The position numbers and the translations under genes were made by a program. This document shows positions 1 to 64,000 of a stretch of DNA of 64,000 nucleotides, piece after piece; position 1 is the stretch's first letter, and each line of letters opens with the position of its first letter. This DNA comes from Pleurocapsaceae cyanobacterium CSU_1_1 (lineage in GTDB: Bacteria > Cyanobacteriota > Cyanobacteriia > Cyanobacteriales > Xenococcaceae). The stretch is from positions 1-64,000 of the forward strand of contig JAAUOU010000009.1 in NCBI GenBank assembly GCA_012034765.1, written 5' to 3'. A model generated the notes under the pieces. The model saw nothing but the letters and a program-made list of their open reading frames with translations, had not been told where the DNA came from and made no database searches.

Positions 1-138
1 AACTGCACCTGAAAATCGAGACTTAGGGGTAGTCAAATCACCTCGCCCGAAACGAGCCAAACCACCTCTTAATTTATCTCCGATTCCCTCTTGACAACTG
101 GCTTTTAAGCTTAACTTGTCACCAATGCCCATTACCCA

Positions 139-2396
139 TTACTCTTCTTCCCAGTCAGCATTTTGCGCCTCACTACCACCACCAACGGTAACCAGATCGA
201 TTTGTTGACGATAGTAGTCTACGCTTTTTACCTCTACTTCAACGCGATCGCCTAAACGATAGGCGGTACGATTTTTTCTCCCCACTAAACAACTATTGCG
301 AGAACGATATTCATACCAGTCATCCTTAAGGGAGCTAACATGAACCAAACCTTCTACTAGTAAGTCTTCGATTTCGACAAAGAAGCCATAGGATTGTACT
401 CCTGTAATTAATCCTTCAAAAATTTTGCCTGTGCGCTTTTTCATCTGTTCAGCTTTTTTCAGTCCAGCCAAATCTCTTTCTGCGTCTTCTGCCTGTTTCT
501 CCCGATCATTTAAAAAAGGTAACGTGGTTTTAATATCAATTTCAATTTGTTCCTGAACAGTCGGAGGTAATACCTTCCAATTAATCTGTCCATGACAACT
601 GCTGCTAGTCAAGTCTATTCCTTCTTTGGTTCGGCTGTGACGCGATCGCGTCCATGCTCAAAGACAGCTTTGAGAATTCGTTGAATAATTAAGTCGATAT
701 ATCTTTGACCAGGAGAAATGCAGTGAGTGTAGCCTTCTTCATAAGCTAAACCAAAGTGTTTTCCTGGTTTAGTCAGATACTTAACAGGTTTAAAGGTACT
801 TTGCAAGAGATAATTCAGCACCATTACAGCAGAAGAAGTGTCAAACTGTTCGATTAAACGTTGGTAGTCTTGAGAAGAAACTCGCTCTTCGACATTTAGG
901 TCAATAGCTAAACCCAAATTACTCCCCAGCTTAATTAAATCTTCTAATTCTTCTACATCGGGTTCGGCTTGGGTACAATAGATGCCTGGTAGTTCTAATG
1001 CTTGTAAATGCTCGGCCACCGCTTTTCCTGCCAAGATCGTCAACTCAGTTAACATTGAATGAACAGGCAAAGAAGCAACGCCTAAGATTGCTCCGACTCT
1101 TCCCTCATCTTTAAACAGGCTATGATTTTCTGGAGTAGTGACTTCTAAACCTCCTCTTTGAAGACGTTGTGCCTTGACTAGAGGACTTATGGTAAAAAAC
1201 AAGTCTTTTAATGCTGGCAGTAGACTGGCTAATTTTTTCCCTGGTTTTTTCTCGTCACTAATTAATTCTTGAGTTTCTTGATAAGTAAGCTGGTGGTCTA
1301 CCGAAATCACCGTAGGAATAATTTGATACTCACTAGTATTACCTTGAGAATCAATAGTTAACATCACTGAGATTGTTAAGCGACTTCTACCTGGGATTAA
1401 AGAACAAAGTTTACTAACTTTTTCGGGAAACAGAGGTAAGACTTGTTTGCGTAAGTTAACGGCTACCCCACGTTTTCTGGCAATACGATCTAAGATGGTG
1501 TCTTGTTCGATGTAGTGAGCAACATCGGCAATATGCACCCCTAACTGCCATTCCCCTAAACTGGTTTGCTCTAAAGTAAAGGCATTTTCAATCCAAGGAC
1601 TGTTTTCCAGATTAAACTCTGATTCAATGGTAAAAGTTAGCTTATCTCGCAGATCGTGACGGTTCTTAATCTCTGCTGCGGGAATTCTCGCACCAGGCAA
1701 GGTTGAGGTTGCCTTAATTGCCTTTTCGGGAAACTCTAGGGGCAAATCGTGTTTACAGGAGACAATATCAACATCCGCTGCTTCTTCGGCATCACTCCCT
1801 AAAACTTTAGTTACTTTTCCCAAAGGAGGAAGTTGTCCGAGGGGATAGCGCAATACTGATACGTGAACCAGATGTTCTAAAGCTGCCTTCAGGTCTGCTT
1901 CTTTTTCCTTCAGGTCTAATTCAAATAAGAGGCGATCGTCTAGAGGAACTGCTTTATATTTTGCCTCATTTTCAATTACGGTAGCTAATAATGAGGGATT
2001 AGAGCGTTCGAGGATTAATTTAACTTCTCCTTCTGGAGAACGACGGCGACTTCCTTCCTTAATAATTTTGACAAAAACGCGATCGCCATTCCAAGCATTG
2101 CTCAAATGGCTTTCTCGCACATAAATATCATCGGCACTCTCTTCCTCTTGGATCGCAAAGCAAAATCCTTTACTAGAGCATCTTAATTTGGCTTCGACCA
2201 CCTGATCTTCATAGATCCGACGGTATTTTCCTCTTTCTTTGACTAAAACGTTGATTTTTTCTAGAGCATCTAAGGTAATCTGTAATTTATGAGTACTCTC
2301 CTCATCTTCACAACCTAATTTCTTTTCTAGATTCTTACCCGCAACCAGCTTATCATCAACGAACTGAGCAAGTAATGTGGCGATTGAAAATTCCAT
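139..2396 (-). CDS. RNase II/R-family protein (VacB/Zam-like), frameshifted
   Basis: RNase II/R family proteins are 3'-5' exoribonucleases with cold-shock-like N-terminal domains, a central RNB domain and a C-terminal S1 RNA-binding domain. Here the first 593 codons (2396 down to 615) carry the N-terminal and RNB parts, with HIADVAHYIE and a THCISPGQRY segment near the end. The last 157 codons (612 to 139) carry the S1 part (SYGFFVEI, VEGLVHVSSL). The join is broken: after GAA CCA the frame runs into TAG at 617-615, while the frame one base back reads KEGIDLTSSSCHGQ into the S1 domain. One extra A in the A3 run (T3 on + at 625-627) restores a roughly 750-residue protein, the expected size. 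The RNB domain lacks the usual catalytic aspartates (see findings), so exonuclease activity is doubtful; cyanobacterial Zam belongs to this superfamily. Confidence 0.8.
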
Positions 2397-2924
2397 CTAA
2401 AAATTATCCTTATCCAATTTTAATTTAGTAACTACTACAGAAGCGAAGAAAACTATAGTAACTCGTATGTGTCTACACGCTCTCTATATTTTTCTGGGTT
2501 GACTGAGACGGAAATTATCTGTTTCACGGCTTTTCCTCAATGAAGAATCAATGGTTTTGAGTGATGGTAAGGCTAAAATAACGAAGTGTGGGTCGTTGAG
2601 CTTTACCATGACCTTTAACTGATTGATGTCGTAGGAGTTATGAGATAGTATACTCCTTACCTTATACGCTGCAAAATCATCCTGGATAGTTATTAACAAA
2701 TTAGTATTCTAGACTCGTCTTCTAAAAGCTGCTTTAGCCTTTCCTAAAGCTGATCAGATTATCATTAACAGATTGCTTGACCAGCATAATTAAAGATTAG
2801 CCAGTTTTAACTGTTGGTACGGGATACTAATATCGCAAATTTCCCTTAACACAGCGCCATAAAGCATAGATTAGTAGTAAATTGGTACTGAGATGATTAA
2901 AAATAAAACTCAGAATTTAGAATA
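2397..2924. other. Intergenic stretch, 528 bp, no convincing gene
   Basis: This AT-rich stretch lies between the divergent RNase-like gene and the + strand gene at 2925. A 71-codon minus-strand reading frame (2699-2484, TTG start) resembles nothing I recognise and has no clear ribosome site. Both flanking genes need promoters here, but no -10/-35 pair stands out. The rpsR-rpmG pair often seen beside rnr in other cyanobacteria is absent. Confidence 0.4.
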
Positions 2925-3704
2925 ATGACTCTAGCTAAATTTCGTCATAAATATCCTCAAGGAAGTTTGGTCAGTGAATTAGTCGAGATAGACCGAGGTA
3001 CATATATTGTCAAAGCTTTAGTCCAAATAGATAATCTTATTTTAGCTACTGCTCTTGCAGGTGCCTCTACAGTAGAAGCTGCGGAAGACGCTGCCAAAGA
3101 AAGAGCGATCGCAACTTTGTTTTTAGATCTACAGCCCAATCTTAATTCTCTTTCACCCCAGCCTGAGACAGCAAAGGTTGAGGCGCAACCTGCCACTCTA
3201 TCTGTAAATTCAGAAATTAAATCAGAAAAAACTAATAATCACAAAATTGTTAATTTTTCTAAACCTCAAGCTGAATCAGCTACCCAAAGTCAAAATTTAA
3301 TCTCTGAAACTATTACTTCCCCGACTGTCATAGAAGAGCCATTTCCGCTCCCCCAGCCTCAGCCAGATTTGTCAGCGCCAGTTCCTATAGTAAATTCAAA
3401 CCCCCCAACAGAAACTAATTTATTTGGCGATACTTTTTCTGCCGAAATCCCAACCATCTCTACAGTTGAAGATGACCAAGTTGATGTTGTAATGAGTCAG
3501 TCTTCTGCCGATTTAGAAGCAATGGATTTTAATGAAATTAAACAGAAAACCGACATTGAAATCAAACGCTTAAGCTGGACTAAAGATCAGGGCAAAGAAT
3601 TTTTGATGAGTCATTATGGCAAAAGAAGTCGTCTACACCTAACAGATGAGCAGTTGCTAGAGTTTTTGCGTTATTTAGAAAAATTACCTAATCCAGTTAA
3701 GTAA
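2925..3704 (+). CDS. Conserved cyanobacterial hypothetical protein, two domains with linker
   Basis: This 259-residue protein has three visible parts. The N-terminal 70 residues (KFRHKYPQGSLVSELVEIDR, then AEDAAKERAIATLF) alternate strands and a helix and look like a small folded domain in which an alpha-helix of the AAEDAAKERA type follows a beta-sheet. A Pro/Ser/Thr/Gln-rich low-complexity linker runs from about residue 70 to 200. The C-terminal 55 residues (EIKRLSWTKDQGKEFLMSHY, then LTDEQLLEFLRYLE) form a compact helical domain. The C-terminal block resembles one seen in many cyanobacterial proteins of unknown role, possibly nucleic-acid related, but I cannot assign a function. It starts at ATG 2925. 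Confidence 0.7.
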   Translation: MTLAKFRHKYPQGSLVSELVEIDRGTYIVKALVQIDNLILATALAGASTVEAAEDAAKERAIATLFLDLQPNLNSLSPQPETAKVEAQPATLSVNSEIKSEKTNNHKIVNFSKPQAESATQSQNLISETITSPTVIEEPFPLPQPQPDLSAPVPIVNSNPPTETNLFGDTFSAEIPTISTVEDDQVDVVMSQSSADLEAMDFNEIKQKTDIEIKRLSWTKDQGKEFLMSHYGKRSRLHLTDEQLLEFLRYLEKLPNPVK

Positions 3705-3902
3705 CAGCTTTTTGGCACACATTATCAAAATGAGCCAGATTTTTGTGAAGTACAAAATAATCTCGATCTTGTTACTTCAAAATTTTGTTAATCTCTAAAG
3801 ATAAGAAGAATAATCTACTCTTGTATCATCGTACCAACAATAGCAATAATAGATACAATCAGATGCAAGAGAAAAATAGGAGTTACTCGTACAGGAGAAT
3901 TC

Positions 3903-4214
3903 ATGCTACACCGCAAGATTTATCAACTCTGTCAAGATGGTCGTGAAGTTTGTATTTTCTTGCGGGATCAACAACGCTGGATTGAGAGCGGTCGTATTGT
4001 TGATTTCGAGGGAGATATTGTTACGATTCGTTACGAAACCGAAGAAGATGATGAAATTAGCTCCTGGGAGGAAATGGTTCGTCTAGAGAGCATTGGTGCT
4101 GTCACCAAAAAATTAGCTTCGGTTTCTAAAATTAATACCGAAATTTTGGTTTCCGATGATTGTCCCGAAGCAGAGCAAATTTATCCCAAATCATCTGAAC
4201 ACAATCAGGAGTAG
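3903..4214 (+). CDS. Conserved cyanobacterial hypothetical protein (DUF6679-like)
   Basis: This 103-residue acidic protein is highly conserved in cyanobacteria as I recall it, probably the DUF6679 family. The N-terminal 75 residues (MLHRKIYQLCQDGREVCIFL, then DFEGDIVTIRYETEEDDE, then SWEEMVRLESIGAVTKKLA) look like an SH3-like or Hfq-like beta-barrel, while the last 25 residues are a variable acidic tail. AGGAG at 3893-3897 sits five bases before ATG 3903, a good start. It stands alone and ends tail-to-tail with the metallo-hydrolase gene. Function unknown. Confidence 0.75.
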   Translation: MLHRKIYQLCQDGREVCIFLRDQQRWIESGRIVDFEGDIVTIRYETEEDDEISSWEEMVRLESIGAVTKKLASVSKINTEILVSDDCPEAEQIYPKSSEHNQE

Positions 4215-4242
4215 TGCTGTGGGTATTCAGTCAGATACTTAA

Positions 4243-5904
4243 TTAGTTAATCTGATCGACTTCATCTACTTCATTGGCTTCAAATACAGGGCAGTAGCCT
4301 TCAGGAATGACTTTGAAGCCATAAAGGGGAGAAAATTGATTCCAACAGTGCTGATTACGATAGTGCAAGCAGCGATCGCAGCAGTCTAAATCGGCTGAGA
4401 TTCGCCCCTGACTATTAGAGTTTAATAGTTCCCTTTGGGATACTCCTTTAATAACTAGCTCATTACCCTGCCAACGAGCCTGAATGATTCCCGTGTCTGC
4501 CACCTGCTTCCATCTAGAGTCGTTACTAATATGATCGGGTAAGACAATAGCGATCGCCGAGCCAGTTTCATTTAATTCTCCTTCATAGTAAATCGGTTCG
4601 GGAGTCTGGGGCTGCATAAAGCGATCGCCGATAGGTAACTCTAGTAATGTTCCAGATGCAGGAGAATGTATTTGGTAGCGATTACGCAGCTCTTCTAGAC
4701 TCGCAAGTTCGAGTAGATAATTTAAAGAACCATGAACTAAGATGACATGCTGTGGTCGCAAGTTGTGAATTAATTGTGTCGTATTTCGTCCGTCACTATG
4801 TTCAGCAAGCAAGTAAGTTTCAATCTCAATTGAAGACAAATTGTGTAGTAATTCTAATTGAGGGGAGTCTGGATGAATATAGCTTAAAGGATGTTCTGGC
4901 AACAAGATGAGCCATTGGGCTATCTTATCAGACATATAGCTCCATAAGTTACTGCGATAATCTACCAGAAAAACTCGGCGATTTTGACTAGCAGCAAAAC
5001 GATTAGGATGATTGAGGCGGCGCATACGCGGACAAATTCTCTCATCCCAAAACAGGGCTTGATGTTTAGCGAAATTTTGCACTGATACAGGAAATTGAGA
5101 CAGTAACTCTAGATAAATATCACAGGTTAAAGCAACTGAATCATCCACCCAAATGTCTAAATCTCGTCCTGTAAATTGATGATGAGAACGCAATAGCTTG
5201 AGAATTTCCTGTCCTAAACCAATGGGCGGGACAGGTAGCAATACGTCTTTTCCTGCTTCTAAAGCACGATTAATTCGCTCCATTAGCTGTTTTTCTTGAA
5301 GACGACGATGAGGGTGACGCATCGTACCGTAGCTTCCTTCTAAAATCAGCACATCTGGTGCTAAACCACGCAAATGTTCGATGGACATTCCTTCGACTAA
5401 CTGAAAGTTAGAAACCGAAAAATCGCCACTATACATCACGCGATAACTACGTTCTGCTGTGGTGTAGGTAATGATAATAGCTGCTGCGCCAGGCAAGTGT
5501 CCTGCGGGTACTACTTCAATTTGCAGGGTTTCCGTAATCTTTAAGGTTGAACGCCAGGGCAGCACCTGACACCAGTCAAATTTTTCTGATATACCAACCC
5601 AATTACATGGCAGGAGTTTAGCTGTAACCTCACTAGTGTAAATTGGTATTTGAGGGAAAGCTCGATGTAGATCCAATAGCCCACGACAGTGATCCTCATG
5701 AGCATGAGAACAAAAAATCAGATCCGCAGGAGGTTGACCTGGTTTTAGTAATGGAGATAAATCTTTTAAACCACAATCGAGCAAAATGCGATATTTGCCC
5801 AAACGCATCATTAGGCAAACACCTTCATCTTCATGTCCTGCTGCGTAAGTAAAGCAGGATAAAGGCAGGGAACTAGATTTTGTATCTCCCTGACGCATTT
5901 TCAT
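4243..5904 (-). CDS. Metallo-beta-lactamase-fold hydrolase, beta-CASP type with Cys-rich tail
   Basis: The protein has the metal-binding signature CSHAHEDHCRGL near residues 65-76, a downstream PAGHLPGAAAII histidine, YSGDFSVS supplying an aspartate, ILEGSYG, and a late LVHG histidine. This is the order seen in beta-CASP nucleases of the CPSF73/RNase J group, which cut RNA or DNA with two zinc ions. It is about 553 residues. The last 60 residues hold a cluster of five cysteines (DLDCCDRCLHYRNQHC and GYCPVFE), possibly a structural zinc site that RNase J lacks. I place the start at ATG 5904 because GGGAG lies about ten bases upstream; a TTG at 5919 is also in frame. The nucleic-acid role is inferred from the fold. 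Confidence 0.8.
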   Translation of the reverse strand: MKMRQGDTKSSSLPLSCFTYAAGHEDEGVCLMMRLGKYRILLDCGLKDLSPLLKPGQPPADLIFCSHAHEDHCRGLLDLHRAFPQIPIYTSEVTAKLLPCNWVGISEKFDWCQVLPWRSTLKITETLQIEVVPAGHLPGAAAIIITYTTAERSYRVMYSGDFSVSNFQLVEGMSIEHLRGLAPDVLILEGSYGTMRHPHRRLQEKQLMERINRALEAGKDVLLPVPPIGLGQEILKLLRSHHQFTGRDLDIWVDDSVALTCDIYLELLSQFPVSVQNFAKHQALFWDERICPRMRRLNHPNRFAASQNRRVFLVDYRSNLWSYMSDKIAQWLILLPEHPLSYIHPDSPQLELLHNLSSIEIETYLLAEHSDGRNTTQLIHNLRPQHVILVHGSLNYLLELASLEELRNRYQIHSPASGTLLELPIGDRFMQPQTPEPIYYEGELNETGSAIAIVLPDHISNDSRWKQVADTGIIQARWQGNELVIKGVSQRELLNSNSQGRISADLDCCDRCLHYRNQHCWNQFSPLYGFKVIPEGYCPVFEANEVDEVDQIN

Positions 5905-6133
5905 AATCTTTACTCCCAATAACCCGAATTGAGCTTAATCTCTAACGTCATTTTGGTTAACGTCTTTAATTAAAATCTTAGGTTATGTCAGGAAAGAGAT
6001 TTATTTTTAATTGAATAAAAGTAAATTTTTAAACCGATTAAGAAGTAAAGGCTGGGTAATCAGTCATGAGCTTTTGTCTGAAGCAAAAGATAGACCGAAA
6101 GCTAAATTTAAAACTGAGGCGACAACCAACAAA

Positions 6134-6256
6134 CTAATGAGCAGACCCATTGCCATCGTATTTGTCTGTGTCATAATAACCCCCCTTGGTGCCAAAATAC
6201 AAACAGGCGACTGTAAAAATTCCTGTTAAGACTAAGATAATTAACTTGACATCCAT
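6134..6256 (-). CDS. ndhP: Small single-span membrane protein, probable NDH-1 subunit NdhP
   Basis: This 40-codon gene starts at ATG 6256 and stops at TAG 6134. It encodes one membrane helix (VKLIILVLTGIFTVACLYF) followed by a soluble tail with GTKGGYYDTDKYDGNGSAH. The pattern of MD-K-LI start, FGTK after the helix, YYD and an NGSAH terminus matches my memory of NdhP, the roughly 5-kDa subunit that stabilises cyanobacterial NDH-1L in the thylakoid membrane. It is a single-gene unit facing the same way as the metallo-hydrolase gene, with no NDH genes nearby, as is usual for small photosynthetic subunits. The name rests on recall without alignment; that it is a real gene is more certain than the name. 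Confidence 0.65.
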   Translation of the reverse strand: MDVKLIILVLTGIFTVACLYFGTKGGYYDTDKYDGNGSAH

Positions 6257-6359
6257 AAAGCTCAAAATTTATTTAGTTGACTCCACATATTATGATAGTG
6301 CCACCTCTTTAAAATAATTCTGCAAAAAATCTATTGATTAGAAAGCAAACTAAGCAAAA

Positions 6360-8285
6360 TTAAATAGCTTCTTCAATCGCCTGAGGAGATATTTGAGAAA
6401 TTGGCGTAGCTAAGGGGATTTCTTCCACTTCAGGCAGCTTCTCTAAAAGCAAACGAGAAGATTGATTCCCTCCAGAAAGACGTTTCAATAATTTTGGTCT
6501 GGGGTCATGAATCAAATAATAAATTTCGTCCCCCGCCTGCCATTCTTCATCTGCTACTGCCACTTGAAAGCTATCTCCACGCTTTACTATCAGCGGCAGC
6601 ATTTCACCAGCACGAATTAAAGCTTGTAGATGAGTCGATCTAAAAGAAAAGTCTGATTCTTGAATGATGGTTCGACCTAGTTTAATTTGACCGTCATCAA
6701 CATAGCTATTCCACATTTTAATAGGTAACTGAGAAATTAATGCTTGACTAACTTTGCTGGCGCTGTTGCCTTCAGTAGAGTTACTTTGAGGGAAAGCAGC
6801 TAGTACTCTAGGAGGTTTAAATTCTTCTGCTGCTCGTTGAGCCAAGACTAAATTGACTTCACCATTATTAGTTAAGGCTAAAAAAGTTCCCATGGATTCT
6901 ATCCCCGCTTCCGCTAAGACCTCGGCATCGAGCGCACTGCTTTGAAAGACTGGTAAATTATCTGCTTCAGCCTTTTTACAGGCATCAGGATCGGTATCAA
7001 TCATCACCACTGACTCCCCCAACTGCTGAAACAGGCGACCCATAAAACGACCTAATCCATTGCAGCCAATAATTACCGCTCCTTTAGCATCACTAGAAGT
7101 GATATTCAACCAGTTAGCAACCCACCGCGCCGTTAACCCTTGGAAAAAAACCGTCATTAAGATAGTTAAGAAGACGAGAGCTTTGATTGCATCTCCACCA
7201 TTGATTCCTTTTTCTGTTAATAAAATCGCAAATAGAGAAGCTACAGAAGCCGAGACGATTCCTTTTGGGGCAATCCAAGCCAAAAAAACTTTCTGTCGCC
7301 AGTTAAGATCGCTGTTCCAGGTGCAAACAGCAATACTGATAGGTCTGATCACCAGCATCAAAACAGCTACCGCTAGCACACTACCCCAGCCGAGGGCAAA
7401 GACGCTGGGAATAGAGAGATCAGCAGCCAACAAAATGAACAGCACAGAAACACATAGTACTGTTAGCTGTCCTTTAAATCTTTTTAACAGCCTTTCTTCA
7501 GGGAGAGCCGAAGCTTTAACGACAATGCCTGCAACAACGGTTGCCATTAGTCCAGACTCGCTCCGTAAACTCTGGGAAAGTGCAAATAATCCCCACACGC
7601 CAGCCAAAACTACCAGGTTTTTTAGTTCATCAGAAATAATGTTTGCCTGTTTTAACAATAATCCCAGCAACCAGCCTCCAAGTCCACCAACGATCGCGCC
7701 GATACCAAGACGCAACAGTAGACCACTCATAATATCCATTGGTGCAGCATTAGTATTAAGAATGGTATTTAGCACCACTACTGCCAAAATTGCTCCCACG
7801 GGGTCAATGAGGACTCCTTCTCCTTCTAAAAGGGTCGCCACCTGGCGATCTACTCTCACCTGTTTTAATAGTGGACTAATGACGGTAGGTCCAGTCACTA
7901 CTACTAAAGAAGCATAAAGAAAAGCGATCGCCCAAGGAAATTCTGCTAACCAGTGAGCAGCCATTCCTCCGCCAATAAGGGTAATTAAAGTACCGATAGT
8001 GACTAGGTTACGCAAACTACCTGAAACTTTTCCTAGTTCTCGCAGCTCTAAATTCAAACCTCCTTCAAACAAGATAATCGCCACAGAAAGAGCCACTAAC
8101 ACTTCTAGTCCAACTCCCAAATCATGAGGATGAAGGATATTTAGCGAACTCGATCCCAAGAAAATGCCGAATAGCAACAGAAAAACAATGCTTGGGACTT
8201 TAAAATATTCGGCGACAACTTGGGCGCTGATACCTGCTAGAACGGCAATAACTATTTGGATGGTAATTTGAAAAGAATCTTCCAT
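6360..8285 (-). CDS. Cation:proton antiporter (CPA/NhaP type) with TrkA-N domain
   Basis: This 641-residue protein has about twelve hydrophobic segments in residues 1-390, including SVAIILFEGGLNLEL and a GPTVISPLLKQVRV segment typical of NhaP/KefB-type exchangers that swap Na+ or K+ for H+ across the inner membrane. Residues about 395-510 form a Rossmann TrkA-N domain (AVIIGCNGLGRFMGRLFQQL, then VMIDTDPDACKKAE) that in relatives binds NAD(H) or nucleotides and gates transport. The final 100 residues fit a TrkA-C-like end (GDEIYYLIHDPRPKLLKRL). It stands as a single gene. Ion choice cannot be read from the sequence. Confidence 0.85.
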   Translation of the reverse strand: MEDSFQITIQIVIAVLAGISAQVVAEYFKVPSIVFLLLFGIFLGSSSLNILHPHDLGVGLEVLVALSVAIILFEGGLNLELRELGKVSGSLRNLVTIGTLITLIGGGMAAHWLAEFPWAIAFLYASLVVVTGPTVISPLLKQVRVDRQVATLLEGEGVLIDPVGAILAVVVLNTILNTNAAPMDIMSGLLLRLGIGAIVGGLGGWLLGLLLKQANIISDELKNLVVLAGVWGLFALSQSLRSESGLMATVVAGIVVKASALPEERLLKRFKGQLTVLCVSVLFILLAADLSIPSVFALGWGSVLAVAVLMLVIRPISIAVCTWNSDLNWRQKVFLAWIAPKGIVSASVASLFAILLTEKGINGGDAIKALVFLTILMTVFFQGLTARWVANWLNITSSDAKGAVIIGCNGLGRFMGRLFQQLGESVVMIDTDPDACKKAEADNLPVFQSSALDAEVLAEAGIESMGTFLALTNNGEVNLVLAQRAAEEFKPPRVLAAFPQSNSTEGNSASKVSQALISQLPIKMWNSYVDDGQIKLGRTIIQESDFSFRSTHLQALIRAGEMLPLIVKRGDSFQVAVADEEWQAGDEIYYLIHDPRPKLLKRLSGGNQSSRLLLEKLPEVEEIPLATPISQISPQAIEEAI

Positions 8286-9107
8286 AAGCTCATTGAAAAA
8301 TTAGCGTTCTATGCAGGCTGTTACTTGAGAGTTCAAAAAACAGATTGCTCAACTTGGTAAGGCAGCTTTTTGGTGACAAACAAAGGAATTGTCCGCATGT
8401 ACTTCTACTAAAGCCCTAAAGGATTCATTTTAAGTATATTAGTCAATCTAAAAATTGTGGATCTAAGCAGAAAAAAAGCTTGACTTAGTAACTAGTTTAT
8501 TTCACCAATTCAAAGGAAGCATAGCCATTGACGGGGTTTAAAAACATTTTTGACGCAATTAGATGATTAATTAGAAAGGTTTTGAGAGAAACTGCTAGAC
8601 TTTTTACATAGATCTAAGATCTAATAGTATTGTGATTTTTGACGATCGCAACTACTTTATTCTGAATTTTAGGATCTTCATTTTGAATTGTTCTGCTATC
8701 TTCTTTTGATTATGTGTCCAAGCCAACCTGATTAATTTTAGCTGAGATTTAACTAATTGGATAATTTGAATTATTGCCAAATAACTCAGCAATTACAAAA
8801 GAACAAAAAACATTATTGAGGATGGATTAAGCGAGTTGATATTGACAGAATAGGTATAAACTGGGAAAGGCTAATCTCAACGCAAAATTTGCGCAACTGT
8901 TTTGAGACAATCTTAGGTGATCTAAATTAATAGATTCATCATTAAATCTTTAATTGTCCTTGTGTTGACAGAAATTTCTTTAGTTAAGGATTGAGTTTAG
9001 ATATTCCTGAAATAAAAAACAACCTATGTTTTGGACTTTATATTTTCTCACTTTTATTAATTAAAATTGTCAAGATCAACCATTAGCTGTAGTTGCGAAG
9101 TTAACAT
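8286..9107. other. Long intergenic region, 822 bp, with one repeat copy
   Basis: I see no gene here on either strand. It is AT-rich, sits between divergent genes, and contains one copy of a dispersed repeat at 8402-8426. Such length leaves room for promoters of both neighbours or an unrecognised small RNA. Confidence 0.5.
8402..8426 (-). repeat. Dispersed repeat, copy A
   Basis: Read on the minus strand this is GAATCCTTTAGGGCTTTAGT followed by AGAAG. It matches 24 of 25 positions at 41372-41396 on the plus strand, and its TCCTTTAGGG core recurs in the hairpin at 60655-60695. It is therefore a member of a small interspersed repeat family. Confidence 0.7.
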
Positions 9108-10532
9108 ATGCCCATTAAGTATGTATCGATGTGGAGACGCTCATCTAATCGGCTGCGCCAAAGTGAAGTTTGGCTAGAGTTCCTGTGCTTAAGTGGCTTG
9201 TTGCTAGCAGCATCAGCTTTGTTTTTGGTTAATTTATCCAGTTTACCTCTGCTTGATTTCCATGAGGCAACCCTGGCACAGGTGGCAAAAGAGATTTATC
9301 GCAGTACTGATTTAAGTACCTGGATTTTTCCTACTCTTGGAAATAAACCCTACCTAGAAGGGCCCACCCTGGTACATAATTTAGTGGCGATCGCTTATAA
9401 AATTGCTGGTGTAGGTGAGTTGACAACTCGTTTTCCTGGAGCTTTACTGGGGGCTGTATCGGTGCTGCTGCTCTATCAGATCGGTCGCGAAATTTTTGTA
9501 GCTCGTCTTCCTGCGTTGTTTTCGGCTTTGGTTTATCTAACTTGTCTGCCTGTAGTGCGTTATAGTCGATTAGCCACTTTAGATGGTCCGTTACTTTGTT
9601 TTGAATTGCTCACAATTTGGGCGGTTTTGCGATCGCGTCGCGACCTAAAATGGACTTTGGTTACAGGAATTGGCTTAAGCTTAATGAGCCTGACCAAAGG
9701 ATTATTCGGGATTCAGATTTTAGCAATCATTTTATTATTTTTGTTTTGGGATACTCCTCGATTACTCAGTTCGATCTATTTTTGGGCTGGATTGTTTTTG
9801 GGCGCAGTTCCAAGTGCGGTGTGGTATTTTGCTCAATTATGGTACTACCGTCAGCTTAATGTTGGTGATGTTCTGGTTAATTTACTTTTGCCTTCAACAC
9901 AACAGCATTTTGTCATGGGAGAATTTTCTCCTAGTTACTATCTAATTCAAGGTATACAGTATTTGTTGCCCTGGTTAATAGTTATGTTTGCAGGAGTACA
10001 GTTGATTCAGCACAATCTTCATTGGGGATGGGGAAAGCTATTGGCAGTATGGCTGGGAGGTTACTTAATCTTGGAGTTTTTAATGCTCAACCACAATGAT
10101 TGGTTTGTGTTACCCCTCTATCCTGCCTTGGCTTTGGCAGCAGGAAAACAGCTAGACCGAATTTATAATTTGCCTAGCTTTATTATTTATCCTCGAAGCT
10201 GGATCTATAGTTTTGCCTTAATGGCACTTTTGGCAGCTTTGGCAGGACTAAATTGGGGTGTCCGCAACTATATTGATTTTTATTTACCGTTTATTTGTGG
10301 TTCTGTTAGCATTACTTTAGGCGCTACAGCCATTGCGATCGCTCAACAAGACAAGCAATTTATCTCTTTGTTATTTTGGGGTCTTTTCGTTTCTATTTTC
10401 GTGCTGGTCATCTCTCCTCATTGGATTTGGGAGCTTGGAGAACAAAAATCTGTCAAACCGATGACTGAATTTGTGCAACAGTATACGCCTCCTCAACCAG
10501 TAGCGAATCCTATGCTCAGTTTCTTTATATAG
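9108..10532 (+). CDS. Membrane glycosyltransferase, PMT/ArnT-like (GT39/GT83 type)
   Basis: This 474-residue protein has around ten membrane spans. The first lumenal loop carries LPLLDFHEATLAQVAKEIYR and WIFPTLGNKPYLEGPTLVHN, matching the PMT/ArnT superfamily, where an acidic residue in this loop binds the polyprenyl-phosphate sugar donor. Here it reads DFHEA where ArnT proteins usually read DE. A TRFPGALLGAVSVLLLYQIG block follows, also typical. Such enzymes move sugars from lipid carriers onto lipids or proteins on the periplasmic side. The C-terminal soluble domain seen in many relatives is short or absent. A hairpin with a T-run follows at 10556-10620. Confidence 0.8.
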   Translation: MPIKYVSMWRRSSNRLRQSEVWLEFLCLSGLLLAASALFLVNLSSLPLLDFHEATLAQVAKEIYRSTDLSTWIFPTLGNKPYLEGPTLVHNLVAIAYKIAGVGELTTRFPGALLGAVSVLLLYQIGREIFVARLPALFSALVYLTCLPVVRYSRLATLDGPLLCFELLTIWAVLRSRRDLKWTLVTGIGLSLMSLTKGLFGIQILAIILLFLFWDTPRLLSSIYFWAGLFLGAVPSAVWYFAQLWYYRQLNVGDVLVNLLLPSTQQHFVMGEFSPSYYLIQGIQYLLPWLIVMFAGVQLIQHNLHWGWGKLLAVWLGGYLILEFLMLNHNDWFVLPLYPALALAAGKQLDRIYNLPSFIIYPRSWIYSFALMALLAALAGLNWGVRNYIDFYLPFICGSVSITLGATAIAIAQQDKQFISLLFWGLFVSIFVLVISPHWIWELGEQKSVKPMTEFVQQYTPPQPVANPMLSFFI

Positions 10533-10555
10533 CGGTGTTTCTTAGGCATCAATCG

Positions 10556-10620
10556 AAAAAATAGAGGCTCAACTGTCAACCATTTAATTTGCTGGTTTAA
10601 GATTGACTGGTCTATTTTTT
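10556..10620 (+). terminator. Imperfect hairpin with T-run, possible terminator
   Basis: AAAAAATAGA (10556-10565) pairs with TCTATTTTTT (10611-10620), with inner pairs TCAA/TTGA and AACC/GGTT. It is placed just after the glycosyltransferase stop and ends in six T residues. The stem is weak in the middle, so this is tentative. Confidence 0.4.
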
Positions 10621-10817
10621 AATTTAATAAAATGCAGTTTAAATGCACATCAGCGACCGAAAAATTTTGATTCTTAATGTCAGAGAGAAATAATAACAAA
10701 AAAAGAGGTGAAACGACAGATAAATCTATATCAAACCGAACTCCTCTAAATAGCTTTATTTTTTGTTGGTTAGCTGACACAAATTATATTATTTCTGCCT
10801 ATAAAACTTATGAAACC

Positions 10818-11205
10818 CTATTCTTCATCATCAACACCAATTTGTCGCAGATGAATATGCTTTCTGCCTAAAGTTATTTCAAATTCATCTCCTTGTTCTA
10901 ATCCCATTTTTTTGGTATAAGCAGAGCCAATTAATAAGTTACCATTAGACTGGACGCTAATTCGATAGCTAGCAGAACGTCCGCCTCTACCTTGTCCATT
11001 GGAAGTACTATCCAATTCAATTCCTTCTGCATCAATCAATGCATTAAGAAATTTCATCATATTGACTCGCTCTACTCCTTTTTTGGTGACTGTATAGTAG
11101 CCACATTTTTTTGGCTTTCTCTTCTTTTGAGAGAGTGCCAAGCTCTTTTACTCTATCTATTAATGTTGGACCGACTAAAGGTTGTGGTTGGGTTGTTTTT
11201 GCCAT
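10818..11205 (-). CDS. cyAbrB-type transcriptional regulator, frameshifted at an A7 run
   Basis: cyAbrB proteins are cyanobacterium-specific DNA-binding regulators of carbon/nitrogen balance and hydrogenase genes. The C-terminal part reads CGYYTVTKKGVERVNMMKFL, RSASYRISVQSNGNLLIGSA and GDEFEITLGRKHIHLRQ, the classic C-terminal AbrB-like domain. The N-terminal part starts at ATG 11205 with MAKTTQPQPLVGPTLIDRVK and ELGTLSKEEKAKK, which is where family members have TGKALVDRVKEL. The two parts are in different frames, split at seven T residues on + at 11106-11112. With six, GCC AAA AAA TGT GGC reads AKKCGYY, exactly as the family does. The TTG at 11141 inside the gene is not the true start. Sequence error, real mutation and polymerase slippage are all possible. 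Confidence 0.8.
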
Positions 11206-11460
11206 TAAATTTGAAACAACTAAAAATCTATTTGGTTTACAATTTTGCTTTCAGCTTAAAGTTTAATTAGGGCTGATTTTTTTGCTTTTCTATTTTCATA
11301 TAAAACTATATTACACTTATTGAGCATAATTAACTAAATTAAAAAATTTAATTTTAATTTTATTGATCTATGTTGACATTGCCAATAATTAATATTTATA
11401 AGTTCGCGAAAAAAATAACAACTAACACACACAGATTTTAATCAGGATTAAATTTTATCC

Positions 11461-11904
11461 ATGAAATTAACCACTCGCGGTCACTATAGCGTTAAGGCAT
11501 TGCTAGATTTAAGCTTGCAGCCAGGATATCAACCAATATCAGTTAAAATGATTGCTCAAAGACAAGATTTACCAGCACCTTATTTGGAAAAGCTATTGAT
11601 AGAAATGCGGCGGGCTGGAATCGTCAATTCAGTTAGAGGAGCAAAAGGAGGTTATCAGCTAGCAGCTAAACCCGAACAAATTTCACTAGGCAAAATTTTA
11701 GAAGCAGTGGGGGAAACTATTGAACCTTTACCTAATCAATTTCCTGATCGCAATTTGCCAGAAGATTGGGTTACGTTTAGTCTTTGGCGTAGACTGCATC
11801 AAAAACTAAAAGAAGCACTCTATGGAATTACTCTAGCGGATCTATATTATGATGCTCGCAGTTGGCAAGCAGCTCAGGGAGAAGAAAATAATTTTGTGGT
11901 TTAA
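11461..11904 (+). CDS. Rrf2-family transcriptional regulator
   Basis: This 147-residue protein opens with KLTTRGHYSVKALLDLSLQP and has a winged helix containing ISVKMIAQRQDLPAPYLEKL and GIVNSVRGAKGGYQLA, the hallmark of Rrf2/IscR regulators. IscR-type members bind a 2Fe-2S or 4Fe-4S cluster with three cysteines in the segment after residue 90; here that segment (about 85-110) has none, so cluster sensing of the usual kind is not supported. The start at ATG 11461 matches the family exactly. It is followed by a gfa remnant and cobD on the same strand; a regulatory link to cobD is possible but unproven. Confidence 0.85.
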   Translation: MKLTTRGHYSVKALLDLSLQPGYQPISVKMIAQRQDLPAPYLEKLLIEMRRAGIVNSVRGAKGGYQLAAKPEQISLGKILEAVGETIEPLPNQFPDRNLPEDWVTFSLWRRLHQKLKEALYGITLADLYYDARSWQAAQGEENNFVV

Positions 11905-12068
11905 AGTTGCAGAGATATCGTTAATTTTAGCTAAATCTGGCAAAAATTATCAGAAATTATCTTCACAAGTAGGAGTAATTATCCAGAATTGAACTAAGCA
12001 GAAAATGATCCTCTTAAAGCTGATTTTGGATAAGATATATATCTATTTTCTATTCGATCTTAAATAAA

Positions 12069-12249
12069 TTGACTAAATCTCAAGAAGCTTTAACTTATCA
12101 AGGTGGCTGCCATTGTGGTTCGGTTCGCTTTCAAGTATTAATTGATCGCTTTCGAGCAGAAGATTGCAATTGTTCTAATCGATCAATTTACTATTCGTTC
12201 ATTTGATGGACAAAATTGGTCAGATAATGTTGCTAAAATTCGAGATTAA
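12069..12249 (+). pseudogene. Remnant of a GFA-family (glutathione-dependent formaldehyde-activating-like) gene
   Basis: From TTG 12069 the frame reads YQGGCHCGSVRFQV and then DCNCS, the two Cys motifs that start GFA zinc proteins. The frame closes at TGA 12204-12206. In another frame from 12178, IDQFTIRSFDGQNW fits the GFA C-terminus and stops at TAA 12247-12249. About 50-60 residues between the two motifs are missing, so this is an internally deleted remnant. Its end overlaps the cobD start region. Confidence 0.6.
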
Positions 12250-13174
12250 TTTAGTAGATATTAGTTTATCACCGAGCGTAATTCTTTTATTGGCAGCTTA
12301 CTTAGACTATTTGATTGGCGATCCTTGGGGGTGGTTGCATCCAGTACAAGTAATGGGATGGCTCATTCAACACTATGCTAATTTAGCGATCAAAATCTGT
12401 CCTCCTGGTTGGCAACGTCGTTTGGCGGGAGTAGGGTTAGGTCTTGGCTTAATTATTGGTAGCGGATTGATTAGCTGGTTAATTATCTGGATCTGTAAAG
12501 TAATAAATCCTATTTTGGGATTAGCTATCCAAATAGTCCTCCTGGCTAGCTGTTTAGCTGGCAAAAGTCTACGGGTAGCAGTACAAGATGTTTTGGCCTC
12601 AATTAATGCTCATAACTTAACTGAAGCGCGATCGCGTCTGAGTTTATATGTAGGACGAGACACTGAAAATTTATCTTTGCCAGAAATTCTACGCGCCTTA
12701 TTAGAAACAGTGGCGGAAAACTCGGTTGATGGTGTCACTGCTCCCCTATTTTATGCGATCGCTGGCTCTTTGACGCCGATCGGTGCTGTTCCTGTTGCTT
12801 TAGCTTATAAAGCTGCCAGTACTTTAGATTCTATGGTGGGCTATCTCCGCGAACCCTATACAGACCTGGGCTGGTTTAGCGCCCAATTAGAAGATCGTCT
12901 GACCTGGCTACCCTGTCGTTTGACGGTGCTAACTTTGTGTCTTGGTTCGGGCAGACCTTCAGAAATCTGGAACATTTGTAGTCGTGATGGTATCAAAGAT
13001 CCTAGTCCTAATTCAGGCTGGAGCGAAGCCGCTTATGCAGGAGTTTTAAAAGTGCAGTTGGGTGGAAAAAATACCTATCAGGGAATAGTCAAAGAAAAAC
13101 CTTTACTCGGTAATCCTACCGAACAAATTTCACTAGAGAAAATTAATGATGCTTTAACCCTAACTCGCTATTAG
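12206..13174 (+). CDS. cobD: Adenosylcobinamide-phosphate synthase CobD/CbiB
   Basis: CobD/CbiB is an inner-membrane enzyme that attaches the aminopropanol arm to adenosylcobyric acid in late cobalamin synthesis. The signature blocks are all present in order: AAYLDYLIGDPWGWLHPVQV near residue 30, ENSVDGVTAPLFYAIAG near 175, KAASTLDSMVGYLREPYTDL near 205 and PNSGWSEAAYAGVLKVQLGG near 275. Length (about 320) is normal and there are four to five membrane spans. Start is uncertain: ATG 12206 or ATG 12227 (MLLKFEIN) both fit; the overlap with the gfa remnant gives no help. No other cobalamin gene is in the window. Confidence 0.9.
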   Translation: MDKIGQIMLLKFEINLVDISLSPSVILLLAAYLDYLIGDPWGWLHPVQVMGWLIQHYANLAIKICPPGWQRRLAGVGLGLGLIIGSGLISWLIIWICKVINPILGLAIQIVLLASCLAGKSLRVAVQDVLASINAHNLTEARSRLSLYVGRDTENLSLPEILRALLETVAENSVDGVTAPLFYAIAGSLTPIGAVPVALAYKAASTLDSMVGYLREPYTDLGWFSAQLEDRLTWLPCRLTVLTLCLGSGRPSEIWNICSRDGIKDPSPNSGWSEAAYAGVLKVQLGGKNTYQGIVKEKPLLGNPTEQISLEKINDALTLTRY

Positions 13175-13661
13175 TTTTTTGAGTTGGCTGGCGATCGCGA
13201 TCGCTATTCATATTTTTTTTAGAGGAGATTTTTTAACTCACTAGGTAACTGGGATTATTCTGGTCTAGCAGCAAGCAACATGTACTGGAGGAAAGTCATA
13301 ACAGTATAAATGTGATTTATATAACAATATGCCCACAATTTATTTGTTACAAAAGAATCTGTGATTTTCTGAACTTTGTTGATATTTTGTCAAATAATCA
13401 TGTTTACCAACAATTAACCATAACTTTAGATAAATTTCACAGTAATTAGGTGATCTTGCTCAGGCAAAATCAAAAGGAGATCGTGCAGCATAAGATTGAA
13501 ACAAAAGTTTATCAGCCAATAAGCTTTTTTGTAGATTAAACTTTGACACCAAACTAAAATTTTTCGTTTGCGTCGGAGCATTTAAACAGAAAACCAAACA
13601 TAAAAGAACCATCGTAAATCGATTACTACCGTTAGCAAATACTAGTGTTTAGGAGTCCTTA
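13175..13661. other. Intergenic region, 487 bp, no gene seen
   Basis: No convincing reading frame or RNA is visible. A good ribosome site, TTTAGGAGT, lies at its right edge about ten bases before ATG 13662. I looked for a cobalamin-riboswitch-like box and did not find one. Confidence 0.45.
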
Positions 13662-14018
13662 ATGAATTTAGTACAACATACATTTGCCACATTGCATCCC
13701 AGTTTATGGCTAGCTCGCATACAACGCGCTATCTTTCCCGTTACTACAAGCAAGCCAAGCAAAATCTTGCTATCTCCTGTGCGTAAATGGTTAGATGGTC
13801 TGGCAATTGAAGATCGTACTTTTGCCCATCGCATTTGCAAAATGATCCCCAGTCAATGTCCTTTTGAACGAGAAGTAAAGTTAGGAGGATATACTTTGAT
13901 TAAAATTCCTCCCCTATGTAAACTCAATCCTGTTTACAACGAGTTAATTGCGCTGCGTTTTCGAGCAATTTGCTATCTAGCTGATACTTGTGGTGAAGAT
14001 GTTAGCATCTACTGTTGA
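13662..14018 (+). CDS. Mo-dependent nitrogenase C-terminal-domain protein (Mo-nitro_C)
   Basis: This 118-residue protein matches the Mo-nitro_C family common in cyanobacteria: LLSPVRKWLDGLAIEDRTFA, then HRICKMIPSQCPFEREVKLG, then KIPPLCKLNPVYNELIALRF, RAICYLADTCGEDV. Five cysteines (in KM..QCPF, PPLCK, AICYL, DTCGE and at the C-terminal end) might bind metal. The family name comes from a domain name; the protein is widespread in cyanobacteria that do not fix nitrogen, so no link to nitrogenase should be assumed. AGGAGT lies about ten bases before the ATG. The next gene follows after 54 bases. Confidence 0.85.
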   Translation: MNLVQHTFATLHPSLWLARIQRAIFPVTTSKPSKILLSPVRKWLDGLAIEDRTFAHRICKMIPSQCPFEREVKLGGYTLIKIPPLCKLNPVYNELIALRFRAICYLADTCGEDVSIYC

Positions 14019-14072
14019 GATAGATTAGAAGATAGCTTAAAATTGAGTATTCTCATCTTTTAACAGATAATT

Positions 14073-14840
14073 GTGGCAATCATTGCGCTCAAAGCTTGGT
14101 ATTTAGCACAGTATGAACCGATTAAGCAGGTAATTCAGCATCCTTGTACCCTCCGCTTAAGTAGAAATAGCCTCTTGAAAACAGGTTTGCGGGCAGATTT
14201 TTTAGACGATCGCCTAGAAGTAGAAGGTTCGGACTGGTTTCAACTATATCTATCAGGAAAAACCGTTGAATTTTATATCCAAGGTAGCGGTACTTATGTA
14301 GTATCTAACATTGATTTGGTGTCTCAGGAAATTTATTTCACCAAATCTACTAGTATTTCAGGGTTGCAACCAGTTATTTATTACAGTCCCCAAACTCACC
14401 ACCAGGCTGCTAATCAAGCAATTACTGCCACTTTGACCACAATTATTGAGAATCTCGCAACGCGATCGCGAATTCCTTTAACTTTAGAGGTTACTCCTCG
14501 CACTTCAGGCTCTCCGCTACGCTTGAGCAATAGTCAGTTTAGTAAGATTAATAAAAGTTTACTGTTAATTGCCGATGTCACCCCGATTGAAAGCATCATC
14601 ACAGATGATCAGTCTGAGTTGTTAATAGACTCTAAAGTTTGTGTTGAATTGGGCTATGGTATTCAAACTAAAGATAATGGTCAAATTTTGCTTTTGACCC
14701 AAGAACGCACCGATTTATCAGGCACACTACCTTTTGATATGGCTGGTTATAAACAATTAAGTTTTACTGATGGTAAGCAACTAGGGAAAAGTCTGCCTAA
14801 ACTCATTGATATTATGTTGCAAAGATACAGCCTTTTTTAA
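14073..14840 (+). CDS. Hypothetical protein with TIR/nucleotide-binding-like C-terminal half
   Basis: This 255-residue protein starts at GTG 14073. The N-terminal 110 residues form a beta-rich segment (DFLDDRLEVEGSDWFQLYLS, then VEFYIQGSGTYVVSNIDLV). The C-terminal half shows a Rossmann-like pattern: KINKSLLLIADVTPIESI, then DSKVCVELGYGIQTKDNGQI LLLTQER, and a final helical block. A strand ending in ADVTP followed by a helix with N/C-VELGYG recalls nucleoside 2-deoxyribosyltransferase and TIR-like folds, in which the E of ELGYA is catalytic. I infer this from pattern only. It sits 54 bases after the Mo-nitro_C gene. Confidence 0.55.
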   Translation: MAIIALKAWYLAQYEPIKQVIQHPCTLRLSRNSLLKTGLRADFLDDRLEVEGSDWFQLYLSGKTVEFYIQGSGTYVVSNIDLVSQEIYFTKSTSISGLQPVIYYSPQTHHQAANQAITATLTTIIENLATRSRIPLTLEVTPRTSGSPLRLSNSQFSKINKSLLLIADVTPIESIITDDQSELLIDSKVCVELGYGIQTKDNGQILLLTQERTDLSGTLPFDMAGYKQLSFTDGKQLGKSLPKLIDIMLQRYSLF

Positions 14841-14953
14841 AAGGAGTTCGCCCGTGAGGTTAAATACCAAGATAAAACAGGTGGTTCATAAGGTAGACTT
14901 TAATTGAGAACTATTCTTATAAAGAGCCAGAGTTGGTTTCTTTGTCTAAAATA

Positions 14954-16072
14954 ATGAACCCCTCAGTAATTCTCCAGCTTAAAAACATTACTAAGACTTT
15001 TCCTGGTCGAACAGGATCAGCTACAACTAGTCAATCTACGGCAGTGTTGGATGATGTTAGCTTAACTCTCAATCATGGTGAATTACTAGGCTTGTTAGGG
15101 CCATCTGGATGTGGCAAAACCACCCTGTTAAGAATAGTAGGGGGATTCGAATCTATCTCTGGAGGAACAGTAGCGATCGCAGGCAAGGTAGTTGCGACTA
15201 ACTGTGAATCTTTAGCAGCGGAAAAACGCCATACAGGCATGGTCTTTCAAGATTACGCTCTGTTTCCTCATTTAACGGTGGCAGAAAATATTGCTTTTGG
15301 TTTGAAACGTCAGAAAAACTCTAGCAAGAGTAACAAGGGTTTATTCTCTCGTCAGCATCAGCCGTCTATTGACCAGAGAGTTGGAGAAATTCTTCACTTG
15401 GTGGGATTAGAAGGTTTTGAACAGCGTTACCCTCATCAACTTTCAGGTGGACAACAGCAACGTATTTCTCTGGCAAGAGCCTTAGCACCCGAACCAGCCT
15501 TGATTTTATTAGATGAACCCCTCAGTAATTTAGATGTCCAAGTACGCCATCGTCTGCGAGCCGAAATTCGCGCTATTCTCAAAGCAGCAGGGACATCAGC
15601 GATTTTTGTCACTCACGATCGCGAAGAAGCCCTGGCAATCTCTGATAAAATTGCCGTGATGCATCGGGGAAAAATCGAGCAGGTAGGAACTCCTGAAGAA
15701 ATTTATCTTAATCCCGCCACGCACTTTGTAGCAGAATTCGTCACCCAAGCAAATTTTCTACCCGCCACTAAACAGGGAGAAGTTTGGGTTACAGAAATAG
15801 GTAAAATAAGCGCATCACTATCTCAACCCAACGAAGTAATAACTGGAGACTTGATGTTGCGTCCTGAAGATATTACTTTAATAGCCGATCCTCACTCTAA
15901 AATTGTGGTGCGAGAAAGACAGTTTTTAGGTCGAGAATACTATTACGGGGTAGAAACAGCTTCGGGGAAAATGCTCTATGCGCGGATGGGTTTGACTAAT
16001 GCGATCGCTGTAGGTACAAAAGTTAGTTTATCCCTGAATATAAATACCCCCCAGATATTTGGCATCAATTAA
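14954..16072 (+). CDS. ABC transporter ATP-binding protein, Fe3+/FutC-AfuC type
   Basis: The protein has Walker A GPSGCGKTT, the Q-loop VFQDYALFPHLTVAENIAFG, the signature LSGGQQQRISLARAL, Walker B LILLDEPLSNLD, and an H-loop in FVTHDREEAL. A C-terminal TOBE-like domain (residues about 280-370) includes LMLRPEDITL. This set marks the MOI/CUT1 group, best fitting iron(III) importers. No permease or binding protein is adjacent, so the transporter partners lie elsewhere. ATG 14954 (MNPSVILQLKNITKTFPG) is the likelier start; an in-frame TTG at 14933 also exists. An insert (QKNSSKSNKGLFSRQHQPSI) in the helical domain is longer than in most relatives. Confidence 0.85.
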   Translation: MNPSVILQLKNITKTFPGRTGSATTSQSTAVLDDVSLTLNHGELLGLLGPSGCGKTTLLRIVGGFESISGGTVAIAGKVVATNCESLAAEKRHTGMVFQDYALFPHLTVAENIAFGLKRQKNSSKSNKGLFSRQHQPSIDQRVGEILHLVGLEGFEQRYPHQLSGGQQQRISLARALAPEPALILLDEPLSNLDVQVRHRLRAEIRAILKAAGTSAIFVTHDREEALAISDKIAVMHRGKIEQVGTPEEIYLNPATHFVAEFVTQANFLPATKQGEVWVTEIGKISASLSQPNEVITGDLMLRPEDITLIADPHSKIVVRERQFLGREYYYGVETASGKMLYARMGLTNAIAVGTKVSLSLNINTPQIFGIN

Positions 16073-16847
16073 ATCGAAAACTATACTAAAAAATATGGTG
16101 ATTTTTATCGTTTAAAAGTTTCTAATAATAATTCAGTTATTGTAGTAGGCGATCGCTATTAGAAAAGAAATCCCATCAAGATATCCTCAGTTTATTATTA
16201 TTAGCCAGGGATGAACAAGGCAAAGGGATGACGGATGAAGAACTACACGATGAATTAATTACTCTATTATTTGCGGGGCATGAAACAACTGCTTCAGCGT
16301 TAAGCTGGCTATTCTACTGGATTCATTATGCTCCAGAAGTGGAGGCTAAACTACGCTCGGAATTAGATTTTGGGGAGAAGGGATTGAAGGTATTAATTAC
16401 CAAAAAGTTAATAATTTGTCTTATTTAGACGCTGTAGTTTCCGAAACCTTACGAATTTATCCAGTTATTGCAGGTGTTTTTGCGCGTATTCCTACTCAAG
16501 CAATTTCTATTTTAGGATACAAACTCCAACATGATGACTGGTTGTCTATCTCAATTTATGCACTTCACCATCGAGAAGACTTGTATCCCGATGCCAAGCA
16601 ATTCAAGCCAGAAAGGTTTTTAGAGAGAACATACTCGCCGAATGAATATATTCCGTTTGGAGGAGGAAATCGTCGCTGTATAGGTTCGGCTTTAGCATTG
16701 TTAGAAATGAAATTAGTTACGGTTACCGTATTATCTCGATTCCAACTAGCATTAACAAATAAATGTCCTTTATATCCAGTACGCCGAGGTATCACTCTTG
16801 CTCCTCCTGCTTCTTTGAGGATGGTAATTAAAAATAAGCTGTCGTAG
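16073..16847 (+). pseudogene. Decayed cytochrome P450
   Basis: Three pieces remain. The first, from 16073, reads YTKKYGDFYRLKVSNNN and ends at TAG near 16160, matching the P450 N-terminal sheet. The second, in another frame, reads HQDILSLLLLARDE and AGHETTASALSWLFYWIHYA, the I-helix with its oxygen-binding AGxxT. The third, one frame off again, has SETLRIYP (ExxR), FKPERFLE and FGGGNRRCIGSALALLEMKL, the heme-Cys loop. Roughly 150 residues between pieces one and two are gone. Between two and three a single base is missing near the T4-G4 run at 16368-16375. The large deletion makes this a true remnant. Confidence 0.8.
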
Positions 16848-17092
16848 GGTCGTAGGCTGATAAAATACAACTGAGAGCAAAAAACTTTTCAAGATTGCCT
16901 CTTTGCCCGCAAATTAATCAATTTAAATAATCCAAATGCTAAAAGCGATCGCCGTAAGCCTGTAAGATGAGTTTGATTTATCAGTTTTACGAGTTTTATA
17001 CCCAAAATTAGAGGATAGAAAGCCGAAAACTGGATAAAAATAGCTACCCAGTCAAGAAAAGATACAAAATATTTTTCTATGAAATGTAGCTT

Positions 17093-17752
17093 TTAATTGA
17101 TCACTCTGAATGTTAAATTAACTCTTTCACTTGATATTTTAGAAGTTTTTGGTACTTGATGTTTCCAAAAGTGTTGAGTCGATCCTCTCATGATTAGTAG
17201 ACTGCCATGAGTCAAAGAGACTTCAACCGTATCTAAATCTTTATTTGATTTATGTCTTAATTGAAAACGTCTAGTTGCGCCGAAACTTACTGAAACTATC
17301 GTTGGATTATTGCCCAATTCTGGCTCATCATCACTATGCCATGAAACATAATCCTTTCCATGCCGATACAAATTTAATAAGACACTATTAAATTGAAGCT
17401 CTAACACTTGTTCAATTCTGTCTTTGATTGACAATAATATTGGTGTCCAAGTATCAGGGTGCATAGTAATACTTGAGTACTTGTAGGATTTGCCTTCATC
17501 TGCATACCAAGCTGTTAATCTAGGTTGATTGACTTCTCTCCCAAAAATTTTTATTTGATCTTGTCGCCAATTTATACTGCTCCTTAACTCTTTAAAAAAT
17601 TGATCGCTTTCTAACTCTGCAAAAAAGTTTCGATAGATAATTACTTCTCCATCCACCATAGGTTTACCTGATGGTAAAGTTAAAATTTCAGAATATTTTT
17701 GATTTTCAATTTGCATTGTCTCAAACAGATTAAGATTAAACTGTTTTTCCAT
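17093..17752 (-). CDS. AlkB-like Fe(II)/2-oxoglutarate dioxygenase
   Basis: AlkB-type enzymes remove methyl groups from damaged nucleic-acid bases by oxidation. This 219-residue protein has the full core: PRLTAWYADEG, FNSVLLNLYRHGKDYVSWHS followed by DDEPELG (the HxD iron ligands), IVSVSFGATRRFQLRHK, GSLLIMRGSTQHFWKHQVPK (the distal iron histidine is in HFWKHQVPK) and RVNLTFR, the 2-oxoglutarate arginine block. It is closest in layout to ALKBH2/3-like bacterial homologues. It stands alone, start ATG 17752. Confidence 0.88.
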   Translation of the reverse strand: MEKQFNLNLFETMQIENQKYSEILTLPSGKPMVDGEVIIYRNFFAELESDQFFKELRSSINWRQDQIKIFGREVNQPRLTAWYADEGKSYKYSSITMHPDTWTPILLSIKDRIEQVLELQFNSVLLNLYRHGKDYVSWHSDDEPELGNNPTIVSVSFGATRRFQLRHKSNKDLDTVEVSLTHGSLLIMRGSTQHFWKHQVPKTSKISSERVNLTFRVIN

Positions 17753-17993
17753 ATCATTCTCATTATTTCAATGTTCTATCCTTTTAAAATACTCTGGTAA
17801 CACACAAAAAGGTTAGACAGAATAGGAGATCGCTTTATTTACTAGATGCAACAACATCAAATAATTTTACTTAAATACTTAATAATAATATGCAATTGTG
17901 TATATCTAAAATGTAATTACTTAGAGCTTTTACTTTAAATGTCAGATTTATCGTCTTCCGAGCGCAAGCTCAAGAATCGCCGTCAATTTATTC

Positions 17994-18215
17994 AATGGAG
18001 TTTATATTCACGCTAATCTATTTGCGATCTATCGTACTGGTCACGGTCTAGAATCTAACGAAGAAAGCGATGTAATTACCATGGGTACTGCCGAACGAAA
18101 TATCCTAGAGTTTGCCTACAAGTATCCTGGAAAATATATGTTCCATCCCCATCAAGACTATATTGCCGAACATGGCTGTATGGGTTTTTTTGATGTAATT
18201 GCTGAAGACGCATAA
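17994..18215 (+). pseudogene. C-terminal fragment of a multicopper oxidase
   Basis: The frame reads NGVYIHANLFAIYRTGHGLE, ITMGTAERNILEFAYKYPGK, then YMFHPHQDYIAEHGCMGFFD and stops at TAA 18213. This matches the last 75 residues of a periplasmic multicopper oxidase family with a late FHPHQ...GCMGFF copper motif. The frame is open back to about 17925, but the residues before 17994 do not look like this family and no start or signal peptide is present. The bulk of the gene is gone. Confidence 0.6.
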
Positions 18216-18328
18216 GATGGCTCTCTTAACGATAGAAATTACTGATTATTCAAGCTATTGACTTCAATTATTGATACTAGTAAAGTACTAAATCAAGTTA
18301 ATTAAGAATAAATATCAATAATTTTACT

Positions 18329-19207
18329 ATGTCTACTCGTATCAAAACTATAGAATTATTTCTAGCTTTGGGTTTCGCCACTGCTGTTGGTACACAAGTT
18401 TTACCTACTAATGCCCATGAATCAGATGAAATGATTGAATCTCAAGCCACCACAAATTATTCGTTGATAGCCCAAGGTGGCGAAGCTGGTGGTGAAGGCG
18501 GTGGCGAAGGCGGTGGCGAAGGCGGTGGTGAAGGCGGTGGTGAAGGCGGTGGCGAAGCTGGAGGGATGGTTGATACGGGAAACCCCAATGTAGACTACAT
18601 GACAGTTCTCGGTTTAATGAAAGGTCATTTAAATGCTGCTCAAGAACTGCTCGCGCTGAAAAATTATGAACAAGCTGAACCTCATATTGGACATCCAGTT
18701 GAAGAACTATATGGCGAGATAGCAACTGTTCTGCCACAAAAAGGAGTCAAAGATTTTAAACCCACCTTAACTCAACTCCACGATTTAATTCAATCTGCGC
18801 CAGACTCCCCAGAAGTACAGACTTTACTCGATGAATCTTTAGCCTCTATTGATGGAGCGATCGCCGTTATTCCCAAAGAACAAATTAACTCCCCTGAATT
18901 TGTACTCGATGTCATGGTGGAGATGCTCAAAAATGCTGCTGCTGAATACAAAGCAGCGATCGTCAATAATCAATTTGTAGAAGTAGTTGAATATCAAGAT
19001 TCCAAGGGATTTGTCGACTATGCCGATCAGCTATATCAAACCGTAGCAGAACAAAAAAGCAAAGCAGATCCAGAAGGACACAAAACCATTACCGACAGCT
19101 TGGCTGAATTAAAAACAGCTTGGCCATCTATTGAACCACCAAAAGCACCGATTAAACAACCTGGTGAAATTCAGGGCTTAGTTTCCCAAATTGAATTTAG
19201 TAAGTAG
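18329..19207 (+). CDS. Secreted protein with Gly-Glu repeat and helical domain, unknown function
   Basis: This 292-residue protein begins with a signal peptide (hydrophobic ELFLALGFATAVGTQVL, then an Asn-Ala-His site). Residues about 50-80 are a repeat of EGGG units encoded by five 12-bp DNA copies. The rest is a four-helix-like domain with DYMTVLGLMKGHLNAAQELL and EQAEPHIGHPVEELYGEI, conserved histidines that could bind metal. The neighbouring multicopper-oxidase fragment supports a periplasmic metal-related role. I do not recognise a named family. Start ATG 18329. Confidence 0.7.
   Translation: MSTRIKTIELFLALGFATAVGTQVLPTNAHESDEMIESQATTNYSLIAQGGEAGGEGGGEGGGEGGGEGGGEGGGEAGGMVDTGNPNVDYMTVLGLMKGHLNAAQELLALKNYEQAEPHIGHPVEELYGEIATVLPQKGVKDFKPTLTQLHDLIQSAPDSPEVQTLLDESLASIDGAIAVIPKEQINSPEFVLDVMVEMLKNAAAEYKAAIVNNQFVEVVEYQDSKGFVDYADQLYQTVAEQKSKADPEGHKTITDSLAELKTAWPSIEPPKAPIKQPGEIQGLVSQIEFSK
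18497..18556 (+). repeat. Five tandem copies of a 12-bp unit encoding GGGE
   Basis: The unit is GGCGGTGGYGAA, with only C/T variation at one wobble position. It is flanked by related GAA-GCT-GGT codons. Such near-identical repeats expand and contract easily, so the Gly-Glu spacer length probably varies among strains. Confidence 0.85.
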
Positions 19208-19335
19208 ATCAGATAGAGTTTTATGCCCTTGGTGTGGCTAAATATCCTCTGGGTAGTACTAAGCGATCGCCAGAACGTCATGGTTTGGATAAGTTTTCTA
19301 AAAACTAAGAACTAAAGACTAATCACGCGCAAATC

Positions 19336-20003
19336 ATGATTTTTCGATTAATCAAATACTATCTGCCGATGAGTTGACGGAGATTAAGCAAGTTTTAGCA
19401 CAAGCCGAATTTATCGATGGAAAACTGACAGCAGGATGGCACGCTAAATTAGTTAAGAATAATCAGCAATTAAAAGCAGGAACATCTGAAAAAGAGCTAA
19501 AAACCAAAATTCGTAATGCTTTCAATCAAAACGCTTTGTTTCAGTCAGCGATTCGCCCAAAGTTAATTCATTCAATGCTATTTAGTCGCTATAGCGAGGG
19601 GATGTCTTATGATACCCATGTTGATAATGCTCTAATGAGTAGCAATGGCTTATGTCGCTCTGATGTTTCTTTCACTCTGTTTCTTAATTCACCTCAAGAA
19701 TATACAGGAGGAGAATTAACTATAGAAGGAGTCCAAGAAGAACAAAGCTACAAATTAGATGCAGGTTCAGTAATTCTTTATCCTTCTACCACTTTGCATC
19801 GGGTAAACCCTGTGACTCAGGGAACAAGATTAGTGGCAGTAGGATGGGTGCAAAGCGTAATTCGAGATGGAAGCGATCGCGAACTGCTATTCGATCTAGA
19901 AACGGCACGTCGGGCAATCTTTGCTAAGTCTGGTAAAACTCCAGAATTCGATTTGATATCTAAGAGTATTGCTAATTTGCTGCGGAAGTGGGCGGAAGTG
20001 TGA
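19336..20003 (+). CDS. PKHD-type Fe(II)/2OG hydroxylase (PiuC/YbiX-like), frameshifted near its start
   Basis: PiuC/YbiX-type hydroxylases often accompany iron-uptake systems. The body has SADELTEIKQVLAQAEFIDG, then GWHAKLVKNNQQLK, YDTHVDNALM (HxD iron ligands), TLFLNSPQEYTGGELTIE, GSVILYPSTTLHRVNPVTQG (distal His) and RLVAVGWVQS with the arginine. The family starts MIFxIxNVLS; here ATG 19336 gives MIF and then shifts, because the T run at 19340-19344 has five T where six would read MIFSINQILSADEL. A TTG at 19374 lies inside the conserved region and is not a credible start. The repaired length is about 222, normal for the family. Confidence 0.8.
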
Positions 20004-20065
20004 ATATTTTTGGGGACTTGGGGACTTAATTCTCCTTAGTTCCCTACTTCCCCACTTCCTACTTC

Positions 20066-23000
20066 CTAATTTGCACAGGCTGCACAACCTTCGCTGCTAT
20101 TTTCTTTAAAGTCATCTTTCTGCACAGTACGGACATAGTATACGGCTTTACAGCCTTCTTTCCATGCCATAATCAGGGTTTCAAAGATATCTTTGGCTTT
20201 AACTGCTCTTTCAGGTTCATCAGGGAAGTACACGCCTTGATTGAGGTTGAACAGTAATTCCATAGAAATACCTGTATCAATCCACTGCTGCATTACTGCC
20301 ACGGCTTTAACGACAATTTTTTGGTCGAGGCTTTTATTTTCGCGGTAGAACCAAAAACAGTCTTCAATAAACGGTGGAGCGATGGGTACAGTACCTTTTG
20401 CCCACTTGTCGTAGAAAAACTTGCTGTAGGCGGGGAGAATACTAGCGGTACATCCCTGTACTAAAGACGAAGAAGTATTCGGTGCGATCGCTGTAATATG
20501 GGAGTTACGAATACCATAGGTTTGAACATCCTGAGATAGCTGTTGCCAACGTTCTGGATTTTCGGTTAAGGGTAAGATCTCTGATAAAGACTTAGAACCG
20601 AGTAATTTACCTTTACTCCATTCACTACCAGGAAAAGCAGCATAAGCGCCACGCTCTTTAGCTAATTCCATGGAGGCAAAAGTACACCAATATGCCACTT
20701 CTTCAAATAGATGACTGATTTGTGCAAGACTTTGATAGTTTAAATGACGTTTTGCCAACCAGTCGGCTAATCCCATGCAACCTACCCCAATCGTGCGATA
20801 TTTATCGTTATGGGTTTTACTGTCTTTAAAGGGAGGCTGAGTAATCTCAATCGTATTATCCAAGATGCGCACAGCTAATTTAGCCGCATCGGCTATTTCT
20901 GCCGACTCAAGATTAGCTAGGTTGAGGGACACTAGATTGCAATTGTGAACAATAATTCCTTCAGCAATGAAATGATGACCATTGGGAATATTTAAATCGT
21001 AAACCTGTGCTTCGCCGATATATTCTATCGATTTAACCTCTGAAGTTCTTCTGTAGGTTTGCTTTTCGCTTTTTCTAGAACGCTTGACTCTCTCGTATTT
21101 ACTGGTTTTATCGGGGCAGAGATCAAAGCCAATAACTTCCATAAAACGTTCTGTTGCCCAACCTGAAATATTTAAATTACCCTGGGAACGTTTTCGCTCA
21201 CTAGAATAATAATAGGCAACTGTTGAAGGAATACCAAAACAATCAAGACATTCTCGGACATCGTTTAACAACTCTAGACTGGCACTGGATAATTGAATGA
21301 CGGGGTAGTTTCTGGAGTTGGAAGTCTCATGAACACATCCATCAGCACTAAATAAACCACTAAGGATACTTGCCAAGCGATCGGCTGGTAAAGATTTTAT
21401 TAACTTACCCAGCTTTTTCGTTGCACCTTTACCTGATGTTAATCCATATTCTTGAGTAAGGTATTCGCGAAAAGATTGTTTATTAGTCACCCACGATCTA
21501 ACACCAGTCCTCTTGTCAATCCGAATAGATGGTACTCCCTTGGTAGTGGCACTGAAATGATAATCTGTAGCTTCGTGTATTTTTGCCATTTCTGTCACTA
21601 CTTTTTCCAGAGCCAAAGTTTCATCAGCACCAAAACACACCCCAATGGATTTATCTAAAATCCAGCCATCTCCAATCAACCAACCAATCGCAGCATCACT
21701 GAAATTGCGAGAAACGCTATAAAATTCTGGTAAATACCATTCAGGAACTTGAATTTCTAATCGATCTCCTACCTCAATTTCATCTAAAGTCAACCATTGA
21801 CGATAACGGTTTTGCGAACCATGTCTAACTAAAAATTTATGATCTCCCGTGGCTTCGACCGTACGTCCATTTTTCAGAGTAAGACGATAGACATCTTTAA
21901 CACCATTGTCGATGAGTTTAGCTGTTTCAAAATGATAGACAGGAGTAAAATCTTGATCGGATTTAAAAGGGACTAATACTCTTTCTCCGTCGCATTCTTC
22001 GATCGCCTGCCAACCTTTTTCCGTCATCACTTTTGTTCCTGCTGCCAGACAACAATGTGCCTCTACTCCAGGTTTGACATTCGAGAAGCTTTCGCAACAT
22101 AAATTAACCCCAGGAATGTATCCTTCGTGCTTATTGGGGTTTGTCCGATTGATCGTGTCTTTAAAAGCGAGATAGGGCATTCCTGTCTCAACCTGGCTTC
22201 GCATGATGTGTTTAAACAACTCGCGGGCATCTACCTGCTTGTAGAGCTTAATTTTCTTGTCTAATTCTGCTTCAATGGTTTCATAGGCAGCTTCAAAACT
22301 ATTTCCCCATTGTTCTGCTAGTTCAATTCCTAGAGTTTCCTTAACTTCATAAGGATCTACCATTGTCCATTTTGCTTTGGCTTCCACTCGGCGCATAAAT
22401 TCATCGACAATTACCAGTTGAGGAAAGACATCATAGGCTTTACGACGGCGATCGCCATTTTCCGCCTGCATCTCTAAAAATTCAGGAACATCTAAATGCC
22501 AGATATCTAAACCAACGGTAACTGCACCAGCTCTACGCCCGCCCTGATTAACCGCGATCGCCGTATCGTTAAGTAGCTTAATCCAAGGAATCACCCCCCC
22601 CGAAGCATTATCCTTACCCATTACCCAACTGCCAGTAGCGCGGATGCGACTCACATTTACCCCCACACCACCACCATTCTTGGAAATTCTGGCTGCATTG
22701 GTAATCTCGGCAAAAATACTCTCTAAATTATCATCCATGCCGATAATAAAGCAGCTACTCAAAGAGCCGTTAGGAATTCTCAAGTTCGCTAAAATAGGCG
22801 TTGCTAAGGAGATTTTACGCTGGGCGATCGCTTCATAAAATGCTCTGGCGACAGTCAATCTAACTTCAGGCTGCTCATTGGAAGCCAACAACAAAGCACA
22901 GGTAAGATAAGCTTCTTGCGGTAATTCATCGGTCAACAAATACCGTTTGGTTAACAATACCGCCCCAGCATAATCATAATCTCGATCCCAATCGGGGTTA

Positions 23001-23545
23001 ATCCAAGTTCCTGCCTCAGATAACTCTTCAGTCGAATATTGTAGAATTTGGCGCTCGTAACGTTTTGCAGCTAATTGAAACTTTACTGCTGTGGCATAAT
23101 TCCCATAGCCAAATCCTCGACTTACCTGAGTGTCTTTCCATAAATTCCAGATATGCAGTCTTCCTGCCACATAACGCCAGGCTGGTTCATCGGGACTGCA
23201 CATCCCCAACGCACAGTCAATTAAATTATCTTGAATATCTCTAGTAGTAACACCATTCCGCAATCGAGTAGTTAAACCTGCCTCTAAAGTAATGGAGTTA
23301 ACGTTTTGCCCTGCACAAGCCCATTCAACTACCGCTCGAATTTTAGTTATATCCAGAACAGTAGGTGAGCCATCTCGTCTTACTACTAAAATAGGCGCAG
23401 AAGTATTGTCCAATGTTTTGTCAAGTATCTGAGGTAATGTTTGTGTGGCGACTTGACTAGAAGGGCAGGGTTTGCTTTCATCTACTTCTACTTCTAAATT
23501 AGCGATTGAAGTTGAGTTGCTGGTTAACGGCGAGGTAGGCTGCAT
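20066..23545 (-). CDS. nrdA: Class I ribonucleoside-diphosphate reductase alpha subunit with intein
   Basis: NrdA makes deoxyribonucleotides from ribonucleoside diphosphates with NrdB, which is not in this window. The host protein without intein is 789 residues. An ATP-cone-like N-terminus (ILVVRRDGSPTVLDITKIRA) covers residues about 51-120. Redox Cys265 lies in GSLSSCFIIGM, and the active-site trio Asn481-Cys483-Glu485 in NLCCESFSN. The second redox cysteine starts CNLVSLNLAN right after the intein, at residue 869. The phosphate-binding PNTSSSLVQGCTASILP block and a C-terminal CAAC pair, which relays electrons from thioredoxin, are intact. All catalytic residues that I can place are present. 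Confidence 0.92.
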   Translation of the reverse strand: MQPTSPLTSNSTSIANLEVEVDESKPCPSSQVATQTLPQILDKTLDNTSAPILVVRRDGSPTVLDITKIRAVVEWACAGQNVNSITLEAGLTTRLRNGVTTRDIQDNLIDCALGMCSPDEPAWRYVAGRLHIWNLWKDTQVSRGFGYGNYATAVKFQLAAKRYERQILQYSTEELSEAGTWINPDWDRDYDYAGAVLLTKRYLLTDELPQEAYLTCALLLASNEQPEVRLTVARAFYEAIAQRKISLATPILANLRIPNGSLSSCFIIGMDDNLESIFAEITNAARISKNGGGVGVNVSRIRATGSWVMGKDNASGGVIPWIKLLNDTAIAVNQGGRRAGAVTVGLDIWHLDVPEFLEMQAENGDRRRKAYDVFPQLVIVDEFMRRVEAKAKWTMVDPYEVKETLGIELAEQWGNSFEAAYETIEAELDKKIKLYKQVDARELFKHIMRSQVETGMPYLAFKDTINRTNPNKHEGYIPGVNLCCESFSNVKPGVEAHCCLAAGTKVMTEKGWQAIEECDGERVLVPFKSDQDFTPVYHFETAKLIDNGVKDVYRLTLKNGRTVEATGDHKFLVRHGSQNRYRQWLTLDEIEVGDRLEIQVPEWYLPEFYSVSRNFSDAAIGWLIGDGWILDKSIGVCFGADETLALEKVVTEMAKIHEATDYHFSATTKGVPSIRIDKRTGVRSWVTNKQSFREYLTQEYGLTSGKGATKKLGKLIKSLPADRLASILSGLFSADGCVHETSNSRNYPVIQLSSASLELLNDVRECLDCFGIPSTVAYYYSSERKRSQGNLNISGWATERFMEVIGFDLCPDKTSKYERVKRSRKSEKQTYRRTSEVKSIEYIGEAQVYDLNIPNGHHFIAEGIIVHNCNLVSLNLANLESAEIADAAKLAVRILDNTIEITQPPFKDSKTHNDKYRTIGVGCMGLADWLAKRHLNYQSLAQISHLFEEVAYWCTFASMELAKERGAYAAFPGSEWSKGKLLGSKSLSEILPLTENPERWQQLSQDVQTYGIRNSHITAIAPNTSSSLVQGCTASILPAYSKFFYDKWAKGTVPIAPPFIEDCFWFYRENKSLDQKIVVKAVAVMQQWIDTGISMELLFNLNQGVYFPDEPERAVKAKDIFETLIMAWKEGCKAVYYVRTVQKDDFKENSSEGCAACAN
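20942..22051 (-). mobile_element. Intein with LAGLIDADG homing endonuclease in NrdA
   Basis: Residues 499-868 (370 aa) of the NrdA reading frame are an intein. It starts with Cys in CLAAGTKVMTEKGWQAIEE and has a block B GRTVEATGDHKFLV with the TxxH-type His. Two dodecapeptide motifs, AIGWLIGDGWIL and LSGLFSADGCV, mark a LAGLIDADG endonuclease. It ends with YDLNIPNGHHFIAEGIIVHN, the His-Asn pair, followed by Cys+1. All splicing residues are in place, so it should splice itself out and may still be able to home. Confidence 0.92.
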
Positions 23546-24006
23546 ATACTCTGAAGCTAAATTTTAAACTTTATCTACAAACACTACTCGATCTAAATTT
23601 CAGATCTGTACAGGAAATTTTCGAGTACGGAAGGCTGATGAAATAACTAGATTCATGTTTGCTTCGTTTACTATAGCTCAAGTTTTGCTATATATAGCGT
23701 TTTTTTTTTAACTTTTAGCTTAAATCACTCTATATGTAGGTAGAATTTATCAGACAACAACAGTAATTCTTGATTATAATTAAAGGCTATATTTTAATTT
23801 TTCAAGAGAGTTCTCAATCGTGAAAATTAACTTCGTCAGTCAATATCAACTAGATTTATAGATATAGACATATAGACCTGTATCTTTCTAATTGTAGGTA
23901 AATACATTACATCTAATGCATTTCCTCTGGTGAAGAGCGGATAGTATAATTTTGAGAATATTCTTGAGCCTATAGCAAAAAATACAAAAATTAATTGAGT
24001 TACAGA
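23546..24006. other. Intergenic region between divergent nrdA and pipX, about 460 bp
   Basis: No gene seen; the short minus-strand frame at 24024-23836 overlaps the pipX start and has no family resemblance. Promoters for nrdA and pipX must be here. No clear NtcA box (GTA-N8-TAC) was found by eye. Confidence 0.4.
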
Positions 24007-24285
24007 GTGAATAATCAACCTCATGAAGTTTATTTAAATCATCCTACATTTGGACTTCTCTACAGAATTTGCCTGCTGAAAGACAATCAAGAATTATTTA
24101 CTACCTTATATGCTCAACGCTTGTTTTTTATTGTAAGCGTTAGTAGCGATGCTTTCGCTTTTGACCCGATTAGCCGAACAGAGGCGCGTATGCTAGTGGA
24201 AAGTATGTTGCGAAGATTATTGTTAGACCGAGAAGCAGAAAAACATCAGCAACTACAAACGATTTATCAGCGTACTTTCCTGTAG
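24007..24285 (+). CDS. pipX: PipX, PII-interacting co-activator of NtcA
   Basis: PipX binds either NtcA with 2-oxoglutarate, boosting nitrogen-control genes, or the PII protein when nitrogen is plentiful. The sequence has the defining Tudor-like N-terminal block YLNHPTFGLLYRICLLKDNQ, then ELFTTLYAQRLFFIVSV, and helices FDPISRTEARMLVESMLRRL and LQTIYQRTFL. It is 92 residues from GTG 24007; an in-frame TTG at 23995 is an alternative, and neither has a strong ribosome site. pipY follows within 30 bases, the usual operon. Confidence 0.92.
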   Translation: MNNQPHEVYLNHPTFGLLYRICLLKDNQELFTTLYAQRLFFIVSVSSDAFAFDPISRTEARMLVESMLRRLLLDREAEKHQQLQTIYQRTFL

Positions 24286-24314
24286 TTTTTGGATTCAAAT
24301 TGAAGATTAACCCC

Positions 24315-24980
24315 ATGACAGGTCATATTTCGCAGAAAATTGCTTTAATTAAGCAGCAAATACCCCATAATGTCGAGCTAATTGCAATTACTAAGCAAGC
24401 TGGCGTTGAAGCGATGCGGGAGGCTTATGCAGCAGGCATTAGAAATTTTGGCGAAAATCGTCTGCAAGAAGCTCTGTCAAAACAAGAACAGCTAAAGGAT
24501 TTAACTAATGTCGATTGGCATTTTATCGGGCATATCCAGAAAAATAAAGTGAAGAAAATTATTGAGAACTTCACTTGGATTCATTCAGTAGATAGCTTGT
24601 CTTTGGCAGAGAAAATGAACAGCTTGGCAACCCAACTCGATCTGATGCCCAAAGTTTTTCTTCAGGTAAAAGTTTTGCCAGATCCCAATAAATACGGTTG
24701 GAAAGTGAGTAATTTATTACAAGATCTAGAACAGCTCAATCAATTTGAACAGCTAAAAATTCAGGGTTTGATGACAATCTTACCCTGGGGTTTATCTGAG
24801 GTAGAAATGCTCAAGGCATTTGAAACAGTGGCAGAATTATCTACTGCAATCAGACAAAAGAACTATGCTCACCTCCCTATGACAGAGTTATCGATGGGTA
24901 TGTCTGGAGATTATAAATTAGCCATTCAGGCAGGAGCTACTAAAATTCGTTTGGGCAGAATAATTTTTGGCGATGGTTAA
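24315..24980 (+). CDS. pipY: PipY / YggS family pyridoxal-phosphate homeostasis protein
   Basis: PipY is a single-domain PLP-binding TIM-barrel protein that keeps vitamin B6 and amino-acid pools balanced. Visible are the PLP lysine in ELIAITKQ, NFGENRLQEAL, WHFIGHIQKNKVKKI, KVFLQVKVLPDPNKYGWK and the phosphate-binding ELSMGMSGDYKLAIQAG. Length (about 221) is normal. ATG 24315 gives MTGHISQKIALIKQQIP, aligning with YggS starts better than the upstream TTG at 24300. Its link to pipX is the conserved cyanobacterial pair; the sepF gene that often follows is absent here. Confidence 0.92.
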   Translation: MTGHISQKIALIKQQIPHNVELIAITKQAGVEAMREAYAAGIRNFGENRLQEALSKQEQLKDLTNVDWHFIGHIQKNKVKKIIENFTWIHSVDSLSLAEKMNSLATQLDLMPKVFLQVKVLPDPNKYGWKVSNLLQDLEQLNQFEQLKIQGLMTILPWGLSEVEMLKAFETVAELSTAIRQKNYAHLPMTELSMGMSGDYKLAIQAGATKIRLGRIIFGDG

Positions 24981-24997
24981 TGTTAATTTGACTAAGG

Positions 24998-26233
24998 TTA
25001 TACCCTTAGGCTTGCTGTTTCGTTCAGCAAAACTTCTGCCGCCTCCAGTAATTCTTTGTGAATATCTTTTAAATCTTCTCGGTTATTAAGATAAGTAGTC
25101 AATGCTTCGAGGGGATTTAAGGTATTACCGACTCCCAACTCTGGTAAACGAGGGCGGGCTAACTGACTGATTAATTCGGGACGGATACTGTGGCTGTGAG
25201 CCGTTTGTAGGACGCGATCTAGGGCGGAGATATTGATCGAATCTAGCTGTTGCGATCGCAATTTATAAATTAAGCGAACCACTTTATCGGTAATATCTTG
25301 TTTCGCGATCTCCTCTAGCAACGCCTGTAGCGGATCTTCTGCTTGAGATACGTCAATTTCAATCGTTATAAAAGGGCGAGCGGGTAAAGTACAAAATTCC
25401 CAGTCAACTCTACCAGATTCAATTTCTAGGAAGATATAGCCTTTATCTTCTTTTTCTTCACCAAAGTCTACCCGTTCAATGCTGCCTGGATAAATGACAG
25501 GAGGATCGTTACTAGGGTTGAGGTTTTGATGTTTATGGACATGACCTAAAGCTACATAGTCGAACTCTTCACGAATTAGCATCGACATGGGAATCGTAAA
25601 ACCTTTGCCGACGGCGAGAAACTTTTCTGCCCCCAGAGTAGCGCGATCTGCCATTAAATGAGCTAGTAAAACTGTAGGTAGCTGAGGATCGAGACGACGT
25701 ATTTCTGCTTCTAACACAGGCTGCAATTTCTGAATCAGCATCTCGTTGACTTGAGCTAGAGCTAATCCTTCGGTTTCGGGACGAGTTAGGAGAGTGGAGC
25801 GATTTAACCAGGGCAGGGTAATTACTTGCACAGCACCATTTTGAGTATCTAGACGGTGAGTGGCGATCGTATCCCCAACAATAAAACCAGGCACTACTAA
25901 GGTGCGGTAAATTGAGAGACTAGCCCCACCATTTCCTTGAGAATGTTGATCGTGATTACCTACCAACAAAATTGCAGGTATGTTCGCATCTGCTAAACGA
26001 CGAAACTGGCTGGCAAAAGCCTCATGGACATAGGGTGCAGGAGTAGCATCGGGAAAAGCATCTCCACCAAACAAGACCAGATCTACAGGTTCGGCGATCG
26101 CTCGATCAATACAAATCTTGAGGCTATTAACAAAGTCTTCTAGTCTAGTATTGATGCCCGTTTGAGGATTAATTTTACCGTGAGAAAATCCACTTCCCAA
26201 ATGAATATCCGATAGGTGGAGAATTTTAATCAT
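24998..26233 (-). CDS. sbcD: SbcD/Mre11-type DNA repair exonuclease subunit
   Basis: This 411-residue protein is a calcineurin-like nuclease that with SbcC trims hairpins and DNA ends. The five phosphoesterase motifs are in order: HLSDIHLGSGFSHG, DLVLFGGDAFPDA, AILLVGNHDQHS, TVLLAHLM and DYVALGHVHKHQ. A typical PGSIERVDFGEEKEDKGYIF follows, then a capping domain up to residue 410. No sbcC is adjacent, which is usual in many cyanobacteria. It ends tail-to-tail with pipY and starts at ATG 26233. Confidence 0.88.
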   Translation of the reverse strand: MIKILHLSDIHLGSGFSHGKINPQTGINTRLEDFVNSLKICIDRAIAEPVDLVLFGGDAFPDATPAPYVHEAFASQFRRLADANIPAILLVGNHDQHSQGNGGASLSIYRTLVVPGFIVGDTIATHRLDTQNGAVQVITLPWLNRSTLLTRPETEGLALAQVNEMLIQKLQPVLEAEIRRLDPQLPTVLLAHLMADRATLGAEKFLAVGKGFTIPMSMLIREEFDYVALGHVHKHQNLNPSNDPPVIYPGSIERVDFGEEKEDKGYIFLEIESGRVDWEFCTLPARPFITIEIDVSQAEDPLQALLEEIAKQDITDKVVRLIYKLRSQQLDSINISALDRVLQTAHSHSIRPELISQLARPRLPELGVGNTLNPLEALTTYLNNREDLKDIHKELLEAAEVLLNETASLRV

Positions 26234-26352
26234 AAGACTAAGTTTGATTGTTACTGAAATGATTATGGATCTATTTTGGGAATGATAAATACAAGGCTGA
26301 TTTAATGAAGCAATAATTCAGCTTACTTTAGTTCTAATTTGGATTCAAGCAA

Positions 26353-26937
26353 ATGGCTTTTATTTATACTTTGCTATCGATAACGATGGTTATTTTACTG
26401 CTAGTCTGTATTATTTTTATGGTTGGTGTGAGAATTTACAATAGCTTGATTGCTCAAAAAAATCAGGTTAGTAAGTCTTTTTCAACTGTTGATGTTTTAC
26501 TCAAAAAAAGGTGGGACTTGATTCCCAATTTAGTGGCAGTAGTTAAAAATCATATGCAGTTTGAGCAGCAAACTTTGGCTGAAATTACTAGATTGCGATC
26601 GCAAGTTATGTCTGGTGATATTAGTAATGACCAAAGACTTACTCTCGAAAATCAAATCTCTCGCACCATGGGTAATATTGTGGTGCAAATTGAAAACTAT
26701 CCTGAGCTTAAATCAGATCGGCACGTCACCCAGTTACTCGAATCTCTCAATGAAACCGAAGAACAAATTTCCGCAGCAAGACGTTTTTATAATACTGCGG
26801 TGACGGAATATAACAATGCTCTGGAAATGTTTCCTAGTAATTTAGTGGCTAATTATATGCGCTATCAAGCAAAAGAATTATTTGTCACTCCTGCGGAGGA
26901 AAGAAATAACGTCAATGTCGGCGAGTTACTCAATTAG
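26353..26937 (+). CDS. LemA family protein
   Basis: This 194-residue protein has an N-terminal membrane helix (LLSITMVILLLVCIIFMVGV) and then the LemA coiled coil: YNSLIAQKNQVSKSFSTVDV, LLKKRWDLIPNLVAVVKNHM, and a C-terminal NTAVTEYNNALEMFPSNLVA block. The bulk faces the cytoplasm or periplasm depending on topology, and the molecular role is not well known. It precedes a DUF3137 protein by 53 bases, a recurrent pairing in bacteria. Confidence 0.88.
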   Translation: MAFIYTLLSITMVILLLVCIIFMVGVRIYNSLIAQKNQVSKSFSTVDVLLKKRWDLIPNLVAVVKNHMQFEQQTLAEITRLRSQVMSGDISNDQRLTLENQISRTMGNIVVQIENYPELKSDRHVTQLLESLNETEEQISAARRFYNTAVTEYNNALEMFPSNLVANYMRYQAKELFVTPAEERNNVNVGELLN

Positions 26938-26990
26938 TTTTTCCTTTTTTCCTTTCTCCCTTTCTTTCTGTCCCCCTTTTCTTTTTTCCT

Positions 26991-28403
26991 GTGGATAAAC
27001 CCTTATCACTCTCAGAAATAGATCGACTGTATCTTCAAGGCGATCGCAATTTACATCAGAAAAAATTTCCCGCAGCGATCGCAATTTTTGAGCAACTGTT
27101 AGAGATAGTAGATCCTAGTAGTCGGTTATATTTTGATGTTCAACGAGGTTTAATCAAAGCCTATCAGCAGAATCAAGAGTTGGATAAAGCGATCGCTCTT
27201 TGTCAGTCAGTAGCGGAGAGTGATATTGCCAGTACTGCACTATGGGGACAACATTTTTTAGCCGTCTTATCTACCGATTTTTTAATACCCATTGATAATC
27301 AGCAGGAATTTGTAGACGAAGTTGTGACCGCACCAGCGATTAAGCCTAAAACCCTATCTCAATTTAAACAGTACTGTGAGGCTCATCTCCTAGAAGAACT
27401 TCAGGCTTTAGAACACAAAAGAAAATATACCCTCAAAACTATTTTTGTGTCAGGTATTTTTTGCCTAATCATTACTTGGTGTTTCTGTTGGGCTGTATCT
27501 ATGTGCTTGAGCAGCAATATTTCTGTTTTTTTCTATCTTCTTTCCCTCTTGTTTACTCTTCCCGCCTGGGTCATTTTTTGCCGTGGCTGTATTCACAACT
27601 ATAAAATTGGTTTTAAAGGCAACATTATTGAGAAGATCATCGATTTCATTGGCGATTACACCCCTTCTAGTGCGATGCACAGCGAGTCCTTGAGGGCAAC
27701 CGCTGCGAGTACATTTCGCGATCGCCATCACCTTCATTATGCTGCTCATCTATTTTTGGAAAATAAACGTCAAACCATACTTGCCCTCACTCGTAGCCAG
27801 ATCCTTAACGATGAACTGCAAGAACCCGATTATTTAGAACAGGAAGATTGTGTTTACGGTACGATTGGCAACACTAGTATTTTCTTTGCCGAGATTTTGG
27901 CGGAAAGAAGAACAGGAGGGCATTTCGATGAGTTTGCCAGAGAGACATATAGTAGTAAATCTGTTTTATTTCAGGGTTTATTTTTTGAAGCCAAGTTTGC
28001 TAAAAATTTTGTCAGTCGTACTTTTGTGATGCCCAATGATCTCCAAGGAAAAATTGCCCCATTGCATAGTTGGCGGGGAGAACCGATTAAGCTGGAAGAT
28101 CCTGAATTTGAGCGCCTGTTTCGAGTTTACGGAGATAGTCAACTTGAATCTCGCTATATTCTCTCGACTAACTTGATGGCTCGTTTGGTAGAGTTTAACC
28201 AAAAAGCTAGACGCAAAGTATATCTTTCTTTTGTTGAGGGGTTTTTATACATTGCCATTCCCTACCGTCACAATCTCTTTGAACCTAGATTGTTTAAAAG
28301 CATGATGTCTTTTACTCCTTTAAAAGAGTATTTTCAAGACTTTCAGTTAATGATCGGCATTGTCGAAGATTTGAACCTAAATCGTCGTATTTGGGGACAA
28401 TGA
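26991..28403 (+). CDS. TPR-containing DUF3137 membrane protein, LemA partner
   Basis: This 470-residue protein starts at GTG 26991. Residues 1-70 form two TPR-like helix pairs (LHQKKFPAAIAIFEQLLEIV, GLIKAYQQNQELDKAIALCQ). Two membrane helices follow at about 145-200 (IFVSGIFCLIITWCFCWAVS and VFFYLLSLLFTLPAWVIFC). The C-terminal 250 residues match DUF3137, with EDCVYGTIGNTSIFFAEIL, FQGLFFEAKFAKNFVSRTFV and FVEGFLYIAIPYRHNLFEPR. It most likely acts in one membrane complex with LemA. The 53-base spacer is almost entirely pyrimidine, an odd feature. Confidence 0.75.
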   Translation: MDKPLSLSEIDRLYLQGDRNLHQKKFPAAIAIFEQLLEIVDPSSRLYFDVQRGLIKAYQQNQELDKAIALCQSVAESDIASTALWGQHFLAVLSTDFLIPIDNQQEFVDEVVTAPAIKPKTLSQFKQYCEAHLLEELQALEHKRKYTLKTIFVSGIFCLIITWCFCWAVSMCLSSNISVFFYLLSLLFTLPAWVIFCRGCIHNYKIGFKGNIIEKIIDFIGDYTPSSAMHSESLRATAASTFRDRHHLHYAAHLFLENKRQTILALTRSQILNDELQEPDYLEQEDCVYGTIGNTSIFFAEILAERRTGGHFDEFARETYSSKSVLFQGLFFEAKFAKNFVSRTFVMPNDLQGKIAPLHSWRGEPIKLEDPEFERLFRVYGDSQLESRYILSTNLMARLVEFNQKARRKVYLSFVEGFLYIAIPYRHNLFEPRLFKSMMSFTPLKEYFQDFQLMIGIVEDLNLNRRIWGQ

Positions 28404-28506
28404 GCAATGAGCAGCAATTAGTTCAGATGTCTATTGTGAGGGTTTAAATGACCTGTAAGTTAAAAACCACTAAAATGCTTAAAGATGAATTTTTTAAAAT
28501 GAGAAC

Positions 28507-28710
28507 ATGAATCCCGATCAAGTAAACTGCGCGGTAGATTGCGCTCAGGGCTGTATTTTAAGCGATCGCTGTCCCCATAAAGAGTATCAAAACAAGGCTG
28601 CTAATTTTATTAAAGATACTTCGTTAGACAAGATGCTAGAAATAGCGGAAATAGCCAAAATGAAAAAAATCTCCGAACCGCCAAAGTGGGTGATTCCCGA
28701 CGATATCTAA
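28507..28710 (+). CDS. Small Cys-rich hypothetical protein
   Basis: This 67-residue protein has cysteines at 8, 12, 16 and 22 (CAVDCAQGCILSDRCPH), spaced to bind a metal ion or cluster, and a helical second half (LDKMLEIAEIAKMKKI) ending in PPKWVIPDDI. It lies about 100 bases before mreB on the same strand. It looks conserved and well formed, but I cannot name it. Confidence 0.65.
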   Translation: MNPDQVNCAVDCAQGCILSDRCPHKEYQNKAANFIKDTSLDKMLEIAEIAKMKKISEPPKWVIPDDI

Positions 28711-28811
28711 AGATTTAAGTATATTTGCGATTAGACTAATTAACATATAGGGGGTAGATTAGATTCGACTTAGACAATGCGTTACTAGTTTCTTCGGAGC
28801 GAAATATTACA

Positions 28812-29849
28812 GTGGGTTTTTTTAATCGTTTTAAACTTTCGCGGGATATGGGTATCGATCTCGGTACTGCGAATACTTTGGTCTATGTATCTAGCAAAGG
28901 CATTGTTTTGGAAGAACCTTCTGTAGTCGCGATCGAACGCAAAACAGAATACCCCAGAGCATTTGGTAAAGAAGCAAAATTACTGCTGGGACGTTCCCCC
29001 GAAAATATTGAAGCCTTGCGTCCTCTCAAAGATGGTGTAATTGCTGACTTTGACGCAACAGAAGCGATGATCCACGAATTTATTAAACGGGCTTTTGAAG
29101 GTAATCCTTTGGTACATCCACGGATGGTAATTGGCATTCCTAGTGGCGTAACTAAACTAGAACGTCGTGCAGTGATTGAAGCTGCCACCAATGCAGGAGC
29201 AAGGGAAGTGAACTTGATTGAAGAACCGATTGCCGCAGCAATTGGTGCGGGTTTACCCGTTACAGAAGCGACAGGCAATATGATTATCGATATTGGTGGT
29301 GGAACTACTGAAGTTGCTGTAATTAGCTCTCAAGGGAAAGTAATTAGTGAATCGATTCGCATTGCAGGAGATGAATTGACAGAAGCGATCGCCAATCAAA
29401 TTAAGCGAGAGCATAAATTAGCGATCGGCGAAAATACAGCAGAGATGATTAAGTTCAAAATCGGTTCGGCTTATCCTATCGATGAAAGCGATCGCACAAT
29501 GGAAGTACGAGGTTTACACCTAATTTCAGGACTACCTAGTACGGTGGAAGTAAGCGAATCAGAAATCAGGGAATGTCTCAAAGACTCCGTAAGAAGTATT
29601 ATTGAAGCGGTTAAGCGTACTCTAGAGCAAACTCCTCCCGATTTGGCTGCCGATATCATCGATCGCGGCATCATGTTGGCAGGAGGCGGTGCTTTGCTTA
29701 GGGGAATCGATATTTTAATCAGTCATGAAACAGGGATCGTGACTCATATTGCAGCCGATCCTTTGAAATGTGTGGTGTTAGGTACAGGTAAAGTTTTGGA
29801 AGACAAAACTTTTGATCGCGTCTTTAGCGATACTTCTGTACTGAGATAA
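28812..29849 (+). CDS. mreB: Rod-shape determining protein MreB
   Basis: MreB is the bacterial actin that guides lateral cell-wall growth on the inner face of the membrane. The protein has DMGIDLGTANTLVYVSSKG (phosphate 1), VIGIPSGVTKLERRAVIEAA, IIDIGGGTTEVAVIS (phosphate 2) and IMLAGGGALLRGID (adenosine). Length 345 is standard, starting at GTG 28812 with MGFFNRFKLSRD, an amphipathic-type N-terminus. It heads mreBCD. Confidence 0.96.
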   Translation: MGFFNRFKLSRDMGIDLGTANTLVYVSSKGIVLEEPSVVAIERKTEYPRAFGKEAKLLLGRSPENIEALRPLKDGVIADFDATEAMIHEFIKRAFEGNPLVHPRMVIGIPSGVTKLERRAVIEAATNAGAREVNLIEEPIAAAIGAGLPVTEATGNMIIDIGGGTTEVAVISSQGKVISESIRIAGDELTEAIANQIKREHKLAIGENTAEMIKFKIGSAYPIDESDRTMEVRGLHLISGLPSTVEVSESEIRECLKDSVRSIIEAVKRTLEQTPPDLAADIIDRGIMLAGGGALLRGIDILISHETGIVTHIAADPLKCVVLGTGKVLEDKTFDRVFSDTSVLR

Positions 29850-29910
29850 TCAGACGAGCTTTTTTTACAATCTCTAATACTGTCAGAAAATTAATTGGGA
29901 TAACTATCGT

Positions 29911-30657
29911 ATGAGTCGCTGGTGGGACAGATATGGGTTTCGCACAATCATAATTATCGTTGCTCTAATTATTGCTCTAGGGATCAAGCAAACTCAGGCT
30001 GCATTTCTCTCCGAAGCTTATTACTTTGTAGTTAGACCATTTCAATCTCAAACACAATTTACGCTAGAAGATCGGCTAACTAATGCCAGAATTTTAGAGT
30101 TAGAGCAAAACGTGGCGGAGTTAGAGCAGCAGAATCGGCAGTTAAAGCAATCGTTAGATTATGCTGAAACTCAACCAGTTAAAACTATTGCTGCTCCTGT
30201 AATCGCTCGTAGTCGCGATCGCTGGTGGGATCGAGTTACTTTGGGTAAGGGGAGCGAAGATGGGGTCAAACCTGGCTATATTGTTACGGGGATCGGTGGC
30301 TTAGTGGGGCGAGTTACTCACGTTACTCCTCATACTAGCAAGGTACTGTTAATTAGTGATAGTACCAGTCGAGTGGGGGCAATTCTCAGTCGCAATCGTC
30401 AGTTTGGCTATCTTAGAGGCAAAAGTTCATCTACAGTTGTGATGCAGTTTTTTCATCAGGTGGCAGGGATTAAGCCTGGAGATGAGATTGCAACTTCTTC
30501 TTTGAGTAAACTTTATCCTCCTGGTTTGGCGATTGGAAAGGTTAAATCTGTGCATAAAAACCAAGGTGCTATCGTTGAAGTGGAATTGAGCGCGCCGATT
30601 GATGTTTTGGAATGGGTAGTGATTCAGCCGTTCGCATCTAAGTTGGGTAGTAGGTAG
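29911..30657 (+). CDS. mreC: Cell-shape protein MreC
   Basis: MreC is a periplasmic scaffold linking MreB to wall synthases. It has one N-terminal membrane helix (TIIIIVALIIALGIKQ), a coiled coil (ARILELEQNVAELEQQNRQL), and two beta-barrel domains with VIARSRDRWWDRVTLGKG, VGRVTHVTPHTSKVLLISD and GDEIATSSLSKLYPPGLAIG. The stop codon TAG falls inside a run of eight GTAGTAG heptamers, so the last residues (GSR) are encoded by the repeat and the end could shift with copy number. Confidence 0.95.
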   Translation: MSRWWDRYGFRTIIIIVALIIALGIKQTQAAFLSEAYYFVVRPFQSQTQFTLEDRLTNARILELEQNVAELEQQNRQLKQSLDYAETQPVKTIAAPVIARSRDRWWDRVTLGKGSEDGVKPGYIVTGIGGLVGRVTHVTPHTSKVLLISDSTSRVGAILSRNRQFGYLRGKSSSTVVMQFFHQVAGIKPGDEIATSSLSKLYPPGLAIGKVKSVHKNQGAIVEVELSAPIDVLEWVVIQPFASKLGSR

Positions 30658-30702
30658 TAGGTAGTAGGTAGTAGGTAGTAGGTAGTAGGTAGTAGGTAGT
30701 AG
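30647..30702 (+). repeat. Eight tandem GTAGTAG heptamers (STRR-type) between mreC and mreD
   Basis: Eight perfect 7-bp copies run from the last codons of mreC to eight bases before the mreD ATG at 30710. Heptanucleotide tandem repeats (STRR) are known from cyanobacteria. In this place it fills the whole mreC-mreD junction. Confidence 0.95.
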
Positions 30703-30709
30703 GTAAATA

Positions 30710-31261
30710 ATGCAGCGTCACAAACAGAGATCATTTGATATTTTGAAGGTAATTAATTTACTGTTTATTACTATTTCAATCGCTGTCTGCATTGTTTTGA
30801 TGCTGGTGAATATTCCAGGAATGGAGTTATTAGAAGTAAATCCGAACTGGTTATTAATTTGGATTGTTGCTTGGAGTATTAACAAAACGGCGTGGTCAGG
30901 AGCGATCGCTGGCTTGATGATCGGCTGTATTTATGACGGTATTACTCTTAGCGCACCCTCGCATATTCTCAGTTTTGTGGTGGTAGGAGTTTTAACCTCA
31001 AGTCTCAAGACGCAAAAGTATTTAGGGGAAGATTTTATTTCTGTCGCCTTTGTAGTGTTTTTTATGACATTTTTATCCGAAGCTATTTTTGCTTTACAGT
31101 ATGGTCAAGAACACTCAATCAATTTAACTGATTTACTACAAAAATATCAGCAGGTAGTTGTTATTTCGGCAATTATTACTAGTCTTTGGAGTCCTGCTTT
31201 TTATTATCCTCTTAATCTTTGGCAGAAAAAACTAGGATTATGGAGAAAAAAATTAAGCTAA
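30710..31261 (+). CDS. mreD: Rod-shape determining protein MreD
   Basis: This 183-residue protein has about five membrane helices, no charged catalytic sites, and the MreD features WSGAIAGLMIGCIYDGITLS and a position after mreC. MreD couples the MreBC system with cell-wall enzymes. It is the usual third gene of the operon. Confidence 0.88.
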   Translation: MQRHKQRSFDILKVINLLFITISIAVCIVLMLVNIPGMELLEVNPNWLLIWIVAWSINKTAWSGAIAGLMIGCIYDGITLSAPSHILSFVVVGVLTSSLKTQKYLGEDFISVAFVVFFMTFLSEAIFALQYGQEHSINLTDLLQKYQQVVVISAIITSLWSPAFYYPLNLWQKKLGLWRKKLS

Positions 31262-31392
31262 TTTAAACCTTGTCCAGTTTGAAAAGTTGAGTTTTGAGCC
31301 TGGGGTTCGGAAATTAATACTAAAACGGAATTTTTAGATACAAAACTACGAGTTTCAATGTGAATGGGGTTTAAACTAACATGAGTTCGACT

Positions 31393-31872
31393 TTAACTTT
31401 GCTCTTCTTCAAGCTGATAAACACTTATAGCTGCAAGTATTAGAGCTACAAAAGTTAAAGCTGTTCTGAGCCAATTCCAATTTGACCATGTGATTAATTT
31501 AGGTACAACTAAAGACAATTCAATAGTTTTATCTGACAATAAAGCATTTGCTGAAGCAAAATAGATAGGATAGGTTATTGAAGTCAAAAAAATTGCAATA
31601 GTTGCTATAGTCCAAATAATTTTGGTATTTGCTTTGCTTTTCCATGAAACAATCAAAGTAATTAAAGTTGTCAAGAATGCTATTAGGTTTAGAGGAATCA
31701 TTAAGGTTGGAAACCTAAGAAAATTAACCTCAAACCATTCAAGAAAATAATTAGGTTCAGACGATAGCCAAAAGGGAACAATGACAATAGCAATAAACAG
31801 AAATGTTCCTGTAAAGATAGCTAAAGAAATCAAAGAAAGAACTTGCAGAATTTTTAAGGTTTTCATATTCAT
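31393..31872 (-). CDS. Four-helix membrane protein, DUF1772-like
   Basis: This 159-residue protein has four hydrophobic helices (LQVLSLISLAIFTGTFLFIA, LMIPLNLIAFLTTLITLIVS, and two more) with a WNWLRT segment before the last. This layout matches DUF1772/anthrone-oxygenase-like small membrane proteins, which are often beside HxlR or NmrA-type redox genes. It is 9 bases after the ene-reductase stop, so co-transcribed with it. Confidence 0.65.
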   Translation of the reverse strand: MNMKTLKILQVLSLISLAIFTGTFLFIAIVIVPFWLSSEPNYFLEWFEVNFLRFPTLMIPLNLIAFLTTLITLIVSWKSKANTKIIWTIATIAIFLTSITYPIYFASANALLSDKTIELSLVVPKLITWSNWNWLRTALTFVALILAAISVYQLEEEQS

Positions 31873-31881
31873 ACATCTGAT

Positions 31882-32970
31882 TCAAAGAAAAGAATAATCT
31901 GTATAACCTACTGCTGCCTCTTCATTATCACCTCTGCCGTAAAAAGTTCTGGGGTTAGGTTCATTTAAGGGAGCATTAATACTAAATCTTTTGACTAGAT
32001 CGGGATTAGCTAAATATGGTCTACCGAAAGAAACTAACTCCGCATTGCCAGAAGCGATCGCGCTTTCTCCTGTCTCTTTGTTATAACCACCATTAGTAAT
32101 GATATTTCCTTGATAGAGAGGACGAAAAACTGGTAAAACGGGGTTAATTACTTTACGAGTATTTATATCAACTTCATTGGCTTCCATTAGATGGATGTAA
32201 CCTAGATTAAAATTATTCAAAGCTTTGATTACATAACCAAAAGTCGCTTGAGGATCGGAATCAAACATCCCATAAAAAGTATTGCTGGGAGATAATTTAA
32301 TTCCAACGCAATCTCCTCCCCAAACTTGAGTTACTGCTTCGACTACTTCTAGTAAAAAACGAGCGCGATTTTCAATTGAACCACCATACTTGTCTTGGCG
32401 TTGATTTGAACCATCCTGTAAAAATTGATCGATTAAATAACCAAACGCACCGTGTAACTCTACTCCGTCAAAACCAGCCTGTTGCGCATTGACTGCTGCT
32501 TGACGAAATTGGGCAATAATTTCGCGAATTTCCGAGGTTTCTAAAGCACGGGGGATTTCTAGATCTACTTTCCCAATGGGAGTATGTAATTGACCTGTAG
32601 CTGCGATCGCACTTGGCGCAATCGGTTTTTCTCCATTAAGTAAAGCTGAATGAGCAACTCTACCACTATGCCAAATTTGTAAGAATATTTTACCACCCTG
32701 AGCGTGAACTGCATCGGTAACTAGTTTCCAGCCTTGAATTTGTTCTTCGTTATAGATGCCAGGTACATTCATATATCCCTGACTCAAAGGCGAAATCATC
32801 GTGCATTCAGTAATAATTAAACCAGCAGTAGCCCGTTGAGCATAGTATTCTGCCATCAATTCAGTGGGAACTGTGCCATCAGCACGTAAGCGAGTCATGG
32901 GAGCCATCACCATACGGTTGTCTAAATTATTTGAGCCTAATTGCCAAGAGTCAAAAAGATTAGAGTTCAT
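31882..32970 (-). CDS. Old yellow enzyme / NemA-type alkene reductase
   Basis: This FMN enzyme reduces activated C=C bonds or nitro-esters with NAD(P)H. Visible blocks are NRMVMAPMTRLRADGTVP, then IFLQIWHSGRVAHSALLNGE, the substrate-binding GFDGVELHGAFGYLIDQFLQ with QDKYGGSIENRARFLLEVVE, and FGRPYLANPDLVKRF. At 362 residues it is full length. It is flanked by YciI-like and DUF1772-like genes, in one operon divergent from an HxlR regulator. Confidence 0.92.
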   Translation of the reverse strand: MNSNLFDSWQLGSNNLDNRMVMAPMTRLRADGTVPTELMAEYYAQRATAGLIITECTMISPLSQGYMNVPGIYNEEQIQGWKLVTDAVHAQGGKIFLQIWHSGRVAHSALLNGEKPIAPSAIAATGQLHTPIGKVDLEIPRALETSEIREIIAQFRQAAVNAQQAGFDGVELHGAFGYLIDQFLQDGSNQRQDKYGGSIENRARFLLEVVEAVTQVWGGDCVGIKLSPSNTFYGMFDSDPQATFGYVIKALNNFNLGYIHLMEANEVDINTRKVINPVLPVFRPLYQGNIITNGGYNKETGESAIASGNAELVSFGRPYLANPDLVKRFSINAPLNEPNPRTFYGRGDNEEAAVGYTDYSFL

Positions 32971-32979
32971 AATTTCGAT

Positions 32980-33393
32980 TTAGTTGATTTTTGTTTGAGT
33001 ATTGGAATAGGAAACAGAAATATTGATCGAGCCTTCATTTAACAACCAGGGTTGAATTTGGTATTCTCGTACCTGATTTTGATGTAGTGGATCTCGATCG
33101 GCGATCGCTTTAGCTGCTGTAACAGACTCAGCGCGGATGATAATCATGCCATTACCAGCAAAATATTCTCCATCTTCGCTAAATAAAGGCCCTGCACCAA
33201 ATAAAGTTCCTTGAGTTTCTAAAGAGTGTAAGTATTCAAAATGTGCGGGTAAAAATTGATTGACAGATTCTAGATCTTTAATCGCAGTTGAGGTAATTAC
33301 ATACAAAAGCTTTGCTAGAGAAGTCTTTTGAGACTTTTCAATAATTGTCGTGGCAGATACTTGCTCCATCTTTAATTCACTATTTATAGACAC
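32980..33393 (-). CDS. YciI family protein
   Basis: This 137-residue protein has an N-terminal extension of about 30 residues and then the YciI fold: LYVITSTAIKDLESVNQFLP, AHFEYLHSLETQGTLFGAGP, then GMIIIRAESVTAAKAIADRD and PLHQNQVREYQIQPW. The His in AHFEYL and Asp in DRDP are the usual active-site pair of this ferredoxin-like family, whose reactions are mostly unknown. It is first in the operon, ten bases before the ene-reductase. Confidence 0.8.
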   Translation of the reverse strand: MSINSELKMEQVSATTIIEKSQKTSLAKLLYVITSTAIKDLESVNQFLPAHFEYLHSLETQGTLFGAGPLFSEDGEYFAGNGMIIIRAESVTAAKAIADRDPLHQNQVREYQIQPWLLNEGSINISVSYSNTQTKIN

Positions 33394-33532
33394 TTCACTG
33401 AAGGTTGCTGAATCAAAGCATGAGAATTAACTTGGTTATTCCTACCTGAAATCAGCAATACTCCTTACTGATATGATTAAGCCAATCGATGTCATCAATC
33501 AAGAAGGTACTCAAAAGTAAGCTACATACCCA
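33394..33532. promoter_or_regulatory. Divergent promoter region for the YciI-OYE operon and hxlR gene
   Basis: This 139-bp gap lies between the divergent operon starts. By analogy with HxlR systems, the regulator probably binds here and controls both sides. No clear operator palindrome was identified by eye. Confidence 0.45.
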
Positions 33533-33880
33533 ATGGTGCGTAAATTAATCCGTAATCGTCCAGAACCAGAGATATTCACCCTTAATTGTCCTACCCAACA
33601 AGTTTTAGATATTATCGGCAATAAATGGAGTGTAATTATTATTTATTGTCTTGCTTATCAAACCAGACGTTATAAACAATTGGAACGTAAAATCGAAGGG
33701 ATTTCTCAAAAAGTTCTGACTCAAACTCTGCGTAGATTAGAACAGAATGGCTTGGTTAAGAGAAAAGTTTATCCCGCAGTTCCTTTGCAGGTTGAATATT
33801 CTCTCACGCCTTTGGGTGAAACCCTAGTTGAACCTTTATCTTTACTGGCAGAATGGAGCGAACAAAATATCTCAAAATAA
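33533..33880 (+). CDS. HxlR-type winged-helix regulator
   Basis: This 115-residue protein has the HxlR layout: CPTQQVLDIIGNKWSVIIIY, then FKQLERKIEGISQKVLTQTL-like helix-turn-helix (KQLERKIEGISQKVLTQTLR), then NGLVKRKVYPAVPLQVEYSL for the wing. A cysteine at about residue 20 precedes the core as in redox or aldehyde-sensing members. It is divergent from the YciI/ene-reductase/DUF1772 operon, and probably represses it until an electrophile appears. Confidence 0.88.
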   Translation: MVRKLIRNRPEPEIFTLNCPTQQVLDIIGNKWSVIIIYCLAYQTRRYKQLERKIEGISQKVLTQTLRRLEQNGLVKRKVYPAVPLQVEYSLTPLGETLVEPLSLLAEWSEQNISK

Positions 33881-33893
33881 ATTAAGAAATTAA

Positions 33894-36800
33894 ATGCTTG
33901 AAAATTCTGCTGTAACTATCCAAGAAGCGATCGCCAAATTACGACAGTTAGTGCAATTGGAAATACAGCATAGTTGGCGGGATTTAGGCAACGCAGACAA
34001 TAATTTAGCTGATGTTAATCTGATTAAATATCCCATAGCTACCCTGAATGACAAAGGCTATCTGGTTTTTCCTCCAGGAAAAGAGGTTAAATGGCTGGCA
34101 CAGCAGATTATTATCCCTCAAACACTACAGGGTTATCCAATAGCGGGGTTGAGTTTACATTTAGTCTTGACTTGGTGGGCAGCGGATGCTCAAATCTTTA
34201 TTAACGGGGAGTTGGTGCAGCAGGGGGATTTGTTTGATTCTTCAGCACGGATACTAATTACGGATTATGCTCAACCAGGACGAGAATATCTGGTTGCTAT
34301 TCGTCTGGTAAGTCCTAATCATGACATTGGGGCATTAATGCGATCGCATTTGATTTACGAACAAGTAAATACTCCCCAAAAAATCGACCCTGGTTTAGTT
34401 GCGGATGAAATCACTGTCTTAAGCAAATATCTCTCTGAATTTAAACCCGCAGATCTAGATGTATTAGCAGCAGCCTTAGATGGGTTTAACTGGCATAATC
34501 TGCAACAGGCTGATAAGTTTACAGAAGATTTGGCGCAATTGCGATCGCACTTATTACCCCTGGCGCAGGATATTAAACAACGTCGTTTTAATTTACTCGG
34601 TCATGCTCACTTGGACATGGCTTGGTTATGGACAACTGACGAAACCTATGAAGTTGCGGAACGAACTTTTAAATCTGTCCTGAATTTACAGCAAGATTTT
34701 CCCGCCCTTACTTTTGGTCACACTAGTCCAGCATTGTATGAATGGATCGAGAATAATCGTCCTGAGTTGTTTCGATTAATTCAAAATGCTGTCAGGTCAA
34801 ATAAATGGGAAATATTGGGGGGGATGTGGGTTGAACCTGAAACTAATTTGGTATGTGGTGAGTCGTTAATTCGGCAGCTAATTTATGGACAGCAATATTA
34901 TCAGGAGAAGTTTGGCGAGATCGCTAAAGTTGCTTGGCTACCCGATAGCTTTGGTTTTACCTGGCAACTACCCCAAATTATGCAGCAGTGCGGAATTGAA
35001 TATTTTGTGACGGGTAAACTGCACTGGAATGATACGACTAAGTTTCCTCATGGTTGTTTCTGGTGGGAGTCTCCCGACGGGACGCAGTTATTAACTCTAA
35101 TGTCTCCTCCCAATGTGACGGGAGTAATGGATACTAACCCTCTTACCATGACTAACTATGCAATTGATTGGGAGGTGCAGACGGGTTTACAAGAGATATT
35201 TTGGCTACCAGGAGTCGGCGATCATGGCGGAGGACCAACTAGAGATATGTTAGAGGTTGCTGCTAAGTGGCATAACTCCCCGTTTTTTCCGCAGATTGAT
35301 TTTGTTACGGCAACTGATTATTTAAAGCGGATTAGTTGTGTTGAAGGTAGCAAAGAGAAGTTCCCGCAGAATTGTCCAGGCACAAAGGGAGATAAAGAGA
35401 GTACGCAAAAAACTCAGCATCAGTTTCCTATTTGGCAAGATGAATTATATTTAGAACTGCACCGTGGTTGTTATACGGTTCATGGGGAGCAGAAGAGATA
35501 TAATCGCCGTTGTGAAAGATTACTTTATGAGGCGGAATTGTGGTCAACTCTGGCAACTCTGCTTTGTGAAGACAGGTTTGATATCCGCGCACTATTTTCC
35601 AATATAAAAAATATAATCGAAAAAGAAGGTTTTTGTCAAGCAGATACTCAGCAGCTGATCGGAATTGCCTGGAAGAAAGTTTTATTTAATCAGTTTCATG
35701 ACATCTTACCTGGAACATCGATCGCCGAAGTATTTACCGAAGCTAATCGTGACTGGGAGACAGCGATCGCTTTGGGGGAAAGTCTTTTGCAACACGCTTT
35801 AGATACCATTGCTTTAAATATCAAACTTCCCGAAGCGCCTGAAGCTGAGGCGATACCGATAGTTGTGTTTAATTCTCTAAACTGGGAGCGATCGCAAGTA
35901 GTAACTTTAGAAGATCATAGATTTAATCATGACAATTTCGTTTTTTGGCTCTGGGATGATCAGGGAAACAAGATTTCTACTAACAGCAATCAAGCAGGCA
36001 AATTAAGCTTTCTGGCGCAAAATGTTCCAGGAGTAGGCTATAGTCTGTATTGGCTGTGTCAAGCATCAGGTAGTAAATCAAAGAGCGAGTTTAGTAATAA
36101 TTACCAGTTAGAAAATAATTATTTAAAAGTTGTTGTTAATCCGCAAACGGGTGATTTAAATAGTATTTTTGACAAGCTCAACGAGCGAGAAATATTGCGA
36201 TCGCCTGGTAATAAGCTAGAGGCTTTTACAGACCAAGGGCAGTATTGGGACGCTTGGAACATCGATCCAGAATATGCACAAAAGCAATTATCTGACACCA
36301 AACTAAAATCAATTGAGTGGTTAGAAAATAGCGAATTAAGACAAGTAATTAGAGTAGTTAAACAGTTTAATAGTTCACAATTTATCCAAGACTATAGCTT
36401 AGAAAAGCAGGCAAATCTCTTAACTATAAAAAATACCGTAGATTGGCAGGAAACCCATGTCATGGTCAAGGTAGCATTTCCCTTAAATCTAACTAGTAAT
36501 TATGTTACTTACGAAATCCCCTGTAGCACAATTAAGCGCACTACAAAACCTGAGACAGCAGCAGAGAAAGCGCAGTGGGAAGTATCAGCCTTGAACTGGG
36601 CAGATTTAACCGACACACAAGCAGATTACGGAGTTAGCTTACTTAATGATTGCAAGTATGGTTATGATGCTCAACCAAATCAACTACGCTTAACTTTATT
36701 ACGAGCGGCTACCTGGCCAGATCCCCAAAGCGATCGCGGCATCCATCATTTTACCTATTGTATCTATCCCCATCAAAATAGCTGGCAAGAAGCTAACACT

Positions 36801-37169
36801 GTCCAAAAAGGTTATGAATTAAATACGCCCTTGCAGACAGTAATTATCGAGCGATCGCAGCAAAAGAATCTAAATAATCAGCAATTACCCATCAGAAGCG
36901 AACTATTAAACTTATCTGCGGATAATTTAATTTTAATAGCGTTGCAGCTATCTAATAACCAAAACTTAATTGTGCGTTGCTATGAAGCTTTGGGAAAAGA
37001 AGCAAAGATCGAGCTTATAAGTGACGTAAATTTAGAGTTGGATTGTCAAATTGATTGTTTAGCTAGAGAACAGATTAAACATGAACAACATGAACAACTC
37101 AAGCAAATTAAACCGCATAAAATTAGTAGTTTTAAACTCAAAAAATATCTTCAAAGAAAATCAATCTAA
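33894..37169 (+). CDS. Alpha-mannosidase, glycoside hydrolase family 38
   Basis: At 1091 residues this is full length for GH38. The zinc site begins with GHAHLDMAWLWTTDETYEVA near residue 236, the nucleophile Asp is in WLPDSFGFTWQLPQIM near 350, followed by PGVGDHGGGPTRDMLEVA and FNQFHDILPGTSI, then beta-domains to the end. Such enzymes trim mannose from glycans, retaining configuration. It has no signal peptide, so it is cytoplasmic. It begins 13 bases after hxlR, but a common role is not evident. Confidence 0.92.
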   Translation: MLENSAVTIQEAIAKLRQLVQLEIQHSWRDLGNADNNLADVNLIKYPIATLNDKGYLVFPPGKEVKWLAQQIIIPQTLQGYPIAGLSLHLVLTWWAADAQIFINGELVQQGDLFDSSARILITDYAQPGREYLVAIRLVSPNHDIGALMRSHLIYEQVNTPQKIDPGLVADEITVLSKYLSEFKPADLDVLAAALDGFNWHNLQQADKFTEDLAQLRSHLLPLAQDIKQRRFNLLGHAHLDMAWLWTTDETYEVAERTFKSVLNLQQDFPALTFGHTSPALYEWIENNRPELFRLIQNAVRSNKWEILGGMWVEPETNLVCGESLIRQLIYGQQYYQEKFGEIAKVAWLPDSFGFTWQLPQIMQQCGIEYFVTGKLHWNDTTKFPHGCFWWESPDGTQLLTLMSPPNVTGVMDTNPLTMTNYAIDWEVQTGLQEIFWLPGVGDHGGGPTRDMLEVAAKWHNSPFFPQIDFVTATDYLKRISCVEGSKEKFPQNCPGTKGDKESTQKTQHQFPIWQDELYLELHRGCYTVHGEQKRYNRRCERLLYEAELWSTLATLLCEDRFDIRALFSNIKNIIEKEGFCQADTQQLIGIAWKKVLFNQFHDILPGTSIAEVFTEANRDWETAIALGESLLQHALDTIALNIKLPEAPEAEAIPIVVFNSLNWERSQVVTLEDHRFNHDNFVFWLWDDQGNKISTNSNQAGKLSFLAQNVPGVGYSLYWLCQASGSKSKSEFSNNYQLENNYLKVVVNPQTGDLNSIFDKLNEREILRSPGNKLEAFTDQGQYWDAWNIDPEYAQKQLSDTKLKSIEWLENSELRQVIRVVKQFNSSQFIQDYSLEKQANLLTIKNTVDWQETHVMVKVAFPLNLTSNYVTYEIPCSTIKRTTKPETAAEKAQWEVSALNWADLTDTQADYGVSLLNDCKYGYDAQPNQLRLTLLRAATWPDPQSDRGIHHFTYCIYPHQNSWQEANTVQKGYELNTPLQTVIIERSQQKNLNNQQLPIRSELLNLSADNLILIALQLSNNQNLIVRCYEALGKEAKIELISDVNLELDCQIDCLAREQIKHEQHEQLKQIKPHKISSFKLKKYLQRKSI

Positions 37170-37548
37170 GTTAAGCATCTAATCTAATAATTAACAATCA
37201 ATAATTAAAATTTTTATTAGGATACAGTTTAAAAGTATGAATCTTAATAGGTCTGTTGCATGAATAAAAGAACGCTCATTTTTTCTTTAATCTTGCTTAT
37301 TTTCCCTTTCGGACAAGTAGTTTACCATAATTCAGATAAAAACTCTTAAACCTACTCTGTGATTTTTACTAAAATTGCCTTAAACTTTACTATGTTATTG
37401 CAATGCAGTCCAATGATAATTTGTCGATCTTAGCCTATGTTTAGATTTATCCCTATCTGAGGACAAGTCACCAAAAGGTGTAAGAGACAGATTTATCCTG
37501 GAAATACCAAAATATAAATAACAGATAACTATTATCTAAAAAAGCTTC
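37170..37548. other. Intergenic region, 379 bp, with one tiny hydrophobic frame
   Basis: A 28-codon frame at 37260 (MNKRTLIFSLILLIFPFGQV...) resembles a bare signal peptide and may be a remnant. Otherwise nothing is recognisable. The promoter for the rfb operon must be here. Confidence 0.35.
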
Positions 37549-38093
37549 ATGGAAGTTATTCAAACCAAAATTCCCGATGTTTTAATTATTGAACCTCAAG
37601 TCTTCGGTGATGAGCGCGGTTTTTTCTGGAAAGCTTTAATGAAAAAACTTTTAGAGAGAAAACTGGGGTAACGGTTAATTTCGTCCAGGATAATCAATCT
37701 CGTTCGGCTCAAAATGTATTGCGGGGTTTACATTATCAAATCCAAAACCCTCAAGGAAAATTGGTGCGGGTGACGAGCGGTTCAGTATATGATGTGGCGC
37801 TAGATATTCGTAAGAGTTCACCAACTTTTGGACAATGGACGGGATGCCTTTTAAGTGAAACTAACTACAGACAACTCTGGGTTCCTCCTGGTTTTGCTCA
37901 CGGGTTTGTGGTTTTATCAGAAATAGCAGACTTTTTATATAAGACAACTGATTATTACTCACCAGAACATGAACGTTCTATTTTGTGGAACGATCCCGCC
38001 CTTGATATAGATTGGAAAATCGTGGGTGAACCAGTGCTATCGGCAAAAGATCGCTCTGGCTTACCTTTAGAAAAAGCTGAGGTGTTTGCATGA
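37549..38093 (+). CDS. rfbC: dTDP-4-dehydrorhamnose 3,5-epimerase RfbC, frameshifted
   Basis: RfbC epimerises dTDP-4-keto-6-deoxyglucose in dTDP-L-rhamnose synthesis. The start reads MEVIQTKIPDVLIIEPQVFG and DERGFF, then the frame is lost. One base later the family sequence resumes: FNEKTFREKTGVTVNFVQDN, VLRGLHYQIQ (catalytic His), LVRVTSGSVYDVALDIR, FAHGFVVLSE. Adding a T at 37627 gives GFFLESFNEKTF, as in homologues. The rfbD ATG overlaps the stop. The repaired protein is about 181 residues, normal. Confidence 0.85.
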
Positions 38094-38983
38094 ACAAAAT
38101 ATTGTTAATTGGCATCACAGGACAGATAGGAAAAGAACTACAAAAGACTCTACCTACTATCGGCGAAGTGATTGGTGTTGGTCGTCAATCACTAGATTTA
38201 AGCCAACCTGAACAAATTCAGGAGCGAATCGCCGAAATTAAGCCTGATGTGATTGTTAATGCTGCTGCCTATACTGCCGTAGATAAATCGGAAAGTGAAT
38301 CTGATCTGGCTAGGGCAATTAATGCCACAGCACCCAAAGCGATCGCTCTTGCAGCTCAAAATGTTGGTGCAAAAGTACTGCATATTTCCACCGACTATGT
38401 GTTTAATGGACAAAACCATACTCCTTATCAAGAGTGCGATCGCACCGATCCCTTGGGAGTATACGGTAAGTCTAAACTACTAGGAGAAATTGGGGTGAGA
38501 GAAAATTGCGATCGCCATTTAATTTTGCGTACTGCTTGGGTATATGGTTCAAGGGGTCATGGTAATTTTGTCAAAACCATGCTGCGGTTGGGTGCAGAAC
38601 GAACGGAGTTAAAGGTAGTTGCCGATCAGATTGGTAGTCCTAGTTGGTCTTATGATATTGCAATCGCAATTACTCAGTTACTAGACAAGTCTTTGGCTGA
38701 TGAGAGTATCAACGGGATATATCACTTTACTAATAGTGGTGTTGCTAGCTGGTACGATTTAGCCCTAGCAACTTTTGACGAAGCTAAACAACTAGGTTTT
38801 CCTTTAAAAGTTGAACAGGTTGTACCCATCACTACTGCTGAGTTTCCTACTCCCACTCAACGCCCAGCCTATTCCGTCTTAGCTAAAACTAAAATCACCC
38901 AAACACTAGGAATTCATCCTCCCTACTGGCGAGATTCTCTAATCAAGATGTTAACCGAATGGCAGTCTTTAGCTAATAGCTAA
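38090..38983 (+). CDS. rfbD: dTDP-4-dehydrorhamnose reductase RfbD
   Basis: This 297-residue protein makes dTDP-L-rhamnose using NAD(P)H. It has the Rossmann LLIGITGQIGKELQKTL, NAAAYTAVDKSE, ISTDYVFNG, YGKSKLLGE with the YxxxK pair, and a C-terminal RPAYSVLAKTK. It overlaps rfbC by four bases (ATGA) and ends about 50 bases before rfbA. Confidence 0.93.
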   Translation: MNKILLIGITGQIGKELQKTLPTIGEVIGVGRQSLDLSQPEQIQERIAEIKPDVIVNAAAYTAVDKSESESDLARAINATAPKAIALAAQNVGAKVLHISTDYVFNGQNHTPYQECDRTDPLGVYGKSKLLGEIGVRENCDRHLILRTAWVYGSRGHGNFVKTMLRLGAERTELKVVADQIGSPSWSYDIAIAITQLLDKSLADESINGIYHFTNSGVASWYDLALATFDEAKQLGFPLKVEQVVPITTAEFPTPTQRPAYSVLAKTKITQTLGIHPPYWRDSLIKMLTEWQSLANS

Positions 38984-39035
38984 TAGCTAAAACAGTCTCA
39001 ACCTAAACGAAGCTAGCCAATTACAAGTATTAAAA

Positions 39036-40109
39036 ATGAAAGCAATTATTCTATCTGGGGGAAAAGGTACGAGATTACGTCCCCTGACTTATACAGGTGC
39101 AAAACAGTTAGTTCCCGTCGCCAATAAACCGATCCTTTGGTATGGCATCGAGTCGATCGTTGCCGCAGGAATTAGCGAAATCGGCATTATTATTAGTCCT
39201 GAAACGGGGGGGGAAGTACAGAACAAAACAGGAAATGGCGATCGCTTTGGGGCAAACATTACCTACATTCGTCAAGATGAGCCTTTAGGACTGGCACATG
39301 CAGTTAAGGTGGCGCAACCCTTTTTAGGGGATTCTCCTTTTGTGATGTATTTAGGAGATAACCTAGTTCAGAGTGAACTCGATTTATTTATTGATAAGTT
39401 TAAAGCGCAACATTTAGATGCTCTAACCTTACTGTGTGAAGTAGAAAACCCCAGTGCCTTTGGGGTGGCGCGGGTAGATGAAGGTGGCAAAGTTTTAGAA
39501 TTAATTGAAAAACCGCAAAATCCGCCGTCTAATTTAGCTTTAGTGGGAGTTTATCTATTCTCGCCCAAGATTCATCAGGCGATCGCCAATATCCAGCCGT
39601 CTCCTAGAGGAGAGTTAGAAATCACCGATGCGATCCAGTATTTAATCGATCAACAAGAGGCAGTAGCTTCCCACAGATTACAAGGATGGTGGCTCGATAC
39701 AGGGAAAAAAGACGACCTGTTAGCAGCCAATCAGATTATTCTCGATACTTGTCTAGAATCTACCCATGAAGGAGCGATCGATGATCAGAGTAAAATTAGT
39801 GGTCGAGTACATGTCGGGCAAAACTCTCAGATCATCAATTCAATGATTCGTGGACCCGTTACTATTGGTAAAAACTGCAAGATTCAAAACTGTTTTATCG
39901 GTCCTTATAGCAGCATTGCCGATAACACCACCCTAATCGACATTGATATTGAGCATAGCGTCGTGCTTCAAGGAGCAACCTTAGAAGGAATTAGTTCTCG
40001 GATTGTCGATAGTCTGATTGGCGAAAGAGCGCACCTGAAGGTTGCACCTCAACGCCCAAAAGCATTGCGGTTTATGATTGGTGACGATTCCCAAATAGAA
40101 TTAACCTAA
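39036..40109 (+). CDS. rfbA: Glucose-1-phosphate thymidylyltransferase, long form
   Basis: RfbA makes dTDP-glucose. The N-terminal nucleotidyltransferase has LSGGKGTRLRPLTYTGAKQL, VPVANKPILWYGIESI and a G-D-N metal site in MYLGDNLVQSE. After residue 240 a left-handed beta-helix (SKISGRVHVGQNSQIINSMI, GPVTIGKNCKIQNCF) is present, so it is the longer StrD-like type with 357 residues, not the 290-residue enterobacterial type. Named by its rfb context; that form also serves other dTDP-sugars. Confidence 0.88.
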   Translation: MKAIILSGGKGTRLRPLTYTGAKQLVPVANKPILWYGIESIVAAGISEIGIIISPETGGEVQNKTGNGDRFGANITYIRQDEPLGLAHAVKVAQPFLGDSPFVMYLGDNLVQSELDLFIDKFKAQHLDALTLLCEVENPSAFGVARVDEGGKVLELIEKPQNPPSNLALVGVYLFSPKIHQAIANIQPSPRGELEITDAIQYLIDQQEAVASHRLQGWWLDTGKKDDLLAANQIILDTCLESTHEGAIDDQSKISGRVHVGQNSQIINSMIRGPVTIGKNCKIQNCFIGPYSSIADNTTLIDIDIEHSVVLQGATLEGISSRIVDSLIGERAHLKVAPQRPKALRFMIGDDSQIELT

Positions 40110-40198
40110 TACACCTGATGTGAATTAGCTTGTGGTCAAATCAGCTAAAAACGATATTAGTATCAATTCATGCTTCAAATCAGCAAAGCCTAAAATAT

Positions 40199-41281
40199 AT
40201 GCAGCAAAATAATCATAAAATACCCCGAAATCTTTTAATTACAGGAGGTGCAGGGTTTATTGGTTCTAACTTTGTTTATCATTGGAGTAAAAGTTATCCC
40301 AACGATCGCATTGTGGTCTTAGATGCTTTGACCTATGCAGGAAATAGAAGCACCCTGGCTAGTTTAGAAAATAATCCTCAGTTTAAATTTGTTCAAGGAG
40401 ATATCTGCGATCGCACTTTGATCGATAATCTTTTAGAATCAGAAAATATTGATACCGTCGCGCACTTTGCTGCTGAGTCTCATGTCGACCGTTCCATCTT
40501 AGGGCCTGGGGCATTTGTGCAGACTAATGTGGTGGGAACTTTTACCCTCTTAGAAGCCTTTCGCCAACGCTGGAATCAAAGAGAACAACCCCAAAGCGAT
40601 CGCTTTCTGCACGTTTCCACCGATGAAGTTTATGGCAGCCTAGAAGCAGACGATCCCGCCTTTACCGAAACTACGCCCTATACTCCCAATAGTCCTTATT
40701 CCGCCTCCAAAGCGGGAAGCGATCATCTAGCGCGGGCATATTTCCATACTTACGGTATGCCTACCATAATTACCAACTGTTCCAATAATTATGGCCCGTT
40801 CCATTTTCCTGAAAAGTTAATTCCTTTGACCTGTATTAATATCCTGTTAGGAAAACCTCTACCCGTATACGGTGATGGACAAAACATTCGGGACTGGCTC
40901 TATGTCGAAGATCACTGTCGGGCATTAGACGTGGTGATTCATCGTGGTACGCCAGGAGAAACGTATAACGTAGGGGGAAATAACGAGGTAAAAAACCTCG
41001 ATCTAGTGCAACAACTGTGTGAATTGATGGATGAACTAGCGCCAAATCTCCCTGTACGCCCCTCAAAAAACCTGATTACCTTTGTAAAAGACCGCGCAGG
41101 ACACGATCGCCGTTATGCGATCGACGCTAGTAAAATCAAGCGAGAATTAGGCTGGAGTCCCCAAGAAACAGTCGAGGGCGGTTTACGACGCACTGTAGAA
41201 TGGTATTTAGCTAACCAAGATTGGTGGCAGCCTTTACTTAGTGATGAGTATAAAAATTACTACGACCAAGTGTATGCCTAA
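40199..41281 (+). CDS. rfbB: dTDP-glucose 4,6-dehydratase RfbB
   Basis: RfbB converts dTDP-glucose to the 4-keto-6-deoxy sugar. It has the NAD fingerprint [56 protein letters not shown] (catalytic Tyr-Lys) and [21 protein letters not shown] 40199 ([17 protein letters not shown]) is a better start than the TTG at 40130. Together with rfbC, rfbD and rfbA it completes the rhamnose donor pathway. Confidence 0.94.
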
Positions 41282-41337
41282 ATAGCTATGATGCGAAGGA
41301 CGGACGTGCCTTAGCTTCGCGTCGTCCGTGATAGACA

Positions 41338-41419
41338 CCTTCGGACGATGCGAAGCGAGTGTGACCGAAGGGAATCCTTTAGGGCTTTAGTATAAGATTC
41401 GCGTCGGATGAGGATTCCC
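41338..41419 (+). repeat. Palindromic repeat element after rfbB
   Basis: CCTTCGG (41338-41344) pairs with CCGAAGG (41365-41371), and GGGAATCC (41370-41377) with GGATTCCC (41412-41419). The segment upstream (41290-41330) also has ACGGACG/CGTCCGT arms. The second hairpin contains the dispersed repeat copy at 41372-41396. The GC content is higher than the flanks. It resembles the small palindromic repeats common in large cyanobacterial genomes. The 41282-41621 gap has no gene. Confidence 0.7.
41372..41396 (+). repeat. Dispersed repeat, copy B
   Basis: It begins GAATCCTTTAGGGCTTTAGT and matches copy A (8402-8426, minus strand) at 24 of 25 positions. It lies inside the palindromic element, between its GGGAATCC/GGATTCCC arms. 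Confidence 0.75.
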
Positions 41420-41621
41420 AAGATTGCTCTTTGAGCTTCCTCTTTTTACGACTTTATGAAAATGGTAAGGTTTCAAAAAGCCTAATTTCTGTGGCTTTGA
41501 GCAATTTACTACAGAATATCAGTCAAAAAACAATTAATTAAAGTGGTCAATTAGCTAATTCAATGTTAAGTTCTGCGATTAGTTGCACCCATAAGTTAAT
41601 TTTTTTTCACCTGATTTGAAA

Positions 41622-44600
41622 ATGCTCCAAGTCGACGAGGCTCAAGCTTGTTTAGAACAAGCACAACAATACTGGCAGTCTAAGCAATGGCAGAAGACTA
41701 TTCAAACCTGCGCTCAAGCTCTTGTTTTAAATCAACATTCCCCTCTAGCTCATAAGCTGATGGAGATGCTCTGCAACGAACTAATCAAGCAAAAGAAGCG
41801 ATTGGCTATTATGAAGAAGCGATTAAGCTTCAGCCTAATTTTGTGGAAGTTTATGCCAACTTGGGAACTCTCTACGTCCATCAACAAAATTATCAGCTAG
41901 GGATCAACTATTATCAACAGGCGCTTAAGATCGACCCTAATTTAACTGCGGTTAAGAAGCATTTGGCTAGAGCCAGATTGCTATCACAGCAACACATTTC
42001 TCAAAATGACCAAATTTCGCCCCAAGTTAATTTAATAGATACTTATTTGGAACAGGGGCGGAATTTACAACAGCAGGGAGAATTTAAAGCCGCTTTAGAA
42101 CAATATTTGACAGCAGCCAAACTTAAACCCCAGCGGGTCGAAACCTACAAAGAAATTCTAAAGCTCTGTGAAAGCTTGGGATTATGGTCGGAGGCAGCTA
42201 AATACTGTCGTCTTATTTTAAAGTTGACCAACGGTAGTAATAATATTCAAGCAGTAGATCGGCGATCGCTAAATTCTCCACAAGCTTTAGATTTAAGTGC
42301 GATTCCTGTTAAAAAAGCTGCTTGTGACTCACCGCAGTCTAATGAATTATTACAGGGTAAAAGTTTTGCCAGTCAAGGTCAGCACCAGTCGGCTATTGCC
42401 TGCTATCGTCGAGCAATTAAGCAACAGCCTAAGTTAATTGAGGCTTATCTGGCTTTGAGCGAGTTATTAATCCAATCGGGTCAGCTAAAAGCGGCAATTT
42501 CCTGCTATTTATTAGGTTTAAAACAGCAACAGCATCCTCAACTATATTTTGCCTTGGGTAATATTTATCAAGGGATACAGCAGTGGTCACGGGCTGTCTT
42601 ATGCTATCAAAAAACAGTTCAATATGATCCTCAGCATGTCCAAGCCTATCATGAATTAGGAGAAGTACTCAGCCAGCAAAAACAATGGTCAGATGCGGTT
42701 AAGGCTTATAGTCAGGCGATCGCCAAAAAACTAAAGTTTCTTGGTCATACAATAATCTTGGCTATGCTTTGATCCAATTAGCTAGATGGTCAGAAGCGAT
42801 TCCTGCATATCGACAGGCAATTAAACTCAATCCTGATTTTCCCTGGTCGTATTATAATTTGGCTGAAGCCTATGGCAAGTTAGGTCGATGGGGGGAAGCG
42901 ATTCCTGCATACCAACAGGCAGTTGAACTTCAAGGGGATTTGCCCCAAGTACAGCAAAAGTTAGGGGAGGCTATATATCGTCGTAGTGAGCAGGATCGTC
43001 AGCAAGCCTTAGATTATTTTCTACTAGCTATCAAACAAGATCCCCATAATCCTGATGTTTATCATCAAGCTTTGGCGATCGATAATCGCAATGTAGCTTT
43101 ATATCTTAAGTTAGGAGATATTTTGGCAGAGTCGGGTAAACCAGATCAGGCTCTAGTTACTTATCAAATGGCACTTCAGGTACAGCCTAAGAATATCGAT
43201 GTTTTGAGCAGAATTCAGCAATATCAGGGAAATTATGCTCTATCTAAAGCAGTTACGCCCATCATTCCCGACCCAATCGACTGTGTTGCCTTTGCTGCTG
43301 AGTTACAGCAATTTTTACCTCACAGCAAGACTCCAGAAGTGTCGATTATTATTCCTGTTTATAATCAGTTAGATTACACTCTTAGATGTCTTAAGGCGAT
43401 CGCTGCCAACTTTGATCGCTCTATTCCTGTCGAAATTATTGTGGTTAACGACTGTTCGACGGATCAAACTGAGGCAATCATTTCATCTCTGAAGGGCGTT
43501 AATTTAATCAATCAACCATCCAACCAAGGCTTTATTTGTGCCTGTAATCAGGGGGCAGCGATCGCTAAAGGTAAATATCTTTATTTTCTCAACAACGATA
43601 CGCAGATTAGGGCGAACTGTATTGCCAGTTTGGTTCAAGTTTTGGCGGAAAACGATTCAGTTGGGGCGGTAGGTTCTAAGTTGATTTATCCTCAAGGAAT
43701 TCTTCAGGAAGCGGGAGGAATTGTCTGGCAAGATGCTTCAGGCTGGAACTATGGCAGACAGGGAAATTCTTATGCCCCTGAATATAATTATTTGCGCCCT
43801 GTAGACTATTGTTCAGGTGCAAGTTTAATGGTTAAACAAGAGGTTTTTGAGCGCTTGGCAGGTTTTGAAACCAAGTTTGCCCCCGCCTATTATGAAGATA
43901 CCGATCTGTGTTTTGCAATTCGCCACCAGTTAGGTATGAAGGTGATGTATCAACCGAAGTCTGAAGTAATTCATTATGAGGGGATTAGTTCGGGAACTTC
44001 AATTACTAGCGGAACTAAAAAACATCAGGCAGTTAATGCCATTAAGTTTAAGCAGAAGTGGCAAGCTAATTTAAGCCAGGATCATTATTTATTTAGTACG
44101 GAAACAGATCATGTTGCTCTAGCTGCCAGAAAGCATCTTGGCTACCAGACTATCTTGGTGATTGATAGTTATATGCCTAGCTACGATCGCGAATCTGGTT
44201 CCCGCAGGTTATTTGAACTGTTGAAAATTTTGAAGGAGTTAAACTATCACGTTATCTTTGCTGCGGATAACGGATTTAAGGAAGAACCTTATACTTCTAT
44301 TTTACAGAATTTACAAATTGAGGTTTTATATACTCAATCAGGCTACGGTACGGGGATTCAAGAGCAAATTGAGTCTCGCCTGAATTTAATTGATCTAGCC
44401 TGGATTTGTCGTCCTGAACTGAATCAAAAATATGCTGCGCTCATCCGCCAGAAATCCTCAATCAAGCTGATTTACGATACGATCGATCTCCATTATTTAA
44501 GACTAAAAAGAGCCTGGGAAATTAATCCAACTCACTGCACTAAAGAACAATGGGTTGAAATGCAGGGACAAGAATTAAAGATGGCTCATTTGGCAGATCT

Positions 44601-45243
44601 AACCATTACCGTCACAGCAACAGAACAAAATATCCTCGAAATGCAAGGTGTAGATAAAGTTGCAGTGATCCCGAATATTCATCTTGCCTATGATGGCGAT
44701 CTTGCCGATTTTGACAGCCGTGAAGGAATTTTATTTATCGGTAGCTACAATCATCTGCCTAATGTGGATGCGGTGCTATGGCTTTGCCAAGAAATCATGC
44801 CTCTGGTATGGAAAATTAACCCTGAGATTAAAGTAACTTTGCTGGGTAATAACCCTAGCGCTGAAGTTTTGGCTTTAGAAAGCGATCGCATTATCGTCAC
44901 GGGCTATATTGATGATGTTAGTCCTTATTTTTTGACTCATAAACTGTCTGTCTCTCCTCTCAGATATGGTGCAGGGATGAAGGGTAAAATCGGTCAAAGT
45001 TTGGAATATAGTTTGCCCGCAGTTTCTACTCAAATTGGCACAGAAGGAATGAATCTTGTTCCCGAAAAACATATTTTAGAAGCAGATAATTCTCTTAACT
45101 TTGCCCAGCAAATTCTCCGTCTTTATACAGATAAATCTCTTTGGAATTTAATCTCTAGCAATTCTCATCAAGCGATCGCTCCTTATACTCCTAATCTAAT
45201 TAAGGAAAAGTTAAGGCAAATATTGGAATTTTCTCCAACCTAA
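41622..45243 (+). CDS. TPR - GT2 - GT4 multidomain glycosyltransferase, two frameshifts
   Basis: The three frames 41622-41900, 41843-42772 and 42769-45243 are one gene of about 1207 codons. It begins with some fourteen TPR units, for example EEAIKLQPNFVEVYANLGTL and GYALIQLARWSEAIPAYRQA. Then comes a GT2 domain, VSIIIPVYNQLDYTLRCLKA with VVNDCSTDQTEA and FLNNDTQI, and finally a GT-B/GT4-like domain (FIGSYNHLPNVDAVLWL, YGAGMKGKIGQSLEYSLPA). Joins: at 41762-41763 G2 should be G3 (LMGDALQRTN); near 42731 one C is missing after AKK (KKPKVSWSYNNLGYAL). It probably adds two kinds of sugar to a surface glycan. Confidence 0.78.
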
Positions 45244-45591
45244 AAAGTATCAGCGGATAAATTAGCCAACTGTGTTTTATTTATCCGTTAATACTATTAA
45301 ATATATTCAATTAGTCTTTCATGAGCAAATGCTAACAATTGACAGTTGTACTTAAGAGAAAACATTGATTTATCCGTAATTACACTAATGTTTTTTATAT
45401 TTAAATAATGCTATTTTTATGTAGAAATTAACTAGTAAATAATATGTATTGATTAAAGATAATTAAGCGAAATTGTCAATTCAAAAAAACACCTAGTTTA
45501 TTTTTAGCTAATGCTAAAATAATTTTTCTCAAAATAGTTTTCGCCAAAATTCACTGTTGATTTATTCACTTGTGTACCATAATTTACTTCG
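45244..45591. other. AT-rich intergenic region, 348 bp, no gene seen
   Basis: No reading frame or RNA structure stands out. It probably holds the promoter of the downstream genes starting at 45592. Confidence 0.45.
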
Positions 45592-46878
45592 ATGACTACT
45601 AAAACGCAAAACCAAAATATTGAGAATCAAATTGAAGAGCTACACACTCAAGCGGTCAATAAGCACAAGCAAAATCACCTAGGAGATGCGCTTAATCTCT
45701 ATTTACAGTCGATCGAGCTAAATGAATTACAGTCAGAGTGGATTTATGCTAATGCGATTACAGTATCAGCCCAAATAGGTAATTATGATACGGCTCATAA
45801 TTTAACTACAAAAGCCAATCGAATCTATACTAATTCAGCAGAAATTGCCCGAGCATCTGGGATCTTTTTTCACAAAATAAATCATCTAGACAAAGCGATC
45901 GCCTCTTATCAAAAGTCGATTAATTTAGATTCAAATCAGCCAGAATGGGTTTACGCCAAGTTAATTGATTTGTTAATTCAATCTAAGCTTTATGACCACG
46001 CGATCGAGGTTAAAAAGACTGCCACTCAGCATTTTCCTCAATCTAAAATCATTAACCAACAGCTAGAACAAAAGATTCATCAAAGTAGTTATGCTTTTAA
46101 TCAAACACAAAAATATAGCTATACCGCAGAAGAGAAACAACAGTTACTAAGTTCTCAAGCTAGAGAAACTCCTCAAGATATTGAACATTGTGTAGATCTA
46201 ACTATTAGTGAATTAAGACGTAAATTAACTGATTCTGCTATTGTCGAACGATATTCAATCCTTTTAAATCAGTTGTTATGTCATATTAATGAGGGAAAAA
46301 AAGAAATGGATGTTGATGCCTTAGTGCAATGTTTAGCAGAAATAAAAACTGATATTCACTATTTAAAAACAAAGGTACTTAACCCTTGTGGTGATACTGT
46401 AGATCCACAAGCACAACACAATGTTGAATTAGAAAAAATTATTGGTTTAAATAAATCAATATTGATTAAATGCGAACTAAAAGAACGCATTGTGGGTTCT
46501 GGTTGGTATGATCCTGAAGAACATGGGCGTTGGAGTGGACCAGGAACAGTTTCATCAATAGTTCTACCTTACCCAGTAACTGGAAAATATCAGTTTGAAA
46601 TGATTATTCGAGCCGAATCAAAGCTCAATCTATTACAAACATTAAAAATTAATATTAACGATGAGATGCTAGAAACATCTATAATTCAAAGAAAAAATAG
46701 TTCTTTTCCCGCAGTTGTCAGAGGAGAAATTATTATTCCTCAAGAAAAAACTCAATCTTTTCTAGCTGTTGATTTAATCATAGATGAAACTGTAGTTCCT
46801 CAAAAATTTGATTCTAGATCGATTGGATTATTGGTTGAAAGAGTTAGTTTGATTCCTAGTTATACAGGTACAAATTAG
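45592..46878 (+). CDS. TPR protein with C-terminal beta domain, unknown
   Basis: This 428-residue protein has TPR units over residues 10-160 (HLGDALNLYLQSIELNELQS, LDKAIASYQKSINLDSNQPE), a helical linker with TEEEK-like charged stretches, and a C-terminal 130-residue domain opening with IVGSGWYDPEEHGRWSGPGT and rich in beta strands. This last block resembles the carbohydrate-binding-like domains appended to cyanobacterial glycosyltransferases. It is followed four bases later by a GT4 gene, so a glycan role is likely. No enzyme motif seen. Confidence 0.65.
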   Translation: MTTKTQNQNIENQIEELHTQAVNKHKQNHLGDALNLYLQSIELNELQSEWIYANAITVSAQIGNYDTAHNLTTKANRIYTNSAEIARASGIFFHKINHLDKAIASYQKSINLDSNQPEWVYAKLIDLLIQSKLYDHAIEVKKTATQHFPQSKIINQQLEQKIHQSSYAFNQTQKYSYTAEEKQQLLSSQARETPQDIEHCVDLTISELRRKLTDSAIVERYSILLNQLLCHINEGKKEMDVDALVQCLAEIKTDIHYLKTKVLNPCGDTVDPQAQHNVELEKIIGLNKSILIKCELKERIVGSGWYDPEEHGRWSGPGTVSSIVLPYPVTGKYQFEMIIRAESKLNLLQTLKININDEMLETSIIQRKNSSFPAVVRGEIIIPQEKTQSFLAVDLIIDETVVPQKFDSRSIGLLVERVSLIPSYTGTN

Positions 46879-46882
46879 TAAG

Positions 46883-48066
46883 ATGAACTTAGAAAAAGTT
46901 GTAAAGCAAAAAAAAGTTGTCCTGGCAACGGATGCTCCTTTTTGGGAAGGTAAAATGGGTAGCCATCAGCGAATCTTGGCAATAGTCAAGGAACTAAAAA
47001 ATCATTGTTCTTTGAAAATATTTTTCTTTGGGACTATCGGTTTACAAAGAAGAATTCAGATCCAAGAAGTTGGATTGGAAAATATGGTGGTTAGCTATAA
47101 AGACTTTGATCAACATCTCAATCCAGAAGAAGCTGGCTTACCAAAATTATCTTCTTTTGCTAACGTGCAGGGATTAAAAAAAAGGAGGCATAATGCTTTT
47201 TACACAACATTTGCTCAGTATCTTGCTGTGGCTCAACCAAATGTAGTGCTAATTGAGTATATATATCTTGCTTATTTACAGGATGCTATACCTAGCAATT
47301 GCTTGAAATTAATCGACACTCACGACGTATGTGTTTTCGCGAGTATCGTTTTTATCAGCATAAAATGCTCAATGCAATTTCTATGTCAGTTTCCTATCAA
47401 GAGGAACAGTTTATCTTAAATCATTTTGATGCAGTCATAGCAATTCAAAAGCACGAATATGGAATTCTCCGTAAAATGCTGCCTCACAAAGTGCTGCTAC
47501 TATGTCCTCATTCAGTAACATATGACAGTCAATATCAAAAATCAACTGAAATCAAAAATATTGGCTTTATCGGTGCTGATAACGAAGCTAATCGCAGTGG
47601 CTTAGATTGGTTTTTACAGCAGGTTTGGCCGATAGTTAAGCAACTAAATCTTAATCTATATATTTTTGGCAAGGTTGGAGATAGATTTCAACATCTTTGT
47701 GATGCTGATGAATCCATCAGAAACATGTCAGACAATTTAACTCAAGCAGAAATTTATTCGTTAGTAGACTGCATGATTAACCCAGTTTTTGTGGGAGGAG
47801 GATTAAAAATCAAAACCTTAGAAGCGCTGGCTTATGCTAAACCCCTCATCTCATCCCAAGAAGGTAGTGTTGGGATAGATAACCAAGATGAAAATGGCAT
47901 GATCGTTGCTCATAATCGTCTGGAATTTATTGAAGGTTTAATTAAATTAGTCAAACAGCCAAATCTTGCAGCCAAATTAATTCAGCAGGGTAAAAATACT
48001 ATCGAGCAACAGTTTTCACCTGAAAGTTGCTATCAACCGCTGATCGATTTAATTAGTTACTGCTAA
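46883..48066 (+). CDS. GT4-type glycosyltransferase, frameshifted
   Basis: The first frame begins VVLATDAPFWEGKMGSHQRI and reaches LKLIDTHDV; the second continues CFREYRFYQHKMLNAISMSV to the end, with IGFIGADNEANRSGLDWFLQ, LYIFGKVGD and MINPVFVGGGLKIKTLEALA, the sugar-nucleotide-binding part of a GT-B fold. The break is near 47329, where GTATG would be GTAATG (HDVMCFREYRF). The total of 1184 bases is one short of a whole number of codons. It sits in an operon with the TPR protein before it and a capsule-like transferase after. Confidence 0.75.
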
Positions 48067-48128
48067 TTTTCTCCAGACATCATCATCATTTATTTCTGTT
48101 CTATCTTTAGTTGTAACAATTTGAATTT

Positions 48129-49244
48129 ATGAAAACTAACTACAAACAAATAAAATTTACAGGAGACATTTTTCGAGTTAGTTATCACCAAAGACCTACT
48201 CAAGATGGAAATATTAAATGGTTATATCACGCTCTTAAAAATCCTTTACAGCTAGCAACTTCTTTACCTGTAGAAACAGAATTGTTTTCTAAACAAGATA
48301 TATCTTTAGTCAGCTCAGGCTATCGTATGATTGGTGAAGATATCTCAATGGAGGGATGGCCTAAACTTTTTTATCATAATGATTTTAGTGAAGAATTTTT
48401 GCAACAAGTTTGGTTAAACTTTAAAAACTCGATTGTTATTGCCTTTGAGTTACCAGAATTATTAAAATCTGCTTTAGATAGTTTAAATATTCCTTTTGTA
48501 GATATTATTATTCATCCTGTACGCTTTCTGGATGACCTTGTTTTTGGCATTAGAAGTAATAATCGTGAAATTTCCCAGCTATTACAGAATTATTTGATTC
48601 CTGAAGAATCTATTTTAATCCAAGCGGGGATTGTTATGGCATCGATGAACCGTTTAAAACGATTAGATATTACTGGTAAAGCAGCTCTTTTTGCGGGGCA
48701 AACAACAGATGATAAAGTTTTAATTGATGAGGGAAAATTTCACAAGGTTAGTAATTTCTTAGATAAATTCAGCGAAATTTCTAATTCATACGATACTTTA
48801 ATTATTAAATCTCATCCCTACAGCGCCGATCCCTTTGAAGCTATTTCAATTTCTCGCCTATTCAATAACTGTATAACAGTTACGGATAATTTTTATTATT
48901 TAATGTCTCACGAAAATATAGAGGCAGTATATAGTATTAGTTCCAGTACCTCAATTGAAGCTAGATATTTAGGTAAAGAAGGTTATCATCTTGCCAAATA
49001 TCCTTTTCGCTTTACCGAAGACTTTAATGAAGGGGAATTTCAACTAGGCTCTTTCTTTACTATTGACGATGCCATTTTCTCAGCAGATTTTTGGCGTACA
49101 ATTCTTGCACCTTTAGTAATAACTACTCCAATCACAGATGTCAAAATACCCAAAAAACCCAATAGAATTAGAACTTCTTTACGTAGCTTCTGGGGATTCA
49201 ATTTTGTAGATACAGATATAATTTGTCAAATATATAAACAGTAG
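48129..49244 (+). CDS. Putative polysaccharide/capsule transferase (KpsC/KpsS-like?)
   Basis: This 371-residue protein has no strong named motif. The last third has ILIQAGIVMASMNRLKRLDI, TGKAALFAGQTTDDKVLID, YDTLIIKSHPYSAD and ENIEAVYSISSSTSIEARYL GKEGYHL. A 'K-x-HP' turn followed by a 'SSSTSIEA-x-x-LGK' block is the pattern of capsule Kdo transferases of the KpsC/KpsS group and related GT-B enzymes. Complete CMP-Kdo genes follow three genes later. This is an inference from pattern and context; other sugar transferases are possible. Confidence 0.5.
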   Translation: MKTNYKQIKFTGDIFRVSYHQRPTQDGNIKWLYHALKNPLQLATSLPVETELFSKQDISLVSSGYRMIGEDISMEGWPKLFYHNDFSEEFLQQVWLNFKNSIVIAFELPELLKSALDSLNIPFVDIIIHPVRFLDDLVFGIRSNNREISQLLQNYLIPEESILIQAGIVMASMNRLKRLDITGKAALFAGQTTDDKVLIDEGKFHKVSNFLDKFSEISNSYDTLIIKSHPYSADPFEAISISRLFNNCITVTDNFYYLMSHENIEAVYSISSSTSIEARYLGKEGYHLAKYPFRFTEDFNEGEFQLGSFFTIDDAIFSADFWRTILAPLVITTPITDVKIPKKPNRIRTSLRSFWGFNFVDTDIICQIYKQ

Positions 49245-49351
49245 CATAAGCTATTCAAGATTTTTATTTGCTAATTTTTGGCGAATTACCAGCTATAAAA
49301 ATAAAGAAATATCTCATAGTTAAAATTGATAAAAAATTGAGGAAGTAACTC

Positions 49352-50053
49352 ATGACAAATAATGTAATAACCAAAATTAATACAAAACAATGTTACAACC
49401 ACGTAGTTAGTTTGGGATGCGCTTGCAACACTTCTTTGTACTTAAAAAAATTAGGATTAAAACTTTTTTCTCTTCCATATGACTGGATTTTTAGTAATTT
49501 AGATATGATTCAGCACACTATTGAAGATGACTTTGAATCTTTTTTAAATCCAGAATTAATCAATTCTAAGAAACCAAAACAAGCTGGACATAGTTATTAT
49601 CACAAAAGATTATTCAATCATCACAATCCTAAAGACAATCAGGATGATTACCATTACTATCAACGTTGTATAACTAGATTCAAAGAACTACTTGACTCTA
49701 GTGACAATAAATTATTTATCCATACTATATACCAAGAGCCAGAAAAATACCATCGACACTTTTTAGAATTTAATTCAGATTTCAAAAAAGTAAATTTTGA
49801 ACTTGAAGATGCGATAAAATTTAATTCTTTTTTAAGCAAGTTGACCACAAATTATACTTTTATAGTAATCATAGAAAATCCTAATCAACTAGAGTCTCAA
49901 GTTAGAAAGATTTTCGATGAAAATAATTTGATTGTTTATGTTCTTGATTGTTTGGGAGTATCTGCTGGAGAATTTTTAACTAATACGATAGATAATTCAA
50001 ATTATCAACAAATTATCACTCAATTTGACTATGATTTAAAACAAATTGCTTAA
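49352..50053 (+). CDS. DUF1796 putative papain-like cysteine peptidase
   Basis: This 233-residue protein opens with HVVSLGCACNTSLYLKKLGL, then KLFSLPYDWIFSNLDMIQHT and DFESFLN, the DUF1796 signature with a conserved Cys and the PYDWIF block. A YYHKRLFNHHNPKD segment may supply the histidine. The family is thought to be papain-like and is repeatedly found in capsule and sugar-polymer clusters, but its reaction is unknown. Neighbours are a likely capsule transferase and an acyltransferase. Confidence 0.75.
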   Translation: MTNNVITKINTKQCYNHVVSLGCACNTSLYLKKLGLKLFSLPYDWIFSNLDMIQHTIEDDFESFLNPELINSKKPKQAGHSYYHKRLFNHHNPKDNQDDYHYYQRCITRFKELLDSSDNKLFIHTIYQEPEKYHRHFLEFNSDFKKVNFELEDAIKFNSFLSKLTTNYTFIVIIENPNQLESQVRKIFDENNLIVYVLDCLGVSAGEFLTNTIDNSNYQQIITQFDYDLKQIA

Positions 50054-50099
50054 ATATAAGCAAATTCTTACAAGAAAAATTGTTTAGGAGCAATATCTT

Positions 50100-50927
50100 A
50101 TGAACTATCATCAGCTAAGTCAAGAAATATTCAATCTAATTGAAAGCAATTTTTCTAAATCAGATAGAAATACTTTTTTATCCCAATTAGATGCATATGA
50201 AATTATATGTGTTAAAAAGGATACCTCTTATGAGCAACAACTACCCAAAAATTTATCGATTAATAAGCTTCCTCAAGCAAACGAAGCCGTAAATTATATT
50301 ATTATCGGCAAAAACTATAATCCTTTTTTGAAAAAAACTGCTCTTGAATTTCATGGTTCTAACAATGTTTTCTTTGCAGCCAATAAAAGCAAAATTGGAG
50401 TCGGTGATATTAGGTTTTATGACTCAGAAGGCATGGTAATTCTTAATGAAAATAGTCGTCATAAAAATTGGTTCACAGTTTGGATGCATTCACCACGTTC
50501 TTGTGTTTATTGGGGTAAAGACTCAACATCTAGTGGAGTTACTTGTATCACCAATGATTCCAAAGGAATTTTTGTAGATGATGATTGTATGGTTGCAGCT
50601 AATACTTGGATTAGATGTTCAGATATGCACGATATATTCGATCTAGATTCCCGCGAAGTTATTAACAATGCCGCTGATGTTTTAATCGGCTCTCATGTTT
50701 GGATTGCTCAGCAATCATTAATACTCAAAGGAGCAAATATAAAATCGGGTTCAATTATAGGCGCTAGATCGCTAGTTACAGGTGAAATACCTTGTTTTTC
50801 TTTAGCCACTGGTTCACCAGCAAAAGTAATTAAACAAAATGTTTCTTGGCATAGAACTAAAGAGGAAAGTGAGCGGCAAGATGAATTAGCAAGATTGAAC
50901 AAATTGCTACCAATTCAGTGTTTTTAG
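50100..50927 (+). CDS. Left-handed beta-helix acyltransferase (WbbJ/CatB-like)
   Basis: This 275-residue protein has hexapeptide repeats from about residue 140 (GVTCITNDSKGIFVDDDCMV), a catalytic-type His in RCSDMHDIFDLDSREVINNA, and VLIGSHVWIAQQSLILKGAN with IIGARSLVTGEIPCFSLATG SPAKVI. This is the LbH fold of sugar O-acetyl or acyl transferases acting in the cytoplasm. In this cluster it probably decorates a capsule or LPS-like glycan. The first 90 residues are family-specific. Confidence 0.82.
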   Translation: MNYHQLSQEIFNLIESNFSKSDRNTFLSQLDAYEIICVKKDTSYEQQLPKNLSINKLPQANEAVNYIIIGKNYNPFLKKTALEFHGSNNVFFAANKSKIGVGDIRFYDSEGMVILNENSRHKNWFTVWMHSPRSCVYWGKDSTSSGVTCITNDSKGIFVDDDCMVAANTWIRCSDMHDIFDLDSREVINNAADVLIGSHVWIAQQSLILKGANIKSGSIIGARSLVTGEIPCFSLATGSPAKVIKQNVSWHRTKEESERQDELARLNKLLPIQCF

Positions 50928-51038
50928 CCTACCAACTTTTCATCCGTTACGAAAGAAAGCCTCCTAGTTATATTTCAATTCCAGCCAATATTCTTTGGTG
51001 TACTCCTTACTAAGTATTTCATCTATACGCTACTCAAA

Positions 51039-52030
51039 ATGTATACCGAACCAATTCAAACTTCTCCTGTTTCTCATATATATCAATTGCTTAAAATTGA
51101 AGCGTCTGCTATTAACAGAGCTTCTGAGCAGTTAGATCGAGAACAAGCAACTCAAAGTATTGAGCTATTAAATAACTGCCCTGGGAAAGTTATTATGACT
51201 GGGGTAGGCAAGTCGGGGATTGTGGCAAAAAAATTGCTGCTACTCTCACCAGCATTGGTACATTAGCAATTTATTTGCATCCTTGCGATGCGCTTCATGG
51301 TGATTTTGGGATCGTCACCAAAGAAGATGTTGTGATCATGCTGAGTAATAGTGGTGAGACTGATGAACTACTAACTATGATTCCTCATTTAAAACTGCGA
51401 TCGGTACCAATTATTGGCATCTTAGGTAATACTAAGTCAACTTTGGCTCTGCTTGCCGATACGGTTTTAGATGCTTCTGTCGATCGCGAAGCCTGTCCAT
51501 TAAATCTAGCTCCAACTACAAGTACTACTGTTGCTTTAGCTATTGGTGATGCTTTGGCGATGACTTTAGTACAGATGAAAGGTTTAACTCCCGAAGCTTT
51601 TGCCTTTAATCATCCTGCGGGAAGACTGGGGAAACGTCTTACCTTGAGGGTAGTAGATCTAATGCATGGCACTGGCTATCCTAAATTAACCCCTGAAGCC
51701 AAGTGGACTGAAGTAGTCTGTGCTTTGACTCAGGGAGGATTCGGTGCGGTCAATGTAGTGGATCGAGAAGAGCTATTACTGGGGATTATTACCGATGGTG
51801 ATTTGCGTCGGTGGATGATGAAAATTCAATCAACTGAATTAGATCACTTAACGGCAAAAGACATGATGACCAATAACCCAACGGTAGTTGCACCTGAAAC
51901 CTTAGCCTATGCTGCTTTGCAGCTTATGGAAAAACGTGAGTCACAAATTTCCGTGTTACCTGTTGTCGATCGCGAACAAAAAAGCCTTGGTTTAATTCGT
52001 CTACACGATATAGTGAGGAGTGGTTTGTAA
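51039..52030 (+). CDS. kdsD: Arabinose-5-phosphate isomerase KdsD/KpsF, frameshifted
   Basis: KdsD turns ribulose-5-phosphate into arabinose-5-phosphate, the first Kdo step. The SIS domain includes NNCPGKVIMTGVGKSGIVAK, then after the break ATLTSIGTLAIYLHPCDALH (one frame on), EDVVIMLSNSGETDELL and FNHPAGRLGKRLTLRVVDLM. Two CBS domains close the protein (GIITDGDLRRWM, ISVLPVVDREQKSLGLIRLH). The break is in the A7 run at 51227-51233; eight A would read VAKKIAATLTSIGTL. The total of 992 bases is one short of whole codons. It overlaps the kdsB ATG. Confidence 0.88.
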
Positions 52031-52793
52031 TGAAAATTCTGGCAGTAATTCCTGCACGTTATGATTCTCAAAGACTAGCGGGTAAAGTTTTAGCCTCGAT
52101 TGGTAATAAACCCATGGTGCAGTGGGTATATGAAGCAGCGGTAAGCTCTAGAGTATTTACCAAAGTTGTGGTGGCGACTGATAGTCAACTGGTTGCCGAT
52201 CGCGTCGAAGCTTTTGGTGGTGAAGTCGAACTAACAAGTTCTCAACATACTACAGGTACGGATCGCGTAGCCGAAGTAGCCACCAGATACCCTGAGTTTG
52301 CCGTAGTGGTCAATGTCCAAGGAGATCAACCTTTTGTAACTCCTGAGATGTTAAAGGAATTGGTCACACCATATCTAGAGGGTGAATTGCCTGAAATGAC
52401 TACCTTGGCTTGTCCTTTAGACCACGACACAGCATACAACGATCCTAATTCGGTCAAAGTAGTGTGTGGACAAAAACAACAGGCTCTTTACTTCTCGCGA
52501 TCGCCGATTCCTTTTATCGCAATCCTGTAAAAGTCCCAGTTTATCACCACCTAGGGCTATATGCCTTTCGCCAAGATTTCCTGGAAACATACACGCAACT
52601 TTCCTCTACACCGATCGAGCAGTGCGAAGGTTTAGAACAACTAAGAGTTCTCGAACATGGTTACACCATTCGAGTCTGTCAAACGGCAAAGGCTGTAGTG
52701 GAAGTCAACACTGCTGAAGATTTAATTAAAGCTCAAGAACTAATTTTGGAGACAAATACATTATGGTCAGAACTCAAATCACAGACAGTTTAG
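52030..52793 (+). CDS. kdsB: CMP-Kdo synthetase KdsB, frameshifted
   Basis: KdsB activates Kdo with CTP. It has [20 protein letters not shown], the metal-site [16 protein letters not shown] and, past the break, [40 protein letters not shown] and [11 protein letters not shown]. The T4 run at 52512-52515 should be T5 to give [14 protein letters not shown]. The total of 764 bases is one short of whole codons. The C-terminus overlaps the kdsA start by 31 bases. Confidence 0.9.
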
Positions 52794-53608
52794 CCGTTGG
52801 GGATCAGTGTCCTTTAACCTTGTTTGGTGGTCCTTGCGTAATCGAATCTGAAGAATTTACCCTCAAAATGGCAAGGGAAATCAAGAAAGTATGCGATCGC
52901 CTTAAGATTAACTTTGTCTTTAAATCGTCGTTTGACAAGGCAAATCGCACCTCGATCAATTCCTTTCGTGGCTATCCGATTGAAGAGGGTTTGAAAGTTC
53001 TGCAAAGGGTGAAAGACGAAATCGGTGTCCCGTTGGTGACTGATATTCATCTACCAGAACAAGCTGCGATCGCTGCTGAAGTTGTCGATGTGCTACAAAT
53101 TCCTGCCTTCTTGTGTCGTCAAACCGATCTTTTGGTTGCTGCTGCTGCTACAGGTAAAACGATCAATGTTAAAAAGGGTCAGTTTTTAGCGCCTTGGGAT
53201 ATGAAAAATGTGGTCACTAAATTAGAATCATGTGGCAACAATCGTATCCTGCTAACTGAACGCGGTACTAGCTTTGGCTATAACACTCTAGTGGTCGATT
53301 TTCGCTCTCTACCCCAGATGCGTGCTTTAGGTTATCCCGTAGTGTTTGACGCGACCCACAGTGTACAAATGCCTGGAGGACAGGGCAATACATCAGGAGG
53401 ACAAAGAGAATTTGTTCCTTACCTAGCTCGTGCTGCTGCTGCAATTGGTATGGATGCATTGTTTATGGAAATTCATGAAGATCCCGATCGCGCTTTGAGT
53501 GATGGCCCTAATATGATTTATCTGGCTAATTTAGAGAATGTTTTGCGCTCAATCGTCAACGTGCGTAATAGCCTTGAAGCCGATCTCCCTGTTCCAGCCT
53601 TAGTTTAA
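52763..53608 (+). CDS. kdsA: 3-deoxy-8-phosphooctulonate synthase KdsA
   Basis: KdsA joins arabinose-5-phosphate and phosphoenolpyruvate to make Kdo-8-phosphate. The 281-residue protein has [78 protein letters not shown] and [33 protein letters not shown]. It is the only gene of the Kdo set without a frame break. A clean terminator follows. Confidence 0.96.
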
Positions 53609-53647
53609 TTCACTTGGATAAACTACGTTGTTCATTAACTAGTCTTT

Positions 53648-53700
53648 AGCTATAAGCTATCAGTTATCAGCTATTAAAACTGATGGCTTATAGCTTTTTT
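53648..53700 (+). terminator. Rho-independent terminator after kdsA
   Basis: AGCTATAAGC-T-ATCAGTT (53648-53665) pairs perfectly with AACTGAT-G-GCTTATAGCT (53678-53695), a 17-pair stem with one internal mismatch, followed by six T residues. It lies between kdsA and kdsC, so kdsC may have its own promoter or rely on read-through. Confidence 0.88.
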
Positions 53701-53763
53701 AGATAAACACTTGTCTGTTCATTGTTTAAGATTAGTCAAACTGATACATACAATAAATTGATC

Positions 53764-54275
53764 ATGATAGAAACTAAATTAAGATCTAACTTTGCTCAAG
53801 TTAAACTATTGGCTTTGGATGTGGATGGAGTATTAACTGATGGCGGACTTTACTATACGGAAAAAGGAGAAGTCTGTAAGAAATTTAATGTCAAAGATGG
53901 CAAAGGAATTAAGTTAATCATGCAGGCGGGAATAGAAGTGGCAATTATCAGTGCCAATGACTCTCCTGCTACTAACCACCGTGCGCAAAAATTAGGTATT
54001 ACTAATTGTTTTATTGGCGTAGTCGATAAAATGATCGTCCTGCAAAATCTTTGTCAGCAGCTTAATTTATCTTTATCTCAAGTAGCTTATATGGGTGACG
54101 ATCTCAATGATATACCTGTACTACAATCAGTTGGTGTGCCTCTCACCGTAGCCGATGCCATCCCCGAAAATAAAGCGATCGCGTTTATATTACAGAACAA
54201 TTAGGTGGTCAAGGTGCTGTCAGAGAAATCTGCAACCTATTGCTCAACTCAACTAACGCTACCCTGACTGTTTAA
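53764..54275 (+). CDS. kdsC: Kdo-8-phosphate phosphatase KdsC (HAD), frameshifted near its end
   Basis: KdsC removes phosphate from Kdo-8-phosphate. The HAD motifs are LALDVDGVLTDGGLYYTEKG, VAIISANDSPAT, a lysine in VVDKMIVLQNL and AYMGDDLNDIPVLQSVGVPL, then VADAIPENKAIAF. There the frame is lost at T3 (54184-54186); with four T it continues YITEQLGGQGAVREICNLLL, the conserved GGxGAVRE tail that closes the tetramer active site. It stops at TAA 54275. ATG 53764 (MIETKLRSNF) is the likely start. Confidence 0.9.
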
Positions 54276-54300
54276 TGATCTTAAGCCAAACTGAGGTTAG

Positions 54301-56430
54301 TTAATCAACTCCCTGAATCACTGGAGTAATTCCTTCATTTTCAAAAGGCTGCGGATTTCCTTGCCAATTAAAATCACTGATCTGCAAGCTAAAAGAACCG
54401 ATTTCTAAAACAGGATTGTAGCGCAGGATAATGTTGTGAGTACGGCGACTATACTCCAGAATATAGTCGCTACTAATCACATCGCGATCGCCCAAATCGA
54501 TTGATGTTTGATAGCCAACCCGAATTGGGCCATAAATTTGCTGAGTCAGATTAAGAGATAAAATTTGCCGATCTACTAAACGATCAAAGAGAAACGGGGA
54601 TTCATCACCACGAAGATTTTGGGAATAACTGAATTGAAACCCCGTATAATCGAGCCAGTTGCGGGAAAAATGACCGACTTGTCCTTCGATCCCAATCTTT
54701 CCTTCTAAAGATAGCTGAGAATCACTATTACTGTAGAAACTGCCGACTCCCGAAACCTGTGTAAACAGATTTAGATAGGGAACTATGGGAACAGGAGTAT
54801 AGCGTAATCCCTGCTCTTTAGTGCTGGGTAGCGCTTTGCCAGTCCACAAAGAGAACTTTTTATCGAGAAATGCCGCTCCTTGGTATCGAGTTAAATTAAT
54901 GCGATCGTTGGTTCGGTCTACTGCTAGTAAATCTGTTCGATCAGTATCGTCAGTAATGTTTTTGATCGATCCTTGAACATTAAGATTAACGCCAGTCTTT
55001 CCTAGAGCTATCTGTGGCGAAGTTATTACCCCGCCAATGCTCTCTCGAACAGTCTGAAAACCCAATGAGCCATTAAATAGGCGATCGCGATAATTGTATT
55101 CTAGAGCTATTTGATAGGGATTGTTGAGTTCACCGAGTCGATGCTGTAGCTCAATTTTGCTTCTTAAATTGTCTGCATAATTATCTAGCTCGATCCCAGC
55201 TAAGGAAAGATCACCCTTCAAAGTTGTTCTCGGACTAAAATCGCCTTGAATAGCGCTAGTTAAACCAAACACAGAGGGATCGACTAACCCTCCTTCATCT
55301 TCATCGCTAAAGTCAAACGTCGAGGGAAACAATGCCCTCTGTAAGAAATATTGCGGGGTAATGCTCCAGCTAAACTGCTCACCATTAAACAAGTTGAAGC
55401 TGCGCTCTAGATATAGCCCCCCACGCTCATCCCCATCAAAGGCAAAATTAAATAGTTCTGGTCTAAAAGCACGGCTATTAAAAGCAAACGCACTGACGAG
55501 AAGCGGAATTTTGAGACGATCATCAATCACTAATTTCGATTCAGTCGTAATCAGCTTGCCATCAGTAGATGACTGTTGAAAAGTAGCTGTTTTGGCTCTT
55601 AATTCCAATTCAGGTGGGGAAAAAGGATCGTTAGTCAGGCGAAGATTAGCCGCTGTCCAATTATTCCCTTCAAAGTCTAATCTATCTGCCTCAAACCGCA
55701 ATCGTTTAATCGTTGAACCACCAGTAATATTACTATTATCTCCCAAAAGGTCGATTCCTTGGCTGCCCAGATTGAACTCAATTCCCTCTGTGGCAGTAAC
55801 CTTCGTCAATGGTTGACTATTAATTAAGCGATCGCTTAAAGTTTGTTCGGCAACACTGCCTGATCTTAACCGCTGGTTCAAGTTCGTGTCTTGACTCAAA
55901 GTAGGCTGATAAATTTCTCCTCCCGCCGCCAAAACAGTCCCTCGATCTGCCACCAAATTATATTCAAATTTCTGCCCTCGCAAAACTTGTTCCCCTCGCT
56001 TGAGGACTACGTTGTCTTGCGCCATTGCCAGGCGATCATTTAAATTAATCTCTAGGCGATCGCTGGTCATGACAGATTGCGCAAAGCGCATCACCACATT
56101 CCCTTGAGCCGTTACTATTCCTTTTAACTGATCGTATTCTTGGCGATCGGCAATTACCTCAATTACCTCCACCTGTTCGATTGCAGCTCCAGATGGGGCA
56201 TCTTTGCTAGTAGGAATGATCAGCTTTTGGCGATCGCTTCTTGATTGGGTAATTAAATATTGAGAATAGTAAGTAGATTTGGGCGCAATCATGAAACTCT
56301 GGTTTGGTCGCAATTTATGCGGTAAATCAGCCGATTTTGCCACTTTGGGCAACTCCGCCGCCGATAAAGAGGACTGTAGCAAACACACCCATAAGATTAT
56401 GCCAATGTAACAGTGCAACAAACTAACCAT
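54301..56430 (-). CDS. DUF3769 LptD/OstA-like outer-membrane protein
   Basis: This 709-residue protein has a signal peptide (LLHCYIGIILWVCLLQSSLSAA). Residues about 85-180 form an OstA/LptA-like domain (VIADRQEYDQLKGIVTAQGN, AMAQDNVVLKRGEQVLRGQK). From about 330 to the end it is a beta-barrel of alternating aromatic strands with FNLFNGEQFSWSITPQYFLQ. That domain order is that of LptD, the LPS translocon; in cyanobacteria the family carries the DUF3769 label. It converges on kdsC with 25 bases between stops. LPS or glycolipid export is the likely job. Confidence 0.75.
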   Translation of the reverse strand: MVSLLHCYIGIILWVCLLQSSLSAAELPKVAKSADLPHKLRPNQSFMIAPKSTYYSQYLITQSRSDRQKLIIPTSKDAPSGAAIEQVEVIEVIADRQEYDQLKGIVTAQGNVVMRFAQSVMTSDRLEINLNDRLAMAQDNVVLKRGEQVLRGQKFEYNLVADRGTVLAAGGEIYQPTLSQDTNLNQRLRSGSVAEQTLSDRLINSQPLTKVTATEGIEFNLGSQGIDLLGDNSNITGGSTIKRLRFEADRLDFEGNNWTAANLRLTNDPFSPPELELRAKTATFQQSSTDGKLITTESKLVIDDRLKIPLLVSAFAFNSRAFRPELFNFAFDGDERGGLYLERSFNLFNGEQFSWSITPQYFLQRALFPSTFDFSDEDEGGLVDPSVFGLTSAIQGDFSPRTTLKGDLSLAGIELDNYADNLRSKIELQHRLGELNNPYQIALEYNYRDRLFNGSLGFQTVRESIGGVITSPQIALGKTGVNLNVQGSIKNITDDTDRTDLLAVDRTNDRINLTRYQGAAFLDKKFSLWTGKALPSTKEQGLRYTPVPIVPYLNLFTQVSGVGSFYSNSDSQLSLEGKIGIEGQVGHFSRNWLDYTGFQFSYSQNLRGDESPFLFDRLVDRQILSLNLTQQIYGPIRVGYQTSIDLGDRDVISSDYILEYSRRTHNIILRYNPVLEIGSFSLQISDFNWQGNPQPFENEGITPVIQGVD

Positions 56431-56546
56431 AAAGGGGTCTTGGCAACAACTCCGTAGTATAACTCTTTTAATTGGTAAATTAAGATACTACTTTGTTGAT
56501 CAATCCCTTGTCTGGTGACAGCGCTTTAGGAGCGATCGCTCTTAAA

Positions 56547-58952
56547 TTAAGCTTCAAAAACAACCCTTAAATTACCACGCTTCTTCGCCACCCGACAGGC
56601 GGTAGTATTGCCCGAACGCTCAAATTCTAAATCAAGTATGGTCGAACCTACCTTGAGATTGTGTAAGGAAAGACGATTAATAGATTCGGGTAAAACTGGC
56701 TCGATGACGCGCACGCGATTATTAGCAGCATCGGGAACAAGATTAATTGCCACTTGCAAAAGTTGAAATAGCGTACCTGTTGCCCAAGCTTGAGGAGAAC
56801 AGGCGACGGGATAGCGGACAGGAGTGTTTTCTTCCCTCCGTTCATATCCACAAAACAGTTCTGGTGGTCGTAAATAGGGTTGCTGAAGAGTCATATCAAT
56901 AATTCCAGTCGCAACTTCGAGGGTTTGATCGACTAAACTAGAAGATCCTCCCATAATTTCCCTGGCGGTAGCGCGTAAACCCAAAGCAGTGATGCCATTA
57001 TCGTGGGGCCAAACCGAACCAATATGATACCCCATGGGATTGTAAGCAGGAGACAAATTGCTCAAAGTACGAATCCCCCAACCACTAAATAAATCTGGCG
57101 CACGTAATCTTTCAGCTACGTTCATCGCTTTATCAGGCTGAAGAATTCCCATTGCCAAACAATGACCTGGATTACTTGTGATGCTATCTACAGGTTTTCC
57201 CTCTCCATCTAAGGCCAAAGCACAGTAGTCTAAATCGGGCAGCCAAAAGTCTTTGTTAAAGCGATTTTTGAGTTCTAAAGCCTCTCGATACCATCTGCCA
57301 GCTAGATCGGTTCTTTTCATGAGTTCGGCGATCGCACATAGACGCATTTTCGCCCCATAAACATAACCCTGAACCTCACATAAGGTAATCGGGCCTGTGG
57401 CTAATTGACCTTGACGATTAACAATGCAGTCTCCAGAATCTTTCCAACCCTGATTGAGCAGACCACTAGGAGAATGACGAGCGTAAGCTAGATAACCTGT
57501 TGACTTGCAGTTGCGATCGATCCAACTCATCGCAGCTAAAGCATTTTCCCATAGCTGTTCGATTGTATCGCGATCGCCTGTCCAAGCATAATATTCGGCA
57601 TAAAGAATCAGCCACAGCGGTGTAGCATCTACCGTACCGTAGTAGGGGGTGTGAGGAATTTCGCCACAGCGAGCCATTTCCCCCAGACGTAATTCGTGTA
57701 GGATTTTGCCTGGTGATTCTTCCCGCCATTGGTCTTCGATTGTACCCTGGTATTGAGCGAGGATAAATAAAGTATCTTTGGCAATTTTAGGATCGAGGAT
57801 CAGCGTTTGCCAGGCTGCAATAATTGAATCTCGACCAAACAAAGTCGAAAACCAGGGAATTCCGGCCGATAAGAATTTTCGCTCTTCAAAACTTTGGCGC
57901 AGCAGATAAATATCTTGCTCTGCTCTTTCAATGAGGCGATTAAAGGTATTGCTATCAGAGCGAATTGTAGTAACTTGATGCTGCCATTGTTGCAGCTCCA
58001 TCGATTCCGCTGATTTTGCCTGCATTAAGGTCATAGGCGTACCAACTTTGGAAATAGAGCGATTATTAGTCAGCAACTGTACGCGATAGCCCAAATGTGT
58101 AGTTTGGTGGGGGTTTAACTCGATGCGCCAAATAGCAGTATGACCTTTCAGATAGTCAGGCTGACGCGCCGAAAATTGAATGCGGGACGAGCTTACCGCT
58201 CCATCTAACCCTTGATAGGCTAAAACCAAATCTTCGATTTGAGTTGCCCTTGACGGCGATCGCTCCAAATTACTGCTCGAAAACTCGGAGCGAGATTCAT
58301 AGATAAAAGGACTACTCGCCTGGTCGAGGTTGGCTTGTGGGGGGTCGGATTCTAAATTCTCAAGGGAGGTAGCTTCTGCTTCTACTGTTTCTATTGCTAC
58401 TGCGCTATTTTCTGCCTGAGGCACTAAACGTAGCAGTTTGCCATGCTGCTTGCGTTCCCAGCCACGAATTTCAAACAGATCGACAAAATCGGCATCAAAA
58501 CTAAGACTAAGCTCAAAACTAATTGGACTAGTACTGTAATTAGTAATCGCTAATTGTTCAAACAGTCCGCCATTAATCACAATTTCTCTTTCAATGCCAA
58601 TCGTTTCTGCGCCAATTTGTCGGTTTTCCAAATGAGGATTGGCACAAAGAATAGACATAGCAAAACCACGGCTGGCATTACTGCTTAGTAAAATCGGTAA
58701 CTGACCATCAATTTGTAACTCCAAACGACTTAAAAAGCGAGTATCTTGGCAAAATAGTCCGACACTTGTGGTTACTTCTCCTGGCAAACAGCCAGGAATA
58801 TTGCCCAGAGTGTCCGTAACTAAGAAAATATCATCGTCTTTAAGAGTTAAAGTTGAAAGTCTCGAATTATTGATCACACAAGGCCATTGAGGGAGCGGAG
58901 CAGTTTCGGCTGGAATATAGGTTTTGCCATCAAGTTCGAGAGGCTCTGTCAT
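56547..58952 (-). CDS. Glycogen-debranching-type amylo-alpha-1,6-glucosidase
   Basis: This 801-residue protein has an N-terminal debranching-type domain (DDDIFLVTDTLGNIPGCLPG, SVGLFCQDTRFLSRLELQID) and from about residue 340 an (alpha/alpha)6 barrel with LSAGIPWFSTLFGRDSIIAA, PYYGTVDATPLWLILYAEYY and GYHIGSVWPHDNGITALGL. It cleaves alpha-1,6 bonds in glycogen-like glucans or related glucosides. It lies 48 bases after a GT4 gene on the same strand, so likely one operon. Confidence 0.88.
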   Translation of the reverse strand: MTEPLELDGKTYIPAETAPLPQWPCVINNSRLSTLTLKDDDIFLVTDTLGNIPGCLPGEVTTSVGLFCQDTRFLSRLELQIDGQLPILLSSNASRGFAMSILCANPHLENRQIGAETIGIEREIVINGGLFEQLAITNYSTSPISFELSLSFDADFVDLFEIRGWERKQHGKLLRLVPQAENSAVAIETVEAEATSLENLESDPPQANLDQASSPFIYESRSEFSSSNLERSPSRATQIEDLVLAYQGLDGAVSSSRIQFSARQPDYLKGHTAIWRIELNPHQTTHLGYRVQLLTNNRSISKVGTPMTLMQAKSAESMELQQWQHQVTTIRSDSNTFNRLIERAEQDIYLLRQSFEERKFLSAGIPWFSTLFGRDSIIAAWQTLILDPKIAKDTLFILAQYQGTIEDQWREESPGKILHELRLGEMARCGEIPHTPYYGTVDATPLWLILYAEYYAWTGDRDTIEQLWENALAAMSWIDRNCKSTGYLAYARHSPSGLLNQGWKDSGDCIVNRQGQLATGPITLCEVQGYVYGAKMRLCAIAELMKRTDLAGRWYREALELKNRFNKDFWLPDLDYCALALDGEGKPVDSITSNPGHCLAMGILQPDKAMNVAERLRAPDLFSGWGIRTLSNLSPAYNPMGYHIGSVWPHDNGITALGLRATAREIMGGSSSLVDQTLEVATGIIDMTLQQPYLRPPELFCGYERREENTPVRYPVACSPQAWATGTLFQLLQVAINLVPDAANNRVRVIEPVLPESINRLSLHNLKVGSTILDLEFERSGNTTACRVAKKRGNLRVVFEA

Positions 58953-58999
58953 AGCACGTTAATAAGTTAATAATCTAGCTTGGTTAACTAGTTTAAATT

Positions 59000-60090
59000 T
59001 TACGCCGTTAAGCTATTTTTATTAATAACCAGGTTGGTCACGCGATTATTATCTAGAGACTGTTTAGTTAACAGTTTTTGATAAACTGCTTCGTAGTCAT
59101 CAACCATGCGCTCAACACTGAATTTAGCGACGGCGCGATCGCGACAGGCAACTCGCTCTATTTCCCTGATACGCTCAAGAGCAGCAATACATTCCTCGAC
59201 ATTGTGACCTAAAAATCCTGTTTTACCATCCTCAATTACTTCAAAGGTCGAACCCATAGCGATCGCAATTACAGGCGTACCGACTGCCATTGATTCTGCC
59301 ATTACCAACCCAAAAGGTTCTGACCAGGTAATTGGAAACAAAGTTGCTACTGCATTCCCTAAAAGAGGGCATTTTTGCTGATGATTGAATTCACCCAAAA
59401 ATTCAATTTGTTGACCATCAATTAGGGGTTCAATTCGATTTTGAAAAAACTCACGGTCTACAGGATCTATTTTTCCTGCCATTTTTAAATGCCAGCCAGT
59501 GCGTTTGGCTATTTCAATTGCTAGCTGTGGCCCTTTCTCTGGCGACATTCGACCTAAAAAAGCCAGATAAGGAGGATTATCTGGCTCAGGATAGAAATGA
59601 TATCTGTCTGTATCAATCCCGTTATAAACGGTAGCTAGATAATTTAATTGAAGATCGTTGCGTCGTGTGAATTGGAAATACTAATAAAATTCTGTTGGCG
59701 AGCATCTCGCCACAACTGTTCAATCTGAGCTGGAATTATACCGTGAACTGTATGTAAGGTCGGAGTTTTAACTCGATTTACATAGGGAAAGACAACTTCT
59801 CCTATATGAGAGTGAATCAAATCAAATTTCCCAGCTTGATTAAAAACTCGATTTAGCTGTTGACTTTGATAAACTGGTATTTCTACTGAGCTTGCTTGTG
59901 CCTCCCGTAAACCTTTGGGACAACATGACTCTAAATGAGCCAGAGTTTGGGAATCCCCTGAAGCAAAAAGCGTAACTTCGTGACCTCGCCGCACCAATTC
60001 ATCTGTAAGCAAGCTAACTATAATTTCCGTACCACCATAAGCAGTTGGCGGTACTCGTTCGCTGAGAGGGGCAATTTGAGCAATTTTCAT
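59000..60090 (-). CDS. GT4-family glycosyltransferase, frameshifted
   Basis: The first frame starts MKIAQIAPLSERVPPTAYGG TEIIVSLLTDELVRRGHEVT and ends SISNSHDATIFN at a stop. The other frame continues RRNDLQLNYLATVYNGIDTD RYHFYPEP, then LGRMSPEKGPQLAIEIAKR and WSEPFGLVMAESMAVGTPVI, the EX7E nucleotide-sugar site of GT4. The break is near 59666, where CACGA should be CAACGA (ISNSQRRNDLQ). The total of 1091 bases is one short of whole codons. It heads an operon with the debranching enzyme. Confidence 0.82.
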
Positions 60091-60523
60091 CTTTAAAACT
60101 CCTAAAAATTGGCGATATTCATCAAAAATGCCTGCTGTACTATCTACTTTTTGATAGACTTTTACAGTTTATTTATTTGGTAATAGTTACTGATTGTGAG
60201 TTAAGAGTATCTTATAACTCTTTAATTTAAAAATACCTCTTTCTGAAGGTAGAAACAGAAGCTAAATATACAGCTAGTTTTCTATACGACTGGAGATTGT
60301 AAAGATTGTAATTGTTATAGTAAATACAGATTTTAGATGAAATATCTGCGCGATCGCTACTTCCTTCTTATTGCAGTTGCAGCTTATTGATACTTTTCAT
60401 CAGGATAATTTTAGGACTCAGTTACACAATTAAAAATATTTTAAAACTATGACTTCTTGAACTTAAATTTATTGGAAACTAAATATAACTGCTGGAAAAT
60501 TTGTATTTAAGTTAAAAAAGACA
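60091..60523. other. Intergenic region, 433 bp, no gene seen
   Basis: This AT-rich stretch follows the divergent start of the GT4 gene. No RNA or reading frame was recognised. Confidence 0.45.
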
Positions 60524-60679
60524 ATGAATTTAGCAAGATCCGAATCAGTAAAAGCTTGGTCGCAATTTATTCACCCTCTTGTTATGTGGGTGTTATTAGC
60601 AACAGCAATCTATGCTTTATATTTAGGACTAAAAATAGGGTATATCCGCAGGTGTCCTAAAGGATACCGCTGCGCATAA
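60524..60679 (+). pseudogene. N-terminal fragment of a DUF4079-like membrane protein
   Basis: This 51-codon frame reads SQFIHPLVMWVLLATAIYAL YLGLKIG, which matches the first helix of DUF4079, a cyanobacterial cytochrome-b561-like family of about 150-250 residues. Reading then enters a palindromic repeat (60655-60695) and stops at TAA 60677. None of the later helices follow, so the gene was truncated, probably by the repeat. Confidence 0.5.
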
Positions 60680-60695
60680 AGCTAGTCCTTTAGGG
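60655..60695 (+). repeat. Palindromic repeat with TCCTTTAGGG core
   Basis: TCCTAAAGGA (60655-60664) pairs with TCCTTTAGGG (60686-60695). The right arm shares its core with the dispersed repeats at 8402-8426 and 41372-41396. It interrupts the DUF4079-like frame. Confidence 0.65.
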
Positions 60696-60807
60696 TAATC
60701 GCTATTTTTCATTAATAATCCAATACTAATCCAAAGAAAGAGTAGTTTATTTCTATCTCTTGTTACAATTGTTAACAAAGTTATTAGCGTCAGTCTTTAA
60801 ACTATCT

Positions 60808-62757
60808 ATGCTTCAAGAGACAGTCTTATCTAAAACAGACATCATTACCGTCCCCTCCCAGGCGATCGACACCTATGAAGATACTGAATTAGCTTATGAT
60901 GAGCCTAATGCGGACTGGCGTTATAACCCAGAAACCAATAACGCCCAATATCGTAAGCGTCCTTTTTTGGTCTTAGGTCGTTTAATTGCTATTTTATTTC
61001 CCTTTATTCGCTTTGCGCTAGGGGTATGGTGGGATACTTTTACTGGTAATTCTCTTCTTAAACAAAAGAAAAGAGCGCGCCAACTAATTAAAATTTTAAC
61101 TAAGCTAGGCCCTGCCTATATTAAAATCGGTCAGGCGTTATCTACAAGACCTGATGTAGTTCCTCCTGCGTATTTGGAAGAATTAACTACCCTACAAGAT
61201 AAGATCCCTTCTTTTCCTAACGAAGTAGCATTTCGCTTTATTGAGGAAGAATTAGGCGCAAGACCAGAAGAAATTTATGCTGATTTATCTCCACAGCCAA
61301 TCGCTGCGGCATCTTTGGGTCAAGTATATAAGGGTCGTCTGAAAACAGGAGAGGAAGTAGCAGTCAAAGTGCAACGTCCTGGTCTTAACAGCCGTATTAG
61401 TCTTGATATCTACATCATGAGACTACTGGCAGGATTTGTCCAAGACAACATTAAACAGGTACGTTCTAATCTACGCGCCATTATTGATGAGCTAGCGGAA
61501 CGAATTTTTGAAGAGACTAACTATAATCAAGAGGGTCGTAACGCCGACAAGTTCAAGGAATTTTATGGCTATATGGAAGAAATCTATGTGCCGAAGATTT
61601 ACTGGGAATATACGGGTAAGCGCGTCCTGACTATGGAATGGATCGATGGCACTAAACTTACTGATATTGAAGCAGTGCAGGCAAAAGGCATCGACGCTAC
61701 TCATCTAATTGAAATTGGGGTGGAATGTTCTCTCAGACAGTTATTAGAACACGGCTTTTTTCATGCCGATCCCCATCCTGGTAACTTGTTGGCAATGGAC
61801 AACGGTAAGTTAGCCTACTTAGACTTTGGCATGATGAGTCGAATTAAGCCCTATCAAAGATATGGTTTAATTGAAGCGGTAGTTCACCTAGTTAACCGCG
61901 ATTTTGAAGCTCTCTCAGAAGATTATGTGAAATTAGACTTTTTGACCCCAGATACAGACTTAAGACCGATTGTACCTGCCTTAGCTAACGTCTTTGGCAA
62001 TGCTTTAGGCGCTAGTGTAGCCGAACTAAACTTTAAGAGTATTACCGATCAGATGTCGGCAATGATGTACGAATTTCCTTTTACCGTTCCTGCTTACTAT
62101 GCCCTAATTATCCGTTCAATGGTCACTCTAGAAGGAATTGCTATTGGTGTCGATCCTGAGTTTAAAGTTTTAAGTAAGGCTTATCCCTATATTGCTAAAA
62201 GACTTTTAACTGACCCTGCACCGGAACTACGAGCATCTCTAAAAGATTTGCTGTTTAAAGAGGAGGGTTTCCGCTGGCATCGTTTAGAAAACCTGCTCAA
62301 CAACGCAACAGACTCTAGAGACTATGATTTTGATAGCGTAGTGGATCAGGCACTTGATTATTTATATAGCGATCGCGGAACTTTTATTCGGGATCGTATT
62401 ACCGAAGAGTTAATTAGTGCGATCGACAGTATTGGTCGGCGAACTATCTTTAATATCTCGACTACTTTCCGCCAAAGAGTAGGGCTGGCAGTTCAAGAAA
62501 CCCCCGTAGAATATAGGCAAGATTCTTACACTATGACTCATCTAAAAAATATTGTAGGTATTCTACAGCAAACTCCAGGCTTTAATCCGACTCGTTTAAT
62601 TTCCGTTGTGGCTAAAATTATTACTAAGCCAGAAACTCAAAAAATTGGACAGAGAGTTGCGGAAGGTCTAGCTCAAAAACTAGCAGCCAGATTGATTAGA
62701 AGCTTGTTAGTAGATCCTCAACCTCAGACTTTGACGGCTTTACCAGCAGCTAGGTAA
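60808..62757 (+). CDS. ABC1/UbiB-family atypical kinase
   Basis: This about 650-residue protein is an ABC1 (AarF/UbiB) kinase-like ATPase tied to quinone or prenyl-lipid metabolism, as in cyanobacteria and plastids. It has KLGPAYIKIGQALSTRPDVV with the KxGQ motif, the Ala-rich loop AAASLGQVYKGRLKTG, AVKVQRPGL (Lys), FHADPHPGNLLA and YLDFGMMSRI (DFG-like). Weak hydrophobic stretches sit at residues about 75-95. ATG 60808 (MLQETVLSKTD) is likelier than the TTG at 60760. Confidence 0.9.
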   Translation: MLQETVLSKTDIITVPSQAIDTYEDTELAYDEPNADWRYNPETNNAQYRKRPFLVLGRLIAILFPFIRFALGVWWDTFTGNSLLKQKKRARQLIKILTKLGPAYIKIGQALSTRPDVVPPAYLEELTTLQDKIPSFPNEVAFRFIEEELGARPEEIYADLSPQPIAAASLGQVYKGRLKTGEEVAVKVQRPGLNSRISLDIYIMRLLAGFVQDNIKQVRSNLRAIIDELAERIFEETNYNQEGRNADKFKEFYGYMEEIYVPKIYWEYTGKRVLTMEWIDGTKLTDIEAVQAKGIDATHLIEIGVECSLRQLLEHGFFHADPHPGNLLAMDNGKLAYLDFGMMSRIKPYQRYGLIEAVVHLVNRDFEALSEDYVKLDFLTPDTDLRPIVPALANVFGNALGASVAELNFKSITDQMSAMMYEFPFTVPAYYALIIRSMVTLEGIAIGVDPEFKVLSKAYPYIAKRLLTDPAPELRASLKDLLFKEEGFRWHRLENLLNNATDSRDYDFDSVVDQALDYLYSDRGTFIRDRITEELISAIDSIGRRTIFNISTTFRQRVGLAVQETPVEYRQDSYTMTHLKNIVGILQQTPGFNPTRLISVVAKIITKPETQKIGQRVAEGLAQKLAARLIRSLLVDPQPQTLTALPAAR

Positions 62758-62788
62758 AATCTGCCCAATTAAATTAATTTGCTGCTGT

Positions 62789-62815
62789 GGCTTAGATATT
62801 ATCTAAGCCATTTTT
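62789..62815 (+). terminator. Terminator after the ABC1 kinase gene
   Basis: GGCTTAG (62789-62795) and CTAAGCC (62803-62809) form a perfect stem with a short ATATTAT loop, then A and five T residues (62811-62815). Confidence 0.8.
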
Positions 62816-62881
62816 ATTGATTTATCCTACCGTTTTTCAACTCAAGCTAAACACTAACGGCTAAGAACTAAGAACTAAGAG

Positions 62882-64000
62882 CTATTGAAGACAACGATAA
62901 AGCTCATAATCATGTTGTCCTAACACACCATCGGACTGAGAATCGGCAACGCAATTTTGGGTTGTTAGATCAATTTCAGCCCGAAAGTTGATCAGCCATA
63001 AATCTACAGGACGTTTTATTTTACTTAGTTGTTGGGTTAGTATTGCTGCTGAACTTTGAGCATTATTGTCCTGAGCTAGAAAAAATAGGGGAGAATCAAT
63101 ATTTTTTAGACTTTTTAAGCCCCAGGCAATACCGATCATTCTGCCCGTCTGTCCGTGATGTTTATAGCTGGTGGCGATCGCAATTCTGGCTGTTGAACTT
63201 TTGATGATTTTTTGGGTCATGATATCGGGACGATGATTTTGTAGATAGCCTAGATTTAAGTTAGCGATCGCTCCACTCAATAGCCCGATGGATAGAAATG
63301 TAATGACGATTTTTTTGCTTGAGTTTGACGGCAATTTGGCTGGGTTTTGCTTTGGGAAGACAAATTCAGGTGAGTTTTCTTGCCAAAAAGGAACTAAGCT
63401 AGCTCCTATTAAGGCTATAACTACAGGAAAATAAACAAACTGAAACCTACCTGCTAGAGTTAAATCCATGCCTAAACTATAGGTAATGACAAAAAAAAGC
63501 GCGATCGCCGCTAGAAAATATTTGCTTAAGGCAGAAATTGCGTCTTTTTGCTGAGGATCTTGACGCTGTAGTTTTAGTCCCCGAGTTAAACGAGGTAAGT
63601 TGCGCCACCAAAAAATTAGCGTTAACAGTCCAGAAACAATAAATATCCCCAAAGAGAAATTGTATACGGACGAAGGGAGCAGGATTATTATACTCATCAG
63701 CCACAACAAAAATCTGCCGATTGGTTCTAGCCATTTTTCCGCAGCATTACTGGCATAGATCCATTCAGTCGGGGCGCTATTGCGATCTGCCAAGATGGTG
63801 GGCAACCAGACTAAACAGCCCATTAAAGAACCTAGAGCCACAAGATATAGTTGTCGCCAGTAAGGTTGAGTAAGAACAGCTCGATCTTGTCGCCAATGCT
63901 GCCACATTAGCTGAACAAAAGCGATCGCCATTGCCACTAGGCTTAAAACGAAAAAGTAGTGGGTGGCAATCCCCAAACAGTTAACGACAATCCAAATAGT
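62882..64000 (-). CDS. Polytopic membrane protein, C-terminal part (PMT/GT39-like?), runs off the window
   Basis: The frame is open to the right-hand edge (TIWIVVNCLGIATHYFFVLS at 64000 onward), so the gene starts beyond the window. About 370 residues are seen, with seven or eight helices in the first 230 (LVALGSLMGCLVWLPTIL, LGIFIVSGLLTLIFWW) and a soluble C-terminal 120 residues ending HDYELYRCLQ. The GIATHYFF-like helix and the WLPTIL block fit the mid-to-late part of PMT-type glycosyltransferases (GT39) with a terminal soluble domain. The first-loop acidic motif that would prove it lies outside. Confidence 0.7.
   Translation of the reverse strand, partial: TIWIVVNCLGIATHYFFVLSLVAMAIAFVQLMWQHWRQDRAVLTQPYWRQLYLVALGSLMGCLVWLPTILADRNSAPTEWIYASNAAEKWLEPIGRFLLWLMSIIILLPSSVYNFSLGIFIVSGLLTLIFWWRNLPRLTRGLKLQRQDPQQKDAISALSKYFLAAIALFFVITYSLGMDLTLAGRFQFVYFPVVIALIGASLVPFWQENSPEFVFPKQNPAKLPSNSSKKIVITFLSIGLLSGAIANLNLGYLQNHRPDIMTQKIIKSSTARIAIATSYKHHGQTGRMIGIAWGLKSLKNIDSPLFFLAQDNNAQSSAAILTQQLSKIKRPVDLWLINFRAEIDLTTQNCVADSQSDGVLGQHDYELYRCLQ

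Follow-up and report, generated by a model that had tools for sequence, protein, structure and literature searches.

Why does the only ribonucleotide reductase (RNR) large-subunit gene found in the Pleurocapsaceae cyanobacterium CSU_1_1 carry an intein directly before a catalytic cysteine, how did the intein get there, and does it give the cell control over its deoxyribonucleotide supply? We addressed these questions in a window of 64,000 nucleotides (positions 1 to 64,000 of contig JAAUOU010000009.1), in which nrdA occupies positions 20066..23545; nrdA, its intein and all their parts given below lie on the minus strand.

Location of the intein in NrdA

The nrdA open reading frame codes for 1159 amino acids, intein included, and was identified as a class I RNR large subunit: it scored 578 bits with TIGR02506 (NrdE_NrdA; cut-off 341), and Pfam located the ATP-cone, the all-alpha domain (Ribonuc_red_lgN) and the barrel domain (lgC), the latter flanking the intein on both sides. 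Catalytic residues were assigned in a MAFFT alignment of the window NrdA with E. coli K-12 NrdA and relatives, based on the roles that we take the E. coli residues to have. C483 (22097..22099) aligned with the radical cysteine C439, C265 (22751..22753) with the redox partner cysteine C225 and C869 (20939..20941) with the redox cysteine C462; C1154-x-x-C1157 (20075..20086) corresponded to the C-terminal cysteines C754 and C759, and Y1136/Y1137 to Y730/Y731.

The intein comprises 370 amino acids (residues 499-868, 20942..22051) and ends directly before C869, which is both the +1 splicing nucleophile and the redox cysteine; the first-pass annotation had equated this residue with E. coli C462, and the alignment agrees. 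Fifteen residues lie between C483 and the start of the intein, the upper end of the 13-15 given earlier, and the insert is thus located downstream of the radical cysteine and immediately upstream of the redox cysteine. An assembly artefact or a pseudogene was ruled out, the frame being open across 1159 codons and the checked catalytic residues being present.

The assembly (95.88% complete) yielded no second RNR large-subunit gene. Both matches of the RNR barrel family lie in nrdA, so there is no sign of a backup RNR that could render splicing dispensable, and NrdB is represented by one match in the genome. Since nrdA is the sole RNR large-subunit gene found, splicing should be essential for deoxyribonucleotide supply, i.e. 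the cell should need it to make deoxyribonucleotides. For the same reason, one such gene in a 95.9%-complete assembly, imprecise loss of the intein would be lethal, as had been proposed.

Two further open reading frames of the window were noted by eye: one of 292 amino acids (18329-19207) with a signal-like start followed by a glycine-glutamate repeat (GGEGGGEGGG...), and one of 143 amino acids (16416-16847) that has a cytochrome P450-like C-terminal heme motif and looks like a fragment.

Splicing and endonuclease motifs of the intein

Pfam detected both functional parts of the insert, with 62.2 bits for Intein_splicing (PF14890, cut-off 35.8) and 51.5 bits for LAGLIDADG_3 (PF14528, cut-off 22.5). 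The N-terminal splicing nucleophile Cys1 (C499, 22049..22051) is invariant in an alignment of 12 rows and opens the sequence CLAAGTKV, which we take to be block A. What we assign as block B contains TGDH (TxxH, 21839..21850), with T and H invariant, and the intein ends in IIVHN/C (the slash marks its end), the penultimate His and terminal Asn (H867-N868, 20942..20947) being invariant as H379 and N380 of the alignment. The class 1 residue set, C499, TGDH, N868 and the +1 residue C869, is therefore complete. The first LAGLIDADG motif, AIGWLIGDGWI (our block C, 21659..21691), has an invariant G-D-G and forms helix 127-138 of a structural model; the second, ILSGLFSADGCV (21332..21367), which contains our block E, LSGLFSADGCV, falls under PF14528 and forms model helix 233-247. 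Both helices carry acidic residues, as read from the motifs and the model. The description of the insert as a full-length homing intein of 370 residues with two LAGLIDADG motifs and all splicing residues was borne out, with exact coordinates and both Pfam domains above their cut-offs.

The model, built with AlphaFold2 from the 12-sequence alignment (mean pLDDT 80.5), matched structures of inteins with homing endonucleases. PI-PfuI (1dq3) ranked first by Z score (27.1, with 332 residues aligned and an rmsd of 4.5), ahead of the TliVMA intein, and in the Foldseek ranking by E-value the TliVMA inteins came first and 1dq3 fourth (2.3e-15). HINT structures were also matched (1mi8, Z 19.5; 4o1r, Z 19.1), with the splicing domain split by the insert, as were I-DmoI and PI-SceI. 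PI-PfuI is the PfuRIR1-1 intein (excerpt of PMC7090010).

Motifs and fold match together indicate that nrdA very probably harbours a mobile passenger, namely a canonical class 1 cis-splicing intein in which a LAGLIDADG homing endonuclease is nested. Standard splicing consists of an N-S shift at the first cysteine (here C499), transfer to the +1 residue (C869), cyclisation of the terminal asparagine (N868) and an S-N shift. The precursor would splice by this Cys1/Asn370/Cys+1 route, yielding wild-type NrdA.

Three other genes of this genome also gave intein-domain matches (L001 on contig C75, L003/L005 on C85 and L004 on C192), and we read them by eye as RtcB-like, PurL (FGAM synthase) and GyrB. 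The GyrB insert seemingly lacks a starting Cys and contains a helix-turn-helix-like stretch.

Distribution of the intein and of empty sites

All 26 other genomes of the 27-genome family sample, comprising 12 congeners and 14 genomes from other genera, have an uninterrupted site. Among the 388 genomes of the order sample four gave an intein match with E<=1e-30, the own genome included; the other three (76, 70 and 57% identity) are all NrdA inteins at the same codon. The phylum sample (386 genomes) contained 24 with a match at E<=1e-10, none of which, the own genome aside, exceeded 41% identity, and no other genome of this sample had a class I NrdA intein at the C462-equivalent site.

Patterns made from peptides of the intein itself found no relative in genome_contigs or viral_contigs; these patterns were too narrow, as a junction pattern (intein end VHN or IHN joined to CNLxSLNL) later found bearers in genome_contigs: Crocosphaera sp. 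MO_192.B18 (L095), Rhizonema sp. PD38 (L097) and Rhizonema sp. PD37 (L101). The inteins of L095 and L101 are identical to those of two order-sample bearers, a result that also assigns the window to the cyanobacterial order of these named strains, and the NrdA junction lies at the same codon in L095, L097, L101 and L122. The window intein has, in all, allelic counterparts of 57-76% identity in one Crocosphaera MAG, in two MAGs of Rhizonema and in a further species, giving five distinct inteins in four genera at the codon before the C462 equivalent. The two pattern scans together returned 25 stretches. In 19 of them, read by eye, a long frame runs from an intein end into an RNR-like C-extein (3 NrdA, 16 other); four are chance matches in frames of 20-32 codons (L098, L099, L115, L118), and L100 and L105 fall outside the protein pattern. 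Known phages and plasmids were rejected as source of the intein for want of a close match: the top-ranked among the best 20 of 59 phage records reached 25.6% identity, and the better of two plasmid records 28.9%.

Empty sites are also found close to the other bearers. The site is uninterrupted in eight of eight other genomes of the Crocosphaera genus and in five of six congeners of the bearer genome G527, the remaining one giving no match, and the five empty G527 congeners are 97-99% identical in the C-extein. This pattern bears on the possibility that the intein was present in nrdA of the cyanobacterial ancestor, was inherited vertically and was lost from nearly all lineages. Such a history would fit the comparison of the window with Rhizonema and Crocosphaera, where intein identity (70-76%) is about that of the exteins in the 100-amino-acid flanks (69-80%). 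However, many precise losses would be required to empty 12 of 12 congeners and 26 of 26 sampled family members, the five G527 congeners are empty despite their nearly identical C-exteins, and the local footprint in the window flank (next section) also opposes old inheritance, which we consider very unlikely.

A second possibility is that the element is dead, i.e. splicing-competent with an inactive endonuclease and fixed in the strain. Homing inteins are expected to decay once fixed, which favours this reading, but the aspartates and the helices of the two LAGLIDADG motifs are retained (alignment and model), there is neither a stop nor a frameshift in the intein, and dN/dS of the endonuclease part is well below 1 in the sole pair close enough to measure, the two Rhizonema inteins (0.21, from 7 non-synonymous changes; their splicing part gives 0.23, from 6). 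Comparisons of the window intein with the others were set aside for this purpose because dS is saturated (about 1.5 or more). We regard a dead element as rather unlikely.

The two Rhizonema inteins (L097:2614-3723 and L101:4982-6091) differ by a dS of 0.07, as compared to 0.186 in the preceding 400 codons (rough Fisher p 0.0005). The lower value hints at an exchange of the intein between the two strains.

Sequence changes around the insertion site

To describe the flanks we called a base window-specific if it differs from the two nearest congeners (L061 and L062), which holds for 65 of 1767 positions. Within 60 nucleotides of the site 19 of 120 nucleotides are window-specific, 3.4 being expected; 11 changes lie in the upstream half (22052..22111, 60 nt) and 8 in the downstream half (20882..20941, 60 nt) of a putative co-conversion tract. 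The rate is 5.7 times that elsewhere (Fisher p 1.4e-8, uncorrected and with the interval chosen at the site). The same count in 21 intein-less controls from the family gave 0.4- to 2.1-fold, and three of the 21 were somewhat enriched at the site as well (p 0.006, 0.009 and 0.035). When the centre was moved along the gene, as many or more changes as at the site were reached at 1 of 581 centres with a half-width of 15 nt, this one being the insertion site itself, at 20 of 571 with 30 nt, at 6 of 561 with 45 nt, all of these at most 9 nt from the site, and at 17 of 551 with 60 nt.

The two halves differ in their resemblance to other bearers. Upstream, 8 of the 11 window-specific bases agree with the Crocosphaera bearer and one with the empties, whereas more than 90 nt from the site 13 of 43 match the bearer and 24 the empties; tested against the rest of the gene, this upstream preference for Crocosphaera has a Fisher p of 0.007, bases matching neither being omitted. 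Downstream there is no bearer preference (2 of 8 bases as in Crocosphaera, 4 as in the empties), and the corresponding upstream contrast for Rhizonema (8 to 1 vs 19 to 11 elsewhere) is not significant (p 0.23). A bearer-specific flank excess was absent in both other bearers examined, G527 and the Crocosphaera genome G628. Crocosphaera itself is 65-72% identical to four intein-less congeners in the 60 nt upstream of the site and 93% identical to another; as this stretch differs among intein-less Crocosphaera congeners, it can vary without an intein. With a stricter polarisation just 20 positions differ from all 12 congeners, five of them at most 75 nt from the site, and the footprint hence rests mainly on the two nearest congeners.

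An excess of this kind is what co-conversion during homing should leave, and, together with the empty congeners, it suggests that the intein was probably gained recently by homing. The predicted endonuclease would recognise intein-less nrdA and cut it at the conserved codons around H-x-C-N-L, and repair of the break would copy the intein with some tens of flanking bases, generating a divergent tract. Judged by its motifs, the endonuclease probably does cut the empty site. The locus is thus a clean natural example of an intein that was probably acquired recently: the gene is essential and no second copy of it was found, twelve congeners have empty sites, other genera contain bearers, and the footprint can be measured. 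Its practical value lies in a testable homing site and in a host that should need splicing for DNA synthesis.

Proposed redox control of splicing

The first-pass annotation had also suggested that splicing might be tied to the redox state. According to this idea, oxidation of C499, C869, C498 or Cys20 blocks splicing and thereby links dNTP supply to the redox state. Cysteines at positions 1, 20, 139/140 and 239/240 are indeed common to all five inteins at the NrdA site (C139 and C239 in the window), and C20 lies between blocks A and B, like Cys48 of M. smegmatis DnaBi1 (excerpt of PMC6195587), where a disulfide of Cys48 with the catalytic Cys stops splicing. On the other hand, C20 is missing from the eight non-NrdA inteins (class II and viral) of the 12-row alignment, and the -1 Cys is an ordinary residue of the host enzyme: 77 distinct uninterrupted class I sites have C in 46, T in 15, S in 14 and V in 2 cases at this position, in a tally whose pattern itself required the +1 Cys, and three of the five bearers have Thr. 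A 2014 view, in the excerpt of PMC4031507, was that conditional splicing of physiological relevance had yet to be found; DnaBi1 was reported later (excerpt of PMC6195587). The suggestion is not supported, as the -1 Cys is the host's own and none of our results points to conditional splicing, and we consider a redox-conditional intein highly improbable.

Its specific form, a switch in which a Cys20-Cys1 disulfide (or C498/C499 or C499/C869) under oxidation would halt dNTP supply until re-reduction, is scarcely to be expected. If it were true, a photosynthetic cell in which no second RNR large subunit was found would pause its dNTP supply, and the significance of the intein would be greater, a claim that is unsupported at present.

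Inteins at catalytic cysteines of other RNRs

A catalytic +1 Cys is not peculiar to this intein, since class II and other RNR inteins also precede catalytic cysteines. The junction scan found inteins before CNLGSINL- or CNLASINL-like sequences in RNR genes of Fervidicola, Thermosediminibacter, Tepidanaerobacteraceae, a Woesearchaeota archaeon and viral contigs, among others; in the six genes checked (L104, L109, L111, L112, L116 and L117) the best match was a vitamin B12-dependent RNR model. Two cyanobacterial class II RNR genes (L151 in G191, L152 in G320) contain two inteins with a short stretch of extein between them, the first before the radical Cys (NP/CGE), the second before the redox Cys (FH/CNLSE) and ending in TGN/C. 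In other cyanobacterial NrdA genes (L082, L083, L084, L085, L088, L153) the radical cysteine is immediately preceded by a different intein, which ends in Gln (GILTGQ/C) where the window intein has Asn. In an RNR-like gene of G004 (L021) the sequence after the intein end, CFINSVQDNMDSI, looks by eye like the C225 region, which would make this the third catalytic cysteine to serve as +1 residue.

We extracted 27 RNR inteins with both ends placeable, and all of them precede a homologue of the redox Cys (13) or of the radical Cys (14). The set is not random, most redox-site members having come from a pattern that required this site, and it omits L096, L102, L103, L106, L108, L110, L113, L114, L021, the second inteins of L010 and L019 and the NrdA radical-site inteins (L082 and others). 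In a tree of this set, and hence of redox-site inteins and radical-site inteins other than those of NrdA, the 13 redox-site rows grouped with a support of 80/84, which is below the starred level and short of decisive. In BLAST the closest relatives of the window intein outside NrdA were class II redox-site inteins (27.6-31.0% identity, 122-137 bits), as compared to 80-104 bits for viral redox-site inteins and 64-100 bits for radical-site inteins.

The window intein is thus a known type of element at a recurrent, known type of site, and the redox-Cys site hosts inteins in class I as well as class II RNRs. The site is probably occupied repeatedly because it is highly conserved, supplies a native +1 Cys and permits no imprecise exit. 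A preference of inteins for conserved sites has been described (excerpt of PMC2814812), also including active sites (excerpt of PMC5784728).

The nrdA genes of four genomes of one genus (G002, G066, G207, G298) matched piecewise, with breaks near window residues 336-361 and stops inside; perhaps an intron rather than an intein is located there.

Comparison with known systems

The nearest counterparts are the inteins of Crocosphaera sp. MO_192.B18 (L095) and Rhizonema PD37 and PD38 (L101, L097), which share with the window intein the gene, the codon, the length of 370 amino acids, the motifs and 70-76% identity; the Rhizonema inteins differ in having Thr at position -1 instead of Cys. The class II NrdJ inteins of Fervidicola, Thermosediminibacter, Tepidanaerobacteraceae and Woesearchaeota have a homologous insertion point, and the four of five hosts that were checked match vitamin B12-dependent RNR models best, but these inteins are shorter (351-356 amino acids), lack Cys20 and have GAEG as second motif in four of five cases.

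The Pyrococcus-type class II RNR model NF006207/PRK08332 (NCBIfam, 1684 positions), which presumably carries the Pyrococcus inteins and for which we assume which intein sits at which site, aligns colinearly through the window intein (protein residues 294-1045 to model positions 701-1439, the best of two stretches). PI-PfuI (PfuRIR1-1), which we take to be an RNR intein, differs in its class II host enzyme and in the length of its structure (1dq3, 454 residues).

Like the window intein, the RIR1 alleles rir1-b, -g, -k, -l and -m are RNR inteins, rir1-g being listed for Halothece and Trichodesmium and rir1-l for Tepidanaerobacter (excerpt of PMC4071816). Introns and inteins have been described from RNR genes of phages and cyanobacteria (excerpts of PMC3653736 and PMC12702839), and among the papers listed in our literature searches no title or abstract opening mentions this NrdA intein.

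M. smegmatis DnaBi1 also splices in a Cys-dependent manner, but is a class 3 intein of the DnaB helicase with a measured disulfide (excerpt of PMC6195587); it is the precedent for the redox idea. The Aquifex aeolicus NrdB intein resembles the window intein in being a LAGLIDADG intein of an RNR gene, located between catalytic residues with a Cys at +1, and it spliced on heterologous expression; it differs in that it resides in the small subunit, where it splits the iron ligands and is reported to raise iron loading (excerpt of PMC8772380).
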